Origin: Planctomycetes bacterium syqfu
GTDB taxonomy: Bacteria; Planctomycetota; Phycisphaerae; Phycisphaerales; Phycisphaeraceae
Reading direction: 5' to 3'
NCBI GenBank assembly: GCA_020974905.1
Contig: CP087563.1
Span: forward strand, 2,604,001 to 2,668,000
DNA: 64,000 nt
Shown here piece by piece: positions 1 to 64,000 of the stretch. The translations under genes and the position numbers were made by a program. Each line of letters opens with the position of its first letter. Position 1 is the first letter of the stretch. The notes under the pieces are model-generated. The model saw nothing but the letters and a program-made list of their open reading frames with translations, ran no database searches and had not been told where the DNA came from.

Positions 1-1
1 C

Positions 2-1006
2 TGGGCTTACCCGAGCCCCGGTGGGACATGGTGCTACAATTGGCAAACGGAACAGATCTGGTACGACCTGCTTCACTCCTTTGCTGGCCAGGCAGTCTTC
101 AATTCCGAAAACCATTTCATTGTCGATAACTCACCAGCACAAAGCATCGACCCAAATCTGACCCATGCCGTGATGTGGCAAGGAATGCAACACCATGTGG
201 CGGCAAGTACCCTGTGGGTCTGGGAAGAAGCCAAAGGTGTTGATGACCTTCAAGGCAGCATCTACTATCGCCCGGGCAACACCATGGGGGCTGGCCTGGC
301 CATGATTCGGGCCAACCAATTTGCCGATGAGCTGGTTGCCATCAATCAAAACAAAGCCAAGGTCGCATTGCTTTACAGCTACCCTTCAATCTACTGGCAA
401 CCCGATCATCCCAGCATGGTCACCAACCTCTACACCGCACTGACACTGCGCGGCCAACCGGTCACGTTTATCAGTGAAACCCAACTGGCAACCGGACAAC
501 GCTCTTTGGCCAACAATCAGGTGCAACTACTTATTCTTCCCCATAGCACGCATATGACCGACAAGGCCTATGCAGGGCTTAAACAGTTCGTGGCCAACGG
601 AGGCAAAGTGCTTGCGGTGGGGCAAGATTGCGGGGCTTACGACGACTACGGTCAATTGCGCTCCAGTCAATCGCAATGGCTGAAGATCATGCCTGAGCAC
701 GCATCGGAAAAAATTGCTGACCAATTGGATGCCATTCTCAATCAATGTGATTTACAAGCCCCGGTGCTGATCAATGTCAAAACCAAACAACCCGTCTGGG
801 GCGTAGAATATCGCGTCGTGCCGCAGGCAGACCGCGTGCTGATCACTCTGACCAACTTTAACAATTCTGACATGTTGGTGCGTTTGAATCTGCCTGGCGT
901 AGACAGCGAAAAAGCTGTAGACCTGCTTGTCTCTGAAGCTGTGACGCTGGAGCAGATCAAGCTAGCGCCCGCACAGTCCAAACTGATTCAAGTGCCTGTA
1001 AAGTGA
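2..1006 (+). CDS. GH42-like beta-galactosidase, C-terminal part (5' end outside window)
   Basis: The frame is open from the left edge, so this is the last 334 residues of a longer enzyme. The visible start holds the end of a TIM barrel, with a VFNSENHFI segment whose Glu is a candidate catalytic residue, followed by a tryptophan-rich stretch (TLWVWEEA). From about residue 115 a Rossmann-like region (KVALLYSYPSIYW) resembles the beta-galactosidase trimerisation, GATase-like domain of GH42, and a small beta-domain closes the protein. It should release galactose or a related sugar from oligosaccharides. The downstream glycosidase on the same strand supports a role in glycan use. Family membership is likely; the substrate is not known. 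Confidence 0.75.
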   Translation, partial: WAYPSPGGTWCYNWQTEQIWYDLLHSFAGQAVFNSENHFIVDNSPAQSIDPNLTHAVMWQGMQHHVAASTLWVWEEAKGVDDLQGSIYYRPGNTMGAGLAMIRANQFADELVAINQNKAKVALLYSYPSIYWQPDHPSMVTNLYTALTLRGQPVTFISETQLATGQRSLANNQVQLLILPHSTHMTDKAYAGLKQFVANGGKVLAVGQDCGAYDDYGQLRSSQSQWLKIMPEHASEKIADQLDAILNQCDLQAPVLINVKTKQPVWGVEYRVVPQADRVLITLTNFNNSDMLVRLNLPGVDSEKAVDLLVSEAVTLEQIKLAPAQSKLIQVPVK

Positions 1007-1117
1007 GATTGCTTTTACGGTGATCTTTCGGTGTGTGATTATCAAAAGCATCAGTGATTGGCATTCCTGTTCACTGTGCAGGCTATCAAAATGTCTGCAC
1101 CCCACGGAGGATCTTTC

Positions 1118-4100
1118 ATGTCCATAATGATCAGACGCACACGCAAGATATTGGCCGCCCTTTTAAGCATTGCCTGCATCGGGCTTGGGTCGAAACCCGT
1201 TTTTTCCAATGATGTCGAAGCCGTTCGTGTCGATGCCTTTATCGATTCGATGGGAATCAACCTCCATCACATAGACAATGACGAACGGGACTGGGTAATC
1301 GAACTGGGCTTTCGGCATATTCGCGACAATTCCAATGCCTACCCTGGTAGTGACGATGAATCGGCCTTGACCGAATTGTACAACAGCTTTGGGATCAAAA
1401 CCGGATTCCCAGCAAGAACACAATGGACCATTGCCCAACAGGTCGCTTTTGCTCGAAATCCCTTTGTGGAATGGGTCGAAGGGATCAATGAGCCGGATGG
1501 GGCCAATCCTGCGGTGACCTATAATGGCCTGACGGACCAGGATTCAGGGCCAACGGATTTTGATGCGACGGTTGCGTTTCAAAATGATCTTTATGCTGCC
1601 TTCAAAGCCGATCCACAGACGGCATCGATGCCGGTGTTACCCTGCCCGATGGCCTACGTGAATCGCTGTCGTGACATCGCCAATCTTGCCTTTGATATCG
1701 GATCGATCCATTACTACCCCGGTGGCCGCCAGCCCATCGGTGGGCCGGGTGGACCAGTGCTTGAATCGGTGTTGAATGACGCGATGTGGCTTAAAAATCC
1801 ATCTGATCGTGATATGCCGCTGATGGTCACGGAAGTCGGCTACCACACCTACCTCAATCAACCGGGCCACCCGGGGATCAGCGAGCAAGCCTTTGGCAAG
1901 TATGTGCCACGTATTTTCGCTGAGTACTTCAAGCATGGCATCAAACGAACCTATCTCTACCAATTGCGCGATGATACTTATGTGCCTCAAAATCCCGTCA
2001 ATCCCATGGAGTACCACTTCGGCCTGGTCGATTCTTTTGGCAATAAACGTCAACCGTACTGGCGAATCAAGAATATGATTTCGCTTCTCTCGGACATCAC
2101 ATCATGGAACGGCAGTAGTTGGCAATACCCCGACTTCACGCCCGGCGCACTGGATTACACCCTCACGGGTAATACCCAAAATGTCCGCCAACTGCTTTTG
2201 CAAAAAAGTAATGGACAGTTCTACCTGCTGCTCTGGCAGGAAGTCAATGTCTACGATCACATCAATCACAATGATATCGCCAACCCCTGCGTCGCCGTGA
2301 CGCTCAATATCAATACACCCATTAAACGCGTGGAAACGTTCCTGCTGGATTCGAGCACAGCCAAGGCCACCTATGACAATGCCCGTTCGGTGACACTGAA
2401 TGTACCCGACGAAATCATGATCGTACGGCTGATCCCACGGAGTATTTCATTCCCCTGGTATCAACAGGACATTGGTAACGTCGGTCTTGCTGGCAGCAGT
2501 TGGCAATCCGGAGACACCTTCACACTCAATGCCAGTGGGCAGGATATGTACAGCACCACCGATCAATTCCACTATGTTTATCAGAAGTTTCATGGCGATG
2601 GTTCGATCATTGCGAAAGTACAGTCCATTGACAATACCAGCGGTTCAGCACTTGCAGGCGTAATGATGAGGCAGTCCACTGATGCACAGAGTGTACACGC
2701 ATCGATGTTCATGCTGCCCGAAGGTGAACGTCAATACCTCTACCGTCATGCAGTCAACACCAACGCTGTGGCAATCAGCACGCACCCTCTCGCTAAACCG
2801 TGCTGGCTCAAACTTTCCCGTATCGGTGATCAATTTCACGGGTACCATTCATCCGATGGCACGAACTGGACGCTGGCAGGTACACAGACCATCCCAATGA
2901 ATTGGGAAATTCTTGTTGGCTTTGCTGTCACGTCCTTTAATCATGCACAACGCAATACCGCTGTCATTGAAAATTCCTACCTTTCACATCAGCAAATCAC
3001 CGTCAAACCTGTCGACTCAATTGCCCACGAAAACACGAGCCCCGCGGACAATGCAGCTTTTGAAATCAAACGAACCGGCTATATCTATTCTTCTCTGCCC
3101 GTGACATACATCCTTGAAGGCAGTGCTTCGTATAACTCGGATTTCACTTCAACAAGCTGGATTGCCAACTTCCCATCTGGTGTCGATACGATTTACGTAC
3201 CGATCGATCAAGTCAACGATGCCATGATTGAATCCGACAAATCGGTGATCCTGAAGATACAAAATGGGGCCAATTACGGTGTTGGTAATCGTTGGCAGGC
3301 CCAGGTCACACTCTACGATGATGAGAAAATCGGTACGTTTGAATCGACCACCGTTCCAAGCGGCTGGAATGCTGAGAACCAACCCCGATCATCGGTCTCC
3401 ATCGATACAACCAAGTCCGATCCGGCAGGCGGCACACGCTCACTGCGATGGACATACAACGACAATGATATCGACCGTTGGGGCAACGAAATGCGTTGTG
3501 TTTTCCCCACGCCCCAGGATTGGCAATGGGCTACCAAACTCAAATTTCGCTTTGCCTCACCCGCTTCTGTGTCGGGCAAAACCATCTATGTCAACATCAA
3601 AAACAATGGCATCGCTCCAACTTCAGCGGGTATAGCAAACTTCCACCTGGCTCCAAATGCCGAGTTCCAGGATATTACCATCGACTTGACACCCTACGTC
3701 CGTGACCAGATTACAAGCCTGTTTTTCTATCTCGATGGTGCTGAATTTGCTGGCAATTCTTCCGGTGGGATCGACTATCATTTCAATGTGGATCATGTCG
3801 CGTTGTTTAACCCGATCAATATTGCGGACTTTGAAGACAGCGACCTGTCAGACTGGAGCGCGCAATCGCATTCAACGATGAGGCTGGAAACCGTGGCAGT
3901 CGACCCGACAGGTGGTAAATGCAGTTTAAGATGGACATTTAATGCCAATAGCTTGGATGCATGGGGTAATGAAATCAGCTTTCACCCCACTTCCCCATGT
4001 GACTGGACTTCGGGTACATCTCTGGATTTTCGCATCGCTGCAAGTTCCACACAATTGGCAGGCAAACATATATTTCTGAATGTCAAAAATAACGGTGTGA

Positions 4101-4282
4101 GTTACAGCCCTTCGGGGGTCGGCAGCTATATTCTCCCTGCGGACACGGACTTTCATCAGGTGTCGATTCCGCTGGCTGATGTCCCTCGTGATTTGATCAC
4201 ACAGTTGACGTTTTATGTTTATGGCTTGGAATTCAGTCCAGGCAGCCACAGCTTTATTATCGATAACATCCGCATTAAATAA
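1118..4282 (+). CDS. Secreted multidomain clan GH-A glycosidase with Calx-beta and tandem binding modules
   Basis: I chose ATG 1118 because CGGAGG sits 7 bases upstream and the next 30 residues form a Sec signal peptide; earlier in-frame starts lack this. The 1054-residue product has a TIM barrel (about 40-360) with WVEGINEPD (Glu near 125, putative acid/base) and VTEVGYHT (Glu near 239, putative nucleophile), as in clan GH-A (GH39/GH5-like). A DUF1349-like concanavalin fold follows (about 440-640), then a Calx-beta domain (about 645-750), then two homologous beta-sandwich modules of about 150 residues. The two modules share the pattern GG..SLRW and the K.I..NVKNNG strand and probably bind carbohydrate. 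It probably acts outside the cytoplasm on a polysaccharide. The exact family and substrate are unknown. Confidence 0.8.
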   Translation: MSIMIRRTRKILAALLSIACIGLGSKPVFSNDVEAVRVDAFIDSMGINLHHIDNDERDWVIELGFRHIRDNSNAYPGSDDESALTELYNSFGIKTGFPARTQWTIAQQVAFARNPFVEWVEGINEPDGANPAVTYNGLTDQDSGPTDFDATVAFQNDLYAAFKADPQTASMPVLPCPMAYVNRCRDIANLAFDIGSIHYYPGGRQPIGGPGGPVLESVLNDAMWLKNPSDRDMPLMVTEVGYHTYLNQPGHPGISEQAFGKYVPRIFAEYFKHGIKRTYLYQLRDDTYVPQNPVNPMEYHFGLVDSFGNKRQPYWRIKNMISLLSDITSWNGSSWQYPDFTPGALDYTLTGNTQNVRQLLLQKSNGQFYLLLWQEVNVYDHINHNDIANPCVAVTLNINTPIKRVETFLLDSSTAKATYDNARSVTLNVPDEIMIVRLIPRSISFPWYQQDIGNVGLAGSSWQSGDTFTLNASGQDMYSTTDQFHYVYQKFHGDGSIIAKVQSIDNTSGSALAGVMMRQSTDAQSVHASMFMLPEGERQYLYRHAVNTNAVAISTHPLAKPCWLKLSRIGDQFHGYHSSDGTNWTLAGTQTIPMNWEILVGFAVTSFNHAQRNTAVIENSYLSHQQITVKPVDSIAHENTSPADNAAFEIKRTGYIYSSLPVTYILEGSASYNSDFTSTSWIANFPSGVDTIYVPIDQVNDAMIESDKSVILKIQNGANYGVGNRWQAQVTLYDDEKIGTFESTTVPSGWNAENQPRSSVSIDTTKSDPAGGTRSLRWTYNDNDIDRWGNEMRCVFPTPQDWQWATKLKFRFASPASVSGKTIYVNIKNNGIAPTSAGIANFHLAPNAEFQDITIDLTPYVRDQITSLFFYLDGAEFAGNSSGGIDYHFNVDHVALFNPINIADFEDSDLSDWSAQSHSTMRLETVAVDPTGGKCSLRWTFNANSLDAWGNEISFHPTSPCDWTSGTSLDFRIAASSTQLAGKHIFLNVKNNGVSYSPSGVGSYILPADTDFHQVSIPLADVPRDLITQLTFYVYGLEFSPGSHSFIIDNIRIK

Positions 4283-5014
4283 TCGCCCCTGAAAAAGTCA
4301 TTCATTACCGATCAAGCAGCTCATTCCGCGACGCCATATCGGTTGAATTATTGGTGAGCGAGCTATTGCTTGAGCCGCATTGCCAATGCTCGTAAAAAGA
4401 GCCCAAGAAGTTTGGCGAATTGGGCACCAACGTCAGCTAGTGGCGCGTTGGACAGTTTGCCAATGGCGTGATCGGGCTGATGCGAGCCTACTTGAATCGG
4501 CCAAGCTTCGCGTAAAAAACAGTTTCAAAAAGCGTTGCGAATATTGTCCCGCAGTGCCGGGCCTGCCTGGTTGGGCCCTGAGGCTACGACGTTGGCCTAT
4601 GTGACGTTCGGGTGGTGGTAGTGGCCATAGGCAAGACTTTATACCCCAAACGCACACGTTAAAACTTGTGCATCAATTTTTTACACCGCTACATATTTTC
4701 CTCAACAGCCTGCTCCTTCAGTCTCCATCTGAAACTGTCTTTTTCATTATCTACCAGCAAACCACTTAAGCATGGCTGCTGAACTGATTGCGGTAACCCG
4801 GATTGGAAAATAACTGAAATCCTTGCCTGCTGGCTCAGCCTAGCTACTGCAGCTTGGTCAACACTACTATATGCCGACACTGGCGATTGAATCGCTATGC
4901 CACTTGTGTTTGCAAGGATTCTTGGCGAACGACTGACTGTCGTGATAAAAATATTCAGGACATTCTGATCAACAATGTTCGATATTTCGCTGATCAATGA
5001 ACGTGTCACGTCGA
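4283..5014. other. Non-coding stretch with repeat debris
   Basis: No convincing gene is visible between the large glycosidase and the IS relic. The only recognisable content is repeat copy A (about 4508-4632). The short open frames here lack ribosome binding sites and recognisable domains. Confidence 0.6.
4508..4632 (+). repeat. Dispersed repeat, copy A (right-hand part only)
   Basis: This stretch aligns with the right-hand third of the repeat at 35313-35766. Shared landmarks are CGTAAAAAACAG, AGCGTTGCGAATATTGTCCC and TACGACGTTGG, with many mismatches. It lacks the tRNA-like half and the left part found in the other copies. It is an old, truncated copy in the same orientation. Confidence 0.7.
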
Positions 5015-5130
5015 CAGGCCTATCAGTTGGCACGTAGCCGACTGGCATCTGTAAGTTCACCCGTCATGCGCGCGATGATGCAACGTGACCAACTGTTCGC
5101 CCAAATTCAATGGATCAAACGCGAGAATCT
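5015..5130 (+). pseudogene. 5' relic of the DDE transposase gene found intact at 15531-16781
   Basis: About 115 bases match bases 15596-15710 of the intact transposase gene almost exactly (CTATCAGTTGGCAC, then GGCATCTG.AAGTTCACCC and CGCGCGATGATGCA.CGTGACC). The match covers codons about 22-60 of the transposase and stops abruptly on both sides. It is a dead fragment. It lies only about 30 bases from repeat copy B, so the two marks belong to the same scarred junction. Confidence 0.85.
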
Positions 5131-5160
5131 CGTGATCTCAGCGCCCAGCCTGTGAAATTC

Positions 5161-5352
5161 CTAGTGCCGAATTCGGTGCCAAGAAAACCGCCCCAGGGCC
5201 GGAAATGGTGCCAAACGTCAGTCTTGGATAGGCGCTTGTTGTCAAGAATTGACAAAGTAACGTGGCCCCAAAATCAAACCCTATGTGCCCTAACTCTCAC
5301 CCCGTGTGCAAAATAAAGAGCGGGTGAACGGACTCGAACCGTCGACAATCAC
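5161..5352 (-). repeat. Dispersed repeat, copy B, with a tRNA-Gly 3' fragment
   Basis: The left edge carries the diagnostic GTGCCGAATTCGGTGCC, followed by the conserved GGTGCCAAACGTCAGTCTTG stretch. On the minus strand, 5319-5352 is the 3' part of a tRNA-Gly: T arm with TTCGAGT, acceptor strand CACCCGC and discriminator T. The terminator hairpin seen in copies C, D and E is deleted here, leaving GCAAAATAAA directly beside the acceptor end. The copy stops six bases before the stop codon of the frameshifted glycosidase gene at 5358. Confidence 0.8.
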
Positions 5353-5357
5353 CAGTC

Positions 5358-6987
5358 TCACTGCAATAGTGTCGAGGGCTGTATAAAAATTTCCGCCCAA
5401 CACAAATAGCCTGTAACTTCCGGCGGTATAAATTCCACAACGTTGGTATCATCACACAGACTATCCAATGGCAACTCATACCCCAACGTCAATCCAAAAT
5501 ATTCAGAGTATGGTATGTCTGAAGTTAAACAACAGAGATAAACAGCAGATTTAGGGGGAGTTGCACAGGGACAAATAACCGTGCCATTGAGACGTGACTG
5601 AATTTTCTCGGGGTCTAATCGTGGCGTATCCGTCGAAAAGACCAATAGCAATATCGCGCGGCCATCAAGAGGCTTGGGGCCAATATGAATTCGCAACGTG
5701 ATATTGTGTTCCATGCGTCCAATGTCAGAACCGATTGATCGCGGTATTAAGGGGATCGGCAGAATTGTTCGTGCCGAGTCCCCAGGAGCACGATGTGCCG
5801 GATAGGTAATTGGATGCCTTCGGGAAACAGTACGAAGTGTTTGGAGATCACCAATGGTCTGCAACATGGTTTTGAGTTCCACCGGACGGCTGCTTTCGGT
5901 GTAGCACTCATTAAACAAGTAGATTCCCTGTGAACCACGCTGTAAGGCGGACGCTGCACAGCCATGATGCATGTCAATATCTGCAACATAGACCGAAAAA
6001 ATCTGGATACGGCTTGGCAACGCCTGAACCATGCGTCAGAATCCGGACCTCATTTCCTAGAATCATTCGCCATAGTTCAATGGGAAAGTCAAAGTTTGCT
6101 GTTCCTGAAAAATTCGACAGCGTCACCTGATCCACACAACCATTACGTACCCAAGCGGGCACGTCAAATCCATGAGCCAATGCTTCCTGCGGTTCACCCG
6201 GAACACGGACAGCCAGCTTGACGGGATGGCCAACACGATGTGCACAGGCATCTAAATATTCGCGTACCTGCATTACAAAATCATTGAGTAATGGTCTTCC
6301 CGCAGCTTCTTTGCCTGGGCCAAAAACCATCCCCCATCGCATCCAATCCAGCTCCAGGCCATGCATATCAAAACGCTGGCAGATTTCTCTAATAAACGCC
6401 ATATGATGATCGCGGACTGCTTGATGCGAATAGTCGTAGGCCCCCTCCCAGCTTCGTTCCCATCGCCACGAAGCACGTCGCAATTGTGGGTTGTCTTGCC
6501 AATGTTTGGAAGGGCATAACATCGCCCACATGTCATAGTTTTGGATACCTGCCTGTGTCTGAGCAAATTCCTCAAGACCATGGCAATCATTCATGCGCAT
6601 CGTCAACCAGCCTTCGATGCCATGATGTCGACAACGCTCTAGCCATACACTTAGGTGATCAATACCGCGACCGCGATTAAGTGTCCATAGATTATGCACC
6701 CAATTACGGCCATGATCACCAGCGATAATCTTGCGATATTTTGGATTGAGACATTGCAGACATGGCTGATCGGGTCCTCCATCAGGAGCATAATCCGCAT
6801 ATAGCGGCTCCCAAACCTTACTGTCGTACAATGCTTTTTGTAAATTTGTACAAAAGAGAATACCAGCAACCTGTGTATCCTGAACATAATAATCCACAAG
6901 GCGTTTCAAACCTTCAACGGTCATGTCTGATGTAGGATGACAACTGTAAAAATGTGCATCATCTTGATTAACATAGATCGTTCGCAC
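5358..6987 (-). pseudogene. TIM-barrel glycosidase-like gene with a one-base frameshift
   Basis: Two minus-strand frames join into one protein of about 542 residues. I place the start at GTG 6987 because AGGAG lies 6 bases upstream. The first part (to about 5990) has TIM-barrel features of the GHL10/DUF4434-like group: GIEGWLTMRMNDCHG and MHGLELDWMRWGM. The second part starts SVYVADIDMHHG and ends with a beta-domain. The frames meet at a run of six T on the coding strand (5996-6001); removing one T restores a continuous reading frame. No signal peptide is obvious. It follows the 7189-9096 gene in the same direction. The cause is either a real mutation or a sequencing error in the homopolymer. 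Confidence 0.7.
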
Positions 6988-7188
6988 TACAAACTCCTGT
7001 CGCCCGACCAATCGGTTCCAAAGAGTGATCTGTAAAACAATCAGCAACTTCCATCACTCACGCACAGAAGGAGTACGGTGAAAATTACACACGTCAACAG
7101 CATGTCACTAGGTTTCCGCCAGCACATTATTGATGAATAAGGTATTCATCTGGCGAATCATGACGCAAATCGCTCTATACAAGTTACA

Positions 7189-9096
7189 TTAATCATAAAC
7201 CGGCAGAAATGATTGATTTTGACTGGCTTTGTCTTTATTCTCCGAAATCACAGGATACTCACAAATCACCATCGCCCAGTATTTAAACGATGGCACATTG
7301 ATACTGACCACCGGGTGTGTCGGAGACTCTGGCTTCACTAGAATTGCTCGTTGCTCCCATTCGGGACTGAGCACATAATACCGGGCAGTCTTGGCATCTA
7401 GTCCCAATGGGGTCCGAATATTAACCACGGTCTTTTCCGCCAATTTGGGTTCAGGGGTATTAAATACGTTAACCTGCTCGGTCAACGGAGAATTCAAAAG
7501 ATTAATAACCGTATATAATTTCTGGTCCTGAAATAGATCGTAGCATGTCGACTCAAAACGCACGGGAAAAGGCGCATTTGAAGAAACACTGATGCGCTGT
7601 AACGGCACTTGTGGATTAATCCGATTCAATGATGGATGGAAAAGGAATTTGTTATACCGCAATGCAAAACGAGTGTAATCAAGCGGAAACTTACCCGCAT
7701 CAGGAATACTGCCATACCAGGGATTGACTCCGAAAACACGCGTACGTGAGGCAAAATACATCGAGAACAAATGCTTGAGAAATGGCTCATTTCGCCCGAT
7801 TCCAACATCGCCACGATAGATATAACCACCCAGTATATGTAACAGTTCGGAAGAATATGCCAGATCGTCTTGAATCGTATTCCATCGTTGATTAGAAGCA
7901 ATATAAGGGCGTCCATCAGGACCACAATGAACATGTGATTCATGTAGAATCATATTACCAGTTGCCAACATCCGAAACATCTGTGGGAAGCGAGTATTGT
8001 GCCCCCCTATCTCCCGAGGCCCCATGGTGATATTAAAACCCCATTTTAATTTCGGCAACTTCTTGCCGATACGATCATATGTATAACGTACTAGCTGCGC
8101 ATTTGTCCCATCGGGATCATCAGGAACCAGAGGCTGGCCTTTATCGTTGTATGGGTAACTTGATGTACTCCCATTACACCGGCTAATCCAATCGCTAATT
8201 GGTGTATAAAAAATACCTGGGTGACCATCCCAGCGAATCCCATCAAATTCAAACCGTTTTAATGCTTCCGCGTATTCATCTAAGCCGCGATTGAGCGTCT
8301 TGATATTAAATGGATTGGAGTAAGCCACAAAAGCATCACCCGATCGACGTCCGATTACCTTGGCCTCTGGATCAGGGAAGAGCAAATCCTCAGTATTGGA
8401 TTGGCTCCAATCTTCACCTATTTTCCCACGAAAACTATTTTGCGCATAGGAATAGACCTTCATACCACGTGTATGTGCACGCTCGATCAATGTACTGATC
8501 GACTTAACACTTTCAGGGAATCCTCCCTGTCCGGCCTTCCATGAACTCTCACGGGGATTAATATGTTCCCACAGATCAGGTGTCCATGAGAAAATCTCAA
8601 GCAGTGGAATACCACCATCTGCAAACTCACTAGCGCGTTCGTCAAGTTGATCTGTATTCAGCGAGCCGCCCGAATGAGACACCCCCATTGCAGGCGAAGC
8701 CTTAACAAGATTCCTTGTTACAACAAAATCATAGCGATTACTCTTTACGGCCGAAGCTTGCGAAACCACCAACTCAGCCTTAACAGAACAGCCCCAATAA
8801 TCTTCTTCAGGTTGCCATGCAAATTGAAATGTCTTCTTTGCACCCGCCTCCAAATTTACCTTCTGCTTACCGACCTCAATCCGTGACGACAGATTATGTT
8901 CAACATAAACATGCAATGTCCCAATACATGAATCCTTGCCTTGCATATTGTCGCAAATCACACGAATATTCTGCTGTTGCTCTGGAGCAACAACAACACG
9001 GTCGACTTTTAAGTCGAGTGAAGCTGCATGCACTGTCATAGCAGACATAATGCTCAAAAATAACAATATTAGAATAGGGACACGAAAATGTGACAT
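7189..9096 (-). CDS. Secreted TIM-barrel glycosidase (GH66/alpha-glucosidase-like fold)
   Basis: The start at ATG 9096 has GGAG 6 bases upstream; an in-frame TTG at 9108 overlaps that site and is less likely. The 635-residue product begins with a signal peptide ending near VHAA. An N-terminal Ig-like beta-domain (about 25-130) precedes a TIM barrel. The segment RFEFDGIRWDGHPG holds an Asp pair at the end of a strand, as in GH66 and related alpha-glycosidases, and IFSWTPDLWEH and KWGFNITMGP look like further barrel strands. A C-terminal beta-domain closes it. It lies downstream of a pseudopilin and a LacI regulator on the same strand and is probably induced with them. The substrate is unknown, and the family call is tentative. 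Confidence 0.7.
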   Translation of the reverse strand: MSHFRVPILILLFLSIMSAMTVHAASLDLKVDRVVVAPEQQQNIRVICDNMQGKDSCIGTLHVYVEHNLSSRIEVGKQKVNLEAGAKKTFQFAWQPEEDYWGCSVKAELVVSQASAVKSNRYDFVVTRNLVKASPAMGVSHSGGSLNTDQLDERASEFADGGIPLLEIFSWTPDLWEHINPRESSWKAGQGGFPESVKSISTLIERAHTRGMKVYSYAQNSFRGKIGEDWSQSNTEDLLFPDPEAKVIGRRSGDAFVAYSNPFNIKTLNRGLDEYAEALKRFEFDGIRWDGHPGIFYTPISDWISRCNGSTSSYPYNDKGQPLVPDDPDGTNAQLVRYTYDRIGKKLPKLKWGFNITMGPREIGGHNTRFPQMFRMLATGNMILHESHVHCGPDGRPYIASNQRWNTIQDDLAYSSELLHILGGYIYRGDVGIGRNEPFLKHLFSMYFASRTRVFGVNPWYGSIPDAGKFPLDYTRFALRYNKFLFHPSLNRINPQVPLQRISVSSNAPFPVRFESTCYDLFQDQKLYTVINLLNSPLTEQVNVFNTPEPKLAEKTVVNIRTPLGLDAKTARYYVLSPEWEQRAILVKPESPTHPVVSINVPSFKYWAMVICEYPVISENKDKASQNQSFLPVYD

Positions 9097-9176
9097 CGTT
9101 TTCTCCAAATAATCACAGTATTCTGTTATTTAATCAAAGTCCTAACGAGGATTATTTACTAAAGAGCACAGACTAA

Positions 9177-10019
9177 TCACCATGGGTATATTGGATCAGT
9201 TACCGTATCAAAGCCCGGCGCATCTGGAATATCTTTAGCATTAAAAATCTTTACATGACTATCAAAAAACAGAAGATTAGCACCGCCCTGATGAGCAAAG
9301 CTAAACCCACCATTCCTGGTATACCCAGGCAAGGGATATCGCTCATGTTGATTATTCTTGATATACATCAAATCTGGATGACTCGAATTAGTGACAATTT
9401 TTTCAGAAATATAAAAATGACTGCTTAATGAAACCAATTGATCGATATTCATATAGCGTGCAGGCAATGTAGTCGCCCGATTCGCACCAAAGTAAGGCGT
9501 TCCAGGATAATAGTAGTAGCCCAACATGGCCGTTGGAGCATAGTTTCCACTGGAACGAGCCTGATCAGCATAACTCCAACCAGGAAATAAATCCCCGGCT
9601 GAATTCGCCAAATCATAATTGGTTGGACATGTATTGACTGCACCTGGTTTTGCCTTATCGCGTTGAAGGTAACCTGCTTCACAGTAACCAGACACACCCC
9701 AATTATATGCACCTGTGGGCGACAACACGCTCCCGTAATAGGTAAGAATCTGGCCATCAAAATCACCAGCATAAGCATTAAATGACACAGCTACCTGCTT
9801 AAGATTGCTGGCACACTTGATCGCCTGTGCCCGACCTCTCGCAAATTTTAGAGCTGGTAAAAGAATACTAATCAAAATAGCGATGATCGAAATCACAACC
9901 AACAGTTCAATGAGAGTAAAGCCGTTACGGATGTTGCCCTCAAAGAAATGTCGAGAGACAATACCTGATTTTGAACGTTGATTTAACGCCACGCTGCGTG
10001 ATACATAGTGACTTTTCAT
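9177..10019 (-). CDS. Type II pseudopilin-like protein with prepilin N-terminus
   Basis: The protein of 280 residues has a long leader followed by a prepilin peptidase site and hydrophobic helix, [19 protein letters not shown] (about 33-51). After the helix comes [24 protein letters not shown], the planctomycete/lentisphaerote signature. The C-terminal motif H-X9-D-S-H ([14 protein letters not shown]) corresponds to the H-X9-DG element of these proteins. It is expected in the inner membrane, assembled with a type II secretion or pilus-like machine. It sits between the LacI regulator (10050) and the secreted glycosidase (9096). The association with glycosidase genes recurs three more times in this window. 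Confidence 0.85.
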
Positions 10020-10049
10020 GTTCTTTCCTAATGTCAGATATATATTGAT

Positions 10050-11123
10050 TCAACAATCACGACAAGTTCCGATTGTTTGCCCCATTTTTATAATTGGAGC
10101 CACTCGATATTCCCGACAACCCAGCGATGTGCCATCAATCAGCTTGCCCAATACATCAAGAGAGGTTCGAATCATGGCCGACCAATCAATCGCAGCACAT
10201 GAAATGTGATGTGGTGGCTCTGCAATACCCGTGTATGGCATCACAATCGAAACATCCTCTGGAACATTAACACCATGTTTGAGTAGGTTCTCATACAGAC
10301 TGATCGCATATGCCCTTCCCGAACACACAATCGCAGATATTCGCCGTTCATGAAGCATTGGGAGATACGACTGGGCAATCCGTTCCATCATCTGATCATG
10401 GGTCGATGGTGTGATCTCGTCACATAGACAACAGTCATCAGGGATAGACAACCCAGCCAATCGTGACGTTTCAAGAATTGCCTGATGTATGGAACTTTCA
10501 AGACTGATACCATTGTCCATATACGTTGAATAAACCATCCCAATGTTGCGATGCCCCAATTCGGCGAGTTTTTTCATCATCTCACCGATGCCGTACTGCC
10601 AATCCACATTGACCATGGGAACATCGGCAGCCTCAAGCGAAAACGGCACATCCATCAAAACCAAAGGCAGCTTCTTGTGCAAGATATCCACGACTTCCAG
10701 ATGGGGTGTCCCAACTATCACACCCTCCACCAAACCATTAAGAACCGGTGGGCATTGGAAACCTTTACGTCGATGGTACCAATAGGACAATGGATACATT
10801 CCCCGTTGTTGTGCATACCAGGAAAGCATCATTGATCGTTCCGATTCAAACGGACTGCCCAACGGCGTATCATCCCCCAAATGGCTGATATGCATGATGA
10901 TGCCAGTCTTCATCGCCCCATCTGGTGTAATTCCAGTCCGAAGCGTACGAGCCTGCCGATTAGGCGAATATTTCAATGAATGGGCTGCATCCCACACGCG
11001 TTTACGGGTTGAATCAGAAAATTTGCCAGTTTCATTGAGAACACCACTGACAGTGCCCACACTCAAGCCAGTGTGTTTGGCCACATCCTTAATCGTGCAT
11101 TTCCGTTCTGCTGCAACAGTCAT
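10050..11123 (-). CDS. LacI-family transcriptional regulator
   Basis: The 357-residue protein opens with a LacI helix-turn-helix: TIKDVAKHTGLSVGTVSGVLN (about 10-30) followed by a hinge region. The rest is a periplasmic-binding-protein-like sensor domain. A near-perfect LacI-type palindrome lies just upstream (11139-11150), which suggests autoregulation. It is first in a run with a pseudopilin and one intact plus one broken glycosidase, so it probably represses that set until a breakdown sugar binds. The effector cannot be read from the sequence. Confidence 0.9.
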   Translation of the reverse strand: MTVAAERKCTIKDVAKHTGLSVGTVSGVLNETGKFSDSTRKRVWDAAHSLKYSPNRQARTLRTGITPDGAMKTGIIMHISHLGDDTPLGSPFESERSMMLSWYAQQRGMYPLSYWYHRRKGFQCPPVLNGLVEGVIVGTPHLEVVDILHKKLPLVLMDVPFSLEAADVPMVNVDWQYGIGEMMKKLAELGHRNIGMVYSTYMDNGISLESSIHQAILETSRLAGLSIPDDCCLCDEITPSTHDQMMERIAQSYLPMLHERRISAIVCSGRAYAISLYENLLKHGVNVPEDVSIVMPYTGIAEPPHHISCAAIDWSAMIRTSLDVLGKLIDGTSLGCREYRVAPIIKMGQTIGTCRDC

Positions 11124-11138
11124 AAATGAAACTTTCAG

Positions 11139-11150
11139 TGAATCGTTTCA
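11139..11150. promoter_or_regulatory. Candidate LacI operator TGAATCGTTTCA
   Basis: The site matches the palindrome TGAAACGTTTCA, typical of LacI/GalR operators with a central CG, at 11 of 12 positions. It lies 16 bases upstream of the lacI-type start codon at 11123. Autoregulation is the simplest reading. I did not see a second copy before the other genes of this cluster. Confidence 0.5.
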
Positions 11151-11468
11151 ATTCATTGTACCCGCTATCACTTATTAATTCAACCAAAAAAGCAAAAGAA
11201 TTTGAAATGTAACCGCGACCAACAAGGCTTATCGATGATGATGTGATGGATTCAGATTCTGTTCTGTGCAATGAACAACACAGTTAGCACAATCGGCGCT
11301 ACCTACTCCACCAGTGCCGAATTCGGTGCCAGAAAAACCGTCCCGGTGCCAGAAATGGTGCCAAACGTCAGTCTGGGATAGGCGTTCGCTGTCAAGAACT
11401 GACAAAAAGAACACACCTAAGATCAAGGCCGGAATCGCCCTAACTCTCGCCCTGTGCGCAAAATAAAC

Positions 11469-11495
11469 AACGGCTGACATCTGCTGTCAGCCGTT
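11469..11495 (-). terminator. Intrinsic terminator hairpin in repeat copy C
   Basis: AACGGCTGACA pairs perfectly with TGTCAGCCGTT across a five-base loop. Read on the minus strand the stem is followed by GTTTATTTT. It lies about 8 bases after the tRNA-Gly acceptor end, so it looks like the original terminator of a tRNA gene. Confidence 0.75.
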
Positions 11496-11502
11496 GTCAA
11501 AG

Positions 11503-11543
11503 AGCGGGTGAACGGACTCGAACCTCGACAATCACGTTGGCAA
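11503..11543 (-). pseudogene. tRNA-Gly(GCC) 3' half
   Basis: Read on the minus strand: anticodon loop TTGCCAA (anticodon GCC), stem strand CGTGA, variable loop, T arm with TTCGAGT, acceptor strand CACCCGC and discriminator T, as in bacterial tRNA-Gly. The 5' half is absent, and one base is missing before the T arm compared with copy E. The break lies within the anticodon stem-loop, where some integrases cut. Confidence 0.75.
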
Positions 11544-11799
11544 CGGGGTGTTGCGGGCTGCAAGTAGCGATATAAACGACATTTATATGACGAACAACAA
11601 ACGGTGCCGGATTCGGTGACATGGGGTCAAATTCGCGTAAAGCACAGTGCCAAAAAGGCGTTGAAAATCTGTTTGCACGATGCCGCTTCTACCCAATTTG
11701 GTCTCTTGGCGACGCCTTCGCCTGTGTGGCATTGGGACCAAGCCGATGTGATAAAAACTTAACACACAAGTTATTTCTTGAGCATGACAGTCTCACGGG

Positions 11800-11830
11800 T
11801 TGACACAGCCTGTCTTTATAAGTTTGTATA
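11800..11830 (+). promoter_or_regulatory. Candidate promoter of the radical SAM gene
   Basis: A consensus TTGACA at 11800-11805 is followed by an AT-rich block TTGTATATT at 11824-11832. A -10 box TGTATA would give a 19-base spacer. It lies about 40-70 bases before the chosen start at 11869. Confidence 0.4.
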
Positions 11831-11868
11831 TTGTTAGGGAGCAATTACCCTCATTCTGGAGCCAAACG

Positions 11869-13035
11869 ATGACAGAAACCATCCCCGCCAATGGTCTGTT
11901 CGACGGCTTGACTGCCGCACCGTCATACGTTCCCCAACCCGCTCGATGCTTTGCACCACATCGAATTATTCTGGCAAAAGGCAGCCTATCAACACCGGAT
12001 CGCAAGGAATTGGCGCACGCGATCTGCCAAGCTTATCCCAAGGCAACGGTTGAAGAACAGCTCGATACCCATCACAACAAAATCGATCTGGGACAAAGTG
12101 AAAAACTCAAACTGCATTACGAAGGCAAACGAACATTGGTGCTGGGCGAATTACTCAGCAGTGTCCGCCACAGCGATGAAGATGGAAACACCTGCCCCAA
12201 TTACTGGCACTTTTCGCCGTATGGTTTCTGCCCCTATGGCTGTGATTACTGCTACCTGGCAGGATCGCGTGGCGTGCGTTTTTCACCCACTGTCAAAATC
12301 TACATGAACCTTGATGAGATGCTCGATCGCATCAATCGAGTTGCAAACCAACACGGTCGGCCGATGCCGTTCTATTTAGGCAAACTACAGGACGGCCTAG
12401 CCCTGGATCGATTGACGGGCTACTCCCGACGCATGATCCCGTTTTTTGCCAAACATCCTTATGCTCTCATGACCGTGTTAACCAAAAGTGTGGATGTCGA
12501 AAACCTGTTGGATTTGGATCATCGTGGCCATACGATTCTTTCATGGACCACCAACCCATCAGCCATTGACCGACAGTTTGAGCCTAATACACCAAGCGTC
12601 GAAAAACGCATCGAAGCGATGCGAGCTTGTGCGGCTGCGGGGTATCCAGTACGCGCAGTCGTCATGCCTATCATCCCAATCAATGACTGGCAACATGTCT
12701 ATGGCACGTTTCTGGAACAACTACTCACAGCTGTCCCGTTAAATCGAATCACACTCGGCGGAACCTGCATCTACAAACCTGCTTTACAACTGGTTCAGCT
12801 CAAACTCGGCAAAGACAATGCCATTTCCAATGATCTGCAACCCGCAGACAAAGTGAATGACGATGGACGCTCTCGGTATTCACATCATCAACGCGTCGAA
12901 ATCTACCGCTTTATGGTACAAACCATCAAACGGGTACAACCGAAACTGCAAATTGGTCTTTGCCTCGAACACACATCGGTATTCGAAGATTTAGGCATGA
13001 AGCAAGCCATCGGCCAATGCAACTGCCTGCTTTGA
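11869..13035 (+). CDS. Radical SAM protein of the spore photoproduct lyase (SplB)-like family
   Basis: ATG 11869 was chosen because GGAG lies 7 bases upstream and a promoter-like TTGACA lies further upstream. The 388-residue product has the radical SAM cysteine motif CPYGCDYC (CX3CX2C), which binds a [4Fe-4S] cluster and AdoMet. The adjacent GLALDRLT and VLTKSVDVENLL segments fit a partial TIM barrel, and the C-terminal part is rich in basic residues. True SplB repairs UV thymine dimers in spores; this host is unlikely to form spores, so DNA repair or another radical reaction are both possible. It follows repeat copy C and precedes a broken type IIG methyltransferase. Confidence 0.75.
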   Translation: MTETIPANGLFDGLTAAPSYVPQPARCFAPHRIILAKGSLSTPDRKELAHAICQAYPKATVEEQLDTHHNKIDLGQSEKLKLHYEGKRTLVLGELLSSVRHSDEDGNTCPNYWHFSPYGFCPYGCDYCYLAGSRGVRFSPTVKIYMNLDEMLDRINRVANQHGRPMPFYLGKLQDGLALDRLTGYSRRMIPFFAKHPYALMTVLTKSVDVENLLDLDHRGHTILSWTTNPSAIDRQFEPNTPSVEKRIEAMRACAAAGYPVRAVVMPIIPINDWQHVYGTFLEQLLTAVPLNRITLGGTCIYKPALQLVQLKLGKDNAISNDLQPADKVNDDGRSRYSHHQRVEIYRFMVQTIKRVQPKLQIGLCLEHTSVFEDLGMKQAIGQCNCLL

Positions 13036-13070
13036 CAACCTGAACATCAACACACCCGGGGAGCTTGAAC

Positions 13071-15000
13071 ATGACCGTGCTGTCTCATGAACATTCTTTG
13101 CCAACGCTATTGAAAACCGCAGGCTATGAAGAACGTCTTTCACACACCAACATTTCAAAAGGACTTGAGCAGATATCTCGCATCAGGCGATGGCTATTTC
13201 AAACTTGGACTTTTACAAAAAACCGATTAATTGATGACAAGGAAATGGCTTACTTGGTTGATGAACTCGTTTCTTTGGGCATCATTCATTATTTCCTGAA
13301 ACAAAGAATCCCGCATCTTCCTGAACACTTCAGAGATATTGAACATCGGGAGAGCGAAACAACCCTTGGCTCACTGTCTGATGCGTTACAAAGACAACTC
13401 CCCAGGTTGCTGCAAACAACACTCGCCCTGCCGACACATAAGCAAACAATCCCAACATCAGTCATGCATAAAGACTGGGCTGTTCAACTCGGCCATGTTC
13501 TAGATCAATTATTCCCAAAGAGAAATCTCCCCATATGGTTCTTTGGAGATTTCCATCAACTGTGCATCGCTCAGCCATTTCCCGAATCATTATTACAAAC
13601 AGGAAAACGCAATTCTAAATTACGCTATTCACGTGGTATCCACTACACCCCAGCCCCCTTGGTTGATTTTCTTATTAGCCAAACACTGCAATCTATTCCT
13701 GATCAGCCAGAGAACTATTTCCCATCAGTACTGGACCCATCGTGTGGCACGGGTAATATTTTGATCGCGGCATTCAAATGCCTATGCAATCGATATGGAT
13801 TGTCTACTCACACGCCATCAAATCTATCGCATGCACAGATTATTAATGAACGTCTAGATTTGCTGTACTCTAGCATAATGGGGAGTGACATTGATCAAAA
13901 TGCCATCGCATGGGCACGTAGATCTTTAGTGCTCGAGGCTTGTGAAGGATTTTACGATGAACTCGGGAAGATTGATCACAAACCAGAAGTATTAAAGCAA
14001 TGCTTAATTGACAACATCATAAACACTGACTTCTTACAACAGGACAAAACGTGTTCGGTTCAAAACAAGCATCGGGATGTAGACTATATCGTTGGCGGAC
14101 CACCTTCATCCGTCTTCAGGAACTCTATATAAACCATGCTGATCGCATTGCTGAATATCGGCATCACTATCATTCCGCCCGACATGGTCAATTTGATTTG
14201 TACATGCTGTTCGTGGAAGAATCGCTCAAACGCCTAAATCCTAATGGCCGTTTAGGCTTAAGTATCACTAACAGCTTTTTGCGATCGAGTAGTGGAAAAG
14301 GATTACGTGAATTTCTCGGAGCAAATGCAACGATTACACAATTGGTTGAGTTTGAAGATTCAAAAATTTATCCAGACGCTGTCACACAGATTCTGCTTTT
14401 ATTCGCAGACAAAGAAAAGACACAAACAGAACCAATACATCTTCTAATCAAAGGCAAGGGCGGGTTGCGATCCAAACTTGATTTCGCCTTTCAATCAAGA
14501 CAGAGCAATCACAATGTAATACGAACTCAACTTAGTTCGTCTGTATTCGAAACCTGCAACTGGCAATTATATCCCAAAGATCGCTCTGTCTGGCTCAACA
14601 CTCTAAAGAATAGCGGTCATCCGTTATCCAAATTCTGCCGATTAATCCGCAATGGATGGAGTTCAGGATTCGATGATGTTTTCGTTTTGAAAAAACAGAA
14701 CTCAACACAACTAAATAACCTGATAAGTGTCAAAAACCGTAAAACCAAACAGGTTTATCAAATCGAATCTGCGGTCCTCAGACCGATTGTTCACGGGAGA
14801 AACATCCGTGGTTCTTCGTATCCAAAAGCAGTGAATGTAGCTATCCATCCTATTGATTCCAACGGATCAATAATTGACGAACATCAAATTTCCGGTGATT
14901 ATCCCAAACTTTGGACTTACCTTTTACATAACAAGAACCTTCTTGAAAGATTCTCAAACCTGAAGAATCAACCTTGGTATGCACCACGTCTTCTACCTTC
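13071..15000 (+). pseudogene. Type IIG-like N6-adenine DNA methyltransferase, frameshifted and truncated
   Basis: ATG 13071 has GGGGAG upstream. The first frame (to 14132) holds AdoMet motif I, DPSCGTGN, and then IVGGPPS in the place of the catalytic NPP[YF] motif. A shift of one base near 14105 moves to the next frame, which continues IRLQELYINHADRIAEYRHHYHSARHGQFDLY and the target-recognition part to QPWYAPR. Motifs and order match Eco57I-like enzymes that methylate, and often cut, DNA. The second frame loses homology near 14995, where a glycosyltransferase-like sequence takes over; it runs on to a stop at 15115. With the shift, the changed motif and the missing end, the gene is dead or non-functional. 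Confidence 0.75.
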
Positions 15001-15482
15001 ATATCCTCATCACAATCGGCACACATTTGAAACATGCAAAAAAATCACTCCTTGCAAAGTTCCGCGACATCGCAACGCGACATCCAGAAATCATGTTTCA
15101 TTTTTCACACGGTGATGTTGAGGGGAGTACCAATAACTTGGTTGAAAATATCCATGAACTAAGTTTCATTTCATATGCCGACAACCTGCCTAAATACGAT
15201 TTGGTTGTGCACCATGCCGGTGCTGGCACCCTGTACCACTGCTTGATTCACGGAATTCCTTCTGTGGTATATCCGTTGGATTATGATCAATTTGACAATG
15301 CAGCAAGACTCCAAACTCACAAACTGGCTCTCACAATCAAACATGACTGTCACTTGGAATCAGCAATCCAAGACGGACTTCAAAATCGAGAACTTCTACG
15401 CAACTGCAAGAACATCTGTAACGTACTTAAGCAACACAATGCCCCCCATTACATTACCAACATGGTCACAGATTTAGTTTGA
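15000..15482 (+). pseudogene. Glycosyltransferase (GT-B fold) C-terminal fragment
   Basis: The frame starting near 15000 reads ILITIGTH, the usual start of the second domain of a GT-B transferase, and then YDLVVHHAGAGTLYHCLIHG and PLDYDQFDNA. These correspond to the UDP-sugar binding part of MurG/UGT-like enzymes. The acceptor-binding N-terminal domain is missing; the methyltransferase remnant occupies its place in another frame. The fragment of about 160 residues should not be active as a transferase. It probably came here by recombination next to the insertion sequence at 15531. Confidence 0.75.
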
Positions 15483-15530
15483 GGATTCATATTCGGCTAC
15501 AAACCCGTTTAAAAAATGCGGAGGAGACCC

Positions 15531-16781
15531 ATGCCTTGGTTCAACAATACGGCTTATCTGAAGATGATTGATTCAATGGTGATCATCATTGCTCAAGCCT
15601 ATCAGTTGGCACGGAGCCGACTGGCATCTGCAAGTTCACCCGTCATGCGCGCGATGATGCAGCGTGACCAACTGTTCTCACAAATTCAATGGCTCAAACG
15701 CGAACTCGAAATTCTGCGCCAGCAACGCGCGGACTGCCCGGCCAACAAGCGACCAGAGTTTTCACCCGAGCAGCGATTGGCAATTCTTCAACTGATGAGG
15801 CAACGGAATTGGAGTGCCGCTGTGGCAGCCAAACGTTTCGTGATTCATCCAAACACGATCCGCAAATGGATCAGAGCCATCGATGGACGAGAAAAATCCA
15901 AGTCGCTTCTACCTCAGATTTCCTGGAATCACATGGATGATGCCGTTCGTTGGGCAGTTCATGAATTGCGCCAGTTGTGCCCTGAGCCTGAGATGGGCAC
16001 GCTAACCATCGCCATGCAAATGGTTCGCTCTGGCATTCAAATCAGTCGAAGATCTGTCCAACGCATCCTACGGGAAACCAAACCGAAAAAGCCCAGAAAA
16101 ACCAAGAAGCGTTGGCCCAAATTGAATCCAGACAAAAGCGTTGAGCCTTACCATCTGCTGACACCTTCAACCCCCAACCAAACGTGGCACATGGACATTA
16201 TGATATTTCGAGTGCTCTGGACCACTTACTCGGCAGTCGCCATTCTTGATGGAGCAACCAGAAAGCTGCTGTGTCTTCGCGCATACCGCAGCAAGGCACT
16301 CGACACGCAACAGATGATTCAATTGGTCAAAACTACCACCAAGAAATATGACACACCTGCCCATCTGATTACTGATCATGGTGTCCAGTTCCGTAACAAA
16401 TTCAAACAAGGTTTAAAGTCGTTAGGCATCAAGCATGTGCGAGGACAAGTCCGCACGCCATCCTTCAATGGCAAAGTCGAACGGTTCTTCAAAACACTGC
16501 GGCTGTGGCAACGACCTGCATTGTGGCCAACGACATCGCGCAGCATCCAACAACGTCTTGATCAGTACCAAGCTTGGTACAACACCGCGCGTCCACACCA
16601 AGCACTCAATGGCCTGACGCCCGAAGAAGCCTGGCACGCAGTTCTACCTGCTGAACCGATTCCGATCAGGTCTGTTGATTGTCCTTCCTGCACTCCCCAC
16701 ATCCGAGTTCAACGCAGCCGTTTCGGCAGTGATGCCAATCTGTCAGTGATCAAAATCACTTTGCACCGTCTTGCAGCATGA
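15531..16781 (+). CDS. DDE (rve-type) transposase of an IS3/IS481-like element
   Basis: ATG 15531 follows AGGAG by 4 bases; an ATG at 15516 overlaps that site. The 416-residue single-frame protein has a coiled N-terminus (KRELEILRQQRA), a helix-turn-helix (about 75-125) and an integrase core: WHMDIM (Asp 1), ITDHGVQF (Asp 2) and NGKVERFFKTL (Glu), ending in RPHQALNGLTPEEAW. These are the DDE residues of the rve superfamily. Two relics of the same gene occur at 5015-5130 (5' part) and 47236-47352 (3' part), so the element has moved or been copied here. Terminal inverted repeats were not recognised, and IS family placement is tentative. Confidence 0.85.
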   Translation: MPWFNNTAYLKMIDSMVIIIAQAYQLARSRLASASSPVMRAMMQRDQLFSQIQWLKRELEILRQQRADCPANKRPEFSPEQRLAILQLMRQRNWSAAVAAKRFVIHPNTIRKWIRAIDGREKSKSLLPQISWNHMDDAVRWAVHELRQLCPEPEMGTLTIAMQMVRSGIQISRRSVQRILRETKPKKPRKTKKRWPKLNPDKSVEPYHLLTPSTPNQTWHMDIMIFRVLWTTYSAVAILDGATRKLLCLRAYRSKALDTQQMIQLVKTTTKKYDTPAHLITDHGVQFRNKFKQGLKSLGIKHVRGQVRTPSFNGKVERFFKTLRLWQRPALWPTTSRSIQQRLDQYQAWYNTARPHQALNGLTPEEAWHAVLPAEPIPIRSVDCPSCTPHIRVQRSRFGSDANLSVIKITLHRLAA

Positions 16782-17096
16782 GAACCCGATCAAAATCCGC
16801 ACGCCTACTGAACAAAGCAAGCAATTGCTTTTGTTGTCGTATGCGCATTAAGTGTTTTCTGAACGGAATTAAGGTGAATCTGGCGTTTCATAGATGAGGA
16901 AAACACATAAAGACAGCGCAACAGTCTGCTGCGCCGCTACAACAATTGCCTTTAAATCGACGAGTCAGTTTGGAAACATTCGAATCCTGGTCTAGAAGGA
17001 TTCTTAATGTTATTTGCCAGCGCAATCACACAAAATGTGCCTGTGCCACATCTATCCAATAATTCCCCGGACCGCTACATGCATTAAAATAAAAAC
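16782..17096. other. Gene-free gap after the transposase
   Basis: This 315-base stretch contains no open frame with coding character. It probably includes the right end of the insertion sequence, but I cannot fix its border. No terminator-like hairpin was recognised for either flanking gene. Confidence 0.5.
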
Positions 17097-18944
17097 TTAT
17101 TTAGCTTCAAGTATTTCAATACGCTGAATAAGTTCTTGAATAGTAGCCGTGAGAACAGGCACTAATTTACTGTAATCTACACCCTGGTAAACTGGATTAC
17201 CTTCTTCATCTATTGCATCTTTATTACCAACAACGGCAGCAGGAATTACTTCTTGAACCTCATGAGCCAAGAAACCATCGGAACGCTCATCATTTATTTT
17301 CCATGCGAAGTTTACAGGCTTTAACAGTTTTATTATTTTGCTTGGGCATGCGATAGGTTGCCAATCTTTTTTTAATCGATAGTCGGATGCTGTCGCATAG
17401 TTTGTTGATGTAGTATTGGACGAGATATTACCAACATTAGTACCATAATATCTAAAGTAAGCATGGTACTGTCTGCCACCATTACCAGTATTAAATATCA
17501 TTGAAGGCGAGTAAATAGAATTATGTTTCAATGTATATGTATTTACTGCTTCTGCAGATGCGCCCACCCCCGCCCATATGGTATTTTTAAAGTGTGAAGC
17601 TCCTGTAATCTCGAGATCACCGGCCCCAGAAATATCGTTACAAGTTAAATCTGCGGACAAATCCAAATTACCATTATCCTCTTTGAAAACTACATTTTCT
17701 TCAGCATTGTCAGTAGTACAGGAAAACAATTTTACAAAACCGTTATTACCATAAACGGAGTAACGCGTTGCCGGATATCCTCCTGTCGGAGCAGAAAAAT
17801 CACTTCCTATACAAGTGGCTTTTGCCGATGAAGTTACACAGAGAGTGGCACAATTACCCGATGAGCCAGCAAAGGTCAGAGAATCTCCTCCAAGCCATGT
17901 TTGTTTATAACCAACGAAAGTAACATTTGATGAATCTGTAACATTAAAGAATGAAACAGTACCGCCATTGTTGTCCATTGAATTTGAGACGCCTGTGAAG
18001 TCAGCCACAGTGCCCGTTGAATTACGTATACGCATATAACTATAACCATCGCCATCAATATTTGCGGCTTCTGCATCCCAGCCCATAATTGTAAACCCAT
18101 CAGAATTGTACAAATAAACCGCAGCATTCCCTGGGGTTGAAGCATCAGGAGAACAACTATCAGCGGAACAACGTACAAAATTTGGTGATATATGGTTTTC
18201 GATATGAAAACCTTGACGGCCAATAGCGTTTGAACAACGCTCAAAAGTGAACATTGTACCAAGGCGCTTATAAATACCATACCAGTTGTAACGTCCCGTT
18301 ACAGCTTCCAGTTTATTATAGTAATTGTCGGTGTCATCATAGAACACATACCATGCACCATTGACTTCAATATTCTTGAACGAAGAATATGGGGCTGTCC
18401 AAGGATATGTATCTTTTGATGTAAAATAGAATCCCATTTTCTGATCATTGCCAGAAGGAGTTGTTGGGGTGTTATACCCCCAGAATATCTGAAAGCCTTC
18501 TACAGTATATTGCTTACCAGACATACCTCCTTCGTCATTTGTGAATGCTGGAAAGTTTCCAGAAGGTAAAATCCTAACCATATTACGAATGGTATTAGTA
18601 GAATCGGTATGTCCTACCAAATGACAAGTCGCACGCAATTCTAATGAGGATGTAATTACATAAGCACCTGGGGGAAATATTATCTTTCCGCCCAAATCCA
18701 TAGCAGCCTGTATCGCCGTTGTATCATCAGTAATGCCATCACCCACTGCGCCAAAGTCCATAACTGACACACTTTCACGCAGTTTAGCTTGAACAGTAGT
18801 CTGGACAGCACCAGTGCCAGCAGGATCGTACGTGACAGTACTAGAACTAGTTTCACCGTTCGCTACTGTCTTAAATACCACAATAATACATACCACTCCT
18901 ACTACAGCTGCTACCGAAAAGCATCTTTTCATTTTTTCTTGCAT
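17097..18944 (-). CDS. Exported beta-helix protein with a C-terminal S74 intramolecular chaperone
   Basis: AAGGAGA lies 6 bases before ATG 18944. The 615-residue product starts with a membrane or signal segment, then the pectate-lyase-3 entry motif VSVMDFGAVGDGITDDTTAIQ (about 58-78). A long repeat-rich right-handed beta-helix follows. The last 95 residues are a peptidase S74 domain (SDYRLKKDW, then LLKPVNFAWK and GFLAHEVQEVIP, ending in a coiled coil), a self-cleaving trimerisation chaperone typical of phage tailspikes and endosialidases. The combination suggests a trimeric carbohydrate-binding or -cleaving fibre that is exported. No phage genes surround it. The substrate is unknown. It may be a captured tailspike. 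Confidence 0.8.
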   Translation of the reverse strand: MQEKMKRCFSVAAVVGVVCIIVVFKTVANGETSSSTVTYDPAGTGAVQTTVQAKLRESVSVMDFGAVGDGITDDTTAIQAAMDLGGKIIFPPGAYVITSSLELRATCHLVGHTDSTNTIRNMVRILPSGNFPAFTNDEGGMSGKQYTVEGFQIFWGYNTPTTPSGNDQKMGFYFTSKDTYPWTAPYSSFKNIEVNGAWYVFYDDTDNYYNKLEAVTGRYNWYGIYKRLGTMFTFERCSNAIGRQGFHIENHISPNFVRCSADSCSPDASTPGNAAVYLYNSDGFTIMGWDAEAANIDGDGYSYMRIRNSTGTVADFTGVSNSMDNNGGTVSFFNVTDSSNVTFVGYKQTWLGGDSLTFAGSSGNCATLCVTSSAKATCIGSDFSAPTGGYPATRYSVYGNNGFVKLFSCTTDNAEENVVFKEDNGNLDLSADLTCNDISGAGDLEITGASHFKNTIWAGVGASAEAVNTYTLKHNSIYSPSMIFNTGNGGRQYHAYFRYYGTNVGNISSNTTSTNYATASDYRLKKDWQPIACPSKIIKLLKPVNFAWKINDERSDGFLAHEVQEVIPAAVVGNKDAIDEEGNPVYQGVDYSKLVPVLTATIQELIQRIEILEAK

Positions 18945-19426
18945 TGCAATTCTCCTTCGTAGAAATGTAATTTCCTAACTGCCGCGACATGCAGATTAAT
19001 ATTAAACTCTTCAAATTCCTGAGATGTAATACCTTATTAGCTAATATTATTGAGACTTGTTCCCATATATACGCAACATGATATTCTGACGACTGCAGAA
19101 TATGATGTAGCAAATTCAGAACTTACCACGTCGAATCGAGGCCGTTTTATGAACCTTATCCAAACCCAGATTTAAACGAACAAGCAACTTCGAGAGCTAA
19201 GCATTCACGTCACCAGAAACATGGATGAGATACTTTCGGGAAAGGACTAGTGACTGATACAACTGTTGCTCGAAGTGTCGATCAGTAACACGCGACATCA
19301 CACGGGATCTACTCCGATGAATAACTCTTCTTCATCGCAATCCTGTCATACACCATTTCCAGTGCGAAGAATTCTCTCGATAAGATTGGTTCATATTCTC
19401 GGAAGAAGGCCAATACGCTTCACGGA
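18945..19426. other. Intergenic region with no recognised feature
   Basis: About 480 bases separate the S74 protein gene from the end of the lyase gene at 19427. Apart from the ribosome binding site for 18944, I see no gene, hairpin or repeat here. Any promoter for the S74 protein should be in the first 200 bases. Confidence 0.5.
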
Positions 19427-20368
19427 TCATTCTGCTGCCAGACTCTCTTGTTTCATCTGCTCAATCTCATCTAAAATCGCAGTCACCGTGTCGATGGTTT
19501 GTTGCGTAGCAGGACGCGAAGGTGCTACCATCGTCAAGCCGCACAACCCCTTGCTATTGAGCGCGGCCTTGATGCCGGCAATCACACCACAACAGAAGTT
19601 TTCTCTGAGATTGTAGATGTCATATAGACGCTGAATCTGTGCCCGCAAGCACTCTTGGGATTCAGATTCGCGGTCTCTTGCTGCTTGCCATGCTTGAACA
19701 AACAACTCGGGCAGAACATTTGAGCCACTGTTAACACCGCCATCGGCGCCCAGTGTCACGGCCTCAATCATCATTGTGTCCGGCCCCATCAGAATCGAGA
19801 AATCATCACGGTCACCAATAAGTTCCAACACCTGCTTAAACGCCTCCATGTCACCGGCACTATCCTTGTAACCGACGATCCCCGGCAATTGCGATAACCT
19901 GGCAATGAGCTTAGGCGACATCGTAATCTTAGTCATGGCAGGCATGTTGTAGAGATACAAAGGAATCGACAGACTTTGCACCAATGCCTTGTAAAAATCT
20001 TCCAACTCAGCTTCATCGGCAGGAATATAACAAGGTGGCGCAGCGACCACGGCATCGGCACCGGCAGACTGTGCAAAGAGTCCCAACTCAATCGAGTCAC
20101 TGAGTGAAGCGGCAGAAATACCCACCAGTAAAGGACACCGCCCCGAAATGATCTCAACACTTTTCTGAATCAACTGCTGCTGTAAATCACGTGAGAGTGC
20201 AGGACCTTCACCCGTCGTCCCCAACACAAACACCCCTGCGATACCTGCGGCTATCAAGCGTTCGATCAGTGCTTCCAAACTTCGGGTGTCCAGCGAACCA
20301 TCGTCCTGCAAAGGTGTCAGAATCGGTGTGATGATGCCCTGAAGCTTGCCAGTGGTTTTCATTTTCAT
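19427..20368 (-). CDS. DapA/N-acetylneuraminate lyase family aldolase
   Basis: ATG 20368 has GGAG 8 bases upstream. The 313-residue TIM-barrel protein carries the family marks: GTTGEG (about 51-56), YNMP with the catalytic-relay Tyr (about 139-142) and GYKDSAGD with the Schiff-base Lys (about 167). Members condense or cleave pyruvate with an aldehyde: dihydrodipicolinate synthase, sialic acid lyase and 2-keto-3-deoxy-sugar-acid aldolases. Its place beside dihydroxyacetone-kinase genes and an Asp-box protein argues for a catabolic aldolase, releasing pyruvate plus an aldehyde, not lysine synthesis. The substrate is inferred, not shown. Confidence 0.85.
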   Translation of the reverse strand: MKMKTTGKLQGIITPILTPLQDDGSLDTRSLEALIERLIAAGIAGVFVLGTTGEGPALSRDLQQQLIQKSVEIISGRCPLLVGISAASLSDSIELGLFAQSAGADAVVAAPPCYIPADEAELEDFYKALVQSLSIPLYLYNMPAMTKITMSPKLIARLSQLPGIVGYKDSAGDMEAFKQVLELIGDRDDFSILMGPDTMMIEAVTLGADGGVNSGSNVLPELFVQAWQAARDRESESQECLRAQIQRLYDIYNLRENFCCGVIAGIKAALNSKGLCGLTMVAPSRPATQQTIDTVTAILDEIEQMKQESLAAE

Positions 20369-20561
20369 GGTATTTCTCCGTATTATTCCTGCTCATATAA
20401 CCCGAAATATTCATGACAGAGCGATGAGTCCAAACAGCGGTCTCACGCAAACCCTCTCTGTCATCGACTTGTTTTTTATGTTGAACCAACGGCTATTTTG
20501 AGCCAATGGTCTGTAGCCATGGCGTGGATTTCACCGTACCATGTAGTCCTGCATGGCAGAT

Positions 20562-21119
20562 TCAATCAACAAAGCAGGCGGCTTTACCATGCCGGGCCAC
20601 CATCTTTTTGGTTGACGCCAATCCCATCTGGGCAGCGGCTAACGCATCGCGCATCGCAACAGGCAATGCTGCGTCACTTTGGCTGGCGATTTCCAGCGCT
20701 TCAACGGCCGGGGCGAGGATGTCTATGGGTGTCTTATCACCAGGCTGTGCCTTGCCCCGTTTCATGATGCCCGACATAAACGCTCGCCAAAATAGCAGCA
20801 TTTGATCGGTGCCCATGGACGCGGCATCGTCCAAAGCTTTGCCCCCATGCATGAAACCGGTTGCTATCAATGTCCCCATGGTTGATGGTGCGACTTTGGC
20901 GATCTGCATGCCCGCTTGAACGAATGTCTGGCCAAGCGAACTGTCCGTTGCGTCGCACACAGTCTGCCAGGCAGCATCGAATGCCTTATTCATGGTCAGA
21001 CCCAGATCGCTGTCACCCACCTGACCATCGAGCTTGATCAGGAAGTCGCGATTCTCGGCCATGACTGTTTTAAAGCGTTCGAACAACGCGGGAAGATCTT
21101 CTTTGTTGATTCTGTCCAT
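20562..21119 (-). CDS. dhaL: Dihydroxyacetone kinase, DhaL (ATP-binding) subunit, short C-terminus
   Basis: The start at ATG 21119 lies 11 bases after the dhaK stop; an earlier start at 21209 would overlap dhaK. The 185-residue protein shows the Mg-ATP motif GQVGDSDLGLTMNKA (about 30-45) and the helical-barrel motif APSTMGTLIATGFM of DhaL. With DhaK it would phosphorylate dihydroxyacetone, erythrulose or glyceraldehyde using ATP; no PTS subunit DhaM is present here. The end KAACFVD lacks the usual ERS.G..DPGA tail of the family, so the C-terminus looks shortened by roughly 20 residues. Whether it is still active is open. Confidence 0.85.
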   Translation of the reverse strand: MDRINKEDLPALFERFKTVMAENRDFLIKLDGQVGDSDLGLTMNKAFDAAWQTVCDATDSSLGQTFVQAGMQIAKVAPSTMGTLIATGFMHGGKALDDAASMGTDQMLLFWRAFMSGIMKRGKAQPGDKTPIDILAPAVEALEIASQSDAALPVAMRDALAAAQMGLASTKKMVARHGKAACFVD

Positions 21120-21130
21120 GGTGTTGAAAC

Positions 21131-22135
21131 TCAAAGTTGGGCTTGTGTGAAAAAAGGTGTCTCTGCCGGAGCTGCCAACAGTTCCTTCATCTGCGTGTTG
21201 AGACGACACACGGAAATCGAAGCACCGGCCATTTCCATTGACGTGGCAAATTCCCCCACGTAAACATGGAACACCTGCAATTGATTGTCCTCAAGAATCC
21301 GGCCGACCGTCTGGTAAAGGATGTAGAGTTCCTCCCTGGGTGTCGCACCCAAGCCATTGATAAGGATGGCAACTTCGTCCTGTTTCTCCAAGGCAATATC
21401 GGCGAGAATTGAAGGGAGCATCTCTTCAACAATGTCTTTAGCCGATTGCATGGGGCCACGCCGAATGCCTGGTTCCCCGTGAATCCCCATGCCGATTTCC
21501 ATTTCGTCATCGTCCAGTGAAAATGACGGGCGGCCAACTTCGGGTACGATACACGGACTTAAGGCCACGCCCATGGTTCGGGTGTTCTGCTGGGTGATCG
21601 TGGTGATTTGTTTGACTTGTTGCAGACTCATTCCTGCTGCCGCTGCTGCGCCTGCGATTTTGTAGAGGAAGAAAATGCCGGCAACACCACGCCGTTTGTC
21701 TTCCTGGCCTTTGGGAGACGAAGCCACATCATCGTTGCCCAATACCGTTTGGACGTTGATGTCTTCGATCTCAGCCATCTCAGCAGCCATGTCGAAATTC
21801 ATGATGTCGCCGCTGTAGTTACCGTAGAGATAAAGCACACCTGCGCCCTGATTGACGGCCTGGGTGACCTGCAAAATCTGCTGAGCACTGGGCGATTGAA
21901 ACACACCACCCACAGCACACCCATCGAGCAGGCCTTGCCCGACATAGCCTAAAAACAGGGGTAAATGACCTGACCCGCCACCTGTGACGATGGCCACTTT
22001 GCCGGTGTGTCGTGTCGTGGTGACCAGACAATGTTTGTCATCACCGACGCAGCGGAGTTGGCGCGGATGTGCCATGAGTATGCCATGGAGCATGTCATCC
22101 ACGAAATCTTCCGCCTTGTTCATGAACTTCTTCAT
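21131..22135 (-). CDS. dhaK: Dihydroxyacetone kinase, DhaK (substrate-binding) subunit
   Basis: The 334-residue protein has the DhaK marks: TGGGSGHLPLFLGYVG near residue 51, YGNYSGDIMNFDMA near 105, and GMGIHGEPG near 220. The His of the last motif forms the covalent hemiaminal bond with the substrate carbonyl in this family. It is followed 11 bases later by dhaL. It probably phosphorylates a short ketose or aldose, such as dihydroxyacetone, erythrulose or glyceraldehyde, made by the nearby aldolase; this link is inference from the neighbourhood. Confidence 0.9.
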   Translation of the reverse strand: MKKFMNKAEDFVDDMLHGILMAHPRQLRCVGDDKHCLVTTTRHTGKVAIVTGGGSGHLPLFLGYVGQGLLDGCAVGGVFQSPSAQQILQVTQAVNQGAGVLYLYGNYSGDIMNFDMAAEMAEIEDINVQTVLGNDDVASSPKGQEDKRRGVAGIFFLYKIAGAAAAAGMSLQQVKQITTITQQNTRTMGVALSPCIVPEVGRPSFSLDDDEMEIGMGIHGEPGIRRGPMQSAKDIVEEMLPSILADIALEKQDEVAILINGLGATPREELYILYQTVGRILEDNQLQVFHVYVGEFATSMEMAGASISVCRLNTQMKELLAAPAETPFFTQAQL

Positions 22136-22196
22136 TGCGTGTTGTTGCCTTATGTGTATCAGTGGTTGGTGCTACGCTAATTGACATGTAGGGGAT

Positions 22197-23333
22197 TCAA
22201 ATGACACTGGCCAATTCAAGCCGTTGGAAAAAGACGCGATAATCATCTTCCCACACCAGATAGATCATGCCGGTTGTTGGATCGTAAAAGCCATCGGGAT
22301 ATTGAGCCACATCCGGCGCAGCACCCAAGGTCATTTTCACAGACCACGTCTTCATATCGTCATCACTGACCCACAATTCAAGCGGCGTGCGATATCGGTG
22401 ATGATGCGATGTAGAATCCGTGTAGTCCTTCTCACTGGGATTGTGTACAAGGACGATTCGGCCATCCGGCAGATTGATAACCAAGGCTTTTGAACCAGGA
22501 TTTTTGATCTCCGTGATGACGGGCTCAGACCATGTATACCCACCATCCGACGAATCACTCCGCCAGAGACGATTGGTCAGATCACCGCGAATGAGCATGG
22601 CCAGGGAACCGTCGGACAGTTCGGCGATCTGGTTTTCGAAAAAGGGTGTGCATGGAATGATACTGTCCGGGGTCAATCGACAAATTCTGCCATGGCGTTT
22701 GAATTCGGTGAAATCTTCATTGGGCTCCAAGACACCGCAATAGGCGATTTTGTTGACGATTCGCGCGCCGCCGAGATTGGCCAGACGCATTGCCTTTTCA
22801 GGACTGAGTGCGATCTCGTCATCAGCAATGTGCTTGTTGATCGGCTCATGCCACGCCACGGGCAGAAGTGTTCGCCCGTCTCTTAGCTGCACGCCGCGTC
22901 GGATATCCATGGCATTTTTGCCGTTCCAGTTCTGCATGATAAGGCGATCGGTCCATGTCTTGCCGTCGGCACTGACGCAGAGCAGATGATTGGTGGCTTC
23001 GGATCGATCCCTCTCCAGTGTCCACCAGAAGATGTATCCTGCATCGTCGGTCGCATGCACCGAACTTGCCCAGCAGCCGTATTCGTCGGATCGCTTGATC
23101 AGTTCCAGTTCAGACCATGTCTGGCCGTCATCATGACTGTGAATCGCCGCAATGATATTGTCTTTACCGCCATCCCCCTGCGGGTCGCCGGTGAAAATTT
23201 CGCAAAACAGCGAGCCATCAGGCAGTCGCATCAACAGCGGCTCCCGCAGCCAGCGGTAGGTGTCGTTGACTTGAAAAATCGTCTGTGGTGCCTGTATTTG
23301 ATTCACTGCCATTCTCCAATCGAAGCCTGTCAT
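22197..23333 (-). CDS. Asp-box (BNR) beta-propeller, exo-sialidase-like
   Basis: The 378-residue protein has four Asp-box motifs: SHDDGQTW, SADGKTW, SSDGGYTW and SDDDMKTW, marking the blades of a six-bladed sialidase-type propeller. A Glu/Asp-rich start (REPLLMRLPDGSLFCE) fits the BNR_2 group. No signal peptide is visible, so the protein may be cytoplasmic. Start choice is uncertain: ATG 23333 or ATG 23312, neither with a strong Shine-Dalgarno. Relatives cleave sialic acid or other uronic/ulosonic residues. The DapA/NanA-type lyase downstream on the same strand fits an acid-sugar route. A candidate operator (23421-23434) lies upstream. Confidence 0.7.
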   Translation of the reverse strand: MTGFDWRMAVNQIQAPQTIFQVNDTYRWLREPLLMRLPDGSLFCEIFTGDPQGDGGKDNIIAAIHSHDDGQTWSELELIKRSDEYGCWASSVHATDDAGYIFWWTLERDRSEATNHLLCVSADGKTWTDRLIMQNWNGKNAMDIRRGVQLRDGRTLLPVAWHEPINKHIADDEIALSPEKAMRLANLGGARIVNKIAYCGVLEPNEDFTEFKRHGRICRLTPDSIIPCTPFFENQIAELSDGSLAMLIRGDLTNRLWRSDSSDGGYTWSEPVITEIKNPGSKALVINLPDGRIVLVHNPSEKDYTDSTSHHHRYRTPLELWVSDDDMKTWSVKMTLGAAPDVAQYPDGFYDPTTGMIYLVWEDDYRVFFQRLELASVI

Positions 23334-23420
23334 ACGAAACTTAGCCTGGCCATCCCTACCCCGAAAATTTCATTTGTCCTTCATGGCGATCAAGCTGAAT
23401 CGCGAAAACTCACCCAGCAA

Positions 23421-23434
23421 GGTAACATGTTTCC
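23421..23434. promoter_or_regulatory. Candidate operator, site 1 (GGTAACATGTTTCC)
   Basis: This near-palindrome has a central ACATGT. It lies about 90 bases upstream of the Asp-box protein start and downstream of the LacI gene. Close relatives occur at 26136-26149 and 29978-29991, each upstream of a minus-strand gene of the same cluster. Confidence 0.5.
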
Positions 23435-23558
23435 CAAATCATATCGCAGTCAAACCCCATGTCAAGGACATCATTCATTTTCCTTTGAATTACAGCGAAA
23501 AATGTCCGGGAACCCCATGACAAAGGCTAAGGAACGCAAGGATTCCCTGCCACAGCAA

Positions 23559-24605
23559 TTACAGTTCCCTGACCGTATCGCCGACAATGAGGGTCGTCGG
23601 CAAGCAGAGTCTCTCTGATGATTTCCGCTTGCCTTCAATCCGGTCGATGAGCAACTGTGCGCCTTTGGTGCCAATCTCATAGGAAGGCGAAATGTAGCTG
23701 GTCAATTGCAACTGGCCATATTGACGCAAACCGTCAGCTCCGGTCAAGGAAACGTCCTGGGGGATTCGAACCCCCTTTTGCTTAGCTGCATCTATCACGC
23801 CATATGCGGCCAGATCGTTGGCAGCAATGATACAGGTGGTATCCGGTGCTTTTTCAAAAACTTCCAACCCGGCGTTGTAGCCCGACTCCGGTTCACTGGC
23901 TTTGGTCTTGGTGATGTAGTGAGGCTTGATGTTGTGCTCTGCAAGGGTATCCATGATACCTTTGTATCGCACGACAGCAGCCGATCCTTCAAAAAAGGGA
24001 AGGATCACTGAAATTTTCCGATGCCCTTTGGCGACAACCATTTCTACGATGGACTTCATCCCCGCATAATCATCGGCAATGACCTTATCGATATCGACGT
24101 GGGCAGCCTCGGTCTGAAGCATCGCTAAAGGGATACGTTCTCCCATCAGGTCATGAATATACGTATCGTCCTCAGTCCAACCCCAGATCAACATGCCGTC
24201 GATCATCTTGCTGCGGATCATCTTCAGATACTGTTTCTTCTCAAGAAACTCCGGCGTAACAGAGATCAACAGCAGATACATACCCTGGGCAGAAACAACA
24301 TCCAACGCACCTTTCAAACAGGCACCTCTGCCGGGGTTCAACGTGGAATGCTCAAAATCATTGCAATCGCTCGTTTCACAGGAACTGCTGAACATAAACG
24401 CGATGGTGTTGGATCGCTTGGAGATCATACGCACGGTATGCGTATTGGGGTAGTACTGGAACTTTTCACAGATGTCCAGAATTCGCCGGCGCGTCGCTTC
24501 GGAGAGCTTCTGCGACGGAGCGTCCTGCAAGGCTCTGGACACCGACGCTGGAGAGACTCCTGCCAGCCTGGCGATTTCCCGTATGTTGATATCCTTCGAA
24601 GCCAT
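23559..24605 (-). CDS. LacI-family transcriptional regulator
   Basis: The 348-residue protein opens with INIREIARLAGVSPASVSRAL (about 6-26), the LacI helix-turn-helix, followed by the hinge and a sensor domain (for example GYNAGLEVFEKAPDTTCIIAANDLAAYG). Its first 140 bases overlap the end of the ADP-ribosylglycohydrolase-like gene in another frame. It lies in the middle of the 19.4-29.9 kb catabolic run and is the best candidate to bind the three ACATGT-centred palindromes there. The effector sugar is unknown. Confidence 0.9.
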   Translation of the reverse strand: MASKDINIREIARLAGVSPASVSRALQDAPSQKLSEATRRRILDICEKFQYYPNTHTVRMISKRSNTIAFMFSSSCETSDCNDFEHSTLNPGRGACLKGALDVVSAQGMYLLLISVTPEFLEKKQYLKMIRSKMIDGMLIWGWTEDDTYIHDLMGERIPLAMLQTEAAHVDIDKVIADDYAGMKSIVEMVVAKGHRKISVILPFFEGSAAVVRYKGIMDTLAEHNIKPHYITKTKASEPESGYNAGLEVFEKAPDTTCIIAANDLAAYGVIDAAKQKGVRIPQDVSLTGADGLRQYGQLQLTSYISPSYEIGTKGAQLLIDRIEGKRKSSERLCLPTTLIVGDTVREL

Positions 24606-26124
24606 TGTGAACCTTCAAATCAAAATCACTTAACATGCAATAGTCTGCATCTCCTACAGCCAAGGAGAATCGGAGCGGCCTGGTACAATTGTACAGCCTC
24701 ACATGTATAAGATACTTCCGATTGGCCTCAAAGGGGTAATAGAAAGTGCCCCCGCCCTCTGTTCGATGAAATGCTGGGATTTCCTGATAGCGCCCGTGAT
24801 AGTTCAAAACCTTCCGTTTATCCACCCATACGGTCAGGCCGGTGTTGGCGCAGGCCATCAGTAAAGGGTTGTCACATGCCTGGCCCAATGTGAGATAACT
24901 AAACAAGTCAATCGCGTTGAAATCCTCTACAAAATCCGACAGGTCAAGATCGGTCCCAGTCACATCAATCTGTCTTGCACCGAGATATTCGGGCATACTC
25001 TTTCCAGCATTGAGATACTCCCTGACGAGGGGGACATGCATTTGATGCAATCCGTCAAATACCAACCACGAATTGCATGGCAAGTCAGACAGTGACGACA
25101 CGTCTGCTGGAACATAAGCATTAAACATCCTGGTTGTGCTTACCAACTCCCGCTCAAGCCTCCGTGCCAGTTGTGTCGTTCGCTCAGTCATATCATCAAA
25201 AGTTTGCGGCAATTGTTGACGAATGGTGACATGCGGGCTGATCGCCACCTCAGGGTCAAGTTCAGCCAACAAGTCTGGCGGTATGATAGCCATGCCATTC
25301 GCAATACCCATGAATGCACCGCATGTGGCGGCCGTGCAATCCGTATCCTTCCCGAAGTTCACAGCGATCATGACCGTGCGAATAAAATCCTGTTCGCCAT
25401 AAAGCAAGGCAGCCACGATGAACCCCAGGTTCATGATGCAATCCGTGAAGTTGTGACTGCCAAATTGTTTGAGTATCACATCACGCAAATCCTCTTCAGG
25501 TAATTCACTGTCATATAAATCCATGACATATTCCACCACAGAATAAATGCGCGAGTTCTCAGGCACATGCACAAGACCGTGTTCCAGGGCCTTGCGTACA
25601 TCACCGTGTTTAAATGCATCACTCTCTGCTGAAGCCAGAAACACCTCCGCCCAAACTCCTTCACCATGATGGTCAACAATCGCATCCTGTTGGGCATAGT
25701 GGCCAGCGACGGTCGGGTTACCAGGGAAAAGACACGCCCAAATCTCAGAGCGAATGGCAGCCCCCATCCCATGTGCAAACCAATTGTTGACTGCACCGGT
25801 AAACGGTGGTAGCAAACCACGACGGAGATTACGAATCGCCACGCCGTATTCGTCCATCCCATATTTGATATGTTTCAGCCACGCATCGCAGAGGTTCTCC
25901 GCAGTGAGATCCAACCCGTACATCTCGGCATAGAGCAGCCAAATCACCTGCATCTCCAGATCGTCATTGGGACCCGGCTGTATGTATATATCTTGCTTCT
26001 GGAGACGCAATGAACCGGGAACGCCTTCATAAGGCGCACCAATCCCACCGGCAATGGCCTTGCCGATCCAGCAAGCGGCCACTTTATCCGAATAGTCGTG
26101 AATCTGATTAATCATACGAATCAA
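24466..26124 (-). CDS. ADP-ribosylglycohydrolase-like (DraG fold) protein
   Basis: The 552-residue protein has the all-helical DraG-type domain in its first 330 residues. Metal-site marks are GGIGAPYEG with GPNDDLEMQ near residue 53, and VNFGKDTDCTAATCGAFMG near 260, matching the GxDTDxxAA motif. The remaining 220 residues look like a beta-rich carbohydrate-binding domain, unusual for a pure ADP-ribose hydrolase. In planctomycete clusters such proteins occur beside glycosidases, and the real substrate may be another N- or O-glycoside. The last 140 bases overlap the LacI gene; the terminal 45 residues may not belong to the original protein. Confidence 0.75.
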   Translation of the reverse strand: MIRMINQIHDYSDKVAACWIGKAIAGGIGAPYEGVPGSLRLQKQDIYIQPGPNDDLEMQVIWLLYAEMYGLDLTAENLCDAWLKHIKYGMDEYGVAIRNLRRGLLPPFTGAVNNWFAHGMGAAIRSEIWACLFPGNPTVAGHYAQQDAIVDHHGEGVWAEVFLASAESDAFKHGDVRKALEHGLVHVPENSRIYSVVEYVMDLYDSELPEEDLRDVILKQFGSHNFTDCIMNLGFIVAALLYGEQDFIRTVMIAVNFGKDTDCTAATCGAFMGIANGMAIIPPDLLAELDPEVAISPHVTIRQQLPQTFDDMTERTTQLARRLERELVSTTRMFNAYVPADVSSLSDLPCNSWLVFDGLHQMHVPLVREYLNAGKSMPEYLGARQIDVTGTDLDLSDFVEDFNAIDLFSYLTLGQACDNPLLMACANTGLTVWVDKRKVLNYHGRYQEIPAFHRTEGGGTFYYPFEANRKYLIHVRLYNCTRPLRFSLAVGDADYCMLSDFDLKVHNGFEGYQHTGNRQAGRSLSSVGVQSLAGRSVAEALRSDAPANSGHL

Positions 26125-26135
26125 ACCTGAATAAA

Positions 26136-26149
26136 GGTTACATGTTTAA
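26136..26149. promoter_or_regulatory. Candidate operator, site 2 (GGTTACATGTTTAA)
   Basis: It shares the core and left arm with site 1 and site 3 but has a degenerate right arm. It ends 25 bases upstream of the start at 26124, so a bound repressor would overlap the ribosome binding region or promoter. Confidence 0.4.
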
Positions 26150-26208
26150 GTAATAATGAAAAGATTCCGGGTAGGATCAGCAATAACGCAAGTGTCATCG
26201 TGATGTAC

Positions 26209-29118
26209 TTATTTTTTCGTTTTTGCAATCATTTCCAACAACGCCGCACGGGCCTGTGTCACCGCATGGGAAAGTGCTGCCGGTTCGGTTGTCCTGGAAT
26301 GAGCATCGATGACTTGATCAGCCAGTTCTTGTGTCCGTTTGGGATCCAACCTGGCAGCCACCTTCAACAATCGATAATCCTCAATGGATTCACGCCACAC
26401 CATCCAACGTCGACTCGGCGTATAGACGCCGGGCGAAGTTTCATAGCACATACCAAAATTATATCGACCCTTAGCAGGTCGAAGATTACAGGGTTTGACC
26501 GAATAGAAGGCCATGCCAACAGCACTAATACGCCAATTGACCCAACCGTGAATCTGGTACTTCAGAATGGAGTCCTGCGGTGTGGCATCGCAATAGTATG
26601 TCCAGAGTTCGCGGCCTGGATTATTGCCATTTTCAATATACCACTTTGACGCATTCGGACGGGCAGCCTGATCCAGAAAGACATCCGTCCCCGGTTGCCA
26701 GACATTCATATACGGTTCATACTTTTCATAGACTGAGATATCTTCAGTTGCAAAATCAGAGAAAGTCCGCACATTCTTGTTGTGTGCTCGAATTCTTTTT
26801 AGATCGCGTAAAAACTCAGGAACCTGGCACTCATCATAGGTATACAACACCCAATCATCGTAACCAAATCCATGGCTCTCCAACTCCCCCACTATATTGT
26901 CAAGCCATGTATTGCATTCGGGCACCCAACCGGGGTTATTCCGTTTTGCATTACCACTTCGCATGGGTACAAAATGTGCTTCGATTCGCAGTCGCTTAAT
27001 CTTTTCACGAACACCGAGCATATCGACCTGCTTCATGAAATTCTGCAATGGCAGTGTATCCTGCTTTGTGCAGAATATATGAAAAGTATCCACCTTCTGC
27101 TCAACCATAAGCTTCAACAACCCCGGTTTGGTATTGTGATTCGCCTCATAACCCATCACATGGGGATAATCACGATCATCATGTTCTGCTTCGATTACCT
27201 TTAGCGTACATTGGATTTTTTGTATCGGGCGATGATCATTGAGTGGTGAAACCCAAACTTCACCTGAGTATGTTCCCGGTTTAACGCCCGTTGTGTCGAA
27301 CTTCAATAAAACACCGGCAAGTTTTCCTGAAGGAATTTCAACTACCTGGAATCGATCGAGCAATTCCGGATAATCCGGTGCGCCATAGACCCAATGAAGA
27401 CGATAGATATTCAACATTGAGGCGATGTCACCCTGGGCGGTCACCGTCAAGTTAAATTGCTCGCCTGAATTGTTGTTAAGTAGTAATGTTTTGAGTGGTA
27501 CTGCTCCCGCTAGTGAACTGACGGTCAATGCATCGTCCGAACCTGGTACGATCGTGCTCTGCATGCCAAAGGGATAGTCCCCACCGCGGATTTTGATACC
27601 AAACTGGTCATCTTTGATCGCATCACACACTTTGGTCAGATTGACGAGATTAACCTCACCGTCACCACCAAGATCAAGACCATTTTCAGCGATGTCGGCA
27701 AGTGCATTCATACGCTGTATCTTCTGTTTCACGGCCGGCACATCGACCAAGCCGGCAGCCTTGAGTCGTTCGTACTCCAACGGCCACGGCGTCAGTACAG
27801 ACATATCCAAACGCGATTTTAGAAACTGATAATCCAAACCCAGCGTTGGAGCTTGAACATCCTCAATAAAAGTTGATCTGACTTGCCTTGTAAATCGTTC
27901 TGCCCCGTCGACAATAATACTGTCCACTTGTAGCCATGTGCCACGCGCCCCGCTCTTGATCCCGACACCTACACTAAATGGCATTGATGAATCCGAACGG
28001 TCAAAGTATGCGACGGCATACTGTCTTTTCTGTGTATCCCTTACCGGGGATTTTTGCTCCGGAAGACCGGAGAAAGGTGTTTTCTCGGAATAGATGAGTT
28101 CGATTTGTTCTGGATTGTTGGTTTTGAGTGATACCCGTACTCGAATTTTACCCTGCATTGGAAATGCAGATGGAGCAAAATCAGCGACGGTATAATTGGC
28201 ACTACCACCACAATAAAGCAGCAGCGGCGATAATTCCTTATCATCAATTTTGACCTGATCGGTGTTGATATAAAGATTATTCCCCCAGTCGGGATAATAC
28301 ATCCCATTGGGATAACGACTAGCACTGACCTGACGCAATTGAGTATAGTCCAAAGGAGATGAAAAATTGTTTGAGTACAGGATGCCGTCCGAGGATGACA
28401 ATGTGGGTACCGGTGTGACCGTTGGATTTTTGGGCGACTGATTGGCAATGACCTCATTTAAGAACGAATAAGGGCCGGTGATCTCGGGGATGTCGTAATC
28501 TTCCCCTGTCTCTTTTGTAGAAACATTCCGTTCAATTCCCACAGCCGCAATCGTCGGGATATGTTCAATACGTATTCGATCGATAATGACCCATGTCCCG
28601 CCCCCATGGTAATCAATCCCACACCCGAATGAAAAACCGTCGCCGGCATTAAATCGACCCAGTTCCACACTGACGACTTGCCGGGTCAATGTTTCGCCGG
28701 GATGTTTAATTGCCTTCTTGATCAAGCCATTACCAACGCGGGCACCTTCCGTTGCGATTAATTTTACTTGCCTGGGGCTATTGGTCTTAAGCCACGCTGT
28801 GAAACGAAGTGTTCCCGATACCGGCAATTCATTGGCATTAAAGTCGACAGCAATATAATTCCAGCCGGTGTCACAGCCGTTATACAGCATCGCAGGCCAC
28901 TTGGTCACACCATCTATTTCCACAGCCTGCATGGGGAACGTCACTGATTGTTTGGCAAACAAAGGCCCCTTCCCGTAATTGCCTGCACGCATGACACGAA
29001 AATGCCGTAAGGCAGATGGATCAGAAAAACTTTCATCCATTAATACTTCCGCAAACGCTGAAGATGACAGCAGCAAAAGTACGACTACAAAGACTCTATA
29101 GACGGAAGATAAATTCAT
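26209..29118 (-). CDS. Secreted DUF4091 / GH123-like glycosidase with N-terminal binding modules
   Basis: ATG 29118 has GGAAA upstream and starts a clear signal peptide (VFVVVLLLLSSSAFA). The 969-residue protein has two homologous N-terminal beta-sandwich modules (about 25-190 and 240-410), each with GTW..ID and AD(F/D) elements, likely for glycan binding. A linker with a dockerin-like NGLDLGGDGEVNLVNL segment follows. The C-terminal DUF4091 barrel has YTYDECQ near residue 760, the Asp-Glu pair used in GH123 substrate-assisted catalysis, and VNWRISAVGMAFYSVKP. GH123 enzymes remove N-acetylgalactosamine; related DUF4091 proteins have other substrates. A pseudopilin gene sits just upstream in the same run. 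Confidence 0.8.
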   Translation of the reverse strand: MNLSSVYRVFVVVLLLLSSSAFAEVLMDESFSDPSALRHFRVMRAGNYGKGPLFAKQSVTFPMQAVEIDGVTKWPAMLYNGCDTGWNYIAVDFNANELPVSGTLRFTAWLKTNSPRQVKLIATEGARVGNGLIKKAIKHPGETLTRQVVSVELGRFNAGDGFSFGCGIDYHGGGTWVIIDRIRIEHIPTIAAVGIERNVSTKETGEDYDIPEITGPYSFLNEVIANQSPKNPTVTPVPTLSSSDGILYSNNFSSPLDYTQLRQVSASRYPNGMYYPDWGNNLYINTDQVKIDDKELSPLLLYCGGSANYTVADFAPSAFPMQGKIRVRVSLKTNNPEQIELIYSEKTPFSGLPEQKSPVRDTQKRQYAVAYFDRSDSSMPFSVGVGIKSGARGTWLQVDSIIVDGAERFTRQVRSTFIEDVQAPTLGLDYQFLKSRLDMSVLTPWPLEYERLKAAGLVDVPAVKQKIQRMNALADIAENGLDLGGDGEVNLVNLTKVCDAIKDDQFGIKIRGGDYPFGMQSTIVPGSDDALTVSSLAGAVPLKTLLLNNNSGEQFNLTVTAQGDIASMLNIYRLHWVYGAPDYPELLDRFQVVEIPSGKLAGVLLKFDTTGVKPGTYSGEVWVSPLNDHRPIQKIQCTLKVIEAEHDDRDYPHVMGYEANHNTKPGLLKLMVEQKVDTFHIFCTKQDTLPLQNFMKQVDMLGVREKIKRLRIEAHFVPMRSGNAKRNNPGWVPECNTWLDNIVGELESHGFGYDDWVLYTYDECQVPEFLRDLKRIRAHNKNVRTFSDFATEDISVYEKYEPYMNVWQPGTDVFLDQAARPNASKWYIENGNNPGRELWTYYCDATPQDSILKYQIHGWVNWRISAVGMAFYSVKPCNLRPAKGRYNFGMCYETSPGVYTPSRRWMVWRESIEDYRLLKVAARLDPKRTQELADQVIDAHSRTTEPAALSHAVTQARAALLEMIAKTKK

Positions 29119-29149
29119 ATATTTCCTTTCATACGACAAATCCAGAGTC

Positions 29150-29875
29150 TTACGGCTTGACATATTTTTCGTTAAAATACTTCTCATCAGCCTCACTGGA
29201 CGCGTGCCCATCCATCCACAGCATATTGGTAAAGTCCCGGTGATTCAGCCGCGTCATCGTCACGCATGAATCAAATGCCCCGGCATCGCGATATGCCCCG
29301 TTGTATGGATTGCGAAGAATCACCCCAAGTGGGCGACTGGGGGATATGGCAGTCTCGGCATTGGTGATGAGATCGACCCGTTTGATATTCCATGCAGATC
29401 TCCCTTCCCGAACATAGCCGGAGCCGGCATATGAAGGTAGATTCGCGCCACCGATATACATGTTGGCTGAACTGCTGAACGCAGCAGTTGAGTAGCCCCT
29501 GACTCTCAAAGACGGGCAAACATAGATCGGAAATCGTAGGACATGGGCATTCCTGCCATCGACAAGGCCATTGACTGTACCTTTGAGATACGGGAAGAGA
29601 ATTGATTGCCATGTCTTTAAACCACTGCCGTAATCGTTACTGGTACTTGAAATGGTGATTGGATATCTGCCATCGTAATCTGCGGCGTAAACAGAATTAC
29701 CCGCACCTATTTGTTTGTAATTCACCAGGCAAGCCGATGTTCTGGCCGCTTCCCTAGCGCTTTGCAGCGATGGCAACAAAATTGCCAAAAGTATGGCAAT
29801 GATTCCAATCACAACCAACAGTTCTATGAGCGTAAAAGCTTTGTTTACACCTTGTGTTCCAATCATGACATTCAT
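29150..29875 (-). CDS. Type II pseudopilin-like protein with H-X9-DG motif
   Basis: The 241-residue protein has a short leader and [19 protein letters not shown] (about 13-31), followed by [25 protein letters not shown]. The prepilin cut would fall just before the Phe. Near the C-terminus [14 protein letters not shown] gives a full H-X9-DG motif. It is expected in the inner membrane as part of a type II secretion or pilus-like structure. The DUF4091 enzyme begins 31 bases downstream, so the two are probably co-transcribed. A candidate operator lies about 100 bases upstream. Confidence 0.9.
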
Positions 29876-29977
29876 GTTGTCTCCTTTAGAATTGCATTCA
29901 GCAGGCGATAAAATCAGATCAAGAACATCAAAAACTGTGGTTCACCTGAGAATTGGGTGTTTCTGCAACAGCACTAG

Positions 29978-29991
29978 GGATACATGTTTCC
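29978..29991. promoter_or_regulatory. Candidate operator, site 3 (GGATACATGTTTCC)
   Basis: The palindrome extends to GGGATACATGTTTCCC with only two mismatched pairs. It lies about 100 bases upstream of the pseudopilin start at 29875, at the head of the catabolic run. It is the most symmetrical of the three similar sites. Confidence 0.5.
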
Positions 29992-30094
29992 CTTGATACT
30001 TTAGGTGTGTTGGATTTTCAAGTCAAGAGGTATTACGTGAAATTGTAATTACCAGAATCGAATTGAAAGTAAGCAAACTGTTTCACGAATACAG

Positions 30095-30307
30095 CCAGTG
30101 CCGAATTCGGTGCCAGAAAAACCGTCCCGGTGCCAGAAATGGTGCCAAACGTCAGTCTGGTGTAGGCGTTTGCTGTCAAGTACTGACAAAAAAAAGACCA
30201 CCTACCCAACGCCCCCAATGCCCTAACTCTCGCCCCATGCGCAAAATAAACAACGGCTGACAGTTGCTGTCAGCCGTTGTCAAAGAGCGGGTGAACGGAC
30301 TCGAACC
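30095..30307 (-). repeat. Dispersed repeat, copy D, left half with a short tRNA-Gly end
   Basis: Copy D runs from CCAGTGCCGAATTCGGTGCC to the T arm of the tRNA-Gly fragment (minus strand, 30286-30307). The anticodon part and all of the right-hand segment are missing. It ends 16 bases before the stop codon of the frameshifted GH5-like gene. Confidence 0.8.
30252..30278 (-). terminator. Terminator hairpin in repeat copy D
   Basis: AACGGCTGACAG pairs perfectly with CTGTCAGCCGTT across a three-base loop, 12 base pairs. On the minus strand it is followed by GTTTATTTT. It lies about 45 bases after the stop of the GH5-like gene and could end that transcript. Confidence 0.8.
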
Positions 30308-30323
30308 GAACCGATGTCTACCG

Positions 30324-32979
30324 TTATTCACTTGCCAACTCATACCAAACGCTTTGATGTTGTGAAGAAATGTTGAAAGTTAATGCGCTATTCTTGTGCA
30401 CAGTCTCGATTTTATGCCTGCGTTGACCCACTGCATCAAGAGCATAGACATTCAATGATTGATCCGTATGAATCATCACGACAGCAGGAATACCCAACAC
30501 CTCAGTTGGACCATCACCCCATTGCTGACCAATGGAATTCCGAGCATCGTTCCAGCCCATGTTCTGGTTGCGTGCCTGGCCAATAACCGTCAACAACATT
30601 GAAGTGCTATGAATAATGGGCTTTTGATCCATTGCAGTTAGAACCAGTGCACCGAAGTTTTTTTCAAATAGCTGGCAGTCGATGGACATCTCACCGGCTT
30701 GTACGAACTTGCCACCGATCTGGCCGACCATCATCGATGCCATATCCGACTGAATGGTCAGATAACCACCACCACTGACCTTCTGTAAATCAAGCGTCTG
30801 TTGCTCTGATGCTGATTGCGAATTGCATTTGATCAGAGGTTGTTGCGAGGTTTCAAGACTGTCGAACGCCATCTTTTTTCGTGTACCCAGTAGTGCCATC
30901 GGAAACATATCTTGTCCCGCATTCAACCATGCCTGTCGTGGCAAGTCATATTGTTTGAAAGGCTTGGGAGCTAATTGGAGCGTACTGGTTTGTTGTATTG
31001 CGGGTAAGAGGTCCTGTCGAAAAAGCATCACAGCAGCTGGATAAAAAGCAATTTTGGCTGGGTGCGAGCCACAGTCAAAAAAGTCAGAAATGCGCGAACG
31101 TTCTTGCGGTGTGGTCCATGGCCCATATTGGAAATTGTAGATCGCATCCCAATCCTGCAATGCGGCTGTCGCAGCAAGCAAAGGCACACATTCGGCTGCG
31201 TATTCCGAGGGCGCACCGTGATCGTATTCAGAAACAGTGAACGGCTTATCTGCGGGGCGAAGCATGGTCATTCGATCCAGTGTGCCGTTTTTCCCCTTGG
31301 CCCATGCATTGACCAGCGAGGTATTGGCGATCTGCCATTGACTGCGATCCCAAGATTTTCCTGGGAAACTTGGATGCTGCCAATAAGCATGAACGTCGGC
31401 AAGATCCATGATGGCTTCACGCTGCAATAAGCTGAACGTCGGCAAAATCCCCCCAATCAATCTGGCTGTCGATGATCAAGGCTTTGACGCCTAGCACATC
31501 TTTCAAATAGCTGCGCATTGTTCGGGCATATGCCACTTCAACATCGACCAGGAATTGCACCCAATCCATCTTCTGGTTGTCCGTCCAGTTTTCGGGTATG
31601 GGAATATTCATTTGCTGCAATGACTCACCGGGCATCAACCCGACACCCTGTACACCAGGCAGCAACTGCAAATCATCAAGCCAGATATCTTCAGATGAGC
31701 TTCCAAGCTTGAATGTCAACCGCGTTTTTTGCGGATCAACATTGCTGGCTTCAAACACATAACGATATTCCTGCCACTGATCAGTCAGTTTGAAATCCTG
31801 ATACAAGCCGGCGGGTTTGTAATCCGTGCCATGTCGCATCACCGTGACACTTGCGCGTCGTGGGCTGGTTGCCTTGGCGCGAAAGACCAACGTGTAATCC
31901 AAACCGTCCTGTAAATGCAGGCCGGGTAAATTCAATTCAAGATGCGAACGAACCTTGTCAGTCTTTTGTATTTGTACATGTATCTTTGATACCTGATCCT
32001 GAGTATCGGGATAGGCTATTTGAGCTTCACTGACACCATGTCGATTCAAGGACCAACTGGACGATTCACCAATGACGGGTTGCGTTTGCACGGGCCCAGT
32101 CCCACCCCATGCATCACGCAATGATTGATCCTCTTTGTATTTGCTTTTCAGCCATATGTTCCAGCGTGATCGAAGTTGTTCGTGATAAGGTTGCGGCAAC
32201 TGCTTAAGTGCATTGCCCGTGCCTCCGCCCATACCCCCAAGCAGGCCATTTTCATTGTTGATTTCCACAAACGCGATGGCAGGATCATTGGCATAGGTCA
32301 ATCCTGTGTAGGGATTTTCATGCGTGATCAACTCACGCGCAAAGGCTTTCTGGTGATCAATCATGGCCTGGTCAAATTTATCCACGCCTTTTTGATATGC
32401 CGTTTTAATTTGACTGACGCTGGCAGGGAAACCATCGCTCTGTGATACCTTCTTGCTGACTTTCAAGTTCAGATTCAGATAAATGCCCTGCTTTTTAAGT
32501 TGGGCAATGAAGTAGTCGAGTTTATCGAGTTGTATTGGATCGATAACAAGTGCATGTTGTTCGTTGCGTTTCCAGATTGAGGAACCTGTCTGAATATCCC
32601 ATACGTTATCCATGTGATGAAGCCGCACGACATTGATACCGAATTTGGACATGCGTCTGGCCACTTTTTCAGCATCACTTTTTTCCGGGAAACAATGCCA
32701 TGCAACCGTATTGGTCCCCAGAAACCGGATGCGTTGCCCCGTGTTCGAAAGAGCAAAATGCCCATCAAGAACGACAACCCACCCCTGACTGCCTGATGGC
32801 TTAGCGTTGAGTCTTGACATATCCACGATGCTGCCAGGTGTCGCATCATCCCAGGGCATGTCGAAAGTAAACCAATTGTGACCTGTGGCTGTTAACGATG
32901 CATCAGCCATCGCGTCATGATGTCCAAAGGGTTGAATCATGGCCAGAAAGAAAACCATGAAAAGCGCGTTACGATTCAT
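30324..32979 (-). pseudogene. Secreted GH5-like glycosidase gene with a one-base frameshift
   Basis: GGAG lies before ATG 32979, and a signal peptide follows. The first frame (520 residues, stop at 31417) gives a TIM-barrel start with RFLGTNTVAWHCFP and INNENG (Glu near 243, candidate acid/base), and a carbohydrate-binding beta-sandwich inserted at about 335-450. The second frame (from about 31455) continues the barrel: DLADVHAYWQHPSFPG and FTVSEYDHG, whose Glu is the candidate nucleophile. The two meet at six C on the plus strand (31449-31454); removing one base gives a continuous 884-residue protein. Either half alone lacks one catalytic residue. A sequencing error is as likely as a true lesion. 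Confidence 0.8.
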
Positions 32980-33110
32980 AAAAATAACTCCGATTCATCA
33001 AGGCAGACAAACATACACCCGCTTCACGAAAGCTGCGTTGAGACATCCACAAAGTTCAAATGATTCATACCAACGGGTTGGAGATGATGCGATTTAAACC
33101 GATCCATTAA

Positions 33111-33878
33111 TCAGTCGGGCAAGATATTGAGCCACTTGGTTTGATTGTAATTTTGTGCTTCCACATGCCCGTCTACAAAGACCATGTTTGCGGTTGACAT
33201 CCCATGATGACGCCAGAGAATTTTGCCACGAACCGTGTCTGTATTTTCGTTATAGACTTGTAATAGCTCATCCATTTTTGCCGCCGATGGATCGTAGGTG
33301 GCATATGGCCATTGCCATTCGTTAACAGCAGTACTTGTCTGAGCAATCTTGTACATCGTCGAGGGTGGATTGCCCCCAGCCTGAACGGTGTCGGACAACA
33401 GCATGATTTGTGTCTGGCGTTTCATGTCATCGACTCGCCTGAGCTTGGAACCATGTCCCAGTGCAAAATTGATGTTGGCAATCATCAACTTGGGATTGGA
33501 ACCATACCCCGTCCAATCCTGTATAGCCGATGGGCACCGAGTCGCAGGCTTGATCAAGCCCGGATTGTCACTCCATGTGGTGTGAGAACCTTTCATGTAG
33601 CTAAAGAGCAAATCTGCCCATGATTGATCGGCTCCAGATATGTTGCCCGGGGGAATGTAATTGTGATGCTCACCCGCGTAACCGTGAATCGCAATTCCCA
33701 ATTGCTTGAGATTGGCACTGCACTTGACGGCCTGAGCTGCCTTTCGGGCACTCGCTAAAGCGGGAAGCAAGATGGCAATCAATAACACAACGATTGAAAT
33801 CACGACCAGCAGTTCAATCAAGGTGAACGCTGAGCCTTTGCATTGGCAATGCCGCATGTTTCGATGATGAGTTTCCAT
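33111..33878 (-). CDS. Type II pseudopilin-like protein
   Basis: I place the start at ATG 33878 because it gives a leader of normal length before [19 protein letters not shown]; starts further upstream add an odd basic tail. The 255-residue protein continues [25 protein letters not shown]. The C-terminal [17 protein letters not shown] is a close variant of the H-X9-DG motif. It precedes the GH5-like gene by about 130 bases on the same strand and is divergent from the XylR-type regulator, so the three probably form one induced module. Confidence 0.88.
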
Positions 33879-34063
33879 GGCTATAACAACCTTATTCCTG
33901 TTTATCGTCTGGCAAAACGCGTTACACAACCAAACCCTTGGCTCATGCCCGTAGTTGAACATGCTGGTGTATTATTTTTGTCTTGAATCGAGTAATCTAT
34001 ACGTAAATGCGCACAAATTTCTCCGTTTTGCGCAAACTAGCACAAGTTCATCTGGAGTTTGCC

Positions 34064-35200
34064 ATGCTGCCTCATGTCATGATCATGATCCATCCCAACA
34101 TCAGCTACGGGCGGGGTGTCCTCGAAGGTATCGCACGTTACACACGAGAACATGGCACATTTATCGCTCGATACAACCCCTGGCAAGCGAATATGCCTTT
34201 CAAAATCGACCCTCAATCCCAGGTGATTATTGCGGAAATTGACACCCTTGAACTTGCTGAACAACTCAAAGCAACTGGCTTGCCCGTCATTAACATTTCG
34301 TCCAATCTGTTGAAGCTGGATTTCTGCCACACAGTGCGAACTTTTGAACGCGAAGTGGGGATGTTGATTGCCAATGACCTGCTAAGTCGCGGTTTTTCAA
34401 ATTTTGCTGCAGTGACACAACCCGGTGCAGGTTACAGCGAGGAACGCTATGCAGGCTTCGAGCAAATTATGCAGAAAAAAGGCTTTAAGCCATCCGTGTT
34501 CGAGCTTTCCTGGTCCAATCCCGGGATGATCAAAACCACCGATAAAGATCTCCAGCAATGGCTGGCTGATTTGCCCAAACCAATCGGCCTGATGGCGGTC
34601 AATGATTTGATTGGTTCACGTGTGATTGATCTGGCAACAAGTCAGGGGATACTCATTCCCGAATCCATTGCCGTCATCGGCGTCGATAACGACCCCGCGT
34701 TATGTGAGTTGTCACATCCCCCATTGACCAGTGTCGAACAATCAACGGATCGAATCGGCTATCACGCTGCAGATCTGGCAACAAAACTACTCCAAGGCAA
34801 ACCACTCAAAGTCACCGACTTATCCATCGCAGTACCACCAGGCGAACTGATCAACAGACAATCATCCAATATTCTGAAAATAGCTGATCCTGATATCGCT
34901 CGCGCCGCAGCCTACATTCGCAACCATGCCACCGAAGGCATCAATGTCAAAGACATACTTCGTGAAATTCCATTATCACGACGCACACTCGAACTACGCT
35001 TCAATCAATATCTGGGGCGTACACCTAAAGCTGAAATCCAGCGCGTTCAGATACAAGCCGCCAAAGCGCTTTTGAATATGACGCAACTGAGTATGAGTAA
35101 AATTGCCGAAAGCTGTGGTTTCACCTCACAAACCCATTTCGGCCAAGTGTTCAAAAATATGACCCAATTGACACCTAGAGCTTATCGCAAAGCTAAATAA
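34064..35200 (+). CDS. XylR-type regulator (LacI-like sensor plus AraC DNA-binding domain)
   Basis: ATG 34064 has GGAG 7 bases upstream and gives the typical start HVMIMIHPNISYGRGVLEGI; an ATG at 34007 would add 19 residues. The 378-residue protein has a periplasmic-binding sensor (about 1-260) and a C-terminal AraC double helix-turn-helix (IRNHATEGINVKDILREIPLS, then MSKIAESCGFTSQTHFGQVFK). This layout is that of E. coli XylR, which activates genes when the sugar binds. It is divergent from the pseudopilin and GH5-like glycosidase, which it probably activates. The inducing sugar is unknown. Confidence 0.9.
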   Translation: MLPHVMIMIHPNISYGRGVLEGIARYTREHGTFIARYNPWQANMPFKIDPQSQVIIAEIDTLELAEQLKATGLPVINISSNLLKLDFCHTVRTFEREVGMLIANDLLSRGFSNFAAVTQPGAGYSEERYAGFEQIMQKKGFKPSVFELSWSNPGMIKTTDKDLQQWLADLPKPIGLMAVNDLIGSRVIDLATSQGILIPESIAVIGVDNDPALCELSHPPLTSVEQSTDRIGYHAADLATKLLQGKPLKVTDLSIAVPPGELINRQSSNILKIADPDIARAAAYIRNHATEGINVKDILREIPLSRRTLELRFNQYLGRTPKAEIQRVQIQAAKALLNMTQLSMSKIAESCGFTSQTHFGQVFKNMTQLTPRAYRKAK

Positions 35201-35471
35201 ATTGACCATCATGACACTTATTGACTCTTTCCAAAATGTAGTAGATCAAAGTACTAACGGTGCAGTAATCCTGCATGACAATATGCCAATGCTGTACGTT
35301 CAACTATATATCACCAGTGCCGAATTCGGTGCCAAGAAAACCGCCCCGGGGCCGGATATGGTGCCAAAAGTCAGTCTGGGATAGGCGTTTGTTGTCAATT
35401 GCTGACAAAAAGACGTGGCCCCAGAATCGAATCCCAATTGCCCTAACTCTAGCCCCATGCGCAAAATAAAC

Positions 35472-35498
35472 AACGGCTGACATTTGCTGTCAGCCGTT
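35472..35498 (-). terminator. Terminator hairpin in repeat copy E
   Basis: AACGGCTGACA pairs perfectly with TGTCAGCCGTT across TTTGC. On the minus strand it is followed by GTTTATTTT. It lies 7 bases from the tRNA-Gly acceptor end, the normal place of a tRNA terminator. Confidence 0.75.
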
Positions 35499-35505
35499 GT
35501 CAAAG

Positions 35506-35547
35506 AGCGGGTGAACGGACTCGAACCGTCGACAATCACGTTGGCAA
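35506..35547 (-). pseudogene. tRNA-Gly(GCC) 3' half, intact from anticodon loop to discriminator
   Basis: The minus strand reads anticodon loop TTGCCAA, stem strand CGTGA, five-base variable loop TTGTC, T stem GACGG, TTCGAGT, CCGTT, acceptor strand CACCCGC and discriminator T. All lengths fit the tRNA cloverleaf. The 5' half of the tRNA is absent; the sequence before the loop does not pair as an anticodon stem. No CCA is encoded. This is a fragment, not a working tRNA. Confidence 0.8.
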
Positions 35548-35876
35548 CGGGGTGTTGTGGGTTGCAAGTGTCGATTTACACGATAGTTATATGGCGTGCG
35601 TTAAACGGTGCCGAATTCGGTGACATGGGGCCAAATTCACGTAAAACACAGCAATAAAAGGCGTTGCGGATATTGTCCCATGGTGCCGATTCTACCTGGT
35701 TCGATCCCTGGCCACGACGTTGGGCCGTGTGGCGTTCGGGAGAGTTGGGTGGCCATGGATGCCACTTTGGCAACCAATCGCACGTGTGGCGAGAACGGCC
35801 AAAGGCATGAATGTGATTGACATATCGCAACACACCGATACTATGTGGTTACGTTTTGTCAATTGAAAGCCCAAGC

Positions 35877-36467
35877 GTGGATACTGCCCAAATCATCAAT
35901 CTGATCAAGCAACGCAAGGTTGTCCGGGCCCAGGACGTGGAGGAAATCGGGGCCAACCGCACGATGCTGCCCTACCTTGCCAACAAGGGGATTCTACGTC
36001 GCATTGCTCGCGGGGCTTATGCCCTTGCAGACTATGTGCCTGAGCATGAATCCTTTGTTGAAGTGGCTACGGCGGTTCCGCACGGGGTGATCTGCCTGCT
36101 CTCTGCACTCCAGTTCCACGAAATCACCACGCAGATGCCATGGGAGACCTGGCTGGCGATTGAGCGGGGCAAACGCATTCCTGCTACCGGCCAAATTTCG
36201 CTGCGGATCATTAAGCTCAGCGGCGATGCCTTCACTGAAGGAATCGAGGAACACCGCCAAGATGGCGTGACCATCCGGGTGTACTCGCCTGCCAAAACCG
36301 TGGCTGATTGTTTCAAGTTCCGCAACCGGATCGGCCTGGATGTTGCTCGGGAAGCCCTCATCGACACACTGGCCAGCAAGAAAGCGACACGTGATGAGAT
36401 CTGGCAGTATGCCCAAATCTGCCGCATGGCACGAATCATGCGCCCCTATCTGGAGATGGTGAAGTGA
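35877..36467 (+). CDS. abiEi: AbiEi-type antitoxin (type IV toxin-antitoxin)
   Basis: Start choice is uncertain: GTG 35877, TTG 35856 or TTG 35817 are in frame and none has a strong ribosome binding site. The N-terminus is a winged helix of the AbiEi kind (RAQDVEEIGANRTMLPYLANKGILRRIARGAYAL), and the rest is the AbiEi C-terminal domain (LLSALQFHEITTQMP, IRVYSPAKTVADCFKFRN). It would repress its own promoter and counteract the toxin. The stop overlaps the abiEii start by 4 bases (GTGA), the usual arrangement. It lies just right of repeat copy E. Confidence 0.85.
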   Translation: MDTAQIINLIKQRKVVRAQDVEEIGANRTMLPYLANKGILRRIARGAYALADYVPEHESFVEVATAVPHGVICLLSALQFHEITTQMPWETWLAIERGKRIPATGQISLRIIKLSGDAFTEGIEEHRQDGVTIRVYSPAKTVADCFKFRNRIGLDVAREALIDTLASKKATRDEIWQYAQICRMARIMRPYLEMVK

Positions 36468-37336
36468 CGCCCAAGAACATAGCCCAGTCGATTCACCAAC
36501 GGCTGCTGAACATCCGCGATCAAACCGGCGAACCTTTCAATCATCTGCTCATGCGGTACGGTTTGGAACGCCTGCTATATCGACTCCAGATTTCAGGGCA
36601 TGGCAATACCTTCGTGCTCAAAGGTGCCATGCTGCTCTCCCTCTGGCAAGACGTACCTAAACGTCCCACGCGCGACATTGACCTGCTGGGGCTTGGTGAT
36701 CTGACACATGAGCGGTTGCGATCAATCTTCACCGACGCATGCAACACAGAAGTGATCGACGATGGGCTGCGTTTCGATGCTGATTCGATCCAAACGGACG
36801 ATATCCGGGACGAACAGGAATATCATGGTGTACGCATCCGGCTTCTGGGCTTCCTCGGCCCGGCTCGACTCCCCATTCAAATTGATGTCGGGTTTGGCGA
36901 TGCGTTGATTCCCAAACCGCAGCACATCACCTATCCTACCATCCTGGATTTCCCTGCACCACAGTTGCGTGCCTATCATCCTGCTTCCGTCATTGCTGAA
37001 AAAGTCAATGCGATGGTTGTCCTGGGCGTTTTCAACAGCCGGATGAAAGATTTCTACGACATGTACGTGATCTTGCAGCATATGCCCATGGACGATGAAA
37101 TGCTCAAGACAGCCATCCAGGCCACTTTCAACCGGCGCAAGGTTCCCTTGCCCGACAAAACGCCAGTCGCGTTTACGGCTGATTTTCTCAAAGACGCAGA
37201 CAAGCAAAAGCAATGGCAAACCTTTCTGAATCGAAGCGTTCAAGCTAATTTTGATCTGCCATTGGCCGAAGTTCTTGCCTATCTGAAGGATCGGATCTGG
37301 CCCATTTTAGAAGCTTGTCATGAAAACCATGGGTAA
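36464..37336 (+). CDS. abiEii: AbiEii-type nucleotidyltransferase toxin
   Basis: GTG 36464 overlaps the antitoxin stop. The 290-residue protein has the DUF1814/AbiEii nucleotidyltransferase marks: VLKGAMLLSLW with TRDIDLLGLG (metal-binding Asp pair, about 52-75), QIDVGFGD (about 140) and IAEKVNAMV..GVFNSRMKDFYDMY (about 183-208), which supplies the conserved Lys and Asp. Toxins of this family transfer nucleotides, in studied cases to tRNA acceptor ends, and stop growth or block phages. It opens the defence island at 35.8-47 kb. Confidence 0.88.
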   Translation: MTPKNIAQSIHQRLLNIRDQTGEPFNHLLMRYGLERLLYRLQISGHGNTFVLKGAMLLSLWQDVPKRPTRDIDLLGLGDLTHERLRSIFTDACNTEVIDDGLRFDADSIQTDDIRDEQEYHGVRIRLLGFLGPARLPIQIDVGFGDALIPKPQHITYPTILDFPAPQLRAYHPASVIAEKVNAMVVLGVFNSRMKDFYDMYVILQHMPMDDEMLKTAIQATFNRRKVPLPDKTPVAFTADFLKDADKQKQWQTFLNRSVQANFDLPLAEVLAYLKDRIWPILEACHENHG

Positions 37337-37735
37337 TTTTAAAGACAATACGGATACATTTTCCGTCATCTGAATAAATCAATTGTCTGCCATGCATGTA
37401 GCAAGATAACACCCTCAAAAGAGGGTAATAGTAAGGGTAATCAATTTAAAAATTGAATTAAAAACCCATGAAATCAATTTCTTGTGTAAAATGCAAGCTT
37501 TGTAACATAATGCTCAACAAGTGTTTTCGAACTTTACTTGACGTGTTGACGGGTATCTAACCTTAGCAAGATATAACCATCCACACATATTGGTGTTTAT
37601 AGGTGTTCAAAAAAATTACATAATTTGAAAATGGTTACCAAGCATCCAATTTCTGCCAATTTTCACCAAACTTGGTAAACAAAAATCAACCCGTAATCAG
37701 TCGTCGCAACGCAACGGCTTAAAAAGAATCTAACA
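37337..37735. other. AT-rich gap between abiEii and the Dnd-associated genes
   Basis: About 400 bases without a gene and with visibly higher AT than the left neighbours. It contains the inverted repeat TCAATTTAAAAATTGA (about 37440-37456). It probably holds the promoter for the HNH and DGQHR genes and may be a border between two acquired segments. Confidence 0.5.
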
Positions 37736-38809
37736 ATGCAGGGAATCAAGCAGGGCCATCCTAACATGGAATTGTACGAAGCAGCTAATAAAATTTTGAT
37801 TAAGACTAGACTGCCTATGCACATCAAGGGCATGGTCCAAGAAATCAATGAATCTTCTCTAGCAAAATTCACAACTACAATGCCTGAAGACGAGCTTGAC
37901 CAAGCACTAAACGAACGATCTTATTTGTCTGACAACAAAAGAAACAAACTCTCTAAACTGTTTTACAAGCCATCTTCACATATCTACGGTGCGATTGAAT
38001 GCATACCAGACAATCCGGGGAAGGGGGTTTATGAACTTTTAAGAAGCATATACTTAAACCATACGAATGAATCTGAGAATTCTATTTTAAGCATTGTTGA
38101 CAACATCCTCAAAGCCGAAGGAGATGTCATTGAAACGTTTCAAGAGAGCATACTTTTATATTTAACCAGACGATTAATTTTATTTACCATCAGCAAAGAT
38201 CGCTATATCAGAAAAAACAAAATACAAGACCCCAGCTTTCTACGAAAAAATGTCTTGTCATTTTTATGCACAAAGACGAATATTGACAGTGCACACCACG
38301 GATTATTACTTGAATTGCTCTTAAAAACACCTGCAGCCAAAAGAAAAGATGTCCCACAGTCATTAAAACGCAGATTATTCAACAAAGCCAAGGATACAAA
38401 TCTCAACTGCTACTTGTGTGGACGGGAGTTGGATTATGTAAACTCTGACAGAGAAAACTCAGCTATTATTGAGCACATTTGGCCCCATGCCTTAGGAGGA
38501 GCAAGCATTGAATCAAACCTGAAAATATCATGCGATAAATGCTCGCAAAAAAAAGAAACTTATCTTGATGCTCCTGACATGCATTATGAAAACATATGTT
38601 TAATAACTGATGAAACCGATCCTCACTTTATTTGCGAACTAAACCATCGTCGAAGATTAACTTTATTATCAAAAAACCAAAACAAGTGCTCTATCTGTGA
38701 CACTTCTGCAGACATTGCAGGAACTCTTTTCATAAGCCGTTCTGATCCAGGGGACATACTTCACTATTTTAATTCAACCACTGCTTGCAACCAACACAGG
38801 AGACAATAA
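37736..38809 (+). CDS. HNH endonuclease with an N-terminal HARE-HTH-like domain
   Basis: The 357-residue protein begins with a helical domain (about 11-75) matching the HARE-HTH pattern (ELYEAANKILIKTRLPMHIK, MPEDELDQALNE), a domain known from restriction and chromatin proteins. A helical middle follows. The HNH nuclease has Cys225/Cys228, IIEHIWPHALGG (His247, His251), Asn261 and Cys266/Cys269, forming a zinc-stabilised beta-beta-alpha-metal site. A second zinc knuckle (Cys318, Cys321, Cys351, His354) ends the protein. The DGQHR gene starts one base after the stop. Beside a phosphorothioation system it may be the restriction partner or a type IV-like nuclease. The start could also be ATG 37766. 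Confidence 0.75.
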   Translation: MQGIKQGHPNMELYEAANKILIKTRLPMHIKGMVQEINESSLAKFTTTMPEDELDQALNERSYLSDNKRNKLSKLFYKPSSHIYGAIECIPDNPGKGVYELLRSIYLNHTNESENSILSIVDNILKAEGDVIETFQESILLYLTRRLILFTISKDRYIRKNKIQDPSFLRKNVLSFLCTKTNIDSAHHGLLLELLLKTPAAKRKDVPQSLKRRLFNKAKDTNLNCYLCGRELDYVNSDRENSAIIEHIWPHALGGASIESNLKISCDKCSQKKETYLDAPDMHYENICLITDETDPHFICELNHRRRLTLLSKNQNKCSICDTSADIAGTLFISRSDPGDILHYFNSTTACNQHRRQ

Positions 38810-38810
38810 C

Positions 38811-39938
38811 ATGATACGCAAATACGAAGGCATTTTTGTCAAACAGCGAGATGACAAACATTCGCCTGTATGCTTCGCATTTTATGCTGATGCAAAGGAG
38901 GTACTTGAATGGACTTCTATCAAACGCATCTCAGAGGATCCAGATGGTATTCAGAGAATCTTGCGTGAATCACGTATCAAGGCAATAAGCCGTTTCTTTT
39001 CGTCTTGCCCCATTAACATTATTCCCAACAATGTACTTATCGCATTTGATGCTGGTTGCGTAAAATCAAGCAAAAAAAAGAAGGCATCCATTCAGTCAAA
39101 GAAAGTTTCATCTGGCCATATCGAATTTGACGATGATGATGCATCAATTTCACTAGTTGATGGTCAACACCGATTGTTTGGCATGGCTAGGTATGACGAC
39201 GAATCACTACCGGTATTAGTAGTGGCACTATTAGAAGTCGACAAACTTGAACAAGCCTTTCAATTCGTGGTTGTTAATAACAAGGCAGTTAAAGTCCCTA
39301 CGACTGACGTCAAATCTATTGTCGCCGAAAACTTAGACGAAGAGGCATTAATTGATCGATTGATGGGAGCAGGAGTAAATTACGGCAAGCACTCTCCTAT
39401 GCTCAAAGAAATTAACGATCTCAGCAGTAGTCCTTTCATGCATCTACTTGATTGGGTATTCAATCGTGATGGCAACAAGGTTGTTTCAGTCACAGCAATT
39501 GAACAATCAATAAAATATTTGAGAGACTCGTTCAGCCAATTAAAAGATGATGATGACTCAGCTTTTGAGCTATACTGTGCAATTTGGCGAGCAGTGAAAG
39601 AGACCTATGAGTCTTCTTGGGGAAATCCTGAATCTTACTTAATGAAAAAAGTTTCAATCAACGCTTTTAACCAGTGGCTTGTTGACAGAATTAAAATGAT
39701 ATACGAAATGGGCTTTATCGATATCTTTACAACCAACCAAGTTTATGAACAGGTAAAATCAACTGTGTCACAAATTCCTGAAGATTTTTGGCTAACCGAA
39801 TGGCAAGTCAAAGTTCAAGATAATGCAAACATACGCGACATGATTAAAGACGACATTAGCCAGATAATACAAAACAGAAAGCGATCTGGATCCAGATGGG
39901 ACAGTGATTTAGAATTGCTACCAAACACATCGGACTAG
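38811..39938 (+). CDS. DGQHR-domain protein (DndB paralogue)
   Basis: The 375-residue protein carries LVDGQHRLFGMARYDD near residue 115, the motif that names the DGQHR family including DndB. The helix VVVNNKAVKVPTTDVKSIVAE follows, as in that family. It has low overall similarity to the DndB at 43812-44906. It is translated right after the HNH nuclease and ends 13 bases from the convergent end of dndE. DndB proteins bind DNA and adjust phosphorothioation genes; this one may guide or restrain the HNH nuclease. That role is inference. Confidence 0.8.
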   Translation: MIRKYEGIFVKQRDDKHSPVCFAFYADAKEVLEWTSIKRISEDPDGIQRILRESRIKAISRFFSSCPINIIPNNVLIAFDAGCVKSSKKKKASIQSKKVSSGHIEFDDDDASISLVDGQHRLFGMARYDDESLPVLVVALLEVDKLEQAFQFVVVNNKAVKVPTTDVKSIVAENLDEEALIDRLMGAGVNYGKHSPMLKEINDLSSSPFMHLLDWVFNRDGNKVVSVTAIEQSIKYLRDSFSQLKDDDDSAFELYCAIWRAVKETYESSWGNPESYLMKKVSINAFNQWLVDRIKMIYEMGFIDIFTTNQVYEQVKSTVSQIPEDFWLTEWQVKVQDNANIRDMIKDDISQIIQNRKRSGSRWDSDLELLPNTSD

Positions 39939-39951
39939 CAACCGCGTCTAA

Positions 39952-40293
39952 CTACTGAATAAAATGCGAAGCAAGCATCCCAATCCCCCTGTGTAAATGC
40001 AATTTAAACATTTGCATCAGATCAGCTTGGGACCTGTTTTTACATTCAATCTGATATCGATTTATTATTAATGCCATATATATTTCATGATGCTCTCCAC
40101 CAAAAGTTCGCCAAGTCATTTCAACGTTACTATCAAGTGGTATCGCTGCTGACGGAGGAGGTGTATCATCAGCCAGCGACAAACATAGCGCCCAACGGCA
40201 TAAAACATTCCAATGTTCAATTCCAGTTTTCTGTTTTACAGCAATTAACTGCCGCTTAGCTTTTTCTGAAATACGTACTGTTTCAATACTCAT
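39952..40293 (-). CDS. dndE: DNA sulfur modification protein DndE
   Basis: The 113-residue protein fits DndE in length and sequence: ISEKAKRQLIAVKQKTGIEHWNVLCRWALCLSL, then MTWRTFGGEHHEIYMALI near residue 60. DndE is a small helical protein that binds nicked DNA and is needed for sulfur placement. Its ATG overlaps the dndD stop by 4 bases (ATGA), so it is last in the dndBCDE operon. Confidence 0.93.
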   Translation of the reverse strand: MSIETVRISEKAKRQLIAVKQKTGIEHWNVLCRWALCLSLADDTPPPSAAIPLDSNVEMTWRTFGGEHHEIYMALIINRYQIECKNRSQADLMQMFKLHLHRGIGMLASHFIQ

Positions 40294-42263
40294 TGAAAAT
40301 ACCCCTCTACGACCTGCGTGCTCCTGCGTTCTTCATCATAGGAAATTGTGTATTCACTACGCGTATATTTACTGACCTGTGAATAATACTCATCTACGAT
40401 TTCTTCATCAGTAGAAAGAAGAATAACCTGGTGAGCTGCATATGGGAAATAGCGTCGAACCAAATGATCTCGATGACTCGAATCAAGCCTCCCCATTGGC
40501 GTGTCAATGATAACTGGAATAGGACGGCTTGATGCTTTCTGTAATCCCCAGAAAATAGCAATAGCTAAAAGTTGACGCTCTCCTGCAGAAAGTTTTTCGG
40601 CAGGAATCACTTTGCCTTCTCTGTTCGTAAGAATAATGGCAAAAGATGATGCTTCAATATTTAAACGATGGATTAGCGACTTCTTTTTGATGAGGTGTTG
40701 AAAACTTTCAAGAATGTACAATTCGAGCTTTCCAAGGTGTTTTGATAGAAGCTGAACGCGAAATTCCTTAAGATACTCCTGCGCTTTTAGGCTGTAGATT
40801 ACCGTTCGTTGCTCGTCTTCATACTGAGCAGTTTCCTGAGCCGATTCTCCAAGTAGCCGAACGACGCGCTCCTTAAGCTGATCAGATTTTGTTCGCAATT
40901 GATCAAGCAATTCTTGTTTAGTCTGAACCTCCAGTTCAAGTTTAGATAAAATTGAAAGTGAATCGCGTCTCTGCACAAACAATGATTTCAGATCACCCTT
41001 TTCTGGCGTTGCGTCCAGCTGTGCATTTAACGATATCAGGCGTTTATCTAACTCTGCCTGCTGCTTTTTCAGTTCTTTATAATGGGATTCTGTCTTAGGA
41101 AGCGATTTCAGTGTTGCTTCTAACAGGGTGATTACACTAGATGGCATATCTAAATAAATTGAGACCCCGTGAAGTTTTTTGTCGATTCGCTTGTTTTCTA
41201 AAACCGCAAGTTGAGACAAAGCCTCTAATACCTGATCAGAAGCACCTGTTTTTTCAGCAGCCTTGACGTACTTCCCGTGGAGGCGCTCCATTTGCTGCTT
41301 TTGCTGGATACAGGCCAAAGCGTCTTTTTCTTTACGAGCCTGTTTTCTGATCTGTCGGAGTTGATCTTTAACCAAATGCAGAGGAAGTATGCCAGATTCT
41401 TCCTTAATGATTTGCTTCTTAATTTCATCAAGCTGCTTTTCTAATTCTCTTTTTAGAACTTCATTAGTAGCTTGTTCATCGAGTAAGTTGCCACCCTTTG
41501 ACTCATATTCAGAACTAACTATTTCCAGCCGTTTTTGTTCTTCCTTTATCTGCTTGCGAAGCATAATTAAATGCTCTTCTGTATGGCAAACCTGTTTTTG
41601 AACAGTTGAGTATTCGTCTTCGCATTCTTTTAATTTTTGAGTTTCTGTCTGCGTTTTGTTTTGAAGAGATTTATTTCTGTTCAGAGTAACTAGATCTCTC
41701 TGCAATTGATCAATGATTCCAATTCCTAGTAATCCAGTAATGGCGGATTCCAGAAATTCTTGTGCAGTTTCTGGACGAACAAGATTCTCTATCTGCTCTC
41801 CATCAAAAAAGAACAATGTGGAAAGGCGAGCTGGCAGTATTGAATCGATAAATTTGTCCCAAGTCGCAGTAATTGTTTGATCCAAGATGTCATTGACGAA
41901 TACATCTTTCCGCTCTTGGATACCTTTTCCAGTTGAACGCCAGCAAAACTCTACTCGGAAATTTGCATCATTTCCGTTATAGGGATGCTGAAAACTAAGC
42001 TTAATACGTGCCTCTTCTTTAGAAGATGAGTCGCGATTTATCCATGCCCTGAGATATTCATCCCAACGTTGATCTGCTCGACGATAGCTATTCGAACGTT
42101 TACCATACAAGCAAATCTGCATGGCATCGAGAATCGTGGTTTTTCCTCCACCGTTATGACCACCGATTAATAAAATAGGCTTTGTTTTATTGGTACTCAA
42201 ATCAATATCGTGAGTACCTTTATACTGCCCGAAATTTTGCAGTGTTAATTGATGAAAAATCAT
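40290..42263 (-). CDS. dndD: DNA sulfur modification protein DndD (SMC-like ATPase)
   Basis: The 657-residue protein has a Walker A loop GGHNGGGKTT (34-43), a long coiled coil (about 190-500), the signature LSAGERQLLAIAIFWGL and Walker B IPVIIDTPMGRLD. It is an SbcC/SMC-type ATPase that is thought to open or nick DNA for DndC-dependent sulfur exchange. It starts 5 bases after the dndC stop and overlaps dndE. All motifs look intact. Confidence 0.95.
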   Translation of the reverse strand: MIFHQLTLQNFGQYKGTHDIDLSTNKTKPILLIGGHNGGGKTTILDAMQICLYGKRSNSYRRADQRWDEYLRAWINRDSSSKEEARIKLSFQHPYNGNDANFRVEFCWRSTGKGIQERKDVFVNDILDQTITATWDKFIDSILPARLSTLFFFDGEQIENLVRPETAQEFLESAITGLLGIGIIDQLQRDLVTLNRNKSLQNKTQTETQKLKECEDEYSTVQKQVCHTEEHLIMLRKQIKEEQKRLEIVSSEYESKGGNLLDEQATNEVLKRELEKQLDEIKKQIIKEESGILPLHLVKDQLRQIRKQARKEKDALACIQQKQQMERLHGKYVKAAEKTGASDQVLEALSQLAVLENKRIDKKLHGVSIYLDMPSSVITLLEATLKSLPKTESHYKELKKQQAELDKRLISLNAQLDATPEKGDLKSLFVQRRDSLSILSKLELEVQTKQELLDQLRTKSDQLKERVVRLLGESAQETAQYEDEQRTVIYSLKAQEYLKEFRVQLLSKHLGKLELYILESFQHLIKKKSLIHRLNIEASSFAIILTNREGKVIPAEKLSAGERQLLAIAIFWGLQKASSRPIPVIIDTPMGRLDSSHRDHLVRRYFPYAAHQVILLSTDEEIVDEYYSQVSKYTRSEYTISYDEERRSTQVVEGYFQ

Positions 42264-42268
42264 GGAAC

Positions 42269-43822
42269 TTAGTCAATTTCTATTTTCAGTTGAATATATT
42301 CGTCGGCAGTACGATCCCATTCATCAACTTTGTCCTGCTTGAACTGCTGTTGTGACCGTGCATAGTTAAGTGCATCCTCTTCATCCTCATAGAAGTTGCG
42401 TTTAATTGAGTTTTCCAGATTCTTCATCAGATTGCTTCGACGAACCTGCGTGGATTCTTTCAACTCCACATTGATCAAGTCTCTGACCAGTTGATAGTGA
42501 TTTCCACAAACTTCTTCTAAAATCTTCAGGTCATCACGATCAAATGGCTGGTTGCCTCGAATTTCTTTTCCAGGATATGACTCGCCAATTTCTTCTTCGT
42601 AGATTCCCGGCAAAGAATCTTCTATTTCATGCTTATCCATAACCCAAATTCGTCGGATTTCTTCCAGCTCATCCAATGTGATTAAATTGATTTGCCTAAC
42701 GTGATCCGGCCCTTCATCATGAATAAATCGTTGTGCAGCAAGCAACATTCGAAGAAATCGCTCACGCACTTCCTTCTTGTATGGACCTGGAATATATTTC
42801 ATTTTGTCGCCAAACAATTGAACACGTCCGTTCATGCGGCGAAAATCACGGAGGCTTCGATCACTCTCTTCCATATCGAATTGACGGTAGTCAATCGCTT
42901 TTCGTATCTCAAGTAAGGGAAGCATCCACTCCTTGTCCGCATCGTTTTGTATCATGGCTGTCATTGATTTGTCTTCGTCCACCAATGTACATGTCCAACA
43001 ACCAAAACGACTATCGCCACAGCTAGGTGTACTTGTATCAACAACCAGAGGACATTCCCCTCCCTCAGTTGCTCCCGAGTACAAACCTAGCAATTCCTGA
43101 TTGCTGTACCCCCATGGATTGGAGTATTGATTCAAAAAAAGCCATACATCATCATTAGCCCAGTCTTGAATAGGAGTATAAACCCATGTGTTGGGAAGCT
43201 GACTGTTTGGACTAACCTTGTGACCAGCTTCAAGATCCCCATACCGATGTTCTTTTGATCGTTCTTCTTCGTAATGCTGCATGGTAGCGGCACGTTTTGC
43301 GCTTTCTTTTTTACGCGTGCCAAGACAAAGTAGAACATTTCCGTGTTTCTGTGTCGTATTCAAAATAAATTCATTTGATGGCCAGATTTTTAATCGTTCA
43401 GTACACCATCGGAATTTGGGGCGAGGAGCCGGATAACCTTTACCAATAAGGTTCGTCCAAAAACTATTTTCTGGTTTAGGTTTGAGCTGATGGGGTTGGA
43501 ATGGAAGCTGATCTTCTTTCGCCTGTTTCTTCATACATGCAAGTGAACCTGCCACCCACTGTGCTACGATAGGGTTTTCGACCAATGTATCGGTGGTTAT
43601 AACATGAACAGTTTTGTGTTGCTGTGATTTGGGCAAAGAAGCAATTGCCATCCAAACTAATTGAAGCACGGCTGTTGAATCTTTCCCGCCACTATACCCA
43701 ATGACCCATGGCACATCATCCGCCAAGTAGAGGTTGGATATTTCAGAAAGCAAAGTCGTTATATGTTTTTTAATTCCAGATACTGCAAACGCAGAATCAG
43801 AAGCTGTTTTCTTAGTTGCCAT
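42269..43822 (-). CDS. dndC: DNA sulfur modification protein DndC (PAPS-reductase-like)
   Basis: The 517-residue protein has the PP-loop SGGKDS (44-49) of the adenine nucleotide alpha-hydrolase superfamily. A cysteine group in CGDSRFGCWTCTLVDED fits the [4Fe-4S] cluster of DndC. It uses ATP to activate the DNA backbone and takes sulfur from DndA. Its start overlaps the end of dndB by 11 bases, and dndD follows after 5 bases. The motif set looks active. Confidence 0.95.
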   Translation of the reverse strand: MATKKTASDSAFAVSGIKKHITTLLSEISNLYLADDVPWVIGYSGGKDSTAVLQLVWMAIASLPKSQQHKTVHVITTDTLVENPIVAQWVAGSLACMKKQAKEDQLPFQPHQLKPKPENSFWTNLIGKGYPAPRPKFRWCTERLKIWPSNEFILNTTQKHGNVLLCLGTRKKESAKRAATMQHYEEERSKEHRYGDLEAGHKVSPNSQLPNTWVYTPIQDWANDDVWLFLNQYSNPWGYSNQELLGLYSGATEGGECPLVVDTSTPSCGDSRFGCWTCTLVDEDKSMTAMIQNDADKEWMLPLLEIRKAIDYRQFDMEESDRSLRDFRRMNGRVQLFGDKMKYIPGPYKKEVRERFLRMLLAAQRFIHDEGPDHVRQINLITLDELEEIRRIWVMDKHEIEDSLPGIYEEEIGESYPGKEIRGNQPFDRDDLKILEEVCGNHYQLVRDLINVELKESTQVRRSNLMKNLENSIKRNFYEDEEDALNYARSQQQFKQDKVDEWDRTADEYIQLKIEID

Positions 43823-44906
43823 TGTGACCCTTCAGAAATGCTTTTTCAGCTTTTAGCTCTTCAGGCGTAAGATCAAGCCCAAGATTCGTCTTTATGTAAT
43901 TTGATGTGAGTACCACATTGTTAGCAGCTTTGTGGATCATCCCCCCGACTAATGTTCGCCCTTCCCAAACAGTGCTATTGGATCGCGCCCAATCAATTGA
44001 ACTGAGCTTCTTAAGCTTAGTTTGCCATCTTTTAGGGTGGTTCTTGATTAAGGTATTCCCTGCAATTCCCAGTGCATGAAGTGCAATGCTATGAGAATGA
44101 ATATAATCTCCTCTCACCTCACCAGCGGTAAGCCTGTTTTCATTAACGAGTTTCCATTCTTTAAGCTGATTGGCAGTTGACTCCCAAAACTTAACACCAA
44201 GCTCAACAAGTGATTCCCCATCGCCATCATTATTTTTTAAAAGAGCTTTTGTAGCCGAATACAGAGCACTCAGTGTAAATAACTTCCTTGAACGTGGTGA
44301 AAGAGAGCTTTTTTCCATTTCAACAACATTTTTGAAAAAATCAGAACGTGCAATGATTTCTTTAGTGAGTAGTGAGAAATCATCCCGGTAATCATAAAGA
44401 ATGCCCAAGGATTTAGAGGGGCGAATTGCGTAACGGTTTAAATCAGAAAACATTTGCTGACACCGCTTCAAATCGGCATCGATAAAAAAGACAACCGCAA
44501 TCGTCTCATTGGCAAAATCCGGATTTTCTTTGAGCGCTTCTTCAATAGCAGCTCGGCGGTGCTGGCCATCGTTAATCACAAACGTAGCATCCATGGAGAT
44601 TCGTAGCGTTCCCATACGATTCTCTGCTTCGCTGTACGGCTTAAATTGCACCTCTCCATCAATAGATGCTGTAATTGCCGAAAAAACATAGGTATCCAAA
44701 TTATCCAGGATATAACGCTTCATCTCTGGAATGCGGTTTGCGTTCAGCCTTCTTTGGGCTCGCATTTCCGCTGGGATATCTGCCTCATCGAAAAGGAACA
44801 TGCGTGGCAAGAGTCGAATTGGACACATAGAAATGTAGTACTCCTGCTTTGCTTGAACACCTTTTATGGCGGGGAATACGTATTCAAATGAGTAATCATC
44901 TGCCAT
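43812..44906 (-). CDS. dndB: DNA sulfur modification protein DndB (regulator)
   Basis: The start at ATG 44906 has AAGGA 7 bases upstream and gives 364 residues, the usual DndB length; longer frames upstream have no family similarity and run into dndA on the other strand. The DGQHR motif is in TFVINDGQHRRAAIEEAL. DndB acts as a repressor and tunes the level of phosphorothioation. It is first in dndBCDE and divergent from dndA with a 69-base gap. Confidence 0.93.
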   Translation of the reverse strand: MADDYSFEYVFPAIKGVQAKQEYYISMCPIRLLPRMFLFDEADIPAEMRAQRRLNANRIPEMKRYILDNLDTYVFSAITASIDGEVQFKPYSEAENRMGTLRISMDATFVINDGQHRRAAIEEALKENPDFANETIAVVFFIDADLKRCQQMFSDLNRYAIRPSKSLGILYDYRDDFSLLTKEIIARSDFFKNVVEMEKSSLSPRSRKLFTLSALYSATKALLKNNDGDGESLVELGVKFWESTANQLKEWKLVNENRLTAGEVRGDYIHSHSIALHALGIAGNTLIKNHPKRWQTKLKKLSSIDWARSNSTVWEGRTLVGGMIHKAANNVVLTSNYIKTNLGLDLTPEELKAEKAFLKGHNGN

Positions 44907-44975
44907 CCGACTTTCCTTATCACTGAGCGTCATGTAGAATACAGCATTGTTTGTTTCTCGGCAACCAAACAGTTT
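44907..44975. promoter_or_regulatory. Divergent dndB/dndA control region
   Basis: Only 69 bases separate the two start codons, so promoters for both directions and any DndB-type operator must lie within it and the adjacent coding starts. It contains the ribosome binding site AAGGA for dndB. I do not see an obvious palindrome. Confidence 0.5.
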
Positions 44976-46136
44976 GTGAAAACATCCAAACAGGCTTTTG
45001 ATGTGACTGAATATCTTGACTGTAATGCAACAACACCGGTTGAACCGGAAGTGGCTGAAATTGTAAGGTTTTACACCGAACAAGAGTTCGGCAACGCTGG
45101 AAGTCGAACACACGAATTTGGGGCTAGAGCCAAACAAGCAGTCTTGGAAGCTCGCCAGAAGGTAGCAGAGCTCATACCCGACATTGATTCCTCTGATGTT
45201 GTTTTTACATCTGGAGCCACCGAATCCAACAACATTGCCATTTTGGGTTTGTTGAACTGGGCTCAAAAGAACGGCAGAAGTCACATCATTACCACGGCTG
45301 TCGAACACAAGGCTGTGCTAGAGCCCATTGCTTTTGCAGAATCACGGGGGTTTGAAGTAACTCGTATCTCGCCATCTGGATCTGGTGCGATTGATGCTTC
45401 TGCTGTATCTGAGGCTATACGTGATGACACATTCTTGATCTCAGTCATGCATGTGAACAACGAAACCGGAATTATCCAACCCATTGACGAGATTGCCGAG
45501 GCATTGCCTCAAGCTGGCTGCTACTTTCATGTGGATGCTGCCCAAGGATATGGCAAGGAAATTGAGAAGCTCGCACACTCCCGCATTGACCTGATTAGCA
45601 TTAGCGGGCACAAAATCTATGCCCCTAAGGGAATAGGTGCTCTCATCATACGCCGGCGAAAATTCAAACGGGCACCGTTGGCCCCCATCCTTTTTGGTGG
45701 TGGCCAGGAACGCGGACTACGCCCTGGAACGCTGCCGGTACCGCTAATCTGCGGCCTCGGCAAAGCAGCCGAACTCTGCCAGCAAAACCAATCCTCACGG
45801 GCCAAGACCAATCTGGCTTTCCGACAAATGCTCTACAAAGCTTTAGAAGGCTTGGACTATAAATTAAACGGTGACGAATCCTTATCTGTTCCCAATGCCG
45901 TGAGTCTGTCTTTTCCGGGTATTAATTCCGAAGCCCTCATGCTTGCACTAAAAGGAATTGTTGCCATTTCAAATGGTTCAGCCTGTACATCGCAAAGCTA
46001 CGAGTCCAGTTACGTCCTAAAAGCGATGGGATTGCCCGATGACCGCATTCATTCCGCTATTCGCATTTCGTGGTGCCACATGACAAATGAGCCTGATTGG
46101 CACGCTTTTCACCAAGCAATAGCATCCTTGGCATAG
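44976..46136 (+). CDS. dndA: DndA cysteine desulfurase
   Basis: The GTG start at 44976 gives 386 residues. Family marks are YLDCNATTPVEPEV, HVNNETGIIQP, SGHKIYAPKGIGAL with the PLP-binding Lys near 203, and NGSACTSQSY with the active Cys near 327. DndA passes sulfur from cysteine to DndC. In some hosts IscS replaces it; here a dedicated copy is present, divergent from dndBCDE. The Shine-Dalgarno is weak, so a GTG 9 codons further in is possible. Confidence 0.93.
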   Translation: MKTSKQAFDVTEYLDCNATTPVEPEVAEIVRFYTEQEFGNAGSRTHEFGARAKQAVLEARQKVAELIPDIDSSDVVFTSGATESNNIAILGLLNWAQKNGRSHIITTAVEHKAVLEPIAFAESRGFEVTRISPSGSGAIDASAVSEAIRDDTFLISVMHVNNETGIIQPIDEIAEALPQAGCYFHVDAAQGYGKEIEKLAHSRIDLISISGHKIYAPKGIGALIIRRRKFKRAPLAPILFGGGQERGLRPGTLPVPLICGLGKAAELCQQNQSSRAKTNLAFRQMLYKALEGLDYKLNGDESLSVPNAVSLSFPGINSEALMLALKGIVAISNGSACTSQSYESSYVLKAMGLPDDRIHSAIRISWCHMTNEPDWHAFHQAIASLA

Positions 46137-46279
46137 CTTGACATCTGTTCAGATGAATGCCAGCAATGTTACTTGACAACTAAACAGGCCATGAAGTCAG
46201 ATATATGTAGTGAATTGTTCAATTTGAGTACTCTGGATTCTTATACCAGCAATGTTCATTTAATTGTCAAGGAGGACAG

Positions 46280-46975
46280 ATGAGCCAGAACCATGCATCC
46301 ACTATTGCTAAAGGCCACATCCATATTCTAGACAAAAATCATGATCTTTCATTTATCAAGGAAAGCCTCAAAACATTTACTGATTCATCCCCACGTTGGC
46401 AATTCGAGGAAAAACTAACCCAAACATATTCTAATGATGTCAAAGACATTGCTGTGGTGATAATGAACATCGATGAATTTCCGGGTGTTTGTATTTACTT
46501 AGCCAAGCCAGTAACACCATCCAAGTCAATAACAATGAGATCTTTCAACATCCTACCAGTTACTGGTAGACTTTCAGCAGAAGAAATCAACCAGATTTTC
46601 GGCTTATTTACCAAGAATTTCAGACAGTATAACAAAAAGCATTCAATACGTTTAAAATGCTCATTAGTGATCCCAAAAATCAAACCCATACCAACATCAC
46701 TTGAACAAATAATCCCTGGCAAACGAACCCGTAAATATTTTCAAGGCATGTTTGTTACTTTGTATCCCAGACCTCATTGGTTTACTCATCCATCTGACAT
46801 TGAACGTTTCAATACTTTTGTATGCTTAGCCCATCGATGGAAAGCCAAAATCCACCGTGATGGTCTAAAACAATGGCTGATCCGTGAACAAAACTGGCCA
46901 TTAAACGATGCTGAATATCTGATTGAACGGCTAGATATCGGATTACAGACCCTCAAAGCAAGGCTTGCCATATGA
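46280..46975 (+). CDS. Unknown protein next to dndA
   Basis: AAGGAGG lies 6 bases before ATG 46280, so the gene is real. The 231-residue product has no motif I recognise and no signal or membrane segment. It looks soluble, mixed alpha/beta, with a basic middle (about 110-155: KKHSIRLKCSLVIPKIKP, GKRTRKYFQG) that could bind nucleic acid. It follows dndA by 143 bases on the same strand and is as AT-rich as the Dnd genes, so it belongs to the island. The upstream gap has a repeated CCAGCAATGTT (46159 and 46249). Confidence 0.7.
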   Translation: MSQNHASTIAKGHIHILDKNHDLSFIKESLKTFTDSSPRWQFEEKLTQTYSNDVKDIAVVIMNIDEFPGVCIYLAKPVTPSKSITMRSFNILPVTGRLSAEEINQIFGLFTKNFRQYNKKHSIRLKCSLVIPKIKPIPTSLEQIIPGKRTRKYFQGMFVTLYPRPHWFTHPSDIERFNTFVCLAHRWKAKIHRDGLKQWLIREQNWPLNDAEYLIERLDIGLQTLKARLAI

Positions 46976-47037
46976 GGAAAACAGAACGAGTCGAAAATTT
47001 GCACAAAACACAGATGAGTGAATGAAAGCTCCTTATC

Positions 47038-47199
47038 GCATTTTGCATCATTTCTTACCGCCCAGATCAGTCCATCCAAGGCACCCGCAGGAATCTGCTT
47101 CGCAACTTCCTGCGGCTTTACTGTGAATATTCAAAGCCGCTGGAAGCCGAAGGATTCCTCCGGGTGCCTTCAAAGCGGTAAATAAATATGCAAAATGCT
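47038..47199. repeat. Large imperfect palindromic element
   Basis: Nested inverted repeats cover about 160 bases. Outer arms: GCATTTTGCAT..TTTCTTACCGC at the left pairs with GCGGTAAATAAATATGCAAAATGC at the right. Inner arms: 47078-47119 (AAGGCACCCGCAGGAATC to TGCGGCTTT) pair with 47133-47170 (AAAGCCGCTGGAAG to GGGTGCCTT) around a 13-base loop. It looks like a MITE-type or REP-type element. Transcribed, it would make a strong hairpin at the right border of the Dnd island. Confidence 0.75.
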
Positions 47200-47235
47200 A
47201 TAGTTCCACGAGTTGATCATAATTGCTCTTCTTGG

Positions 47236-47352
47236 ACTCTCCACGTCCCATATCCGTGTCACACAGCCGTTTCGTCAGTGATGCCAATCTGCTGGTGATC
47301 AAAATCACTATTATACCGTCTTACAGCTTGAGAACCTGGCCAAAATCCTCAT
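47236..47352 (+). pseudogene. 3' relic of the DDE transposase gene
   Basis: The stretch matches the last codons and tail of the transposase gene at about 16690-16800: CAGCCGTTTCG.CAGTGATGCCAATCTG, then GTGATCAAAATCACT and ACCGTCTT.CAGC.TGAGAACC. It has several mismatches and no coding value. It lies between the palindromic element and the sulfatase relic. Confidence 0.8.
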
Positions 47353-47382
47353 GTTGGCAAGCGATACGAAATTCTATCGGCG

Positions 47383-47790
47383 ATGGACGATGTCCTCTCA
47401 ATCCTGTTCGCTAGTTCGAAGCTTGTTTTTTTAAAAAAACATCCCATTGCCCCGGCCATCCGCAACCAAGCTGGTGGACCGGATCGAGATTACCTTGTCT
47501 GGGACCATGGGCTTTACACCGTCCAGCGTGCCGTGCGAACAAAGCAGCACCTGATGATCAAAACCTACGATCAACTGGACTATCAGCAGTTTGAGCCGAC
47601 CGCGTTGTATGACATGGAAGCTGATCCATATCAGTCAACCAACATTGCCAATGAGCATCCGGATGTTGTTGCCCAGTGTGAAACCTACCTTGCAACATGG
47701 CTCGACGAACAACATGTAAAGCCTTCACACGTATCCGATCCTTTGGATGCGATTGTCGCGGAACGTGTACAAAACAAGGTTGATTGTTAA
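47383..47790 (+). pseudogene. Sulfatase C-terminal fragment
   Basis: From about 47445 the frame reads PDRDYLVWDHGLYTVQRAVRT and ALYDMEADPYQSTNIANEHP, the C-terminal part of arylsulfatase-type enzymes. The N-terminal sulfatase core with the formylglycine Cys/Ser motif is missing. The first residues are not sulfatase-like and run over the junction with the IS relic and a GTTTTTTTAAAAAAAC palindrome. It should not be active. Confidence 0.8.
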
Positions 47791-47879
47791 CTGAGCGAGT
47801 TCGTTTTGCATCTGCGATGCAACAGCGACACGTGGTGTCGCAGCTATTGATGTTCACTCACACATACATCCAATCGACA

Positions 47880-50162
47880 TCATTGTTGTGCCAACAGCTT
47901 TTCGAACACCGTGACGTCTTGGCTATCGAACTTACCGTCGTTGTTCAGATCACCAGCGACTTGCAGATTCACATCGGGATAGGCCTTGTGGTAAGCGTCC
48001 ACGTCATCCAATGCCTGCTGCATGGCTTCACGGTCGATGCGTGTCATCTGGCCATCAGCATTAAAATCGCCGGGAATACTCGCGGGGATGTAACGGATGG
48101 CCATGTTGTCCAACAACACGACAGGCTGAAGATCGTCAGCACCAATACGTACATTGCTGAATGTCAGCGTGTCCGCATTACCGATGATCAACGTGTCCTT
48201 GACTGCTTTACCGTCGATGATAACCTGTGCCTGTAACTGATCCGCATCACCGCAGGTGAGTTGTAATTCCAGGCGGTGGGTTGAACCGTCGAGTAATTGC
48301 ATGTCGGTTTTGCCGATGATGTGCTTGCCATCGTGGTCGGGCTTGAAGGCACAGGGAGAAGTTTTATCTTCCCAGAGCATTAACTGCGGTTGGGTGATGC
48401 CGACCTGCACCGCAATGCCGTGATCGTCAAGCATGTCCTTGTCCCAGAGCGATCCCTTGCCGGTGATGGGTGTGCTCTTGGCGTCAAAAATGCCTAATTT
48501 CAAGGCTTTTTTGCCATTAGCGTTGGGAAGCGGCTCGGCCAATTTCACATCAAATCCAAAGCGGAGTTGATCGCCTTTGTGTTTAAGTTGATAGGGTTGA
48601 GCAAAAGGTTCGCTGACCACCTGGCCCCATTTGTCGAAGGCCACCTGCAAGGCCTTTCCCGAACCAAGGTGGTGATCGGAAGAGACGACTTCCAATTGCG
48701 AGCCGCGCGGTAGCCAACCAATGTCGGCCTTGTCCTGTTCGTCATTGGCAAACGTGGGTTGGTCGCCAACATCAAACGTATCCACGATGGGCAAAGGGCG
48801 CGTCAGCCACTGCTTGGGTGTCTGCCAAACGCGGACATAGTCGACGGTGAAATCGTCGGGCAACTTATCACGATGTTTACGGATGTCGCCGGCCCAACTG
48901 TCGAACATGATCTCGGTGCTCAGGATCGCATAGTGTGGCACGTGGCTGACTGCACCATCGAACTCCCAAGTGCGCTGGCCATCGAGATAAAACGTGTAGC
49001 CTGATGGGGTCCACTGCATGCCAAAGATGTGATAGCCTTCGCTTAGGCCTTCGAGCTTACCGCGATACTTGTCGGTCTTGTGGTTTTTGCCGTACCCGTC
49101 CCAATGGACAGCGTGCATGATCTGGTTGTGACGCGGGCCATCGATATCCTCGATATATTCCATGATGTCGATTTCAGTGCCGGTTTTACCGGGATTGCCG
49201 ATGTACTGGTTCTTGACCTGGTGTGGGCCGATGTTCCAGAACGCTGACCAACTGCCGGAAACTTCCTGCATTTTCACGCGGGCTTCCCAATAACCGTAGG
49301 CGGAGCTGAACGTATCGGCGGTACAGATCATGCCGGTGAAGAAACGGAACTTGCCGTCCTGTTTCTTGTGTTCGGTTTCCATTTCCTTGACATAATTGGT
49401 GATAACAAGATTGCCTTTGCCATTAAGTTTGACGGAGTCTTTGTTTTGGTAACCGTTGTGTCGCCAATCAAAATATTTGTGGTGCCATTGGGTGTGATCG
49501 AAAGTGTCGATACCAGCCGGTCCGTTAAATTCGTCATGCCAGACGAGTTGGTAATCGGGGCCGAGTTGGAGTTTGGCCGGAGCGAGCGGTGTTTTTTTCT
49601 CGGCTTTTTCCGTGATGGTCGGGCCGGACGCCTGGGCATCATCGCCGACGACGGTGAGTGTTAATTCATCGAACTCGGCCTGGCCGCGTTTACCGAGCAT
49701 GGCCGGGCCGACTCGCACCGCATCGGCATCCTGAGGGATTTCATAGACCTGTTCGTAACGTTGCCAACCGTCGGTGGAACCGGTGCCACTGATAACGGAT
49801 GAAGGATATTTGTAGGGCTTGCCTTGCGCGTTGAGCCATGTGATGGCGACACGGGCGGTTTCGTATCGCTTGTTACCACGTTGCACACTGTTAAGTCGCA
49901 TGCGGGTGGTGACCTTGAGCTTTTTCCACTCGGCCTTGAGTTTGACTTCCTGCTCGGCACGGGCGTAGGCACTGGAAGCCACGAGCCAATGGTTGTTGGC
50001 ATCACCTGCAAGCTGCGCGCCGGACTTGAACGTCCAACCTTCCTTGCCGGCTTCAAATTCGGGATTGGTGAGCAGGTTGGTTTGTGCGGAACTAGTCGTC
50101 GCCGCAAAGAGGCTAAGCAAGATTGCTGCACAAGCGCAACTGATCGCGTTTGGCATCTGCAT
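47880..50162 (-). CDS. Secreted GH16 endo-glycanase with binding modules and dockerin-like tail
   Basis: AAGGA before ATG 50162 and a signal peptide to about residue 26 support the start. The 760-residue protein has an N-terminal beta-sandwich (about 30-175), a GH16 jelly roll (about 200-460) with the catalytic GTEIDIMEYIED (Glu330, Asp332, Glu335), a further beta-module (about 475-695), and a C-terminal pair of EF-hand-like repeats (DFNADGQMTRID, DLNNDGKFDSQD) as in dockerin type I. GH16 cuts beta-1,3/1,4-glucans, agars or carrageenans; the marine-type substrate cannot be fixed. It lies behind a pseudopilin and GntR-LacI regulator. Confidence 0.88.
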   Translation of the reverse strand: MQMPNAISCACAAILLSLFAATTSSAQTNLLTNPEFEAGKEGWTFKSGAQLAGDANNHWLVASSAYARAEQEVKLKAEWKKLKVTTRMRLNSVQRGNKRYETARVAITWLNAQGKPYKYPSSVISGTGSTDGWQRYEQVYEIPQDADAVRVGPAMLGKRGQAEFDELTLTVVGDDAQASGPTITEKAEKKTPLAPAKLQLGPDYQLVWHDEFNGPAGIDTFDHTQWHHKYFDWRHNGYQNKDSVKLNGKGNLVITNYVKEMETEHKKQDGKFRFFTGMICTADTFSSAYGYWEARVKMQEVSGSWSAFWNIGPHQVKNQYIGNPGKTGTEIDIMEYIEDIDGPRHNQIMHAVHWDGYGKNHKTDKYRGKLEGLSEGYHIFGMQWTPSGYTFYLDGQRTWEFDGAVSHVPHYAILSTEIMFDSWAGDIRKHRDKLPDDFTVDYVRVWQTPKQWLTRPLPIVDTFDVGDQPTFANDEQDKADIGWLPRGSQLEVVSSDHHLGSGKALQVAFDKWGQVVSEPFAQPYQLKHKGDQLRFGFDVKLAEPLPNANGKKALKLGIFDAKSTPITGKGSLWDKDMLDDHGIAVQVGITQPQLMLWEDKTSPCAFKPDHDGKHIIGKTDMQLLDGSTHRLELQLTCGDADQLQAQVIIDGKAVKDTLIIGNADTLTFSNVRIGADDLQPVVLLDNMAIRYIPASIPGDFNADGQMTRIDREAMQQALDDVDAYHKAYPDVNLQVAGDLNNDGKFDSQDVTVFEKLLAQQ

Positions 50163-50215
50163 GAAATGATCCTTTGTTGTGCAAATTGAATAATACGTAA
50201 AATCCGGTGGGACGC

Positions 50216-50959
50216 TCAATATTTGTCGGCACTACGAATCCATTTGCCATAGTTACCTGAGAGTTCATCAGACATCACTGCTGCTGCATGTGCATCACCA
50301 AAGAGCAGGTTACCACTACTGCCGGCGCGGTGACGAGTACCATCGATGCCTTTGTTCCATTGCAGATCGCGGAGATTCCACTTATTGCCCAGACTGTTGT
50401 CACCATTTTCGCCATCAGCAGCTAGTACGGCCAAAGACGGTTTGATGAACTCTGCCCGTTTAACGGGATAGGCAATCTCGTTGTAGTTGTCATCGCGTAC
50501 GGGCAGGTACGAGTTCTGGCCATAACCAGGATTGTGTGAACCTCCACCGCCATAGTTAATCTTGCGTGACGGGCAAGCCATGCCACGCGATTCCCAACGT
50601 CCATCTGAAGATGAACCGGTCGCCGGATTGCCACCACCGTTGCCCATGTAATCCCACAGTCCTTGGCCAGGCCAACGCTTGAGATAACCAGGCTTACAGA
50701 CATAGGTCGGGCCGGAGGAATGGTCATATTTCACTGGGGGAAAGTGATCCGAAAAGTCATCTGCATAAACGTTGTACGCCACCGAATACTGCCGTAGTTG
50801 CGTTAAGCAAGTCACCGACTCAGCAGCCTGGCGAGCACTTTTGAGCGCCGGCAGCAGAATCGAGATCAACAGCGAGATGATGGAGATGACCACCAGCAAT
50901 TCAATGAGCGTAAAGCCAGCGGTGACAGGTACGGGTTGAATGGATCGACGTTCTTTCAT
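50216..50959 (-). CDS. Type II pseudopilin-like protein
   Basis: ATG 50959 overlaps the stop of the regulator gene by 4 bases (ATGA), so the two are co-translated. The 247-residue protein has [19 protein letters not shown] (about 15-33) and LLPALKSARQAAESVTCLTQLRQY. A C-terminal RHRAGSSGNLLFGDAH replaces the usual H-X9-DG. The GH16 gene begins 53 bases downstream, completing a regulator-pseudopilin-glycosidase unit in one operon. Confidence 0.9.
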   Translation of the reverse strand: MKERRSIQPVPVTAGFTLIELLVVISIISLLISILLPALKSARQAAESVTCLTQLRQYSVAYNVYADDFSDHFPPVKYDHSSGPTYVCKPGYLKRWPGQGLWDYMGNGGGNPATGSSSDGRWESRGMACPSRKINYGGGGSHNPGYGQNSYLPVRDDNYNEIAYPVKRAEFIKPSLAVLAADGENGDNSLGNKWNLRDLQWNKGIDGTRHRAGSSGNLLFGDAHAAAVMSDELSGNYGKWIRSADKY

Positions 50960-52110
50960 GATCCTATTCCTTTCAGGTGCGATGCGTCGGCATGACGCTT
51001 GGGGAGCAGTGGGAAACTTGCCCATGGACGAGTGGAATTGCCGCGAACAAGTCGCGGTTGAAGTTGTTCACGAATCACGGCCGAGCCACCGCACTGAAGT
51101 AATTTAATTATACGATTTGCAGCGGTTTGGCCTAATTTTTCCAGGGGAGAATGAATGCTGTCCAGTTGAATGCCGTCACTGATGTAAGACAGTTCCGGCG
51201 CGTGGGCCACGATGGAAAGATCCTCAGGCACGCGTAACGTACACTGGCGTAAGCACGTGAGAACAGCAGGCAGATACAAGGTATCAGCCACAAAGATTGC
51301 TGAAAAATCACGCGTCCGGTCCAATAAGTTCGCCATGTGCTTGACGGTTTGCGTCGCGGGAAAGACATCAAGTACCAGTGACGAATCATGCGCCAGCCGA
51401 TGCTTCATGTGTCCGGCAGCAAACCCCTCGTAACGATAAGCAAGATGCGGACGTTCACTATCAGTCCCCACGAAAAGAATCCGGTGATGTCCGCTACTGA
51501 TCAAATGCTCAGCCGCAAGCTGTCCCTCGGCATGGTGGTCCACAGTGACATGATGCGGCGTACCTGCATCCGCATTGCGATTGATGACGACGACTGGCAG
51601 CCCCAAGGCAGTGAGTTGTTCGATGGTCGTGCGATGATCCACACTTGGCGAAACCCAGATCAAGCCATCGAGCTTGCGGGCCACGATCTGCTCGGCAGCC
51701 AATAACCCCGGAGCAGCCGGTGTCAGATGTGTCAGATGCCAACCCTGCTCACCCAAAGCTTCGTTGATGCCTTTGAGCACGCTCCAGCCATACGCGCCGC
51801 TGGGTTGGCAGACATACTTGCCATAGAACAACACGCCGATGGTGCCGGTTTGAATGCGTTTGCGTTCGTGACCGTTCAGGGCCTTGCGATTGACGAACGT
51901 CCCGCGACCGCGTTGCGGCATCAAAATGCCGGCATCAATCAACTCACGCAGCGCCCGGCGCACCGTCGTCCGACTGGTGCCCGTCGCCTGGCTGAGCTTG
52001 CGCTCCGAAAGCACCGGTTGAGCATGCGGCTCTCGGGTGTCGCGGATCATGTCCATGACATGCTGGCGGACTCGGGTGGTTTCAGTCATCGTAGGGGCGT
52101 GGCCACTCAT
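50956..52110 (-). CDS. GntR-LacI hybrid transcriptional regulator
   Basis: I chose ATG 52110 by comparison with the paralogue at 53152-54240; ATG 52089 is possible. The 384-residue protein joins a GntR winged helix (about 8-80: VLSERKLSQATGTSRTTVRRALRELIDAGIL and GRGTFVN) to a LacI-type sensor (about 90-365). AraR of Bacillus subtilis has this layout. It should bind DNA as a dimer and release on sugar binding. It heads an operon with the pseudopilin and GH16 enzyme. A palindrome lies just upstream. Confidence 0.9.
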   Translation of the reverse strand: MSGHAPTMTETTRVRQHVMDMIRDTREPHAQPVLSERKLSQATGTSRTTVRRALRELIDAGILMPQRGRGTFVNRKALNGHERKRIQTGTIGVLFYGKYVCQPSGAYGWSVLKGINEALGEQGWHLTHLTPAAPGLLAAEQIVARKLDGLIWVSPSVDHRTTIEQLTALGLPVVVINRNADAGTPHHVTVDHHAEGQLAAEHLISSGHHRILFVGTDSERPHLAYRYEGFAAGHMKHRLAHDSSLVLDVFPATQTVKHMANLLDRTRDFSAIFVADTLYLPAVLTCLRQCTLRVPEDLSIVAHAPELSYISDGIQLDSIHSPLEKLGQTAANRIIKLLQCGGSAVIREQLQPRLVRGNSTRPWASFPLLPKRHADASHLKGIGS

Positions 52111-52133
52111 GTATACCAATTAGTATAATACCA
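52111..52133. promoter_or_regulatory. Candidate GntR-LacI operator
   Basis: TAGTATAATACCA (52121-52133) is a near-palindrome around a central A, and an overlapping TATACCAATTAGTATA is also an inverted repeat. Both touch the start of the regulator gene. A similar TATAATACCA occurs at 55738-55747. Autoregulation would fit. Confidence 0.5.
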
Positions 52134-52175
52134 CTATGTACCACTTTCTACTTTTAGGGATTAAAATTCTTTCTA

Positions 52176-53012
52176 GACACTGTCGTCACGAGATATTCAA
52201 CCACAGCACTAAGCACCTGATCTGTGCAGCAGCTAAAAATGATGGCTCGCGCTTAGCATAACGCGTCGCTACGCCACGCCAACGCTTGAGCTTTTCAAAC
52301 GCATTTTCAACCAAGTGACGCAAGCGATACAACGATGTGTCATACGCTCGCTGCACCTGGCGATGCTTCCTGGGAGGAATCACTGCATTGATACTTTGCT
52401 CGGACGCTTTCTCCAAAATCGCGTCCGTATCGTAGCCACGGTCCGCAATCAAATGCACCGCTTCAAACCCCTCGATCAACTCCGATGCAAGTTGGCAATC
52501 CGCTGTGGTACCTGACGTAACAGCGATTCGGACCGGCATACCATGCGCATCCACGGCCAAATGTAATTTCGTGTTGAGCCCCCTTTTGTGCGACCGACCG
52601 CCTGATTGCCACCCACTGCGCCCGTCGCGTCGTGATGCACTTTCACATGGCTGGCATCGATCATCAACCACTCAAAATCCGGCTCATCAACCAACTGTTC
52701 GAGCAGACTTTCCCAGATCCCTTTGTCACGCCAACGACAGAAGCGGCGATGCGTGTTTTTCCAATCCCCATAGTCCGGCGGCAGGTCGCGCCACGGTGCA
52801 CCAGTCCGCAATATCCAGAACACCGCATTGATAAATCGGCGGTTATTTTCCGCAATACCACCCCAAACACCGCGCCGGCCAGGCAGATGGGGTTCGAGTA
52901 ATTCCCAAGCATTATCCGAGATATCATGACGATGGTACGCTGGTGCCATGTGAATCCTCCTTGATTCGATGACAACAGTATAGCATCTAACCTTACACGT
53001 GACGACAGTGCT
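52176..53012 (-). mobile_element. IS5-family (IS427-like) insertion sequence
   Basis: The element has terminal inverted repeats with CACTGTCGTCACG at both ends (52178-52190 and 52999-53010) and is flanked by TA on each side, the likely target duplication. At 837 bp it fits the IS427 group. It carries one transposase gene in two frames. It sits 66 bases upstream of the first GntR-LacI start. Confidence 0.88.
52186..52949 (-). CDS. IS5-family transposase in two frames (programmed -1 shift likely)
   Basis: The first frame (52949 to 52476) has the IS5 N-terminal domain (ISDNAWELLEPHLPGRRG, FWILRTGAPWRDLPPDYGDW) and the first catalytic Asp in MIDASHVKVH. The second frame (to 52186) has LIADRGYDTDAIL (second Asp) and RHLVENAFEKLKRW (Glu). 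The frames overlap at ACAAAAGGGGGC, an A-A-A-A-G slippery run where a -1 shift yields the full DDE transposase, as known for IS427-type elements. Frames and motifs look intact, so the element may be active. Confidence 0.88.
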
Positions 53013-53151
53013 TAGGTCGGCTGAAAATCAATACAAATATCATTTATTACATCAGTTAGGATTTTAAAAATCTTGACAAACAGATACCGTCAAGCGGTCA
53101 ATTTTCTGTCGGAAGCCACTGGCAAGGTCATTGAAATGGGGCGAATTGCCT

Positions 53152-54240
53152 TTAACGGGCAAGCGGCAGGCAGGTGGTACCGGGTTCAAAAGTGGGAACA
53201 AGCAACTCATGCGTCGGCCCGTCGTGAGCCCCGGCCAACATCGCCATCATCCGCTGGGCCGCACGATGGCCTAATTCTCGTAACGGAACCTGAACCTGTG
53301 ACGGCTGGAGAAACTCGAGTAAGGTGGCATCGAGTACCGAATGACTCACCAGTGACAGGTCCTCGGGAACCCGTCGGCCCATCCGATGCACCGTCGCCAA
53401 CACGGCAGGTAAGTAAAGTGTGTCAGCAACGAAAATGGCTGAACAGGATCGACCTGATTGCAGAAAAGCATCCAAGCGCGGCCCCACCTGCTGGGCAGGA
53501 AAACTGTCCATCGACAAGTCCGTCGCATGCTTACTGCGATAACTCAAAAAGGCCTCGGCAAAACCCTGATATCTTTCAGCCAGGTGCGGGCGTTCGTCAT
53601 CGAGCCCGATGTACAGGATATCCCGATGCCCCAACGCCAAGAGATGTGACGCGGCCAATTGACCTTCCATCTTCCGATCAACCATCACCGTCGGCACCGT
53701 GCGCAGTTCGGCCCGTTGATTGACCAACACCAGGGGCATACCCTTTTCATGCAACGCTTCGATCGTCGGCTGCATGTCCGGACTCGGTGACACCCAGATC
53801 AAACCATCTACCGGTTGACTGGCAAGCTTCTCTGCTGCCAATGTGCCCGGTGTCGGATCAGGTGTCAGATGATTCAAAGACCAATCGGCATCGCTAAGCG
53901 TTTTGCTGATGGCTTGCAAGACTTCCCAACCATATCCAGTACCCGGAGCGGTGATGTACTGACCGAAAAACAGGATGCCGACCCGGCCGCGCTGGATGTG
54001 TTTTTTGTCAGCCGGTTCCAGCGCATCGCGATTGACATACGTACCACTGCCACGTTTGGGAACGAGGATGCCCGCGTCGATCAACTCCTTCATCGCGCGA
54101 CGAACCGTCGTCCGACTGGTGCCCGTCGCCTCGCTGAGCTTGCGCTCCGAGAGCAAGGGTTCAGTGCTGTCGAAAACGTTGTTACGGATCAGGTCCAGAA
54201 CATGTTGTTTGACCCGGGAAGTCTGTGTCAGTGCCGGCAT
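53152..54240 (-). CDS. GntR-LacI hybrid transcriptional regulator, paralogue
   Basis: The 362-residue protein has the same layout as the regulator at 50956: GntR helix region LLSERKLSEATGTSRTTVRRAMKELIDAGIL (about 28-58), GSGTYVN, then a LacI-type sensor with GYGWEVLQAISKTL and DGLIWVSPSPDM. The two share long identical stretches in the DNA-binding part, so they may bind related sites. It follows the DUF1593 gene on the same strand and probably regulates it. GTATTATAAC lies directly before its start. Confidence 0.9.
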   Translation of the reverse strand: MPALTQTSRVKQHVLDLIRNNVFDSTEPLLSERKLSEATGTSRTTVRRAMKELIDAGILVPKRGSGTYVNRDALEPADKKHIQRGRVGILFFGQYITAPGTGYGWEVLQAISKTLSDADWSLNHLTPDPTPGTLAAEKLASQPVDGLIWVSPSPDMQPTIEALHEKGMPLVLVNQRAELRTVPTVMVDRKMEGQLAASHLLALGHRDILYIGLDDERPHLAERYQGFAEAFLSYRSKHATDLSMDSFPAQQVGPRLDAFLQSGRSCSAIFVADTLYLPAVLATVHRMGRRVPEDLSLVSHSVLDATLLEFLQPSQVQVPLRELGHRAAQRMMAMLAGAHDGPTHELLVPTFEPGTTCLPLAR

Positions 54241-54387
54241 GTGAGTATTATAACAAAGCCCTGCCGATCAAGGTTCCACCGTGACAACCACCCGCCGATA
54301 ACGTGTCATGGCAATCCGGCCGACAGGCGTTTTATCCTTTATTTCCTGGATAAAATGCAATTCGGACCGCTGTTGAACTTCCGGCAG

Positions 54388-55730
54388 TTACACGGATAAA
54401 TCCATATCCGTCACGTCACCCAACTTAGGCAACATCCCCGGCGTCGATGGCTCGGCATAAAACCACCATCGGCAATCAAGCGCGTCCCCATCCGGGTCTG
54501 ACCAACGCCCACCATCAAGTTGGATGTCCTTGTCGGATTGGCCCTGCACGCGCACACAACTCGGCCCATCGCATACCGGCGGATGATTCGCATCGGCGTA
54601 ACGCCCCGTTGTGACCCATTGCATGCGTGCAGCAAACTCGCGTTGATAAGCCTCGCGCCAACGTGCCACCGACCAGACCTGCCCCAACGCAGCATCGTCC
54701 GGCGCAATCGGATGATGATCCGGTATCGGCAAAAAAAGCTTGCTGTCCGGTTGCGATGGTGCAAAGCGGCCGCCCCGTACCCCGGTTCCTCGGGCACACT
54801 CAACCCATTGGCCAGAAAATAAAACCAAGATGGTGTGTCCCCTTCCTTCACACCACCATCGCCGTTATGTGGGAAAGCTGCACCCGTAGGCCCCTGCCAG
54901 ACTTTGGATGGATACAGATCGCCGAGTTTGCCATGACTGTGCACGTGAGATTCCACCCAAGGCAACTTCACCAACGCTTCCCACGCCTCGGGCGAATTCG
55001 TTACCGCGATGCGTTGCCCTTGGTTGGGATGATGTTGCTGGCGGCTGTCGTTCTGATACATGCCGCGGAACGATGCACTCTGCTTCACGCCGGACAGGTC
55101 CTTGTTAAGGATGTACCACAGATTGGGAAAATGCTGATTGATCCAAGCCCCCGTGCCATCCTGATCGTCGATGGCATAGACGCGGATGCGCGAAACAAAC
55201 GCATCGACGGCATCGGACGCGCGTGTCAATTGCACGTGATGCAAGGCCTGAGCCAGGTCGGTCGCCCCACCCCAGATGGTGATGTGGATTGGCTGCTGAT
55301 CGCTCGTCGCATCAACCACCGAGACAAGATGCTTGGCCCCCTCCGACAAATCGTCAAGTTGGTCGACACCTGCATTGGCATTGCTGGACTTGATGAGGTT
55401 GAGCATCTGCTCCACCGGCATGAACCCCTTGGCATGCACCGAAAGATTGGCATGGGCATGGCCGTAGGCGTCAACAATTTCCTGGATTAATTCTGGCTTC
55501 GTATCTCGCCCATGTCCCATTCGACTGGTGGCAATCAGTCCGGTCAACTCGAATTCATTGCTATGCACCATCAGCCGAACCATGGCCTGCTGATCATCCG
55601 GATCGCCACCGATGTCCGTTAATATCAATAAATTAGGCTTGGTACTTGATGAAGCGATAACAGCAGACATTCCCATATCCAATCCCATCATGCAGGCCAG
55701 TAAGCAGAATAGACACCGCCAATAAAGCAT
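54388..55730 (-). pseudogene. DUF1593 (nucleoside-hydrolase-like) exported protein, one-base frameshift
   Basis: ATG 55730 starts a signal peptide. The N-terminal part has TDIGGDPDDQQAMVRLMVHS (Asp-rich metal loop) and ITIWGGATDLAQALHHV, the inosine/uridine nucleoside hydrolase-like fold of DUF1593. After PEEPGYG the frame leaves the family; the neighbouring frame continues GRFAPSQPDS, FAARMQW and ANHPP, then DPDGDALDCRWWFY. Adding one G to the run at 54773-54776 gives a continuous 447-residue protein. This is either a lesion or a homopolymer error. Family members act on cellulose- or sugar-linked substrates; the reaction here is not known. Confidence 0.8.
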
Positions 55731-55737
55731 GCAGGAA

Positions 55738-55747
55738 TATAATACCA
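55738..55747. promoter_or_regulatory. Candidate GntR-LacI operator half (TATAATACCA)
   Basis: It is the same ten bases as in the palindrome before the GntR-LacI gene at 52110. It starts 8 bases upstream of the DUF1593 start. The other half is degenerate. Confidence 0.35.
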
Positions 55748-56016
55748 CTTAATGCCTTTTACAATCTCAGCCTGTTATAGTTGCATCACGACTTTGATCG
55801 CCATGCTTTAATCACGATGACAGGATTGCCCTCACCCATGTCCTGCAAACCGGCATGATCTGAAGATGTCAGATTGGCTGAAAAAGACAAGCAATGTCTG
55901 TTACGGTATCAGCACAAAAAATCTTTTATGTGCAATGCCATACCTTCATCACAATGCATTCGTGCAGTACAAGAGCAGACGCCCATTCACATAACCATCC
56001 ATCTTCTTTATAAGGA
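55748..56016. other. Gap between the DUF1593 gene and the efflux operon
   Basis: About 270 bases between minus-strand genes, without a recognised gene. It should contain the terminator of the efflux operon and the promoter of the DUF1593 gene; I did not see a clear hairpin. Confidence 0.45.
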
Positions 56017-57480
56017 TCACGGGGTTGGGGCTTGATCATCTTCCGGCTTCTGAAGCTCTTGCCAACCACCGCCTAGTGCGGCATAGAGTTGGACCTGATT
56101 GATGGATTTGGCCAGTCTCAATGTGACCAATTGCTGCTGGGCGGTGTAGAGCGATCGTTGAGCGTCGAGTACGCTCAAGTAGTTGTCAACGCCCTTGAGA
56201 TAACGAGCCTGAGAAAGTTTGTGGGTTTGTGCAACTGAATCCACCAACGATTGCTGAGCGTTGACCTGATCGTCGACCGTGCCGCGAACAGCCAGTACGT
56301 TGGCCACATCGCGAAAGCTGGTCTGTATGGTTTGTTCATATTGAGCCAGAACAATTTTCTGGTCCACTTCGCTGAGCTTGGCGGTTTTCCAAGTACGGGG
56401 ATCAAACACAGGCAGGGATGCCTGAGCATTGAAATTCCACGCGCCTTGCCCCGAAGTAAACAAGTCCGACAAGTCGGCGCTGGCGGTACCCAATGCAGCG
56501 GTCAGTGAGATGCGGGGAAAGAATGCAGCTCGTGCCGCACCGATATTGGCGTAGGCGGCCCGGAGTTGGTGTTCGGCTGCAATGACATCAGGCCGGCGAA
56601 GCAGCACATCCGAGGAAAGACCGATTGGAATGTCCTGCGTCAAAGGCACTTCATTGAGTTGGCCGGGAAGTAACTCCGTGGGAACTGCTGCACCAGTGAG
56701 CAGGTTCATGGCATTGATATCCAGAGCCACGCGCTGGGTGTATTGCACCATCGATACGCGAGCGGTATTCACCTGGGTTTGGGCGCGATGCACATCCAGT
56801 TCCGGAGCAAGTCCACGTTCATATCGACGCTGGACCAAGTCGAGAGTGTCTTGCTGTGCCTGTAACGTGGTTTGCGCCAAACCCAGGTTTTCACGATCTG
56901 CCGCCAATGTGAGATAGCTGTCGGCCACGGCGGAGACCAGTAAAATCTGCACGCTTCGCCGTGTTTGAGCACTGGCGAGGAATTGATGCAATGCCGACTT
57001 TTCGAGACTGCGGATTCGCCCAAAGAAATCCAGTTCCCATTCGGCGATGCCCAGATTGACTTGATATGTGCTCGCTTCGTTGCGATCACCGATCCCCGAC
57101 AAGTCTGCCGGGAGACTTTGCTTGCTGGCACCTGCGCCGGCAAAGACGCGTGGCAGCAAGTCAGAATGTTGGATGCCATAGAGGATGCGGGCGCGCTGAA
57201 CGTTCAACGCCGCAATGTGTAGATCACGATTGTTTTCCAACGTCATCGCGATGATCTTGCGAAGGTGTTCGTCAGCGAAAAAAGTCTGCCAATCCAACTG
57301 ACTCACATCGATGGCATCCTGATCAGCCTGAACCTTGGATTGATAGGCAGGCCCCTGAGGCCATTGCGCGTCAATCGGCGATGCCGGTTGCTCGTACTTG
57401 GGCTCCATGGTGCAGCCGGTTCCCAGCAGCAGGCCCGCACTCAAGAAGCAAAAAAACAGGGGGAATTTAAGCGTTTTCAT
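56017..57480 (-). CDS. RND efflux outer-membrane lipoprotein (OprM/NodT family)
   Basis: ATG 57480 lies 14 bases inside the end of the transporter gene. The 487-residue protein has a lipobox LLGTGC and two OEP repeats: LDWQTFFADEHL and WELDFFGRIRS in the first, SSDVLLRRPDVIAAEHQLRAAYANIGAARAAFFP in the second. It forms the trimeric outer-membrane channel of a tripartite pump. It is third in the operon with the adaptor and the RND transporter. Confidence 0.93.
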   Translation of the reverse strand: MKTLKFPLFFCFLSAGLLLGTGCTMEPKYEQPASPIDAQWPQGPAYQSKVQADQDAIDVSQLDWQTFFADEHLRKIIAMTLENNRDLHIAALNVQRARILYGIQHSDLLPRVFAGAGASKQSLPADLSGIGDRNEASTYQVNLGIAEWELDFFGRIRSLEKSALHQFLASAQTRRSVQILLVSAVADSYLTLAADRENLGLAQTTLQAQQDTLDLVQRRYERGLAPELDVHRAQTQVNTARVSMVQYTQRVALDINAMNLLTGAAVPTELLPGQLNEVPLTQDIPIGLSSDVLLRRPDVIAAEHQLRAAYANIGAARAAFFPRISLTAALGTASADLSDLFTSGQGAWNFNAQASLPVFDPRTWKTAKLSEVDQKIVLAQYEQTIQTSFRDVANVLAVRGTVDDQVNAQQSLVDSVAQTHKLSQARYLKGVDNYLSVLDAQRSLYTAQQQLVTLRLAKSINQVQLYAALGGGWQELQKPEDDQAPTP

Positions 57481-60400
57481 GAGACTGAATCTCCAATTGC
57501 CGTTGGGCTTGAATGGCCTTGAGTTCACGACGGCCGATGGTTTTCTGGATCAGGACGTAAAACAGTGGAGCAAAGATGGTGACCAGGAACGTGGAAGTGA
57601 ACACGCCACCGAGTGTCGCCGTACCGATGGCTTTCTGGGCACCGGCACCGGGTCCGGTCGCCAGCGCCAGCGGGACAACGCCAAAGCCAAATGCCATCGA
57701 CGTCATCACGATCGGTCGCAATCGCAGCTTGGCGGCCTGAAGCGTCGCTTGGCCCAGTTCCATCCCTTCATTCACTCCGGCCTTGGCGAACTGCACGATG
57801 AGGATGGCATTCTTGGTCGTCAGCCCCAATGTGGTCAACAAACCGATCTGGAAATACACGTCATTTGGCAATCCACGCCAGTCAGATGCAATCACGCCAC
57901 CGATCAAACCCAATGGCAAGACCAGCAGGATCGCGATGGGAATTGGCCAACTTTCATACAAAGCTGCAAGACACAGAAAAATCACCAACACGGAAAAGGC
58001 ATACAGCGGTGCGGCCTGAGAACCAGCCTGACGTTCTTGGTAACTTAAACCCGTCCAGTCATAGCCAAAGCCCTGAGGCAGTTTCATAGTGAAATCTTCC
58101 ATCAACTGCATCGCGGTACCGGAACTGACTCCTTGTGCCGATTCACCTTGAATGTTGACTGATGGGAAACCATTGAAACGTTCAAGCTTGGGCGATCCAT
58201 AACTCCATGCCCCATCGGCAAAGGAGATAAACGGCGTCATGTTGCCCGCGTTATTTCGGACGTAGAGCTTTTTCAAATCTTCAGGAAGCATGCGGTAAGG
58301 GGCATCGTTCTGGATGAACACACGCTTGACGCGGCCACCCTGGATAAAGTCATTGACGTAGGCACTACCGAAGGATGAAGCGATGGTGCTGTGAATGGCG
58401 TTGATATTCACACCCATGGCACCGGCTTTTTCCCAATCAACATTCACGCGGTATTCGGGCATATCCTCAAAACCGTTTGGACGCACTTTGGTCAGTTGGC
58501 TGTTCTGTGCTGCCATGCTCAGCAATTGATTGCGAGCATCCATAAGCTTGGCATGGCCCGCGCCACCGCGGTCGACCAACTGGAAGTCAAAGCCCTGTGC
58601 AGTTCCCAGTTCAATGACGGCTGGTGGCGCGAAGGCAAAGACAATGGCATCCTGGTAAGTCGAAAATTCCGCCATGCACCGTTGCAACACCGCACCGACG
58701 CGCAATCGCTCGTCATCACGTAGCGACCAATCCTTGAACTGAATAAACCCCATGCCTGCGTTTTGCGAAGCGCCGGAAAAGTTCTGCCCACTGATAAGCA
58801 TGCAAGAGTTGACCGCATCCTTTTCTTCTTCAAGCAGGTATTTCTGAATGCGTTCGAGCACAATCAGAGTCTGTTCCTTAGTCGAATTGGGCGGCAAAAG
58901 AACCTGAACGAACATCATGCCCTGATCTTCATCGGGCAGGTATGCGGTGGGCATTTTCTGGAACAGGTATCCCAATCCGACGCAAATAACCATGAACAGA
59001 ATGACGAAACGAAACTTGTGTGCTAGCGAATGGCCGACGACGCCCAGGTAAACACTGCGCGATTTATCGAACATGTGATCGAAGGCCTTGAAGAACGGGC
59101 GCAGGAACCAGATGCCGTTTTCAGCTGGTTCATGACCTTTTTCCACAGGCTTGAGCAATGTCGCGCAGAGCACTGGCGTGAGGATCAAGGCCACGACCAC
59201 AGACAAGAGCATCGCTGCAATGATCGTCACCGAGAATTGCCGGTAAATCACACCCGTCGATCCCTGGAAGAATGCCATGGGCCCGAACACCGCCGAGAGC
59301 ACCAGGCCGATACCGATCAGCGCGCTGGTGATTTCGCCCATAGATTTGCGCGTCGCTTCACGGGGTGATAAACCTTCCTCACTCATGACGCGTTCGACGT
59401 TTTCCACCACCACAATCGCGTCGTCCACCAATAGGCCGATAGCCAACACCATGGCAAACATCGTGAGCATGTTGATCGAAAAACCAAACAACCCCAGGAT
59501 GGCAAACGTGCCTAAAATCACCACCGGCACCGCGATCGTCGGGATCAGCGTCGCACGCACATTGCCCATGAACAGGTACATCACCAGGAACACGAGCACC
59601 ACCGCTTCGAGCAATGTCTTAATCACCTCATGAATGGCGGCACTGACGAAGGGCGTGGTGTCATAGGGATACACAATTTTCAAACCCGCAGGGAAAAACG
59701 CCTCCATTTCCTTCATTTTGTCACGAATGGCGTTGGCGGTATCCAATGCATTGGCTCCAGCAGCCTGGCGGATTGCAAGCACGGCGGAGGGTTTGCCGTT
59801 GAACCGGGGTTCAGTGACGTAGGATTCACTGCCCATGGCCACGCGTGCCACATCACGAATGCGTACCATCGAGCCGTCGGGATTGGTGCGCACGGGAATC
59901 GCGCCGAACTCTTCGGGTGTCTTAAGCAGGTTTTGCACGACGATGCTGGCATTGAGTCGTTGGCCCTTGACATGGGGCAGTCCGCCAAACTGACCCGCCG
60001 AGACTTCCACGTTATAGGCGTTCAGTGCCGCGATCAGATCGTCAACGGTCAATTCATATTCCACCAGCTTGTCCGGGTTCATCCATATCCGCATGGAATA
60101 CTGCGAACCGAAGACTTCCACTTCACCGACACCAGGAATACGGGCGACGACTTTTTCCAGTGTGGACTGGGCATAGTCGCGCAGATCCACGCCGTCCATC
60201 GAGCCGTCTTCTGAAATCATGCCGACAAGCATCAGGTAGTTGCGAGTGGATTTGCTGACCTTGACCCCTTGACGTTGTACCACGTCAGGCAGACTGGCTT
60301 CGGCAAGCTGGAGTTTATTTTGCACCTGTGCCCATGCCATGTCCGGATCAGTGCCCGGCGCGAAGGTCAACTCAACACGTGCAGTCCCTGAGGAATCACT

Positions 60401-60646
60401 GGTGGCCGACATGTACAACATCTTGTCAAAGCCCGTCATCTTCTGCTCGATGATCTGTGTCACGGTATTTTCCACCGTTTCGGCAGAGGCACCGGGATAC
60501 GCCGCAACGATGGAGATCGAAGGCGGAGCAATCGGCGGGTACTGCGACACAGGCAAGGTGTAAATCGCAAGCGCGCCAGCCACCATCAGAACGATGGCGA
60601 TCACCCATGCAAACACGGGGCGGTCTAAAAAAAATCTCGATAACAT
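57467..60646 (-). CDS. RND multidrug efflux transporter (HAE1/AcrB family)
   Basis: The 1059-residue protein has the normal AcrB length and starts SRFFLDRPVFAWVIAIVLM. TM4 holds LLVDDAIVVVENVERVM with the proton-relay Asp pair, and the family repeats in the two porter loops are present (PPSISIVAAYPGAS, SFGSAYVNDFIQGG). It exports hydrophobic compounds with proton flow. It follows the adaptor gene by 16 bases and overlaps the outer-membrane gene. No frameshift is visible. Confidence 0.95.
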   Translation of the reverse strand: MLSRFFLDRPVFAWVIAIVLMVAGALAIYTLPVSQYPPIAPPSISIVAAYPGASAETVENTVTQIIEQKMTGFDKMLYMSATSDSSGTARVELTFAPGTDPDMAWAQVQNKLQLAEASLPDVVQRQGVKVSKSTRNYLMLVGMISEDGSMDGVDLRDYAQSTLEKVVARIPGVGEVEVFGSQYSMRIWMNPDKLVEYELTVDDLIAALNAYNVEVSAGQFGGLPHVKGQRLNASIVVQNLLKTPEEFGAIPVRTNPDGSMVRIRDVARVAMGSESYVTEPRFNGKPSAVLAIRQAAGANALDTANAIRDKMKEMEAFFPAGLKIVYPYDTTPFVSAAIHEVIKTLLEAVVLVFLVMYLFMGNVRATLIPTIAVPVVILGTFAILGLFGFSINMLTMFAMVLAIGLLVDDAIVVVENVERVMSEEGLSPREATRKSMGEITSALIGIGLVLSAVFGPMAFFQGSTGVIYRQFSVTIIAAMLLSVVVALILTPVLCATLLKPVEKGHEPAENGIWFLRPFFKAFDHMFDKSRSVYLGVVGHSLAHKFRFVILFMVICVGLGYLFQKMPTAYLPDEDQGMMFVQVLLPPNSTKEQTLIVLERIQKYLLEEEKDAVNSCMLISGQNFSGASQNAGMGFIQFKDWSLRDDERLRVGAVLQRCMAEFSTYQDAIVFAFAPPAVIELGTAQGFDFQLVDRGGAGHAKLMDARNQLLSMAAQNSQLTKVRPNGFEDMPEYRVNVDWEKAGAMGVNINAIHSTIASSFGSAYVNDFIQGGRVKRVFIQNDAPYRMLPEDLKKLYVRNNAGNMTPFISFADGAWSYGSPKLERFNGFPSVNIQGESAQGVSSGTAMQLMEDFTMKLPQGFGYDWTGLSYQERQAGSQAAPLYAFSVLVIFLCLAALYESWPIPIAILLVLPLGLIGGVIASDWRGLPNDVYFQIGLLTTLGLTTKNAILIVQFAKAGVNEGMELGQATLQAAKLRLRPIVMTSMAFGFGVVPLALATGPGAGAQKAIGTATLGGVFTSTFLVTIFAPLFYVLIQKTIGRRELKAIQAQRQLEIQSHENA

Positions 60647-60662
60647 GGTTTACCTCAATCAA

Positions 60663-62000
60663 TCACTTCATGGCAGAAGCAGCGGGAGAAAGACTTTTGA
60701 CAGGCAAATCGGATTGCTGCTTGGCATCCAGCAGCGTGACTTGTACGGCACTACCCGGACGCACTTTCTGACGACCGTCGATGATGACACGGTCACCGGC
60801 AGAAAGACCCGATGTCACCAACCACTGATTACCAATAGCGCGTTCGGTGACAATCTTCTGCTGTTGGACCTTGTTTTGAGCATCGACTGTGAGTACCAAA
60901 GGCTCCCCCTTGTGATCGCGTGCCACCGCCTGTTGCGGGATAAGCAGTGCCTGTTGCCGAGTGCCTTCCTTGAGCAAGGTGCGGAGGTACATGCCCGGCA
61001 ACAGGTCACCGCGGGGGTTGGCAGCAACGATACGCAGGATCACCGACCCGGTTGTCGGGTCAACTGTGATATCCTGAAATTTAAGAGTGGCGGCATATGG
61101 ATACTCGCTGCCATCTTCAAGAATCAGTTTGACATCGCGATGTTGGGTATTTTCATTGCTCAGTTGGCCAGTTTCCATGCTCCGACGTAAACGCATCAGT
61201 TCCGACGTGGACTGAGGAACGTCCACAAAAATCGGATCGAGTGTCTGAATCGTGGCCAGCACGTCCTGGTACGCAGTGACAATGGCACCCACAGTAATCA
61301 ACGACCGGCCGATGCGACCGGTGATTGGCGCGGTGATCTTGGTGTAGTTGAGATTGATCAGGCTGTTCTGAGCAGCAGCTTCGGCCTGTTTGATGGCAGC
61401 CTCGGCGGCAGCGACTGCCGCACGATCATTCTCCACCTGGGCCTCGGCTGCCCGCAAAGTCGCCTGGGCCACGTCCACGTCAGTGGCGGCCTGATCGCGT
61501 TCACTGGTGGAAACCGCACGGTCCTTGAGCAGGTCCTCGTAACGCTTGGCGTTGATCTTTGCCAGGGACAAAGTCGCCTCCTGCCTGGCGACCCCGGCGA
61601 TGCTGGCTGCCATGGCGGCGCGAGCGCGGTCGGCATCTTTCTTCGCAGCATCCAACGTCGCCAACGCGCTGTCATGCACCGCCTTGAACGGGGCAGAATC
61701 AATCTCATACAACACATCGCCAGCCTTGACATCCGAGCCTTCGACAAACAATCGTTTCTGGATCAGACCACTGACCTGCGGTTTGATCTGTGCCATTCGG
61801 TAACTGCTCGTACGCCCAGGCAATTCAGTCTCCAGCACCACATTGCGTGGCTCAATGACCATCGCCGTCACCGGCATGGGGGGCGGCGCAGCAGCGGTCG
61901 GCGATGCAGTGGCCTGATCTTCCTTCCGGCAACCAAGCAGCAAAAGAACACTAACCGACAAAACGCTAACCAACAGGTATGAGGTTTTTCGTGAGATCAT
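60663..62000 (-). CDS. RND periplasmic adaptor (membrane fusion lipoprotein)
   Basis: ATG 62000 has GGAG 8 bases upstream. The 445-residue protein has a lipobox (LLLLGC), a lipoyl half-motif (SGLIQKRLFVEGSDVKAGDV), an alanine-rich coiled-coil hairpin (about 100-190), and the ITAPITGRIGRSLITVGAIV return strand. It bridges the RND pump and the outer-membrane channel. It is first in the operon, divergent from a TetR regulator. Confidence 0.93.
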   Translation of the reverse strand: MISRKTSYLLVSVLSVSVLLLLGCRKEDQATASPTAAAPPPMPVTAMVIEPRNVVLETELPGRTSSYRMAQIKPQVSGLIQKRLFVEGSDVKAGDVLYEIDSAPFKAVHDSALATLDAAKKDADRARAAMAASIAGVARQEATLSLAKINAKRYEDLLKDRAVSTSERDQAATDVDVAQATLRAAEAQVENDRAAVAAAEAAIKQAEAAAQNSLINLNYTKITAPITGRIGRSLITVGAIVTAYQDVLATIQTLDPIFVDVPQSTSELMRLRRSMETGQLSNENTQHRDVKLILEDGSEYPYAATLKFQDITVDPTTGSVILRIVAANPRGDLLPGMYLRTLLKEGTRQQALLIPQQAVARDHKGEPLVLTVDAQNKVQQQKIVTERAIGNQWLVTSGLSAGDRVIIDGRQKVRPGSAVQVTLLDAKQQSDLPVKSLSPAASAMK

Positions 62001-62248
62001 CGATAACACTCCAAATCAATAGCCTCAGCTATTACAGGTCGTTCAAGTGCTTGTCCAGTAAATACAGGTTCCAACCCGCCTGGCGAACACACTTCGACAT
62101 CGATCAAGCCAATACGAATTGATCGCCTGTCATTATTCTTATTTAAATTTAATTTTTAAATTTCAAATGTCAATATGATTTTCAAATTTAATTTTGATTT
62201 TTAGCAGGCGACAGATTATATTTCTAGGTAGACTAAGGCTCTAAACTT
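62001..62248. promoter_or_regulatory. Divergent control region of the efflux operon and tetR
   Basis: About 250 bases. The part at 62140-62205 is very AT-rich with inverted repeats such as AAATTTAATTTTTAAATTT and ATTTTCAAATTTAATTTT. Such symmetrical blocks are likely TetR operators that control both directions. Confidence 0.5.
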
Positions 62249-62884
62249 ATGACTAACATTAAAAACAATGCCGCAACACAAGAAACACGCCGCAAGCTCA
62301 TCGAGGCCGCCGGCGAAGTGTTTGCAGCGCAAGGACTGCATGCAGCTACAATTAAGGAAATCACATCAAAGGCAGGCGTCAACACCGCCGCCATCAATTA
62401 CCATTTCAGTGATAAATTTGAACTTTATGCCGCCGTCGTTCGACGGGCCTTGGACGACATGTGCGGGCAAAAGGAATATCACGCCAAAGAATTGACCGGT
62501 ACCCCCGAACAACAACTTGAACAAGTGATTTTCGAGATGCTGGAAAATACCAGTGACCCGACACGCCCCTCTTGGTGTACAACCATCCTGGCACACGAAT
62601 TTTCCCAACCCACGGCGGCCCTGGATGCGGTGGTCGAGGAATTGATTCGGCCTCAAGTCAACCGCATGAACCATATCATCCGCCAGATACTCGGCAATGA
62701 TGCAACCGAAAAACAGATCCTGCAGGCAGCCTTGAGTGTCGTCTCGCAACACGTTCATTACAGCTACAACCATCAGTTGATCCGCCGTCTTCAACCCCAG
62801 GCCTTCGATCAATGCACCTGGCAGGATATGGCCAAACATATCGCCCGCTTTTCCATCGCGGGACTACGTGACATGCGTAAGTAA
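62249..62884 (+). CDS. TetR-family regulator of the efflux operon
   Basis: The 211-residue protein has the TetR helix-turn-helix ATIKEITSKAGVNTAAINYHFSDKFELY (about 33-60) and a CerR/DUF1956-like ligand domain with HEFSQPTAALDAVVEE. It is divergent from the adaptor gene and shares an AT-rich palindromic gap with it. It probably represses the pump until an inducer binds. The next regulator is a paralogue with a near-identical N-terminus. Confidence 0.9.
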   Translation: MTNIKNNAATQETRRKLIEAAGEVFAAQGLHAATIKEITSKAGVNTAAINYHFSDKFELYAAVVRRALDDMCGQKEYHAKELTGTPEQQLEQVIFEMLENTSDPTRPSWCTTILAHEFSQPTAALDAVVEELIRPQVNRMNHIIRQILGNDATEKQILQAALSVVSQHVHYSYNHQLIRRLQPQAFDQCTWQDMAKHIARFSIAGLRDMRK

Positions 62885-62928
62885 GAAACAATAAACGGCA
62901 CATACCTTGCCTCTCACAAACTACTCAA

Positions 62929-63566
62929 TCAGTCATACATGCCCTTGATGGCGGTAATGCAAAACGACGTGATGTGTTCCACAAGCTGCATGCGGTTTTG
63001 GTACAACGATGGCATCCCCGGAAAGTTGCTGACATTAAATTCCCGGTGATCCACAAAGTACTTGCACAACCCGATCACACAATGCGTACATAACATCAAT
63101 TCCCTGTCATCGACGGGTCGGCCGATCAGCTTGGTGATGATTTGGCCGAGACTACCGTGTGCCACTTGCACCAGACCCTTGATCTGTTCCTGGTCGATTT
63201 GATTGGGATGCTGCACTTCACGGTTAAGCAAAACACACTGCCAGTTGGAATGATCCGCATCCATCATGAGCTTGAGTATGGCATCAATGTAATGGCTCAT
63301 CTGCTGTTGCGGTGTCTGGTCCTGACGAGTTTGCATCTGTCGAAAAAGATCGGTCGTCACACGATAGGCTTCGGCAATGACATGTTGATAGAGACCCGTT
63401 TTCCCATGAAAGTGATAATTGACAGACGCCAGAGATGTGCCCGCCCGTTCGGTAATGTCCTGAATGGTGCTGCCATCTAAGCCACGCTCCGCAAAGATTT
63501 CTCCTGCCGCGTCAATCAGACGACGCTGCGTTTCCATGGAAGAACAGTTGTTTTTGATATTGGCCA
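62929..63566 (-). CDS. TetR-family regulator, paralogue
   Basis: ATG 63566 gives MANIKNN, matching the start of the 62249 gene (MTNIKNN). The 212-residue protein has STIQDITERAGTSLASVNYHFHGKTGLY as recognition region and a CerR-like ligand domain (LLNREVQHPNQIDQEQIKGL). It converges on the first regulator with 44 bases between stops. Its target is not known. Confidence 0.9.
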
Positions 63567-63730
63567 TGATTCGATGTTCCATGACAGGAATCACAATGTG
63601 GAATTTTGATTATACAGCCAACCGACCGTATGTCCGCGCTGATTGATCTCTTGCTGGTCATTCAATTCGTCTTCATACTCAATTCAGAATTAACGGATCG
63701 GCGTAGAGATTGGTATTCAACTCAAGGGCA

Positions 63731-64000
63731 TCAACCGTTGTTGAGCTTGCCTGACCGCTTCGTGTTGTGCGAAATACGGAATCGCTCGATGCCTGCCAGC
63801 GCAAACTCGGTGATGGTATCCGCCAAGGCCACAATATCTTTTTCACTGGACGGAACAGGATGGCCAAATCGCTGCAAGAGTTCCCGGTTCTGGTCGTGAA
63901 AAACACAGATGCCATGTACAAAATTGGCACACTGAGCCCGAAGTTTAGGCTCGTCAGCCTCTCCCAGCAATTCAGCGACGATCTGATCCAAAGCCCTGCG
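63731..64000 (-). CDS. TetR-family regulator, C-terminal part (5' end outside window)
   Basis: The frame runs in from the right edge and stops at 63731. Its 89 visible residues (ALDQIVAELLGEA, LRAQCANFVHGICVFHDQNRELLQRFGHP, ALAGIERFR) resemble the C-terminal ligand domain of CerR-type TetR proteins. The DNA-binding part is not in the window. It would be the third such regulator in under 2 kb. Confidence 0.7.
   Translation of the reverse strand, partial: RRALDQIVAELLGEADEPKLRAQCANFVHGICVFHDQNRELLQRFGHPVPSSEKDIVALADTITEFALAGIERFRISHNTKRSGKLNNG

Follow-up and report, generated by a model that had tools for sequence, protein, structure and literature searches.

What does a gene pair encoding an HNH nuclease and a DGQHR protein do at a phosphorothioation (PT) locus that has none of the restriction genes dndFGH beside it? 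The pair lies in a 64,000-nucleotide stretch of the genome of Planctomycetes bacterium syqfu (the window), next to a set of dnd genes (Table 1). All five Dnd proteins, DndA to DndE, score above their NCBIfam cut-offs, and their motifs are intact: HK and SACTS in DndA, QR/DGQHR/FxxxN in DndB, SGGKD in DndC, and GHNGGGKT and DTP in DndD. Judged by these genes, dndA-dndBCDE is an intact PT gene cluster, and PT in the host DNA itself is predicted. The HNH stop codon is separated from the DGQHR gene by one base, and the DGQHR stop codon from the end of dndE by 13 bases. Two descriptions in an earlier note on this DNA, that dndA and dndBCDE are complete with intact motifs and that the HNH and DGQHR genes form a two-gene unit, one base apart, converging on dndE, are thus borne out.

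Table 1. Genes of the HNH-DGQHR pair and of the adjoining PT cluster (window positions).
Feature	Position	Strand	Details
HNH nuclease gene of the pair	37736-38809	+	357 aa; Pfam, column conservation, fold matches
DGQHR protein gene of the pair	38811-39938	+	375 aa; NCBIfam, Pfam, AF2 model
dndE	39952-40293	-	TIGR03184, 116.5 bits (cut-off 71.85)
dndD (ABC ATPase)	40290-42263	-	TIGR03185, 553 bits (cut-off 245.85)
dndC (PP-loop sulfurtransferase)	42269-43822	-	TIGR03183, 625.1 bits (cut-off 290.4)
dndB (true DndB)	43812-44906	-	TIGR03233, 521.7 bits (cut-off 328); start placed at 44906
dndA (cysteine desulfurase)	44976-46136	+	TIGR03235, 504 bits (cut-off 480); divergent from dndB

The same note had reported dndFGH missing, and none of these genes is annotated in the window. 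It had also allowed that they might lie elsewhere in the genome, where dndH and dndF went undetected with controls that matched. The DndH model TIGR03237 had no match in the genome, a single contig of 7.38 Mb (95.78% complete), while matching its control plasmid, and an Aliivibrio DndF protein query gave no match in the same genome while matching its own plasmid. A genome search with TIGR03238 returned no match, its control being silent too. SRA-domain nucleases likewise gave no match in the genome, in a search in which no control matched either, and DpdA was not detected in a search whose control plasmid was matched. A single GmrSD-family gene is present at contig position 3,105,109, about 440 kb away and unrelated to the pair; the only PDB sequence match of its product at 1e-3 is a DUF262 protein.

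The HNH and DGQHR genes form a genuine family of pairs, co-inherited as a unit, that recurs beyond chance. An HNH gene lies directly upstream in all 13 of the closest DGQHR relatives (best 80 of 117 loci), with 4 of these loci adjoining dnd genes and 9 adjoining dpd genes. Two plasmid-borne pairs can be added, one from Pseudomonas (dnd, in the same convergent layout) and one from Agrobacterium (dpd). With the window, every one of the 16 non-redundant pairs has a DNA-modification system next to it, dnd (PT) in 6 cases and dpd (7-deazaguanine) in 10. In the 15 loci other than the window the closest modification gene is 7 to 1822 bases off, and in 12 of 12 loci a DGQHR start codon falls between -16 and +15 bases from the HNH stop. 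Evolutionary distances among the HNH and DGQHR proteins correlate strongly (r 0.951), a value reached in none of 10000 permutations. The pair is also rare, with one full-length copy in the 392 genomes of a phylum survey.

Beyond these loci, a small plasmid tblastn test with three pair HNH queries recovered the Pseudomonas and Agrobacterium pairs and otherwise only a Shinella fragment, matched over 127 residues in a dpd locus without a paired DGQHR gene. Viral contigs scanned with the DGQHR alignment yielded at least 29 loci, the best at E 8e-14 among the matches listed, well short of the E 5e-31 or better reached by the paired loci in genomes; three phage records match in part, none over more than 78% of the query. 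A phage-borne pair therefore finds no support.

The usual view pairs each restriction effector with a single kind of mark. The earlier note had proposed a new restriction module that reads or avoids PT DNA, and had named as a test whether the pair occurs mostly without dnd genes. That is the case: because 10 pairs lie beside dpd against 6 beside dnd, a PT-specific module is ruled out, yet all 16 stand beside some modification system. The other half of the proposal finds support. The conserved, tight gene unit, its recurrence beside dnd and the undetected dndH and dndF together make a modification-coupled restriction module the best reading.

Such a module would, on balance, probably be one restriction effector in two subunits, a split relative in design of GmrSD, SspE and DndI. 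The DGQHR subunit, with its predicted ParB/sulfiredoxin fold and QR-DGQHR-FxxxN motifs, would bind DNA and nucleotide and sense the 'self' state of the DNA, or of the modification machine acting on it. It would then gate the HNH subunit, which would nick or cut DNA without the host mark. Two genes would here do what one chain does in SspE, DndI and GmrSD, enzymes that join a ParB-type NTPase to HNH, and in this genome they would take the place of dndFGH as restriction partner of the PT system. That the two proteins form a complex, use NTP, sense a mark, cut DNA and act in defence is in each case something that we infer.

Several features of the DGQHR subunit are consistent with this design. 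It carries QR at residues 48-49, DGQHR at 117-121 and FxxxN at 152-156, which is the complete QR/DGQ(Q/H)R/FxxxN set of GmrSD-type proteins; among aligned relatives QR is present in 14 of 14, and DGQHR and FxxxN each in 15 of 15. The protein belongs to the DGQHR domain family TIGR03187 (113.7 bits, cut-off 58.85) and falls well below the cut-offs of the DpdB model NF041060 (93.8 bits vs 300) and of DGQHR_dnd_1 TIGR04172 (43.9 vs 450). It passes PF14072 barely (30.6 bits, cut-off 29.1), and the DndB equivalog TIGR03233 is not among its family matches up to E 1. In PADLOC its best match is DpdB (94.4 bits), as it is for 14 of 14 relatives, while in the tree the DGQHR clade of the pair is separate from both DndB and DpdB. 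The earlier note had taken this second DGQHR protein for a DndB paralogue acting as guide or brake; close paralogy is contradicted by the family matches and the separate clade, and a role as sensor or brake is still reasonable to propose. In structure comparisons of the AF2 model (pLDDT 81) the matches are ParB (Z 6.8), sulfiredoxin (Z 6.1), the GmrSD enzyme BrxU (Z 4.8 over 225 residues, rmsd 7.9) and SspE (Z 2.7), all with Z below 8, a range that according to the comparison tool may mean only a common arrangement. The model thus suggests a ParB/sulfiredoxin-like fold with NTPase-like nucleotide-site motifs.

A comparison with a congener (locus L021) shows how the pair moves. Its dndA-D products are 91.5-97.9% identical to those of the window and DndE 76.1%, whereas the HNH and DGQHR proteins are 33.7% and 37.7% identical, and its pair is opposite in orientation to dnd. 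The nucleotide identity profile agrees, with similarity to the congener's locus ending at the 3' end of dndE. Since a pair only 34-38% identical and flipped stands beside near-unchanged dndA-D genes, it behaves as an exchangeable cassette. A single dnd clade is rejected in the joint HNH and DGQHR tree (AU p 0.0026) and is not rejected in the DGQHR tree alone (p-AU 0.053). At least two switches between modification systems are likely on these trees, their number being less than certain because one member (L013) sits on a long branch. With relatives beside a chemically different marking system, the pair would seem to be an interchangeable add-on for restriction, able to work with more than one self mark.

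This interchangeability could go further. In one scenario, possible rather than probable, the pair is a plug-in module independent of mark chemistry: the DGQHR subunit would dock on its paralogue DndB or DpdB and read the state of the modification machine, and DGQHR proteins would be general adaptors for interchangeable effectors. Within the HNH-linked DGQHR branch the partner is always an HNH nuclease in the loci examined, in either gene order, and other DGQHR branches carry other partners.

The neighbouring genes bring in a second scenario, a rather unlikely one, in which the pair is a backup suicide effector that guards Dnd or Dpd without reading a mark and, once a phage blocks the modification machine, attacks the DNA of its own cell. 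Most pair-carrying dpd loci also hold the restriction genes dpdD/J/K, and three loci (L018, L020 and L021) have a CxC-ATPase/HKD-helicase-like set adjoining the pair, which may therefore be one effector among several. The many loci with such additional effectors suggest a second layer, and one family serving two chemistries is easier to understand if the machine is sensed. Rakesh et al. propose roles of this kind for Dnd-linked nucleases, in the available part of their text mainly for standalone nucleases at system borders (PMC10853773), whereas the nuclease of the pair has a conserved, sensor-like partner.

The core of the HNH subunit (residues 225-279) matches HNH_5 (PF14279; 33.0 bits, cut-off 27.5) and HNH (PF01844; 23.7 bits, cut-off 21.4), and HNH families are matched in all 13 pair HNH proteins scanned. 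Fold matches include McrA (Foldseek E 4e-3) and the HNH domains of Cas9 and IscB. Residues C225, C228, H247, N261, C266 and C269 are kept in 15 of 15 aligned pair HNH proteins. A second Cys/His site (C318, C321, C351, H354) lies near the C terminus, where residues from about 285 to 357 match the zinc-finger/HNH folds of retron, PtuB, Cap5 and DotN proteins (Z 5.0-6.8); with low confidence (pLDDT 42-83), we take this part for another treble-clef, one that lacks an HNH motif.

The site of the window protein reads H247-N261-Ser270, departing from the His-Asn-Asn/His triad at its third, metal-site position. Across the 15 aligned proteins that position is Asn in 12, Gln in two (both dpd members) and Ser in the window alone; the third Asn is kept, for instance, by the HNH protein of Pontiellaceae B1224, whose genome also has dnd genes. 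Ser270 could weaken or abolish cutting by the window HNH protein, going by sequence. A third scenario follows from this: even if the family as a whole acts in restriction, its member in the window may have little or no catalytic activity left and be a remnant that is decaying or that only binds DNA. In a profile alignment, Ser270 stands for an Asn (N77) that, as described in the accessible text on a Geobacter HNH protein, is critical in mutagenesis (PMC4619093), and the window protein sits on a long branch (1.78) of the HNH tree. We consider such decay quite unlikely: both reading frames are intact, the other core residues are universal in the alignment, two dpd members have Gln at this position, and the motifs of the DGQHR partner are all preserved.

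The N-terminal part of the HNH protein, about 90 aa, is less informative. The earlier note had seen in it a HARE-HTH domain linking the nuclease to modified DNA, an idea that did not survive. The match to PF05066 at residues 13-58 is sub-threshold (15.8 bits vs cut-off 25.9, E 0.019), the domain is matched in 1 of the 13 pair HNH proteins scanned, and the congener's HNH protein has no corresponding N-terminal part. In the structure model residues 1-91 stay under pLDDT 50, and a sequence search with residues 1-95 found no PDB match at E up to 10. HARE-HTH is accordingly ruled out as the mark reader of the family. Pfam searches up to E 1 also gave no SRA or sulfur-binding domain (as in ScoMcrA-type SBD-SRA-HNH proteins) in the HNH protein, and no DUF262 or DUF1524 in either protein of the pair.

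A helper role is harder to reconcile with these observations. The pair would then join a DndB/DpdB-like regulator to HNH nicking, for mark placement or repair, with no part in restriction. To our knowledge, the minimal Dnd and Dpd gene sets do not include the pair; dnd and dpd systems are generally without it, as its rarity in the phylum survey illustrates, and the divergent swap beside a near-unchanged dnd operon fits an effector shaped by diversifying selection better than a core helper. The pair does adjoin modification genes and not dndFGH, and DGQHR proteins include DndB, a repressor according to the portions available of two reports (PMC4507180, PMC12704722), two points in favour of a role that we hold to be very unlikely. 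A Type IV-like enzyme cutting foreign DNA with a mark unlike the host's is highly improbable: McrA, which is modification-dependent, is among the nearest HNH folds, and modified DNA is what GmrSD, the best functional parallel, cuts by the available account (PMC4619093), but the McrA-like similarity is common to Cas9 and IscB HNHs and the link of 16 of 16 pairs to host modification systems would go unexplained.

The split effector remains the preferred reading. With one nuclease-sensor family accompanying two marks, sulfur in the backbone and an exchanged base, the question of how an effector tells 'self' can be addressed directly. In the literature searched, which was covered in part and may hold a prior description, no account of the HNH-DGQHR pair or of its sharing between dnd and dpd was found. 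The closest precedents are a survey that, in its available text, counts 801 additional dpdB copies and notes HNH endonucleases in the LW23 and Hydrococcus islands, which lack a restriction operon (PMC11888242). The LW23 island is locus L049 here; the HNH gene and extra dpdB were not found described as a two-gene unit or as dnd-linked in that part of the survey. The pair may explain some of these surplus dpdB copies and scattered HNH genes.

The pair can be placed among known systems by its likenesses and differences. Like DndB, its DGQHR protein belongs to the DGQHR domain family (PF14072); unlike DndB, it occurs in a separate clade, and the locus carries a true dndB besides. It resembles DpdB, the ParB-like ATPase of 7-deazaguanine systems (NF041060), as its best PADLOC match, and differs in falling far under the cut-off and in its clade; own DpdB copies accompany the pair in 9 of 10 dpd loci, the tenth (L022) having no dpdA or dpdB within the stretch examined. 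Automatic annotation is thus liable to mislabel the putative sensor subunit as DpdB. Dnd neighbourhoods are described, in the available part of PMC10853773, with wHTH/SBD-SRA-HNH, HARE-HTH-REase, HKD-helicase and HNH nucleases, often without DndFGH; the pair shares an HNH protein beside dnd with them, and differs in having no SRA or SBD match and a sub-threshold HARE, while its pairing with DGQHR and its sharing with dpd were not found in that text. With the Type IV restriction enzymes GmrSD and BrxU it has in common the motif set and the two-gene option, since GmrS and GmrD can be two genes with QR, DGQ(Q/H)R and FxxxN motifs and a ParB/Srx fold joined to an HNH domain, by the portion available (PMC4619093), as well as the tentative BrxU fold match; it differs in lacking DUF262 and DUF1524 matches, in its link to host modification and in its order of nuclease then NTPase-type protein. 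The nearest analogues beside PT genes are SspE of Ssp systems and DndI of Dnd systems, both sensors of PT. DndI, in the accessible text of its report, is a one-chain PT-linked enzyme of ParB-type NTPase and HNH that does not need dndFGH (PMC11662687); in cells without the mark it is reported to cause damage to DNA or filamentation. The pair would likewise combine a predicted ParB-family NTPase-type domain with HNH beside PT genes and do without dndFGH; unlike the one-chain DUF262 and DUF1524 enzymes, it is two genes, HNH first, of the TIGR03187 and HNH_5/PF01844 families, and its relatives also serve dpd systems. For PT loci that lack dndFGH, the pair is a candidate effector.

The earlier note described a complete dnd cluster for phosphorothioation (PT) with, converging on dndE, an HNH nuclease gene one base from a second DGQHR protein gene; this gene content and spacing are borne out by the coordinates (see table), with a 13-base gap between the two-gene unit and dndE. 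G+C is 38-43% at 37-45 kb versus 46-57% in the flanks (28-37 kb and 47-56 kb), so that the pair and dndBCDE together look like an imported stretch; at 45-46 kb, where most of dndA lies, G+C is 49%. The toxin-antitoxin genes upstream score 257.9 (AbiEi) and 342.7 bits (AbiEii) in PADLOC, and G+C at 36-37 kb is 56%, above the dnd block. The 231-aa protein downstream of dndA has no Pfam or PADLOC match, and no phmmer match among fetched loci L001-L097. Automatic labels around such loci can mislead, as the window's canonical DndD best matches the PbeC model of PADLOC 2.0 (633.6 bits, above DndD at 611.7) and the pair's DGQHR protein matches DpdB.

Coordinates of the pair, its surroundings and related loci
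Feature	Locus and position	Strand	Remark
dndA/dndBCDE cluster, complete	window 39952-46136		every protein above its NCBIfam cut-off
HNH protein gene of pair	window 37736-38809	+	first gene of two-gene unit
DGQHR protein gene of pair	window 38811-39938	+	begins one base past HNH stop
AbiEi/AbiEii type IV toxin-antitoxin pair	window 35817-37336	+	directly upstream of HNH gene
231-aa protein gene	window 46280-46975	+	low G+C, as in island
Second DndD-like ATPase sets	L018 3314-8176; L020 10169-14987; L021 10219-15001
Reversed DGQHR-HNH loci	L031, L033, L034, L041, L043, L049, L053, L058
DGQHR (~330 aa), then ~300-aa protein	L064 8923-10809; L065 8956-10882; L076 4860-8139; L083 3401-5342; L015 7929-9799; L016 8010-9939		L076 interrupted by transposase-like gene
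~200-aa protein, then DGQHR (~420 aa)	L057 420-2311; L061 8246-10101; L099 18524-20427
HNH fragment	Shinella zoogloeoides NZ_CP131131.1 385666-386025

Sequence comparison identifies the HNH-DGQHR pair as a family. An alignment of the window DGQHR protein and three relatives, scanned against 84,980 species (one genome each), found a relative at 117 loci, the best 80 of which were kept. In each of the best 13 of the 117 (E 5e-31 or better; next 6e-19) the DGQHR gene immediately follows an HNH gene; four adjoin dnd genes (L018-L021) and nine adjoin dpd genes for 7-deazaguanine DNA modification (L022-L030); none of the other 67 kept carries an HNH matching the pair HNHs in the search. Plasmids add two more: from Pseudomonas aeruginosa a dnd-linked pair of the same convergent layout, and from Agrobacterium vitis a dpd-linked pair with an IS5 element inserted in its DGQHR gene. 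Including the window, and counting L021 and same-genus genome G003, each on a contig C94 of a 6.0 Mb genome, once as apparently one assembly, the total is 16 pairs, 6 beside dnd and 10 beside dpd, every one next to a modification system. The counts come from a single scan that started from four pairs and from plasmid searches with DGQHR (two) and HNH (three) proteins; of 25 plasmid records matching DGQHR, 6 were inspected. On the question put earlier, whether the pair occurs beside other dnd loci, five more dnd-linked pairs came up; ten of the 16 adjoin dpd. In the 15 non-window loci the closest modification-system gene, on a list including queC and dpd restriction genes, lies 7 to 1822 bases away (only dpdD/J/K are in view in L022). 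In 12/12 loci a DGQHR start codon falls within -16 to +15 bases of the HNH stop; a contig end cuts the HNH gene of L019. The pair is rare, with a full-length DGQHR match in one of 392 phylum genomes (490 bits; next 89); among 151 relatives, three have HNH matches (one weak, E 7.8e-4) and five DGQHR matches. The Shinella fragment shares 49% identity with a pair HNH over the latter's N-terminal 127 residues; it sits in a dpd locus without the paired DGQHR and is possibly a decayed pair.

Judged from its sequences, the pair behaves as an exchangeable cassette. Between the window and its congener L021, identity is 91.5% for DndA, 96.2% for DndB, 97.9% for DndC, 92.5% for DndD and 76.1% for DndE; it is 33.7% for HNH and 37.7% for DGQHR. 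At the nucleotide level, the 98-100% identity seen at the dndD start declines to about 80% and then to background at the dndE 3' end. The L021 pair is co-directional, downstream of dndE. Between L020 and L021, by contrast, the pair (76%) and the dnd genes (67-76%) have diverged to about the same degree. Distances of the two proteins correlate across 15 pairs (r 0.951, equalled in 0 of 10000 permutations), a value that common ancestry alone also lifts. The Pseudomonas dnd-linked pair (L013) clusters with dpd-linked pairs; a single dnd clade is rejected on the joined proteins (p-AU 0.0026), not on DGQHR alone (p 0.053), with the caveat that L013 forms a long branch.

Eight further loci have the reversed order, a longer DGQHR protein preceding a different HNH protein, above a Pfam HNH cut-off in all except L058; six are flagged dpd, L033 has a dpdH match and L034 neither. 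A quick tree built from 45 DGQHR proteins (SH-aLRT support) places the paired (14 rows, 95) and six reversed proteins (96) as sisters (99). DndB and DpdB fall outside them, as do two other branches with partners of about 300 or about 200 aa; by a tool warning, long branches meet between the latter two. The branch in which a DGQHR protein falls thus tends to match its partner. Four of the six loci with a ~300-aa partner adjoin dnd, and the two such partners scanned match no Pfam family above cut-off. The ~200-aa proteins of L057 and L061 look membrane-spanning by eye; the Aliivibrio unit (L099) lies between dndE and dptHGF.

The HARE-HTH domain earlier assigned to the window HNH is sub-threshold (15.8 bits against a Pfam cut-off of 25.9); a match occurs in 1 of 13 pair HNHs scanned, this N-terminal stretch is missing from the congener's HNH, and the N-terminal 91 residues are low-confidence in the model. 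The core fold matches McrA and Cas9/IscB HNH domains. C225, C228, H247, N261, C266 and C269 are kept and invariant in 15/15 aligned pair HNHs. The third, metal-site residue is Ser270 in the window, Asn in 12/15 and Gln in 2/15. In a Geobacter HNH enzyme H54, N68 and N77 are reported to be critical (PMC4619093); by our own profile alignment they correspond to H247, N261 and Ser270, so the window enzyme may be weak, dead or unusual. A second, C-terminal Cys/His site, seen by eye on the alignment in 8/16 pair HNHs, is absent from the Pseudomonas dnd-linked pair and the dpd-linked pairs with which it groups.

The earlier note allowed that dndFGH might lie elsewhere in the genome; genome-wide searches for DndH and DndF found neither, although their controls did match. 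Nor were DpdA or the HKD-helicase-like protein adjoining the L021 pair (control, its own genome) detected there. A GmrSD-family protein is encoded some 440 kb from the pair, which is therefore the sole effector candidate seen adjoining dnd here but not the only possible one genome-wide. In three dnd loci the pair adjoins a further DndD-like ABC ATPase, which has a DndE-like neighbour of 150 aa, and a protein of ~700 aa; this set, undetected in the window genome, resembles in layout the CxC-ATPase/HKD-helicase sets (PMC10853773).

PT stimulates DndI to hydrolyse ATP and to dissociate from self-DNA (PMC11662687); by analogy the pair is proposed, as the likeliest reading, to be a split enzyme. 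The DGQHR protein would be a nucleotide-dependent sensor and the HNH protein a nuclease acting on DNA without the host mark. With one family serving two chemistries, either the sensor would have adapted to each mark or it would read the modification machine. DndB/DpdB is the one homologous family known to be common to dnd and dpd systems. That dndB is present in all five dnd-linked pairs with the operon fully in view (window, L013, L018, L020, L021), versus 51% of dnd taxa (PMC10853773), is, with numbers this small, only a hint that the DGQHR subunit docks on DndB/DpdB. The DGQHR model (pLDDT 81) best matches ParB (Z 6.8) and sulfiredoxin (Z 6.1) among solved structures, then BrxU, a GmrSD enzyme (Z 4.8 across 225 residues at rmsd 7.9), and SspE (Z 2.7); every Z is below 8, and a plain Foldseek search gives weak E-values (0.037 at best). 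The pair DGQHR proteins share QR (14/14), DGQHR (15/15) and FxxxN (15/15), the motif set given for GmrS (PMC4619093).
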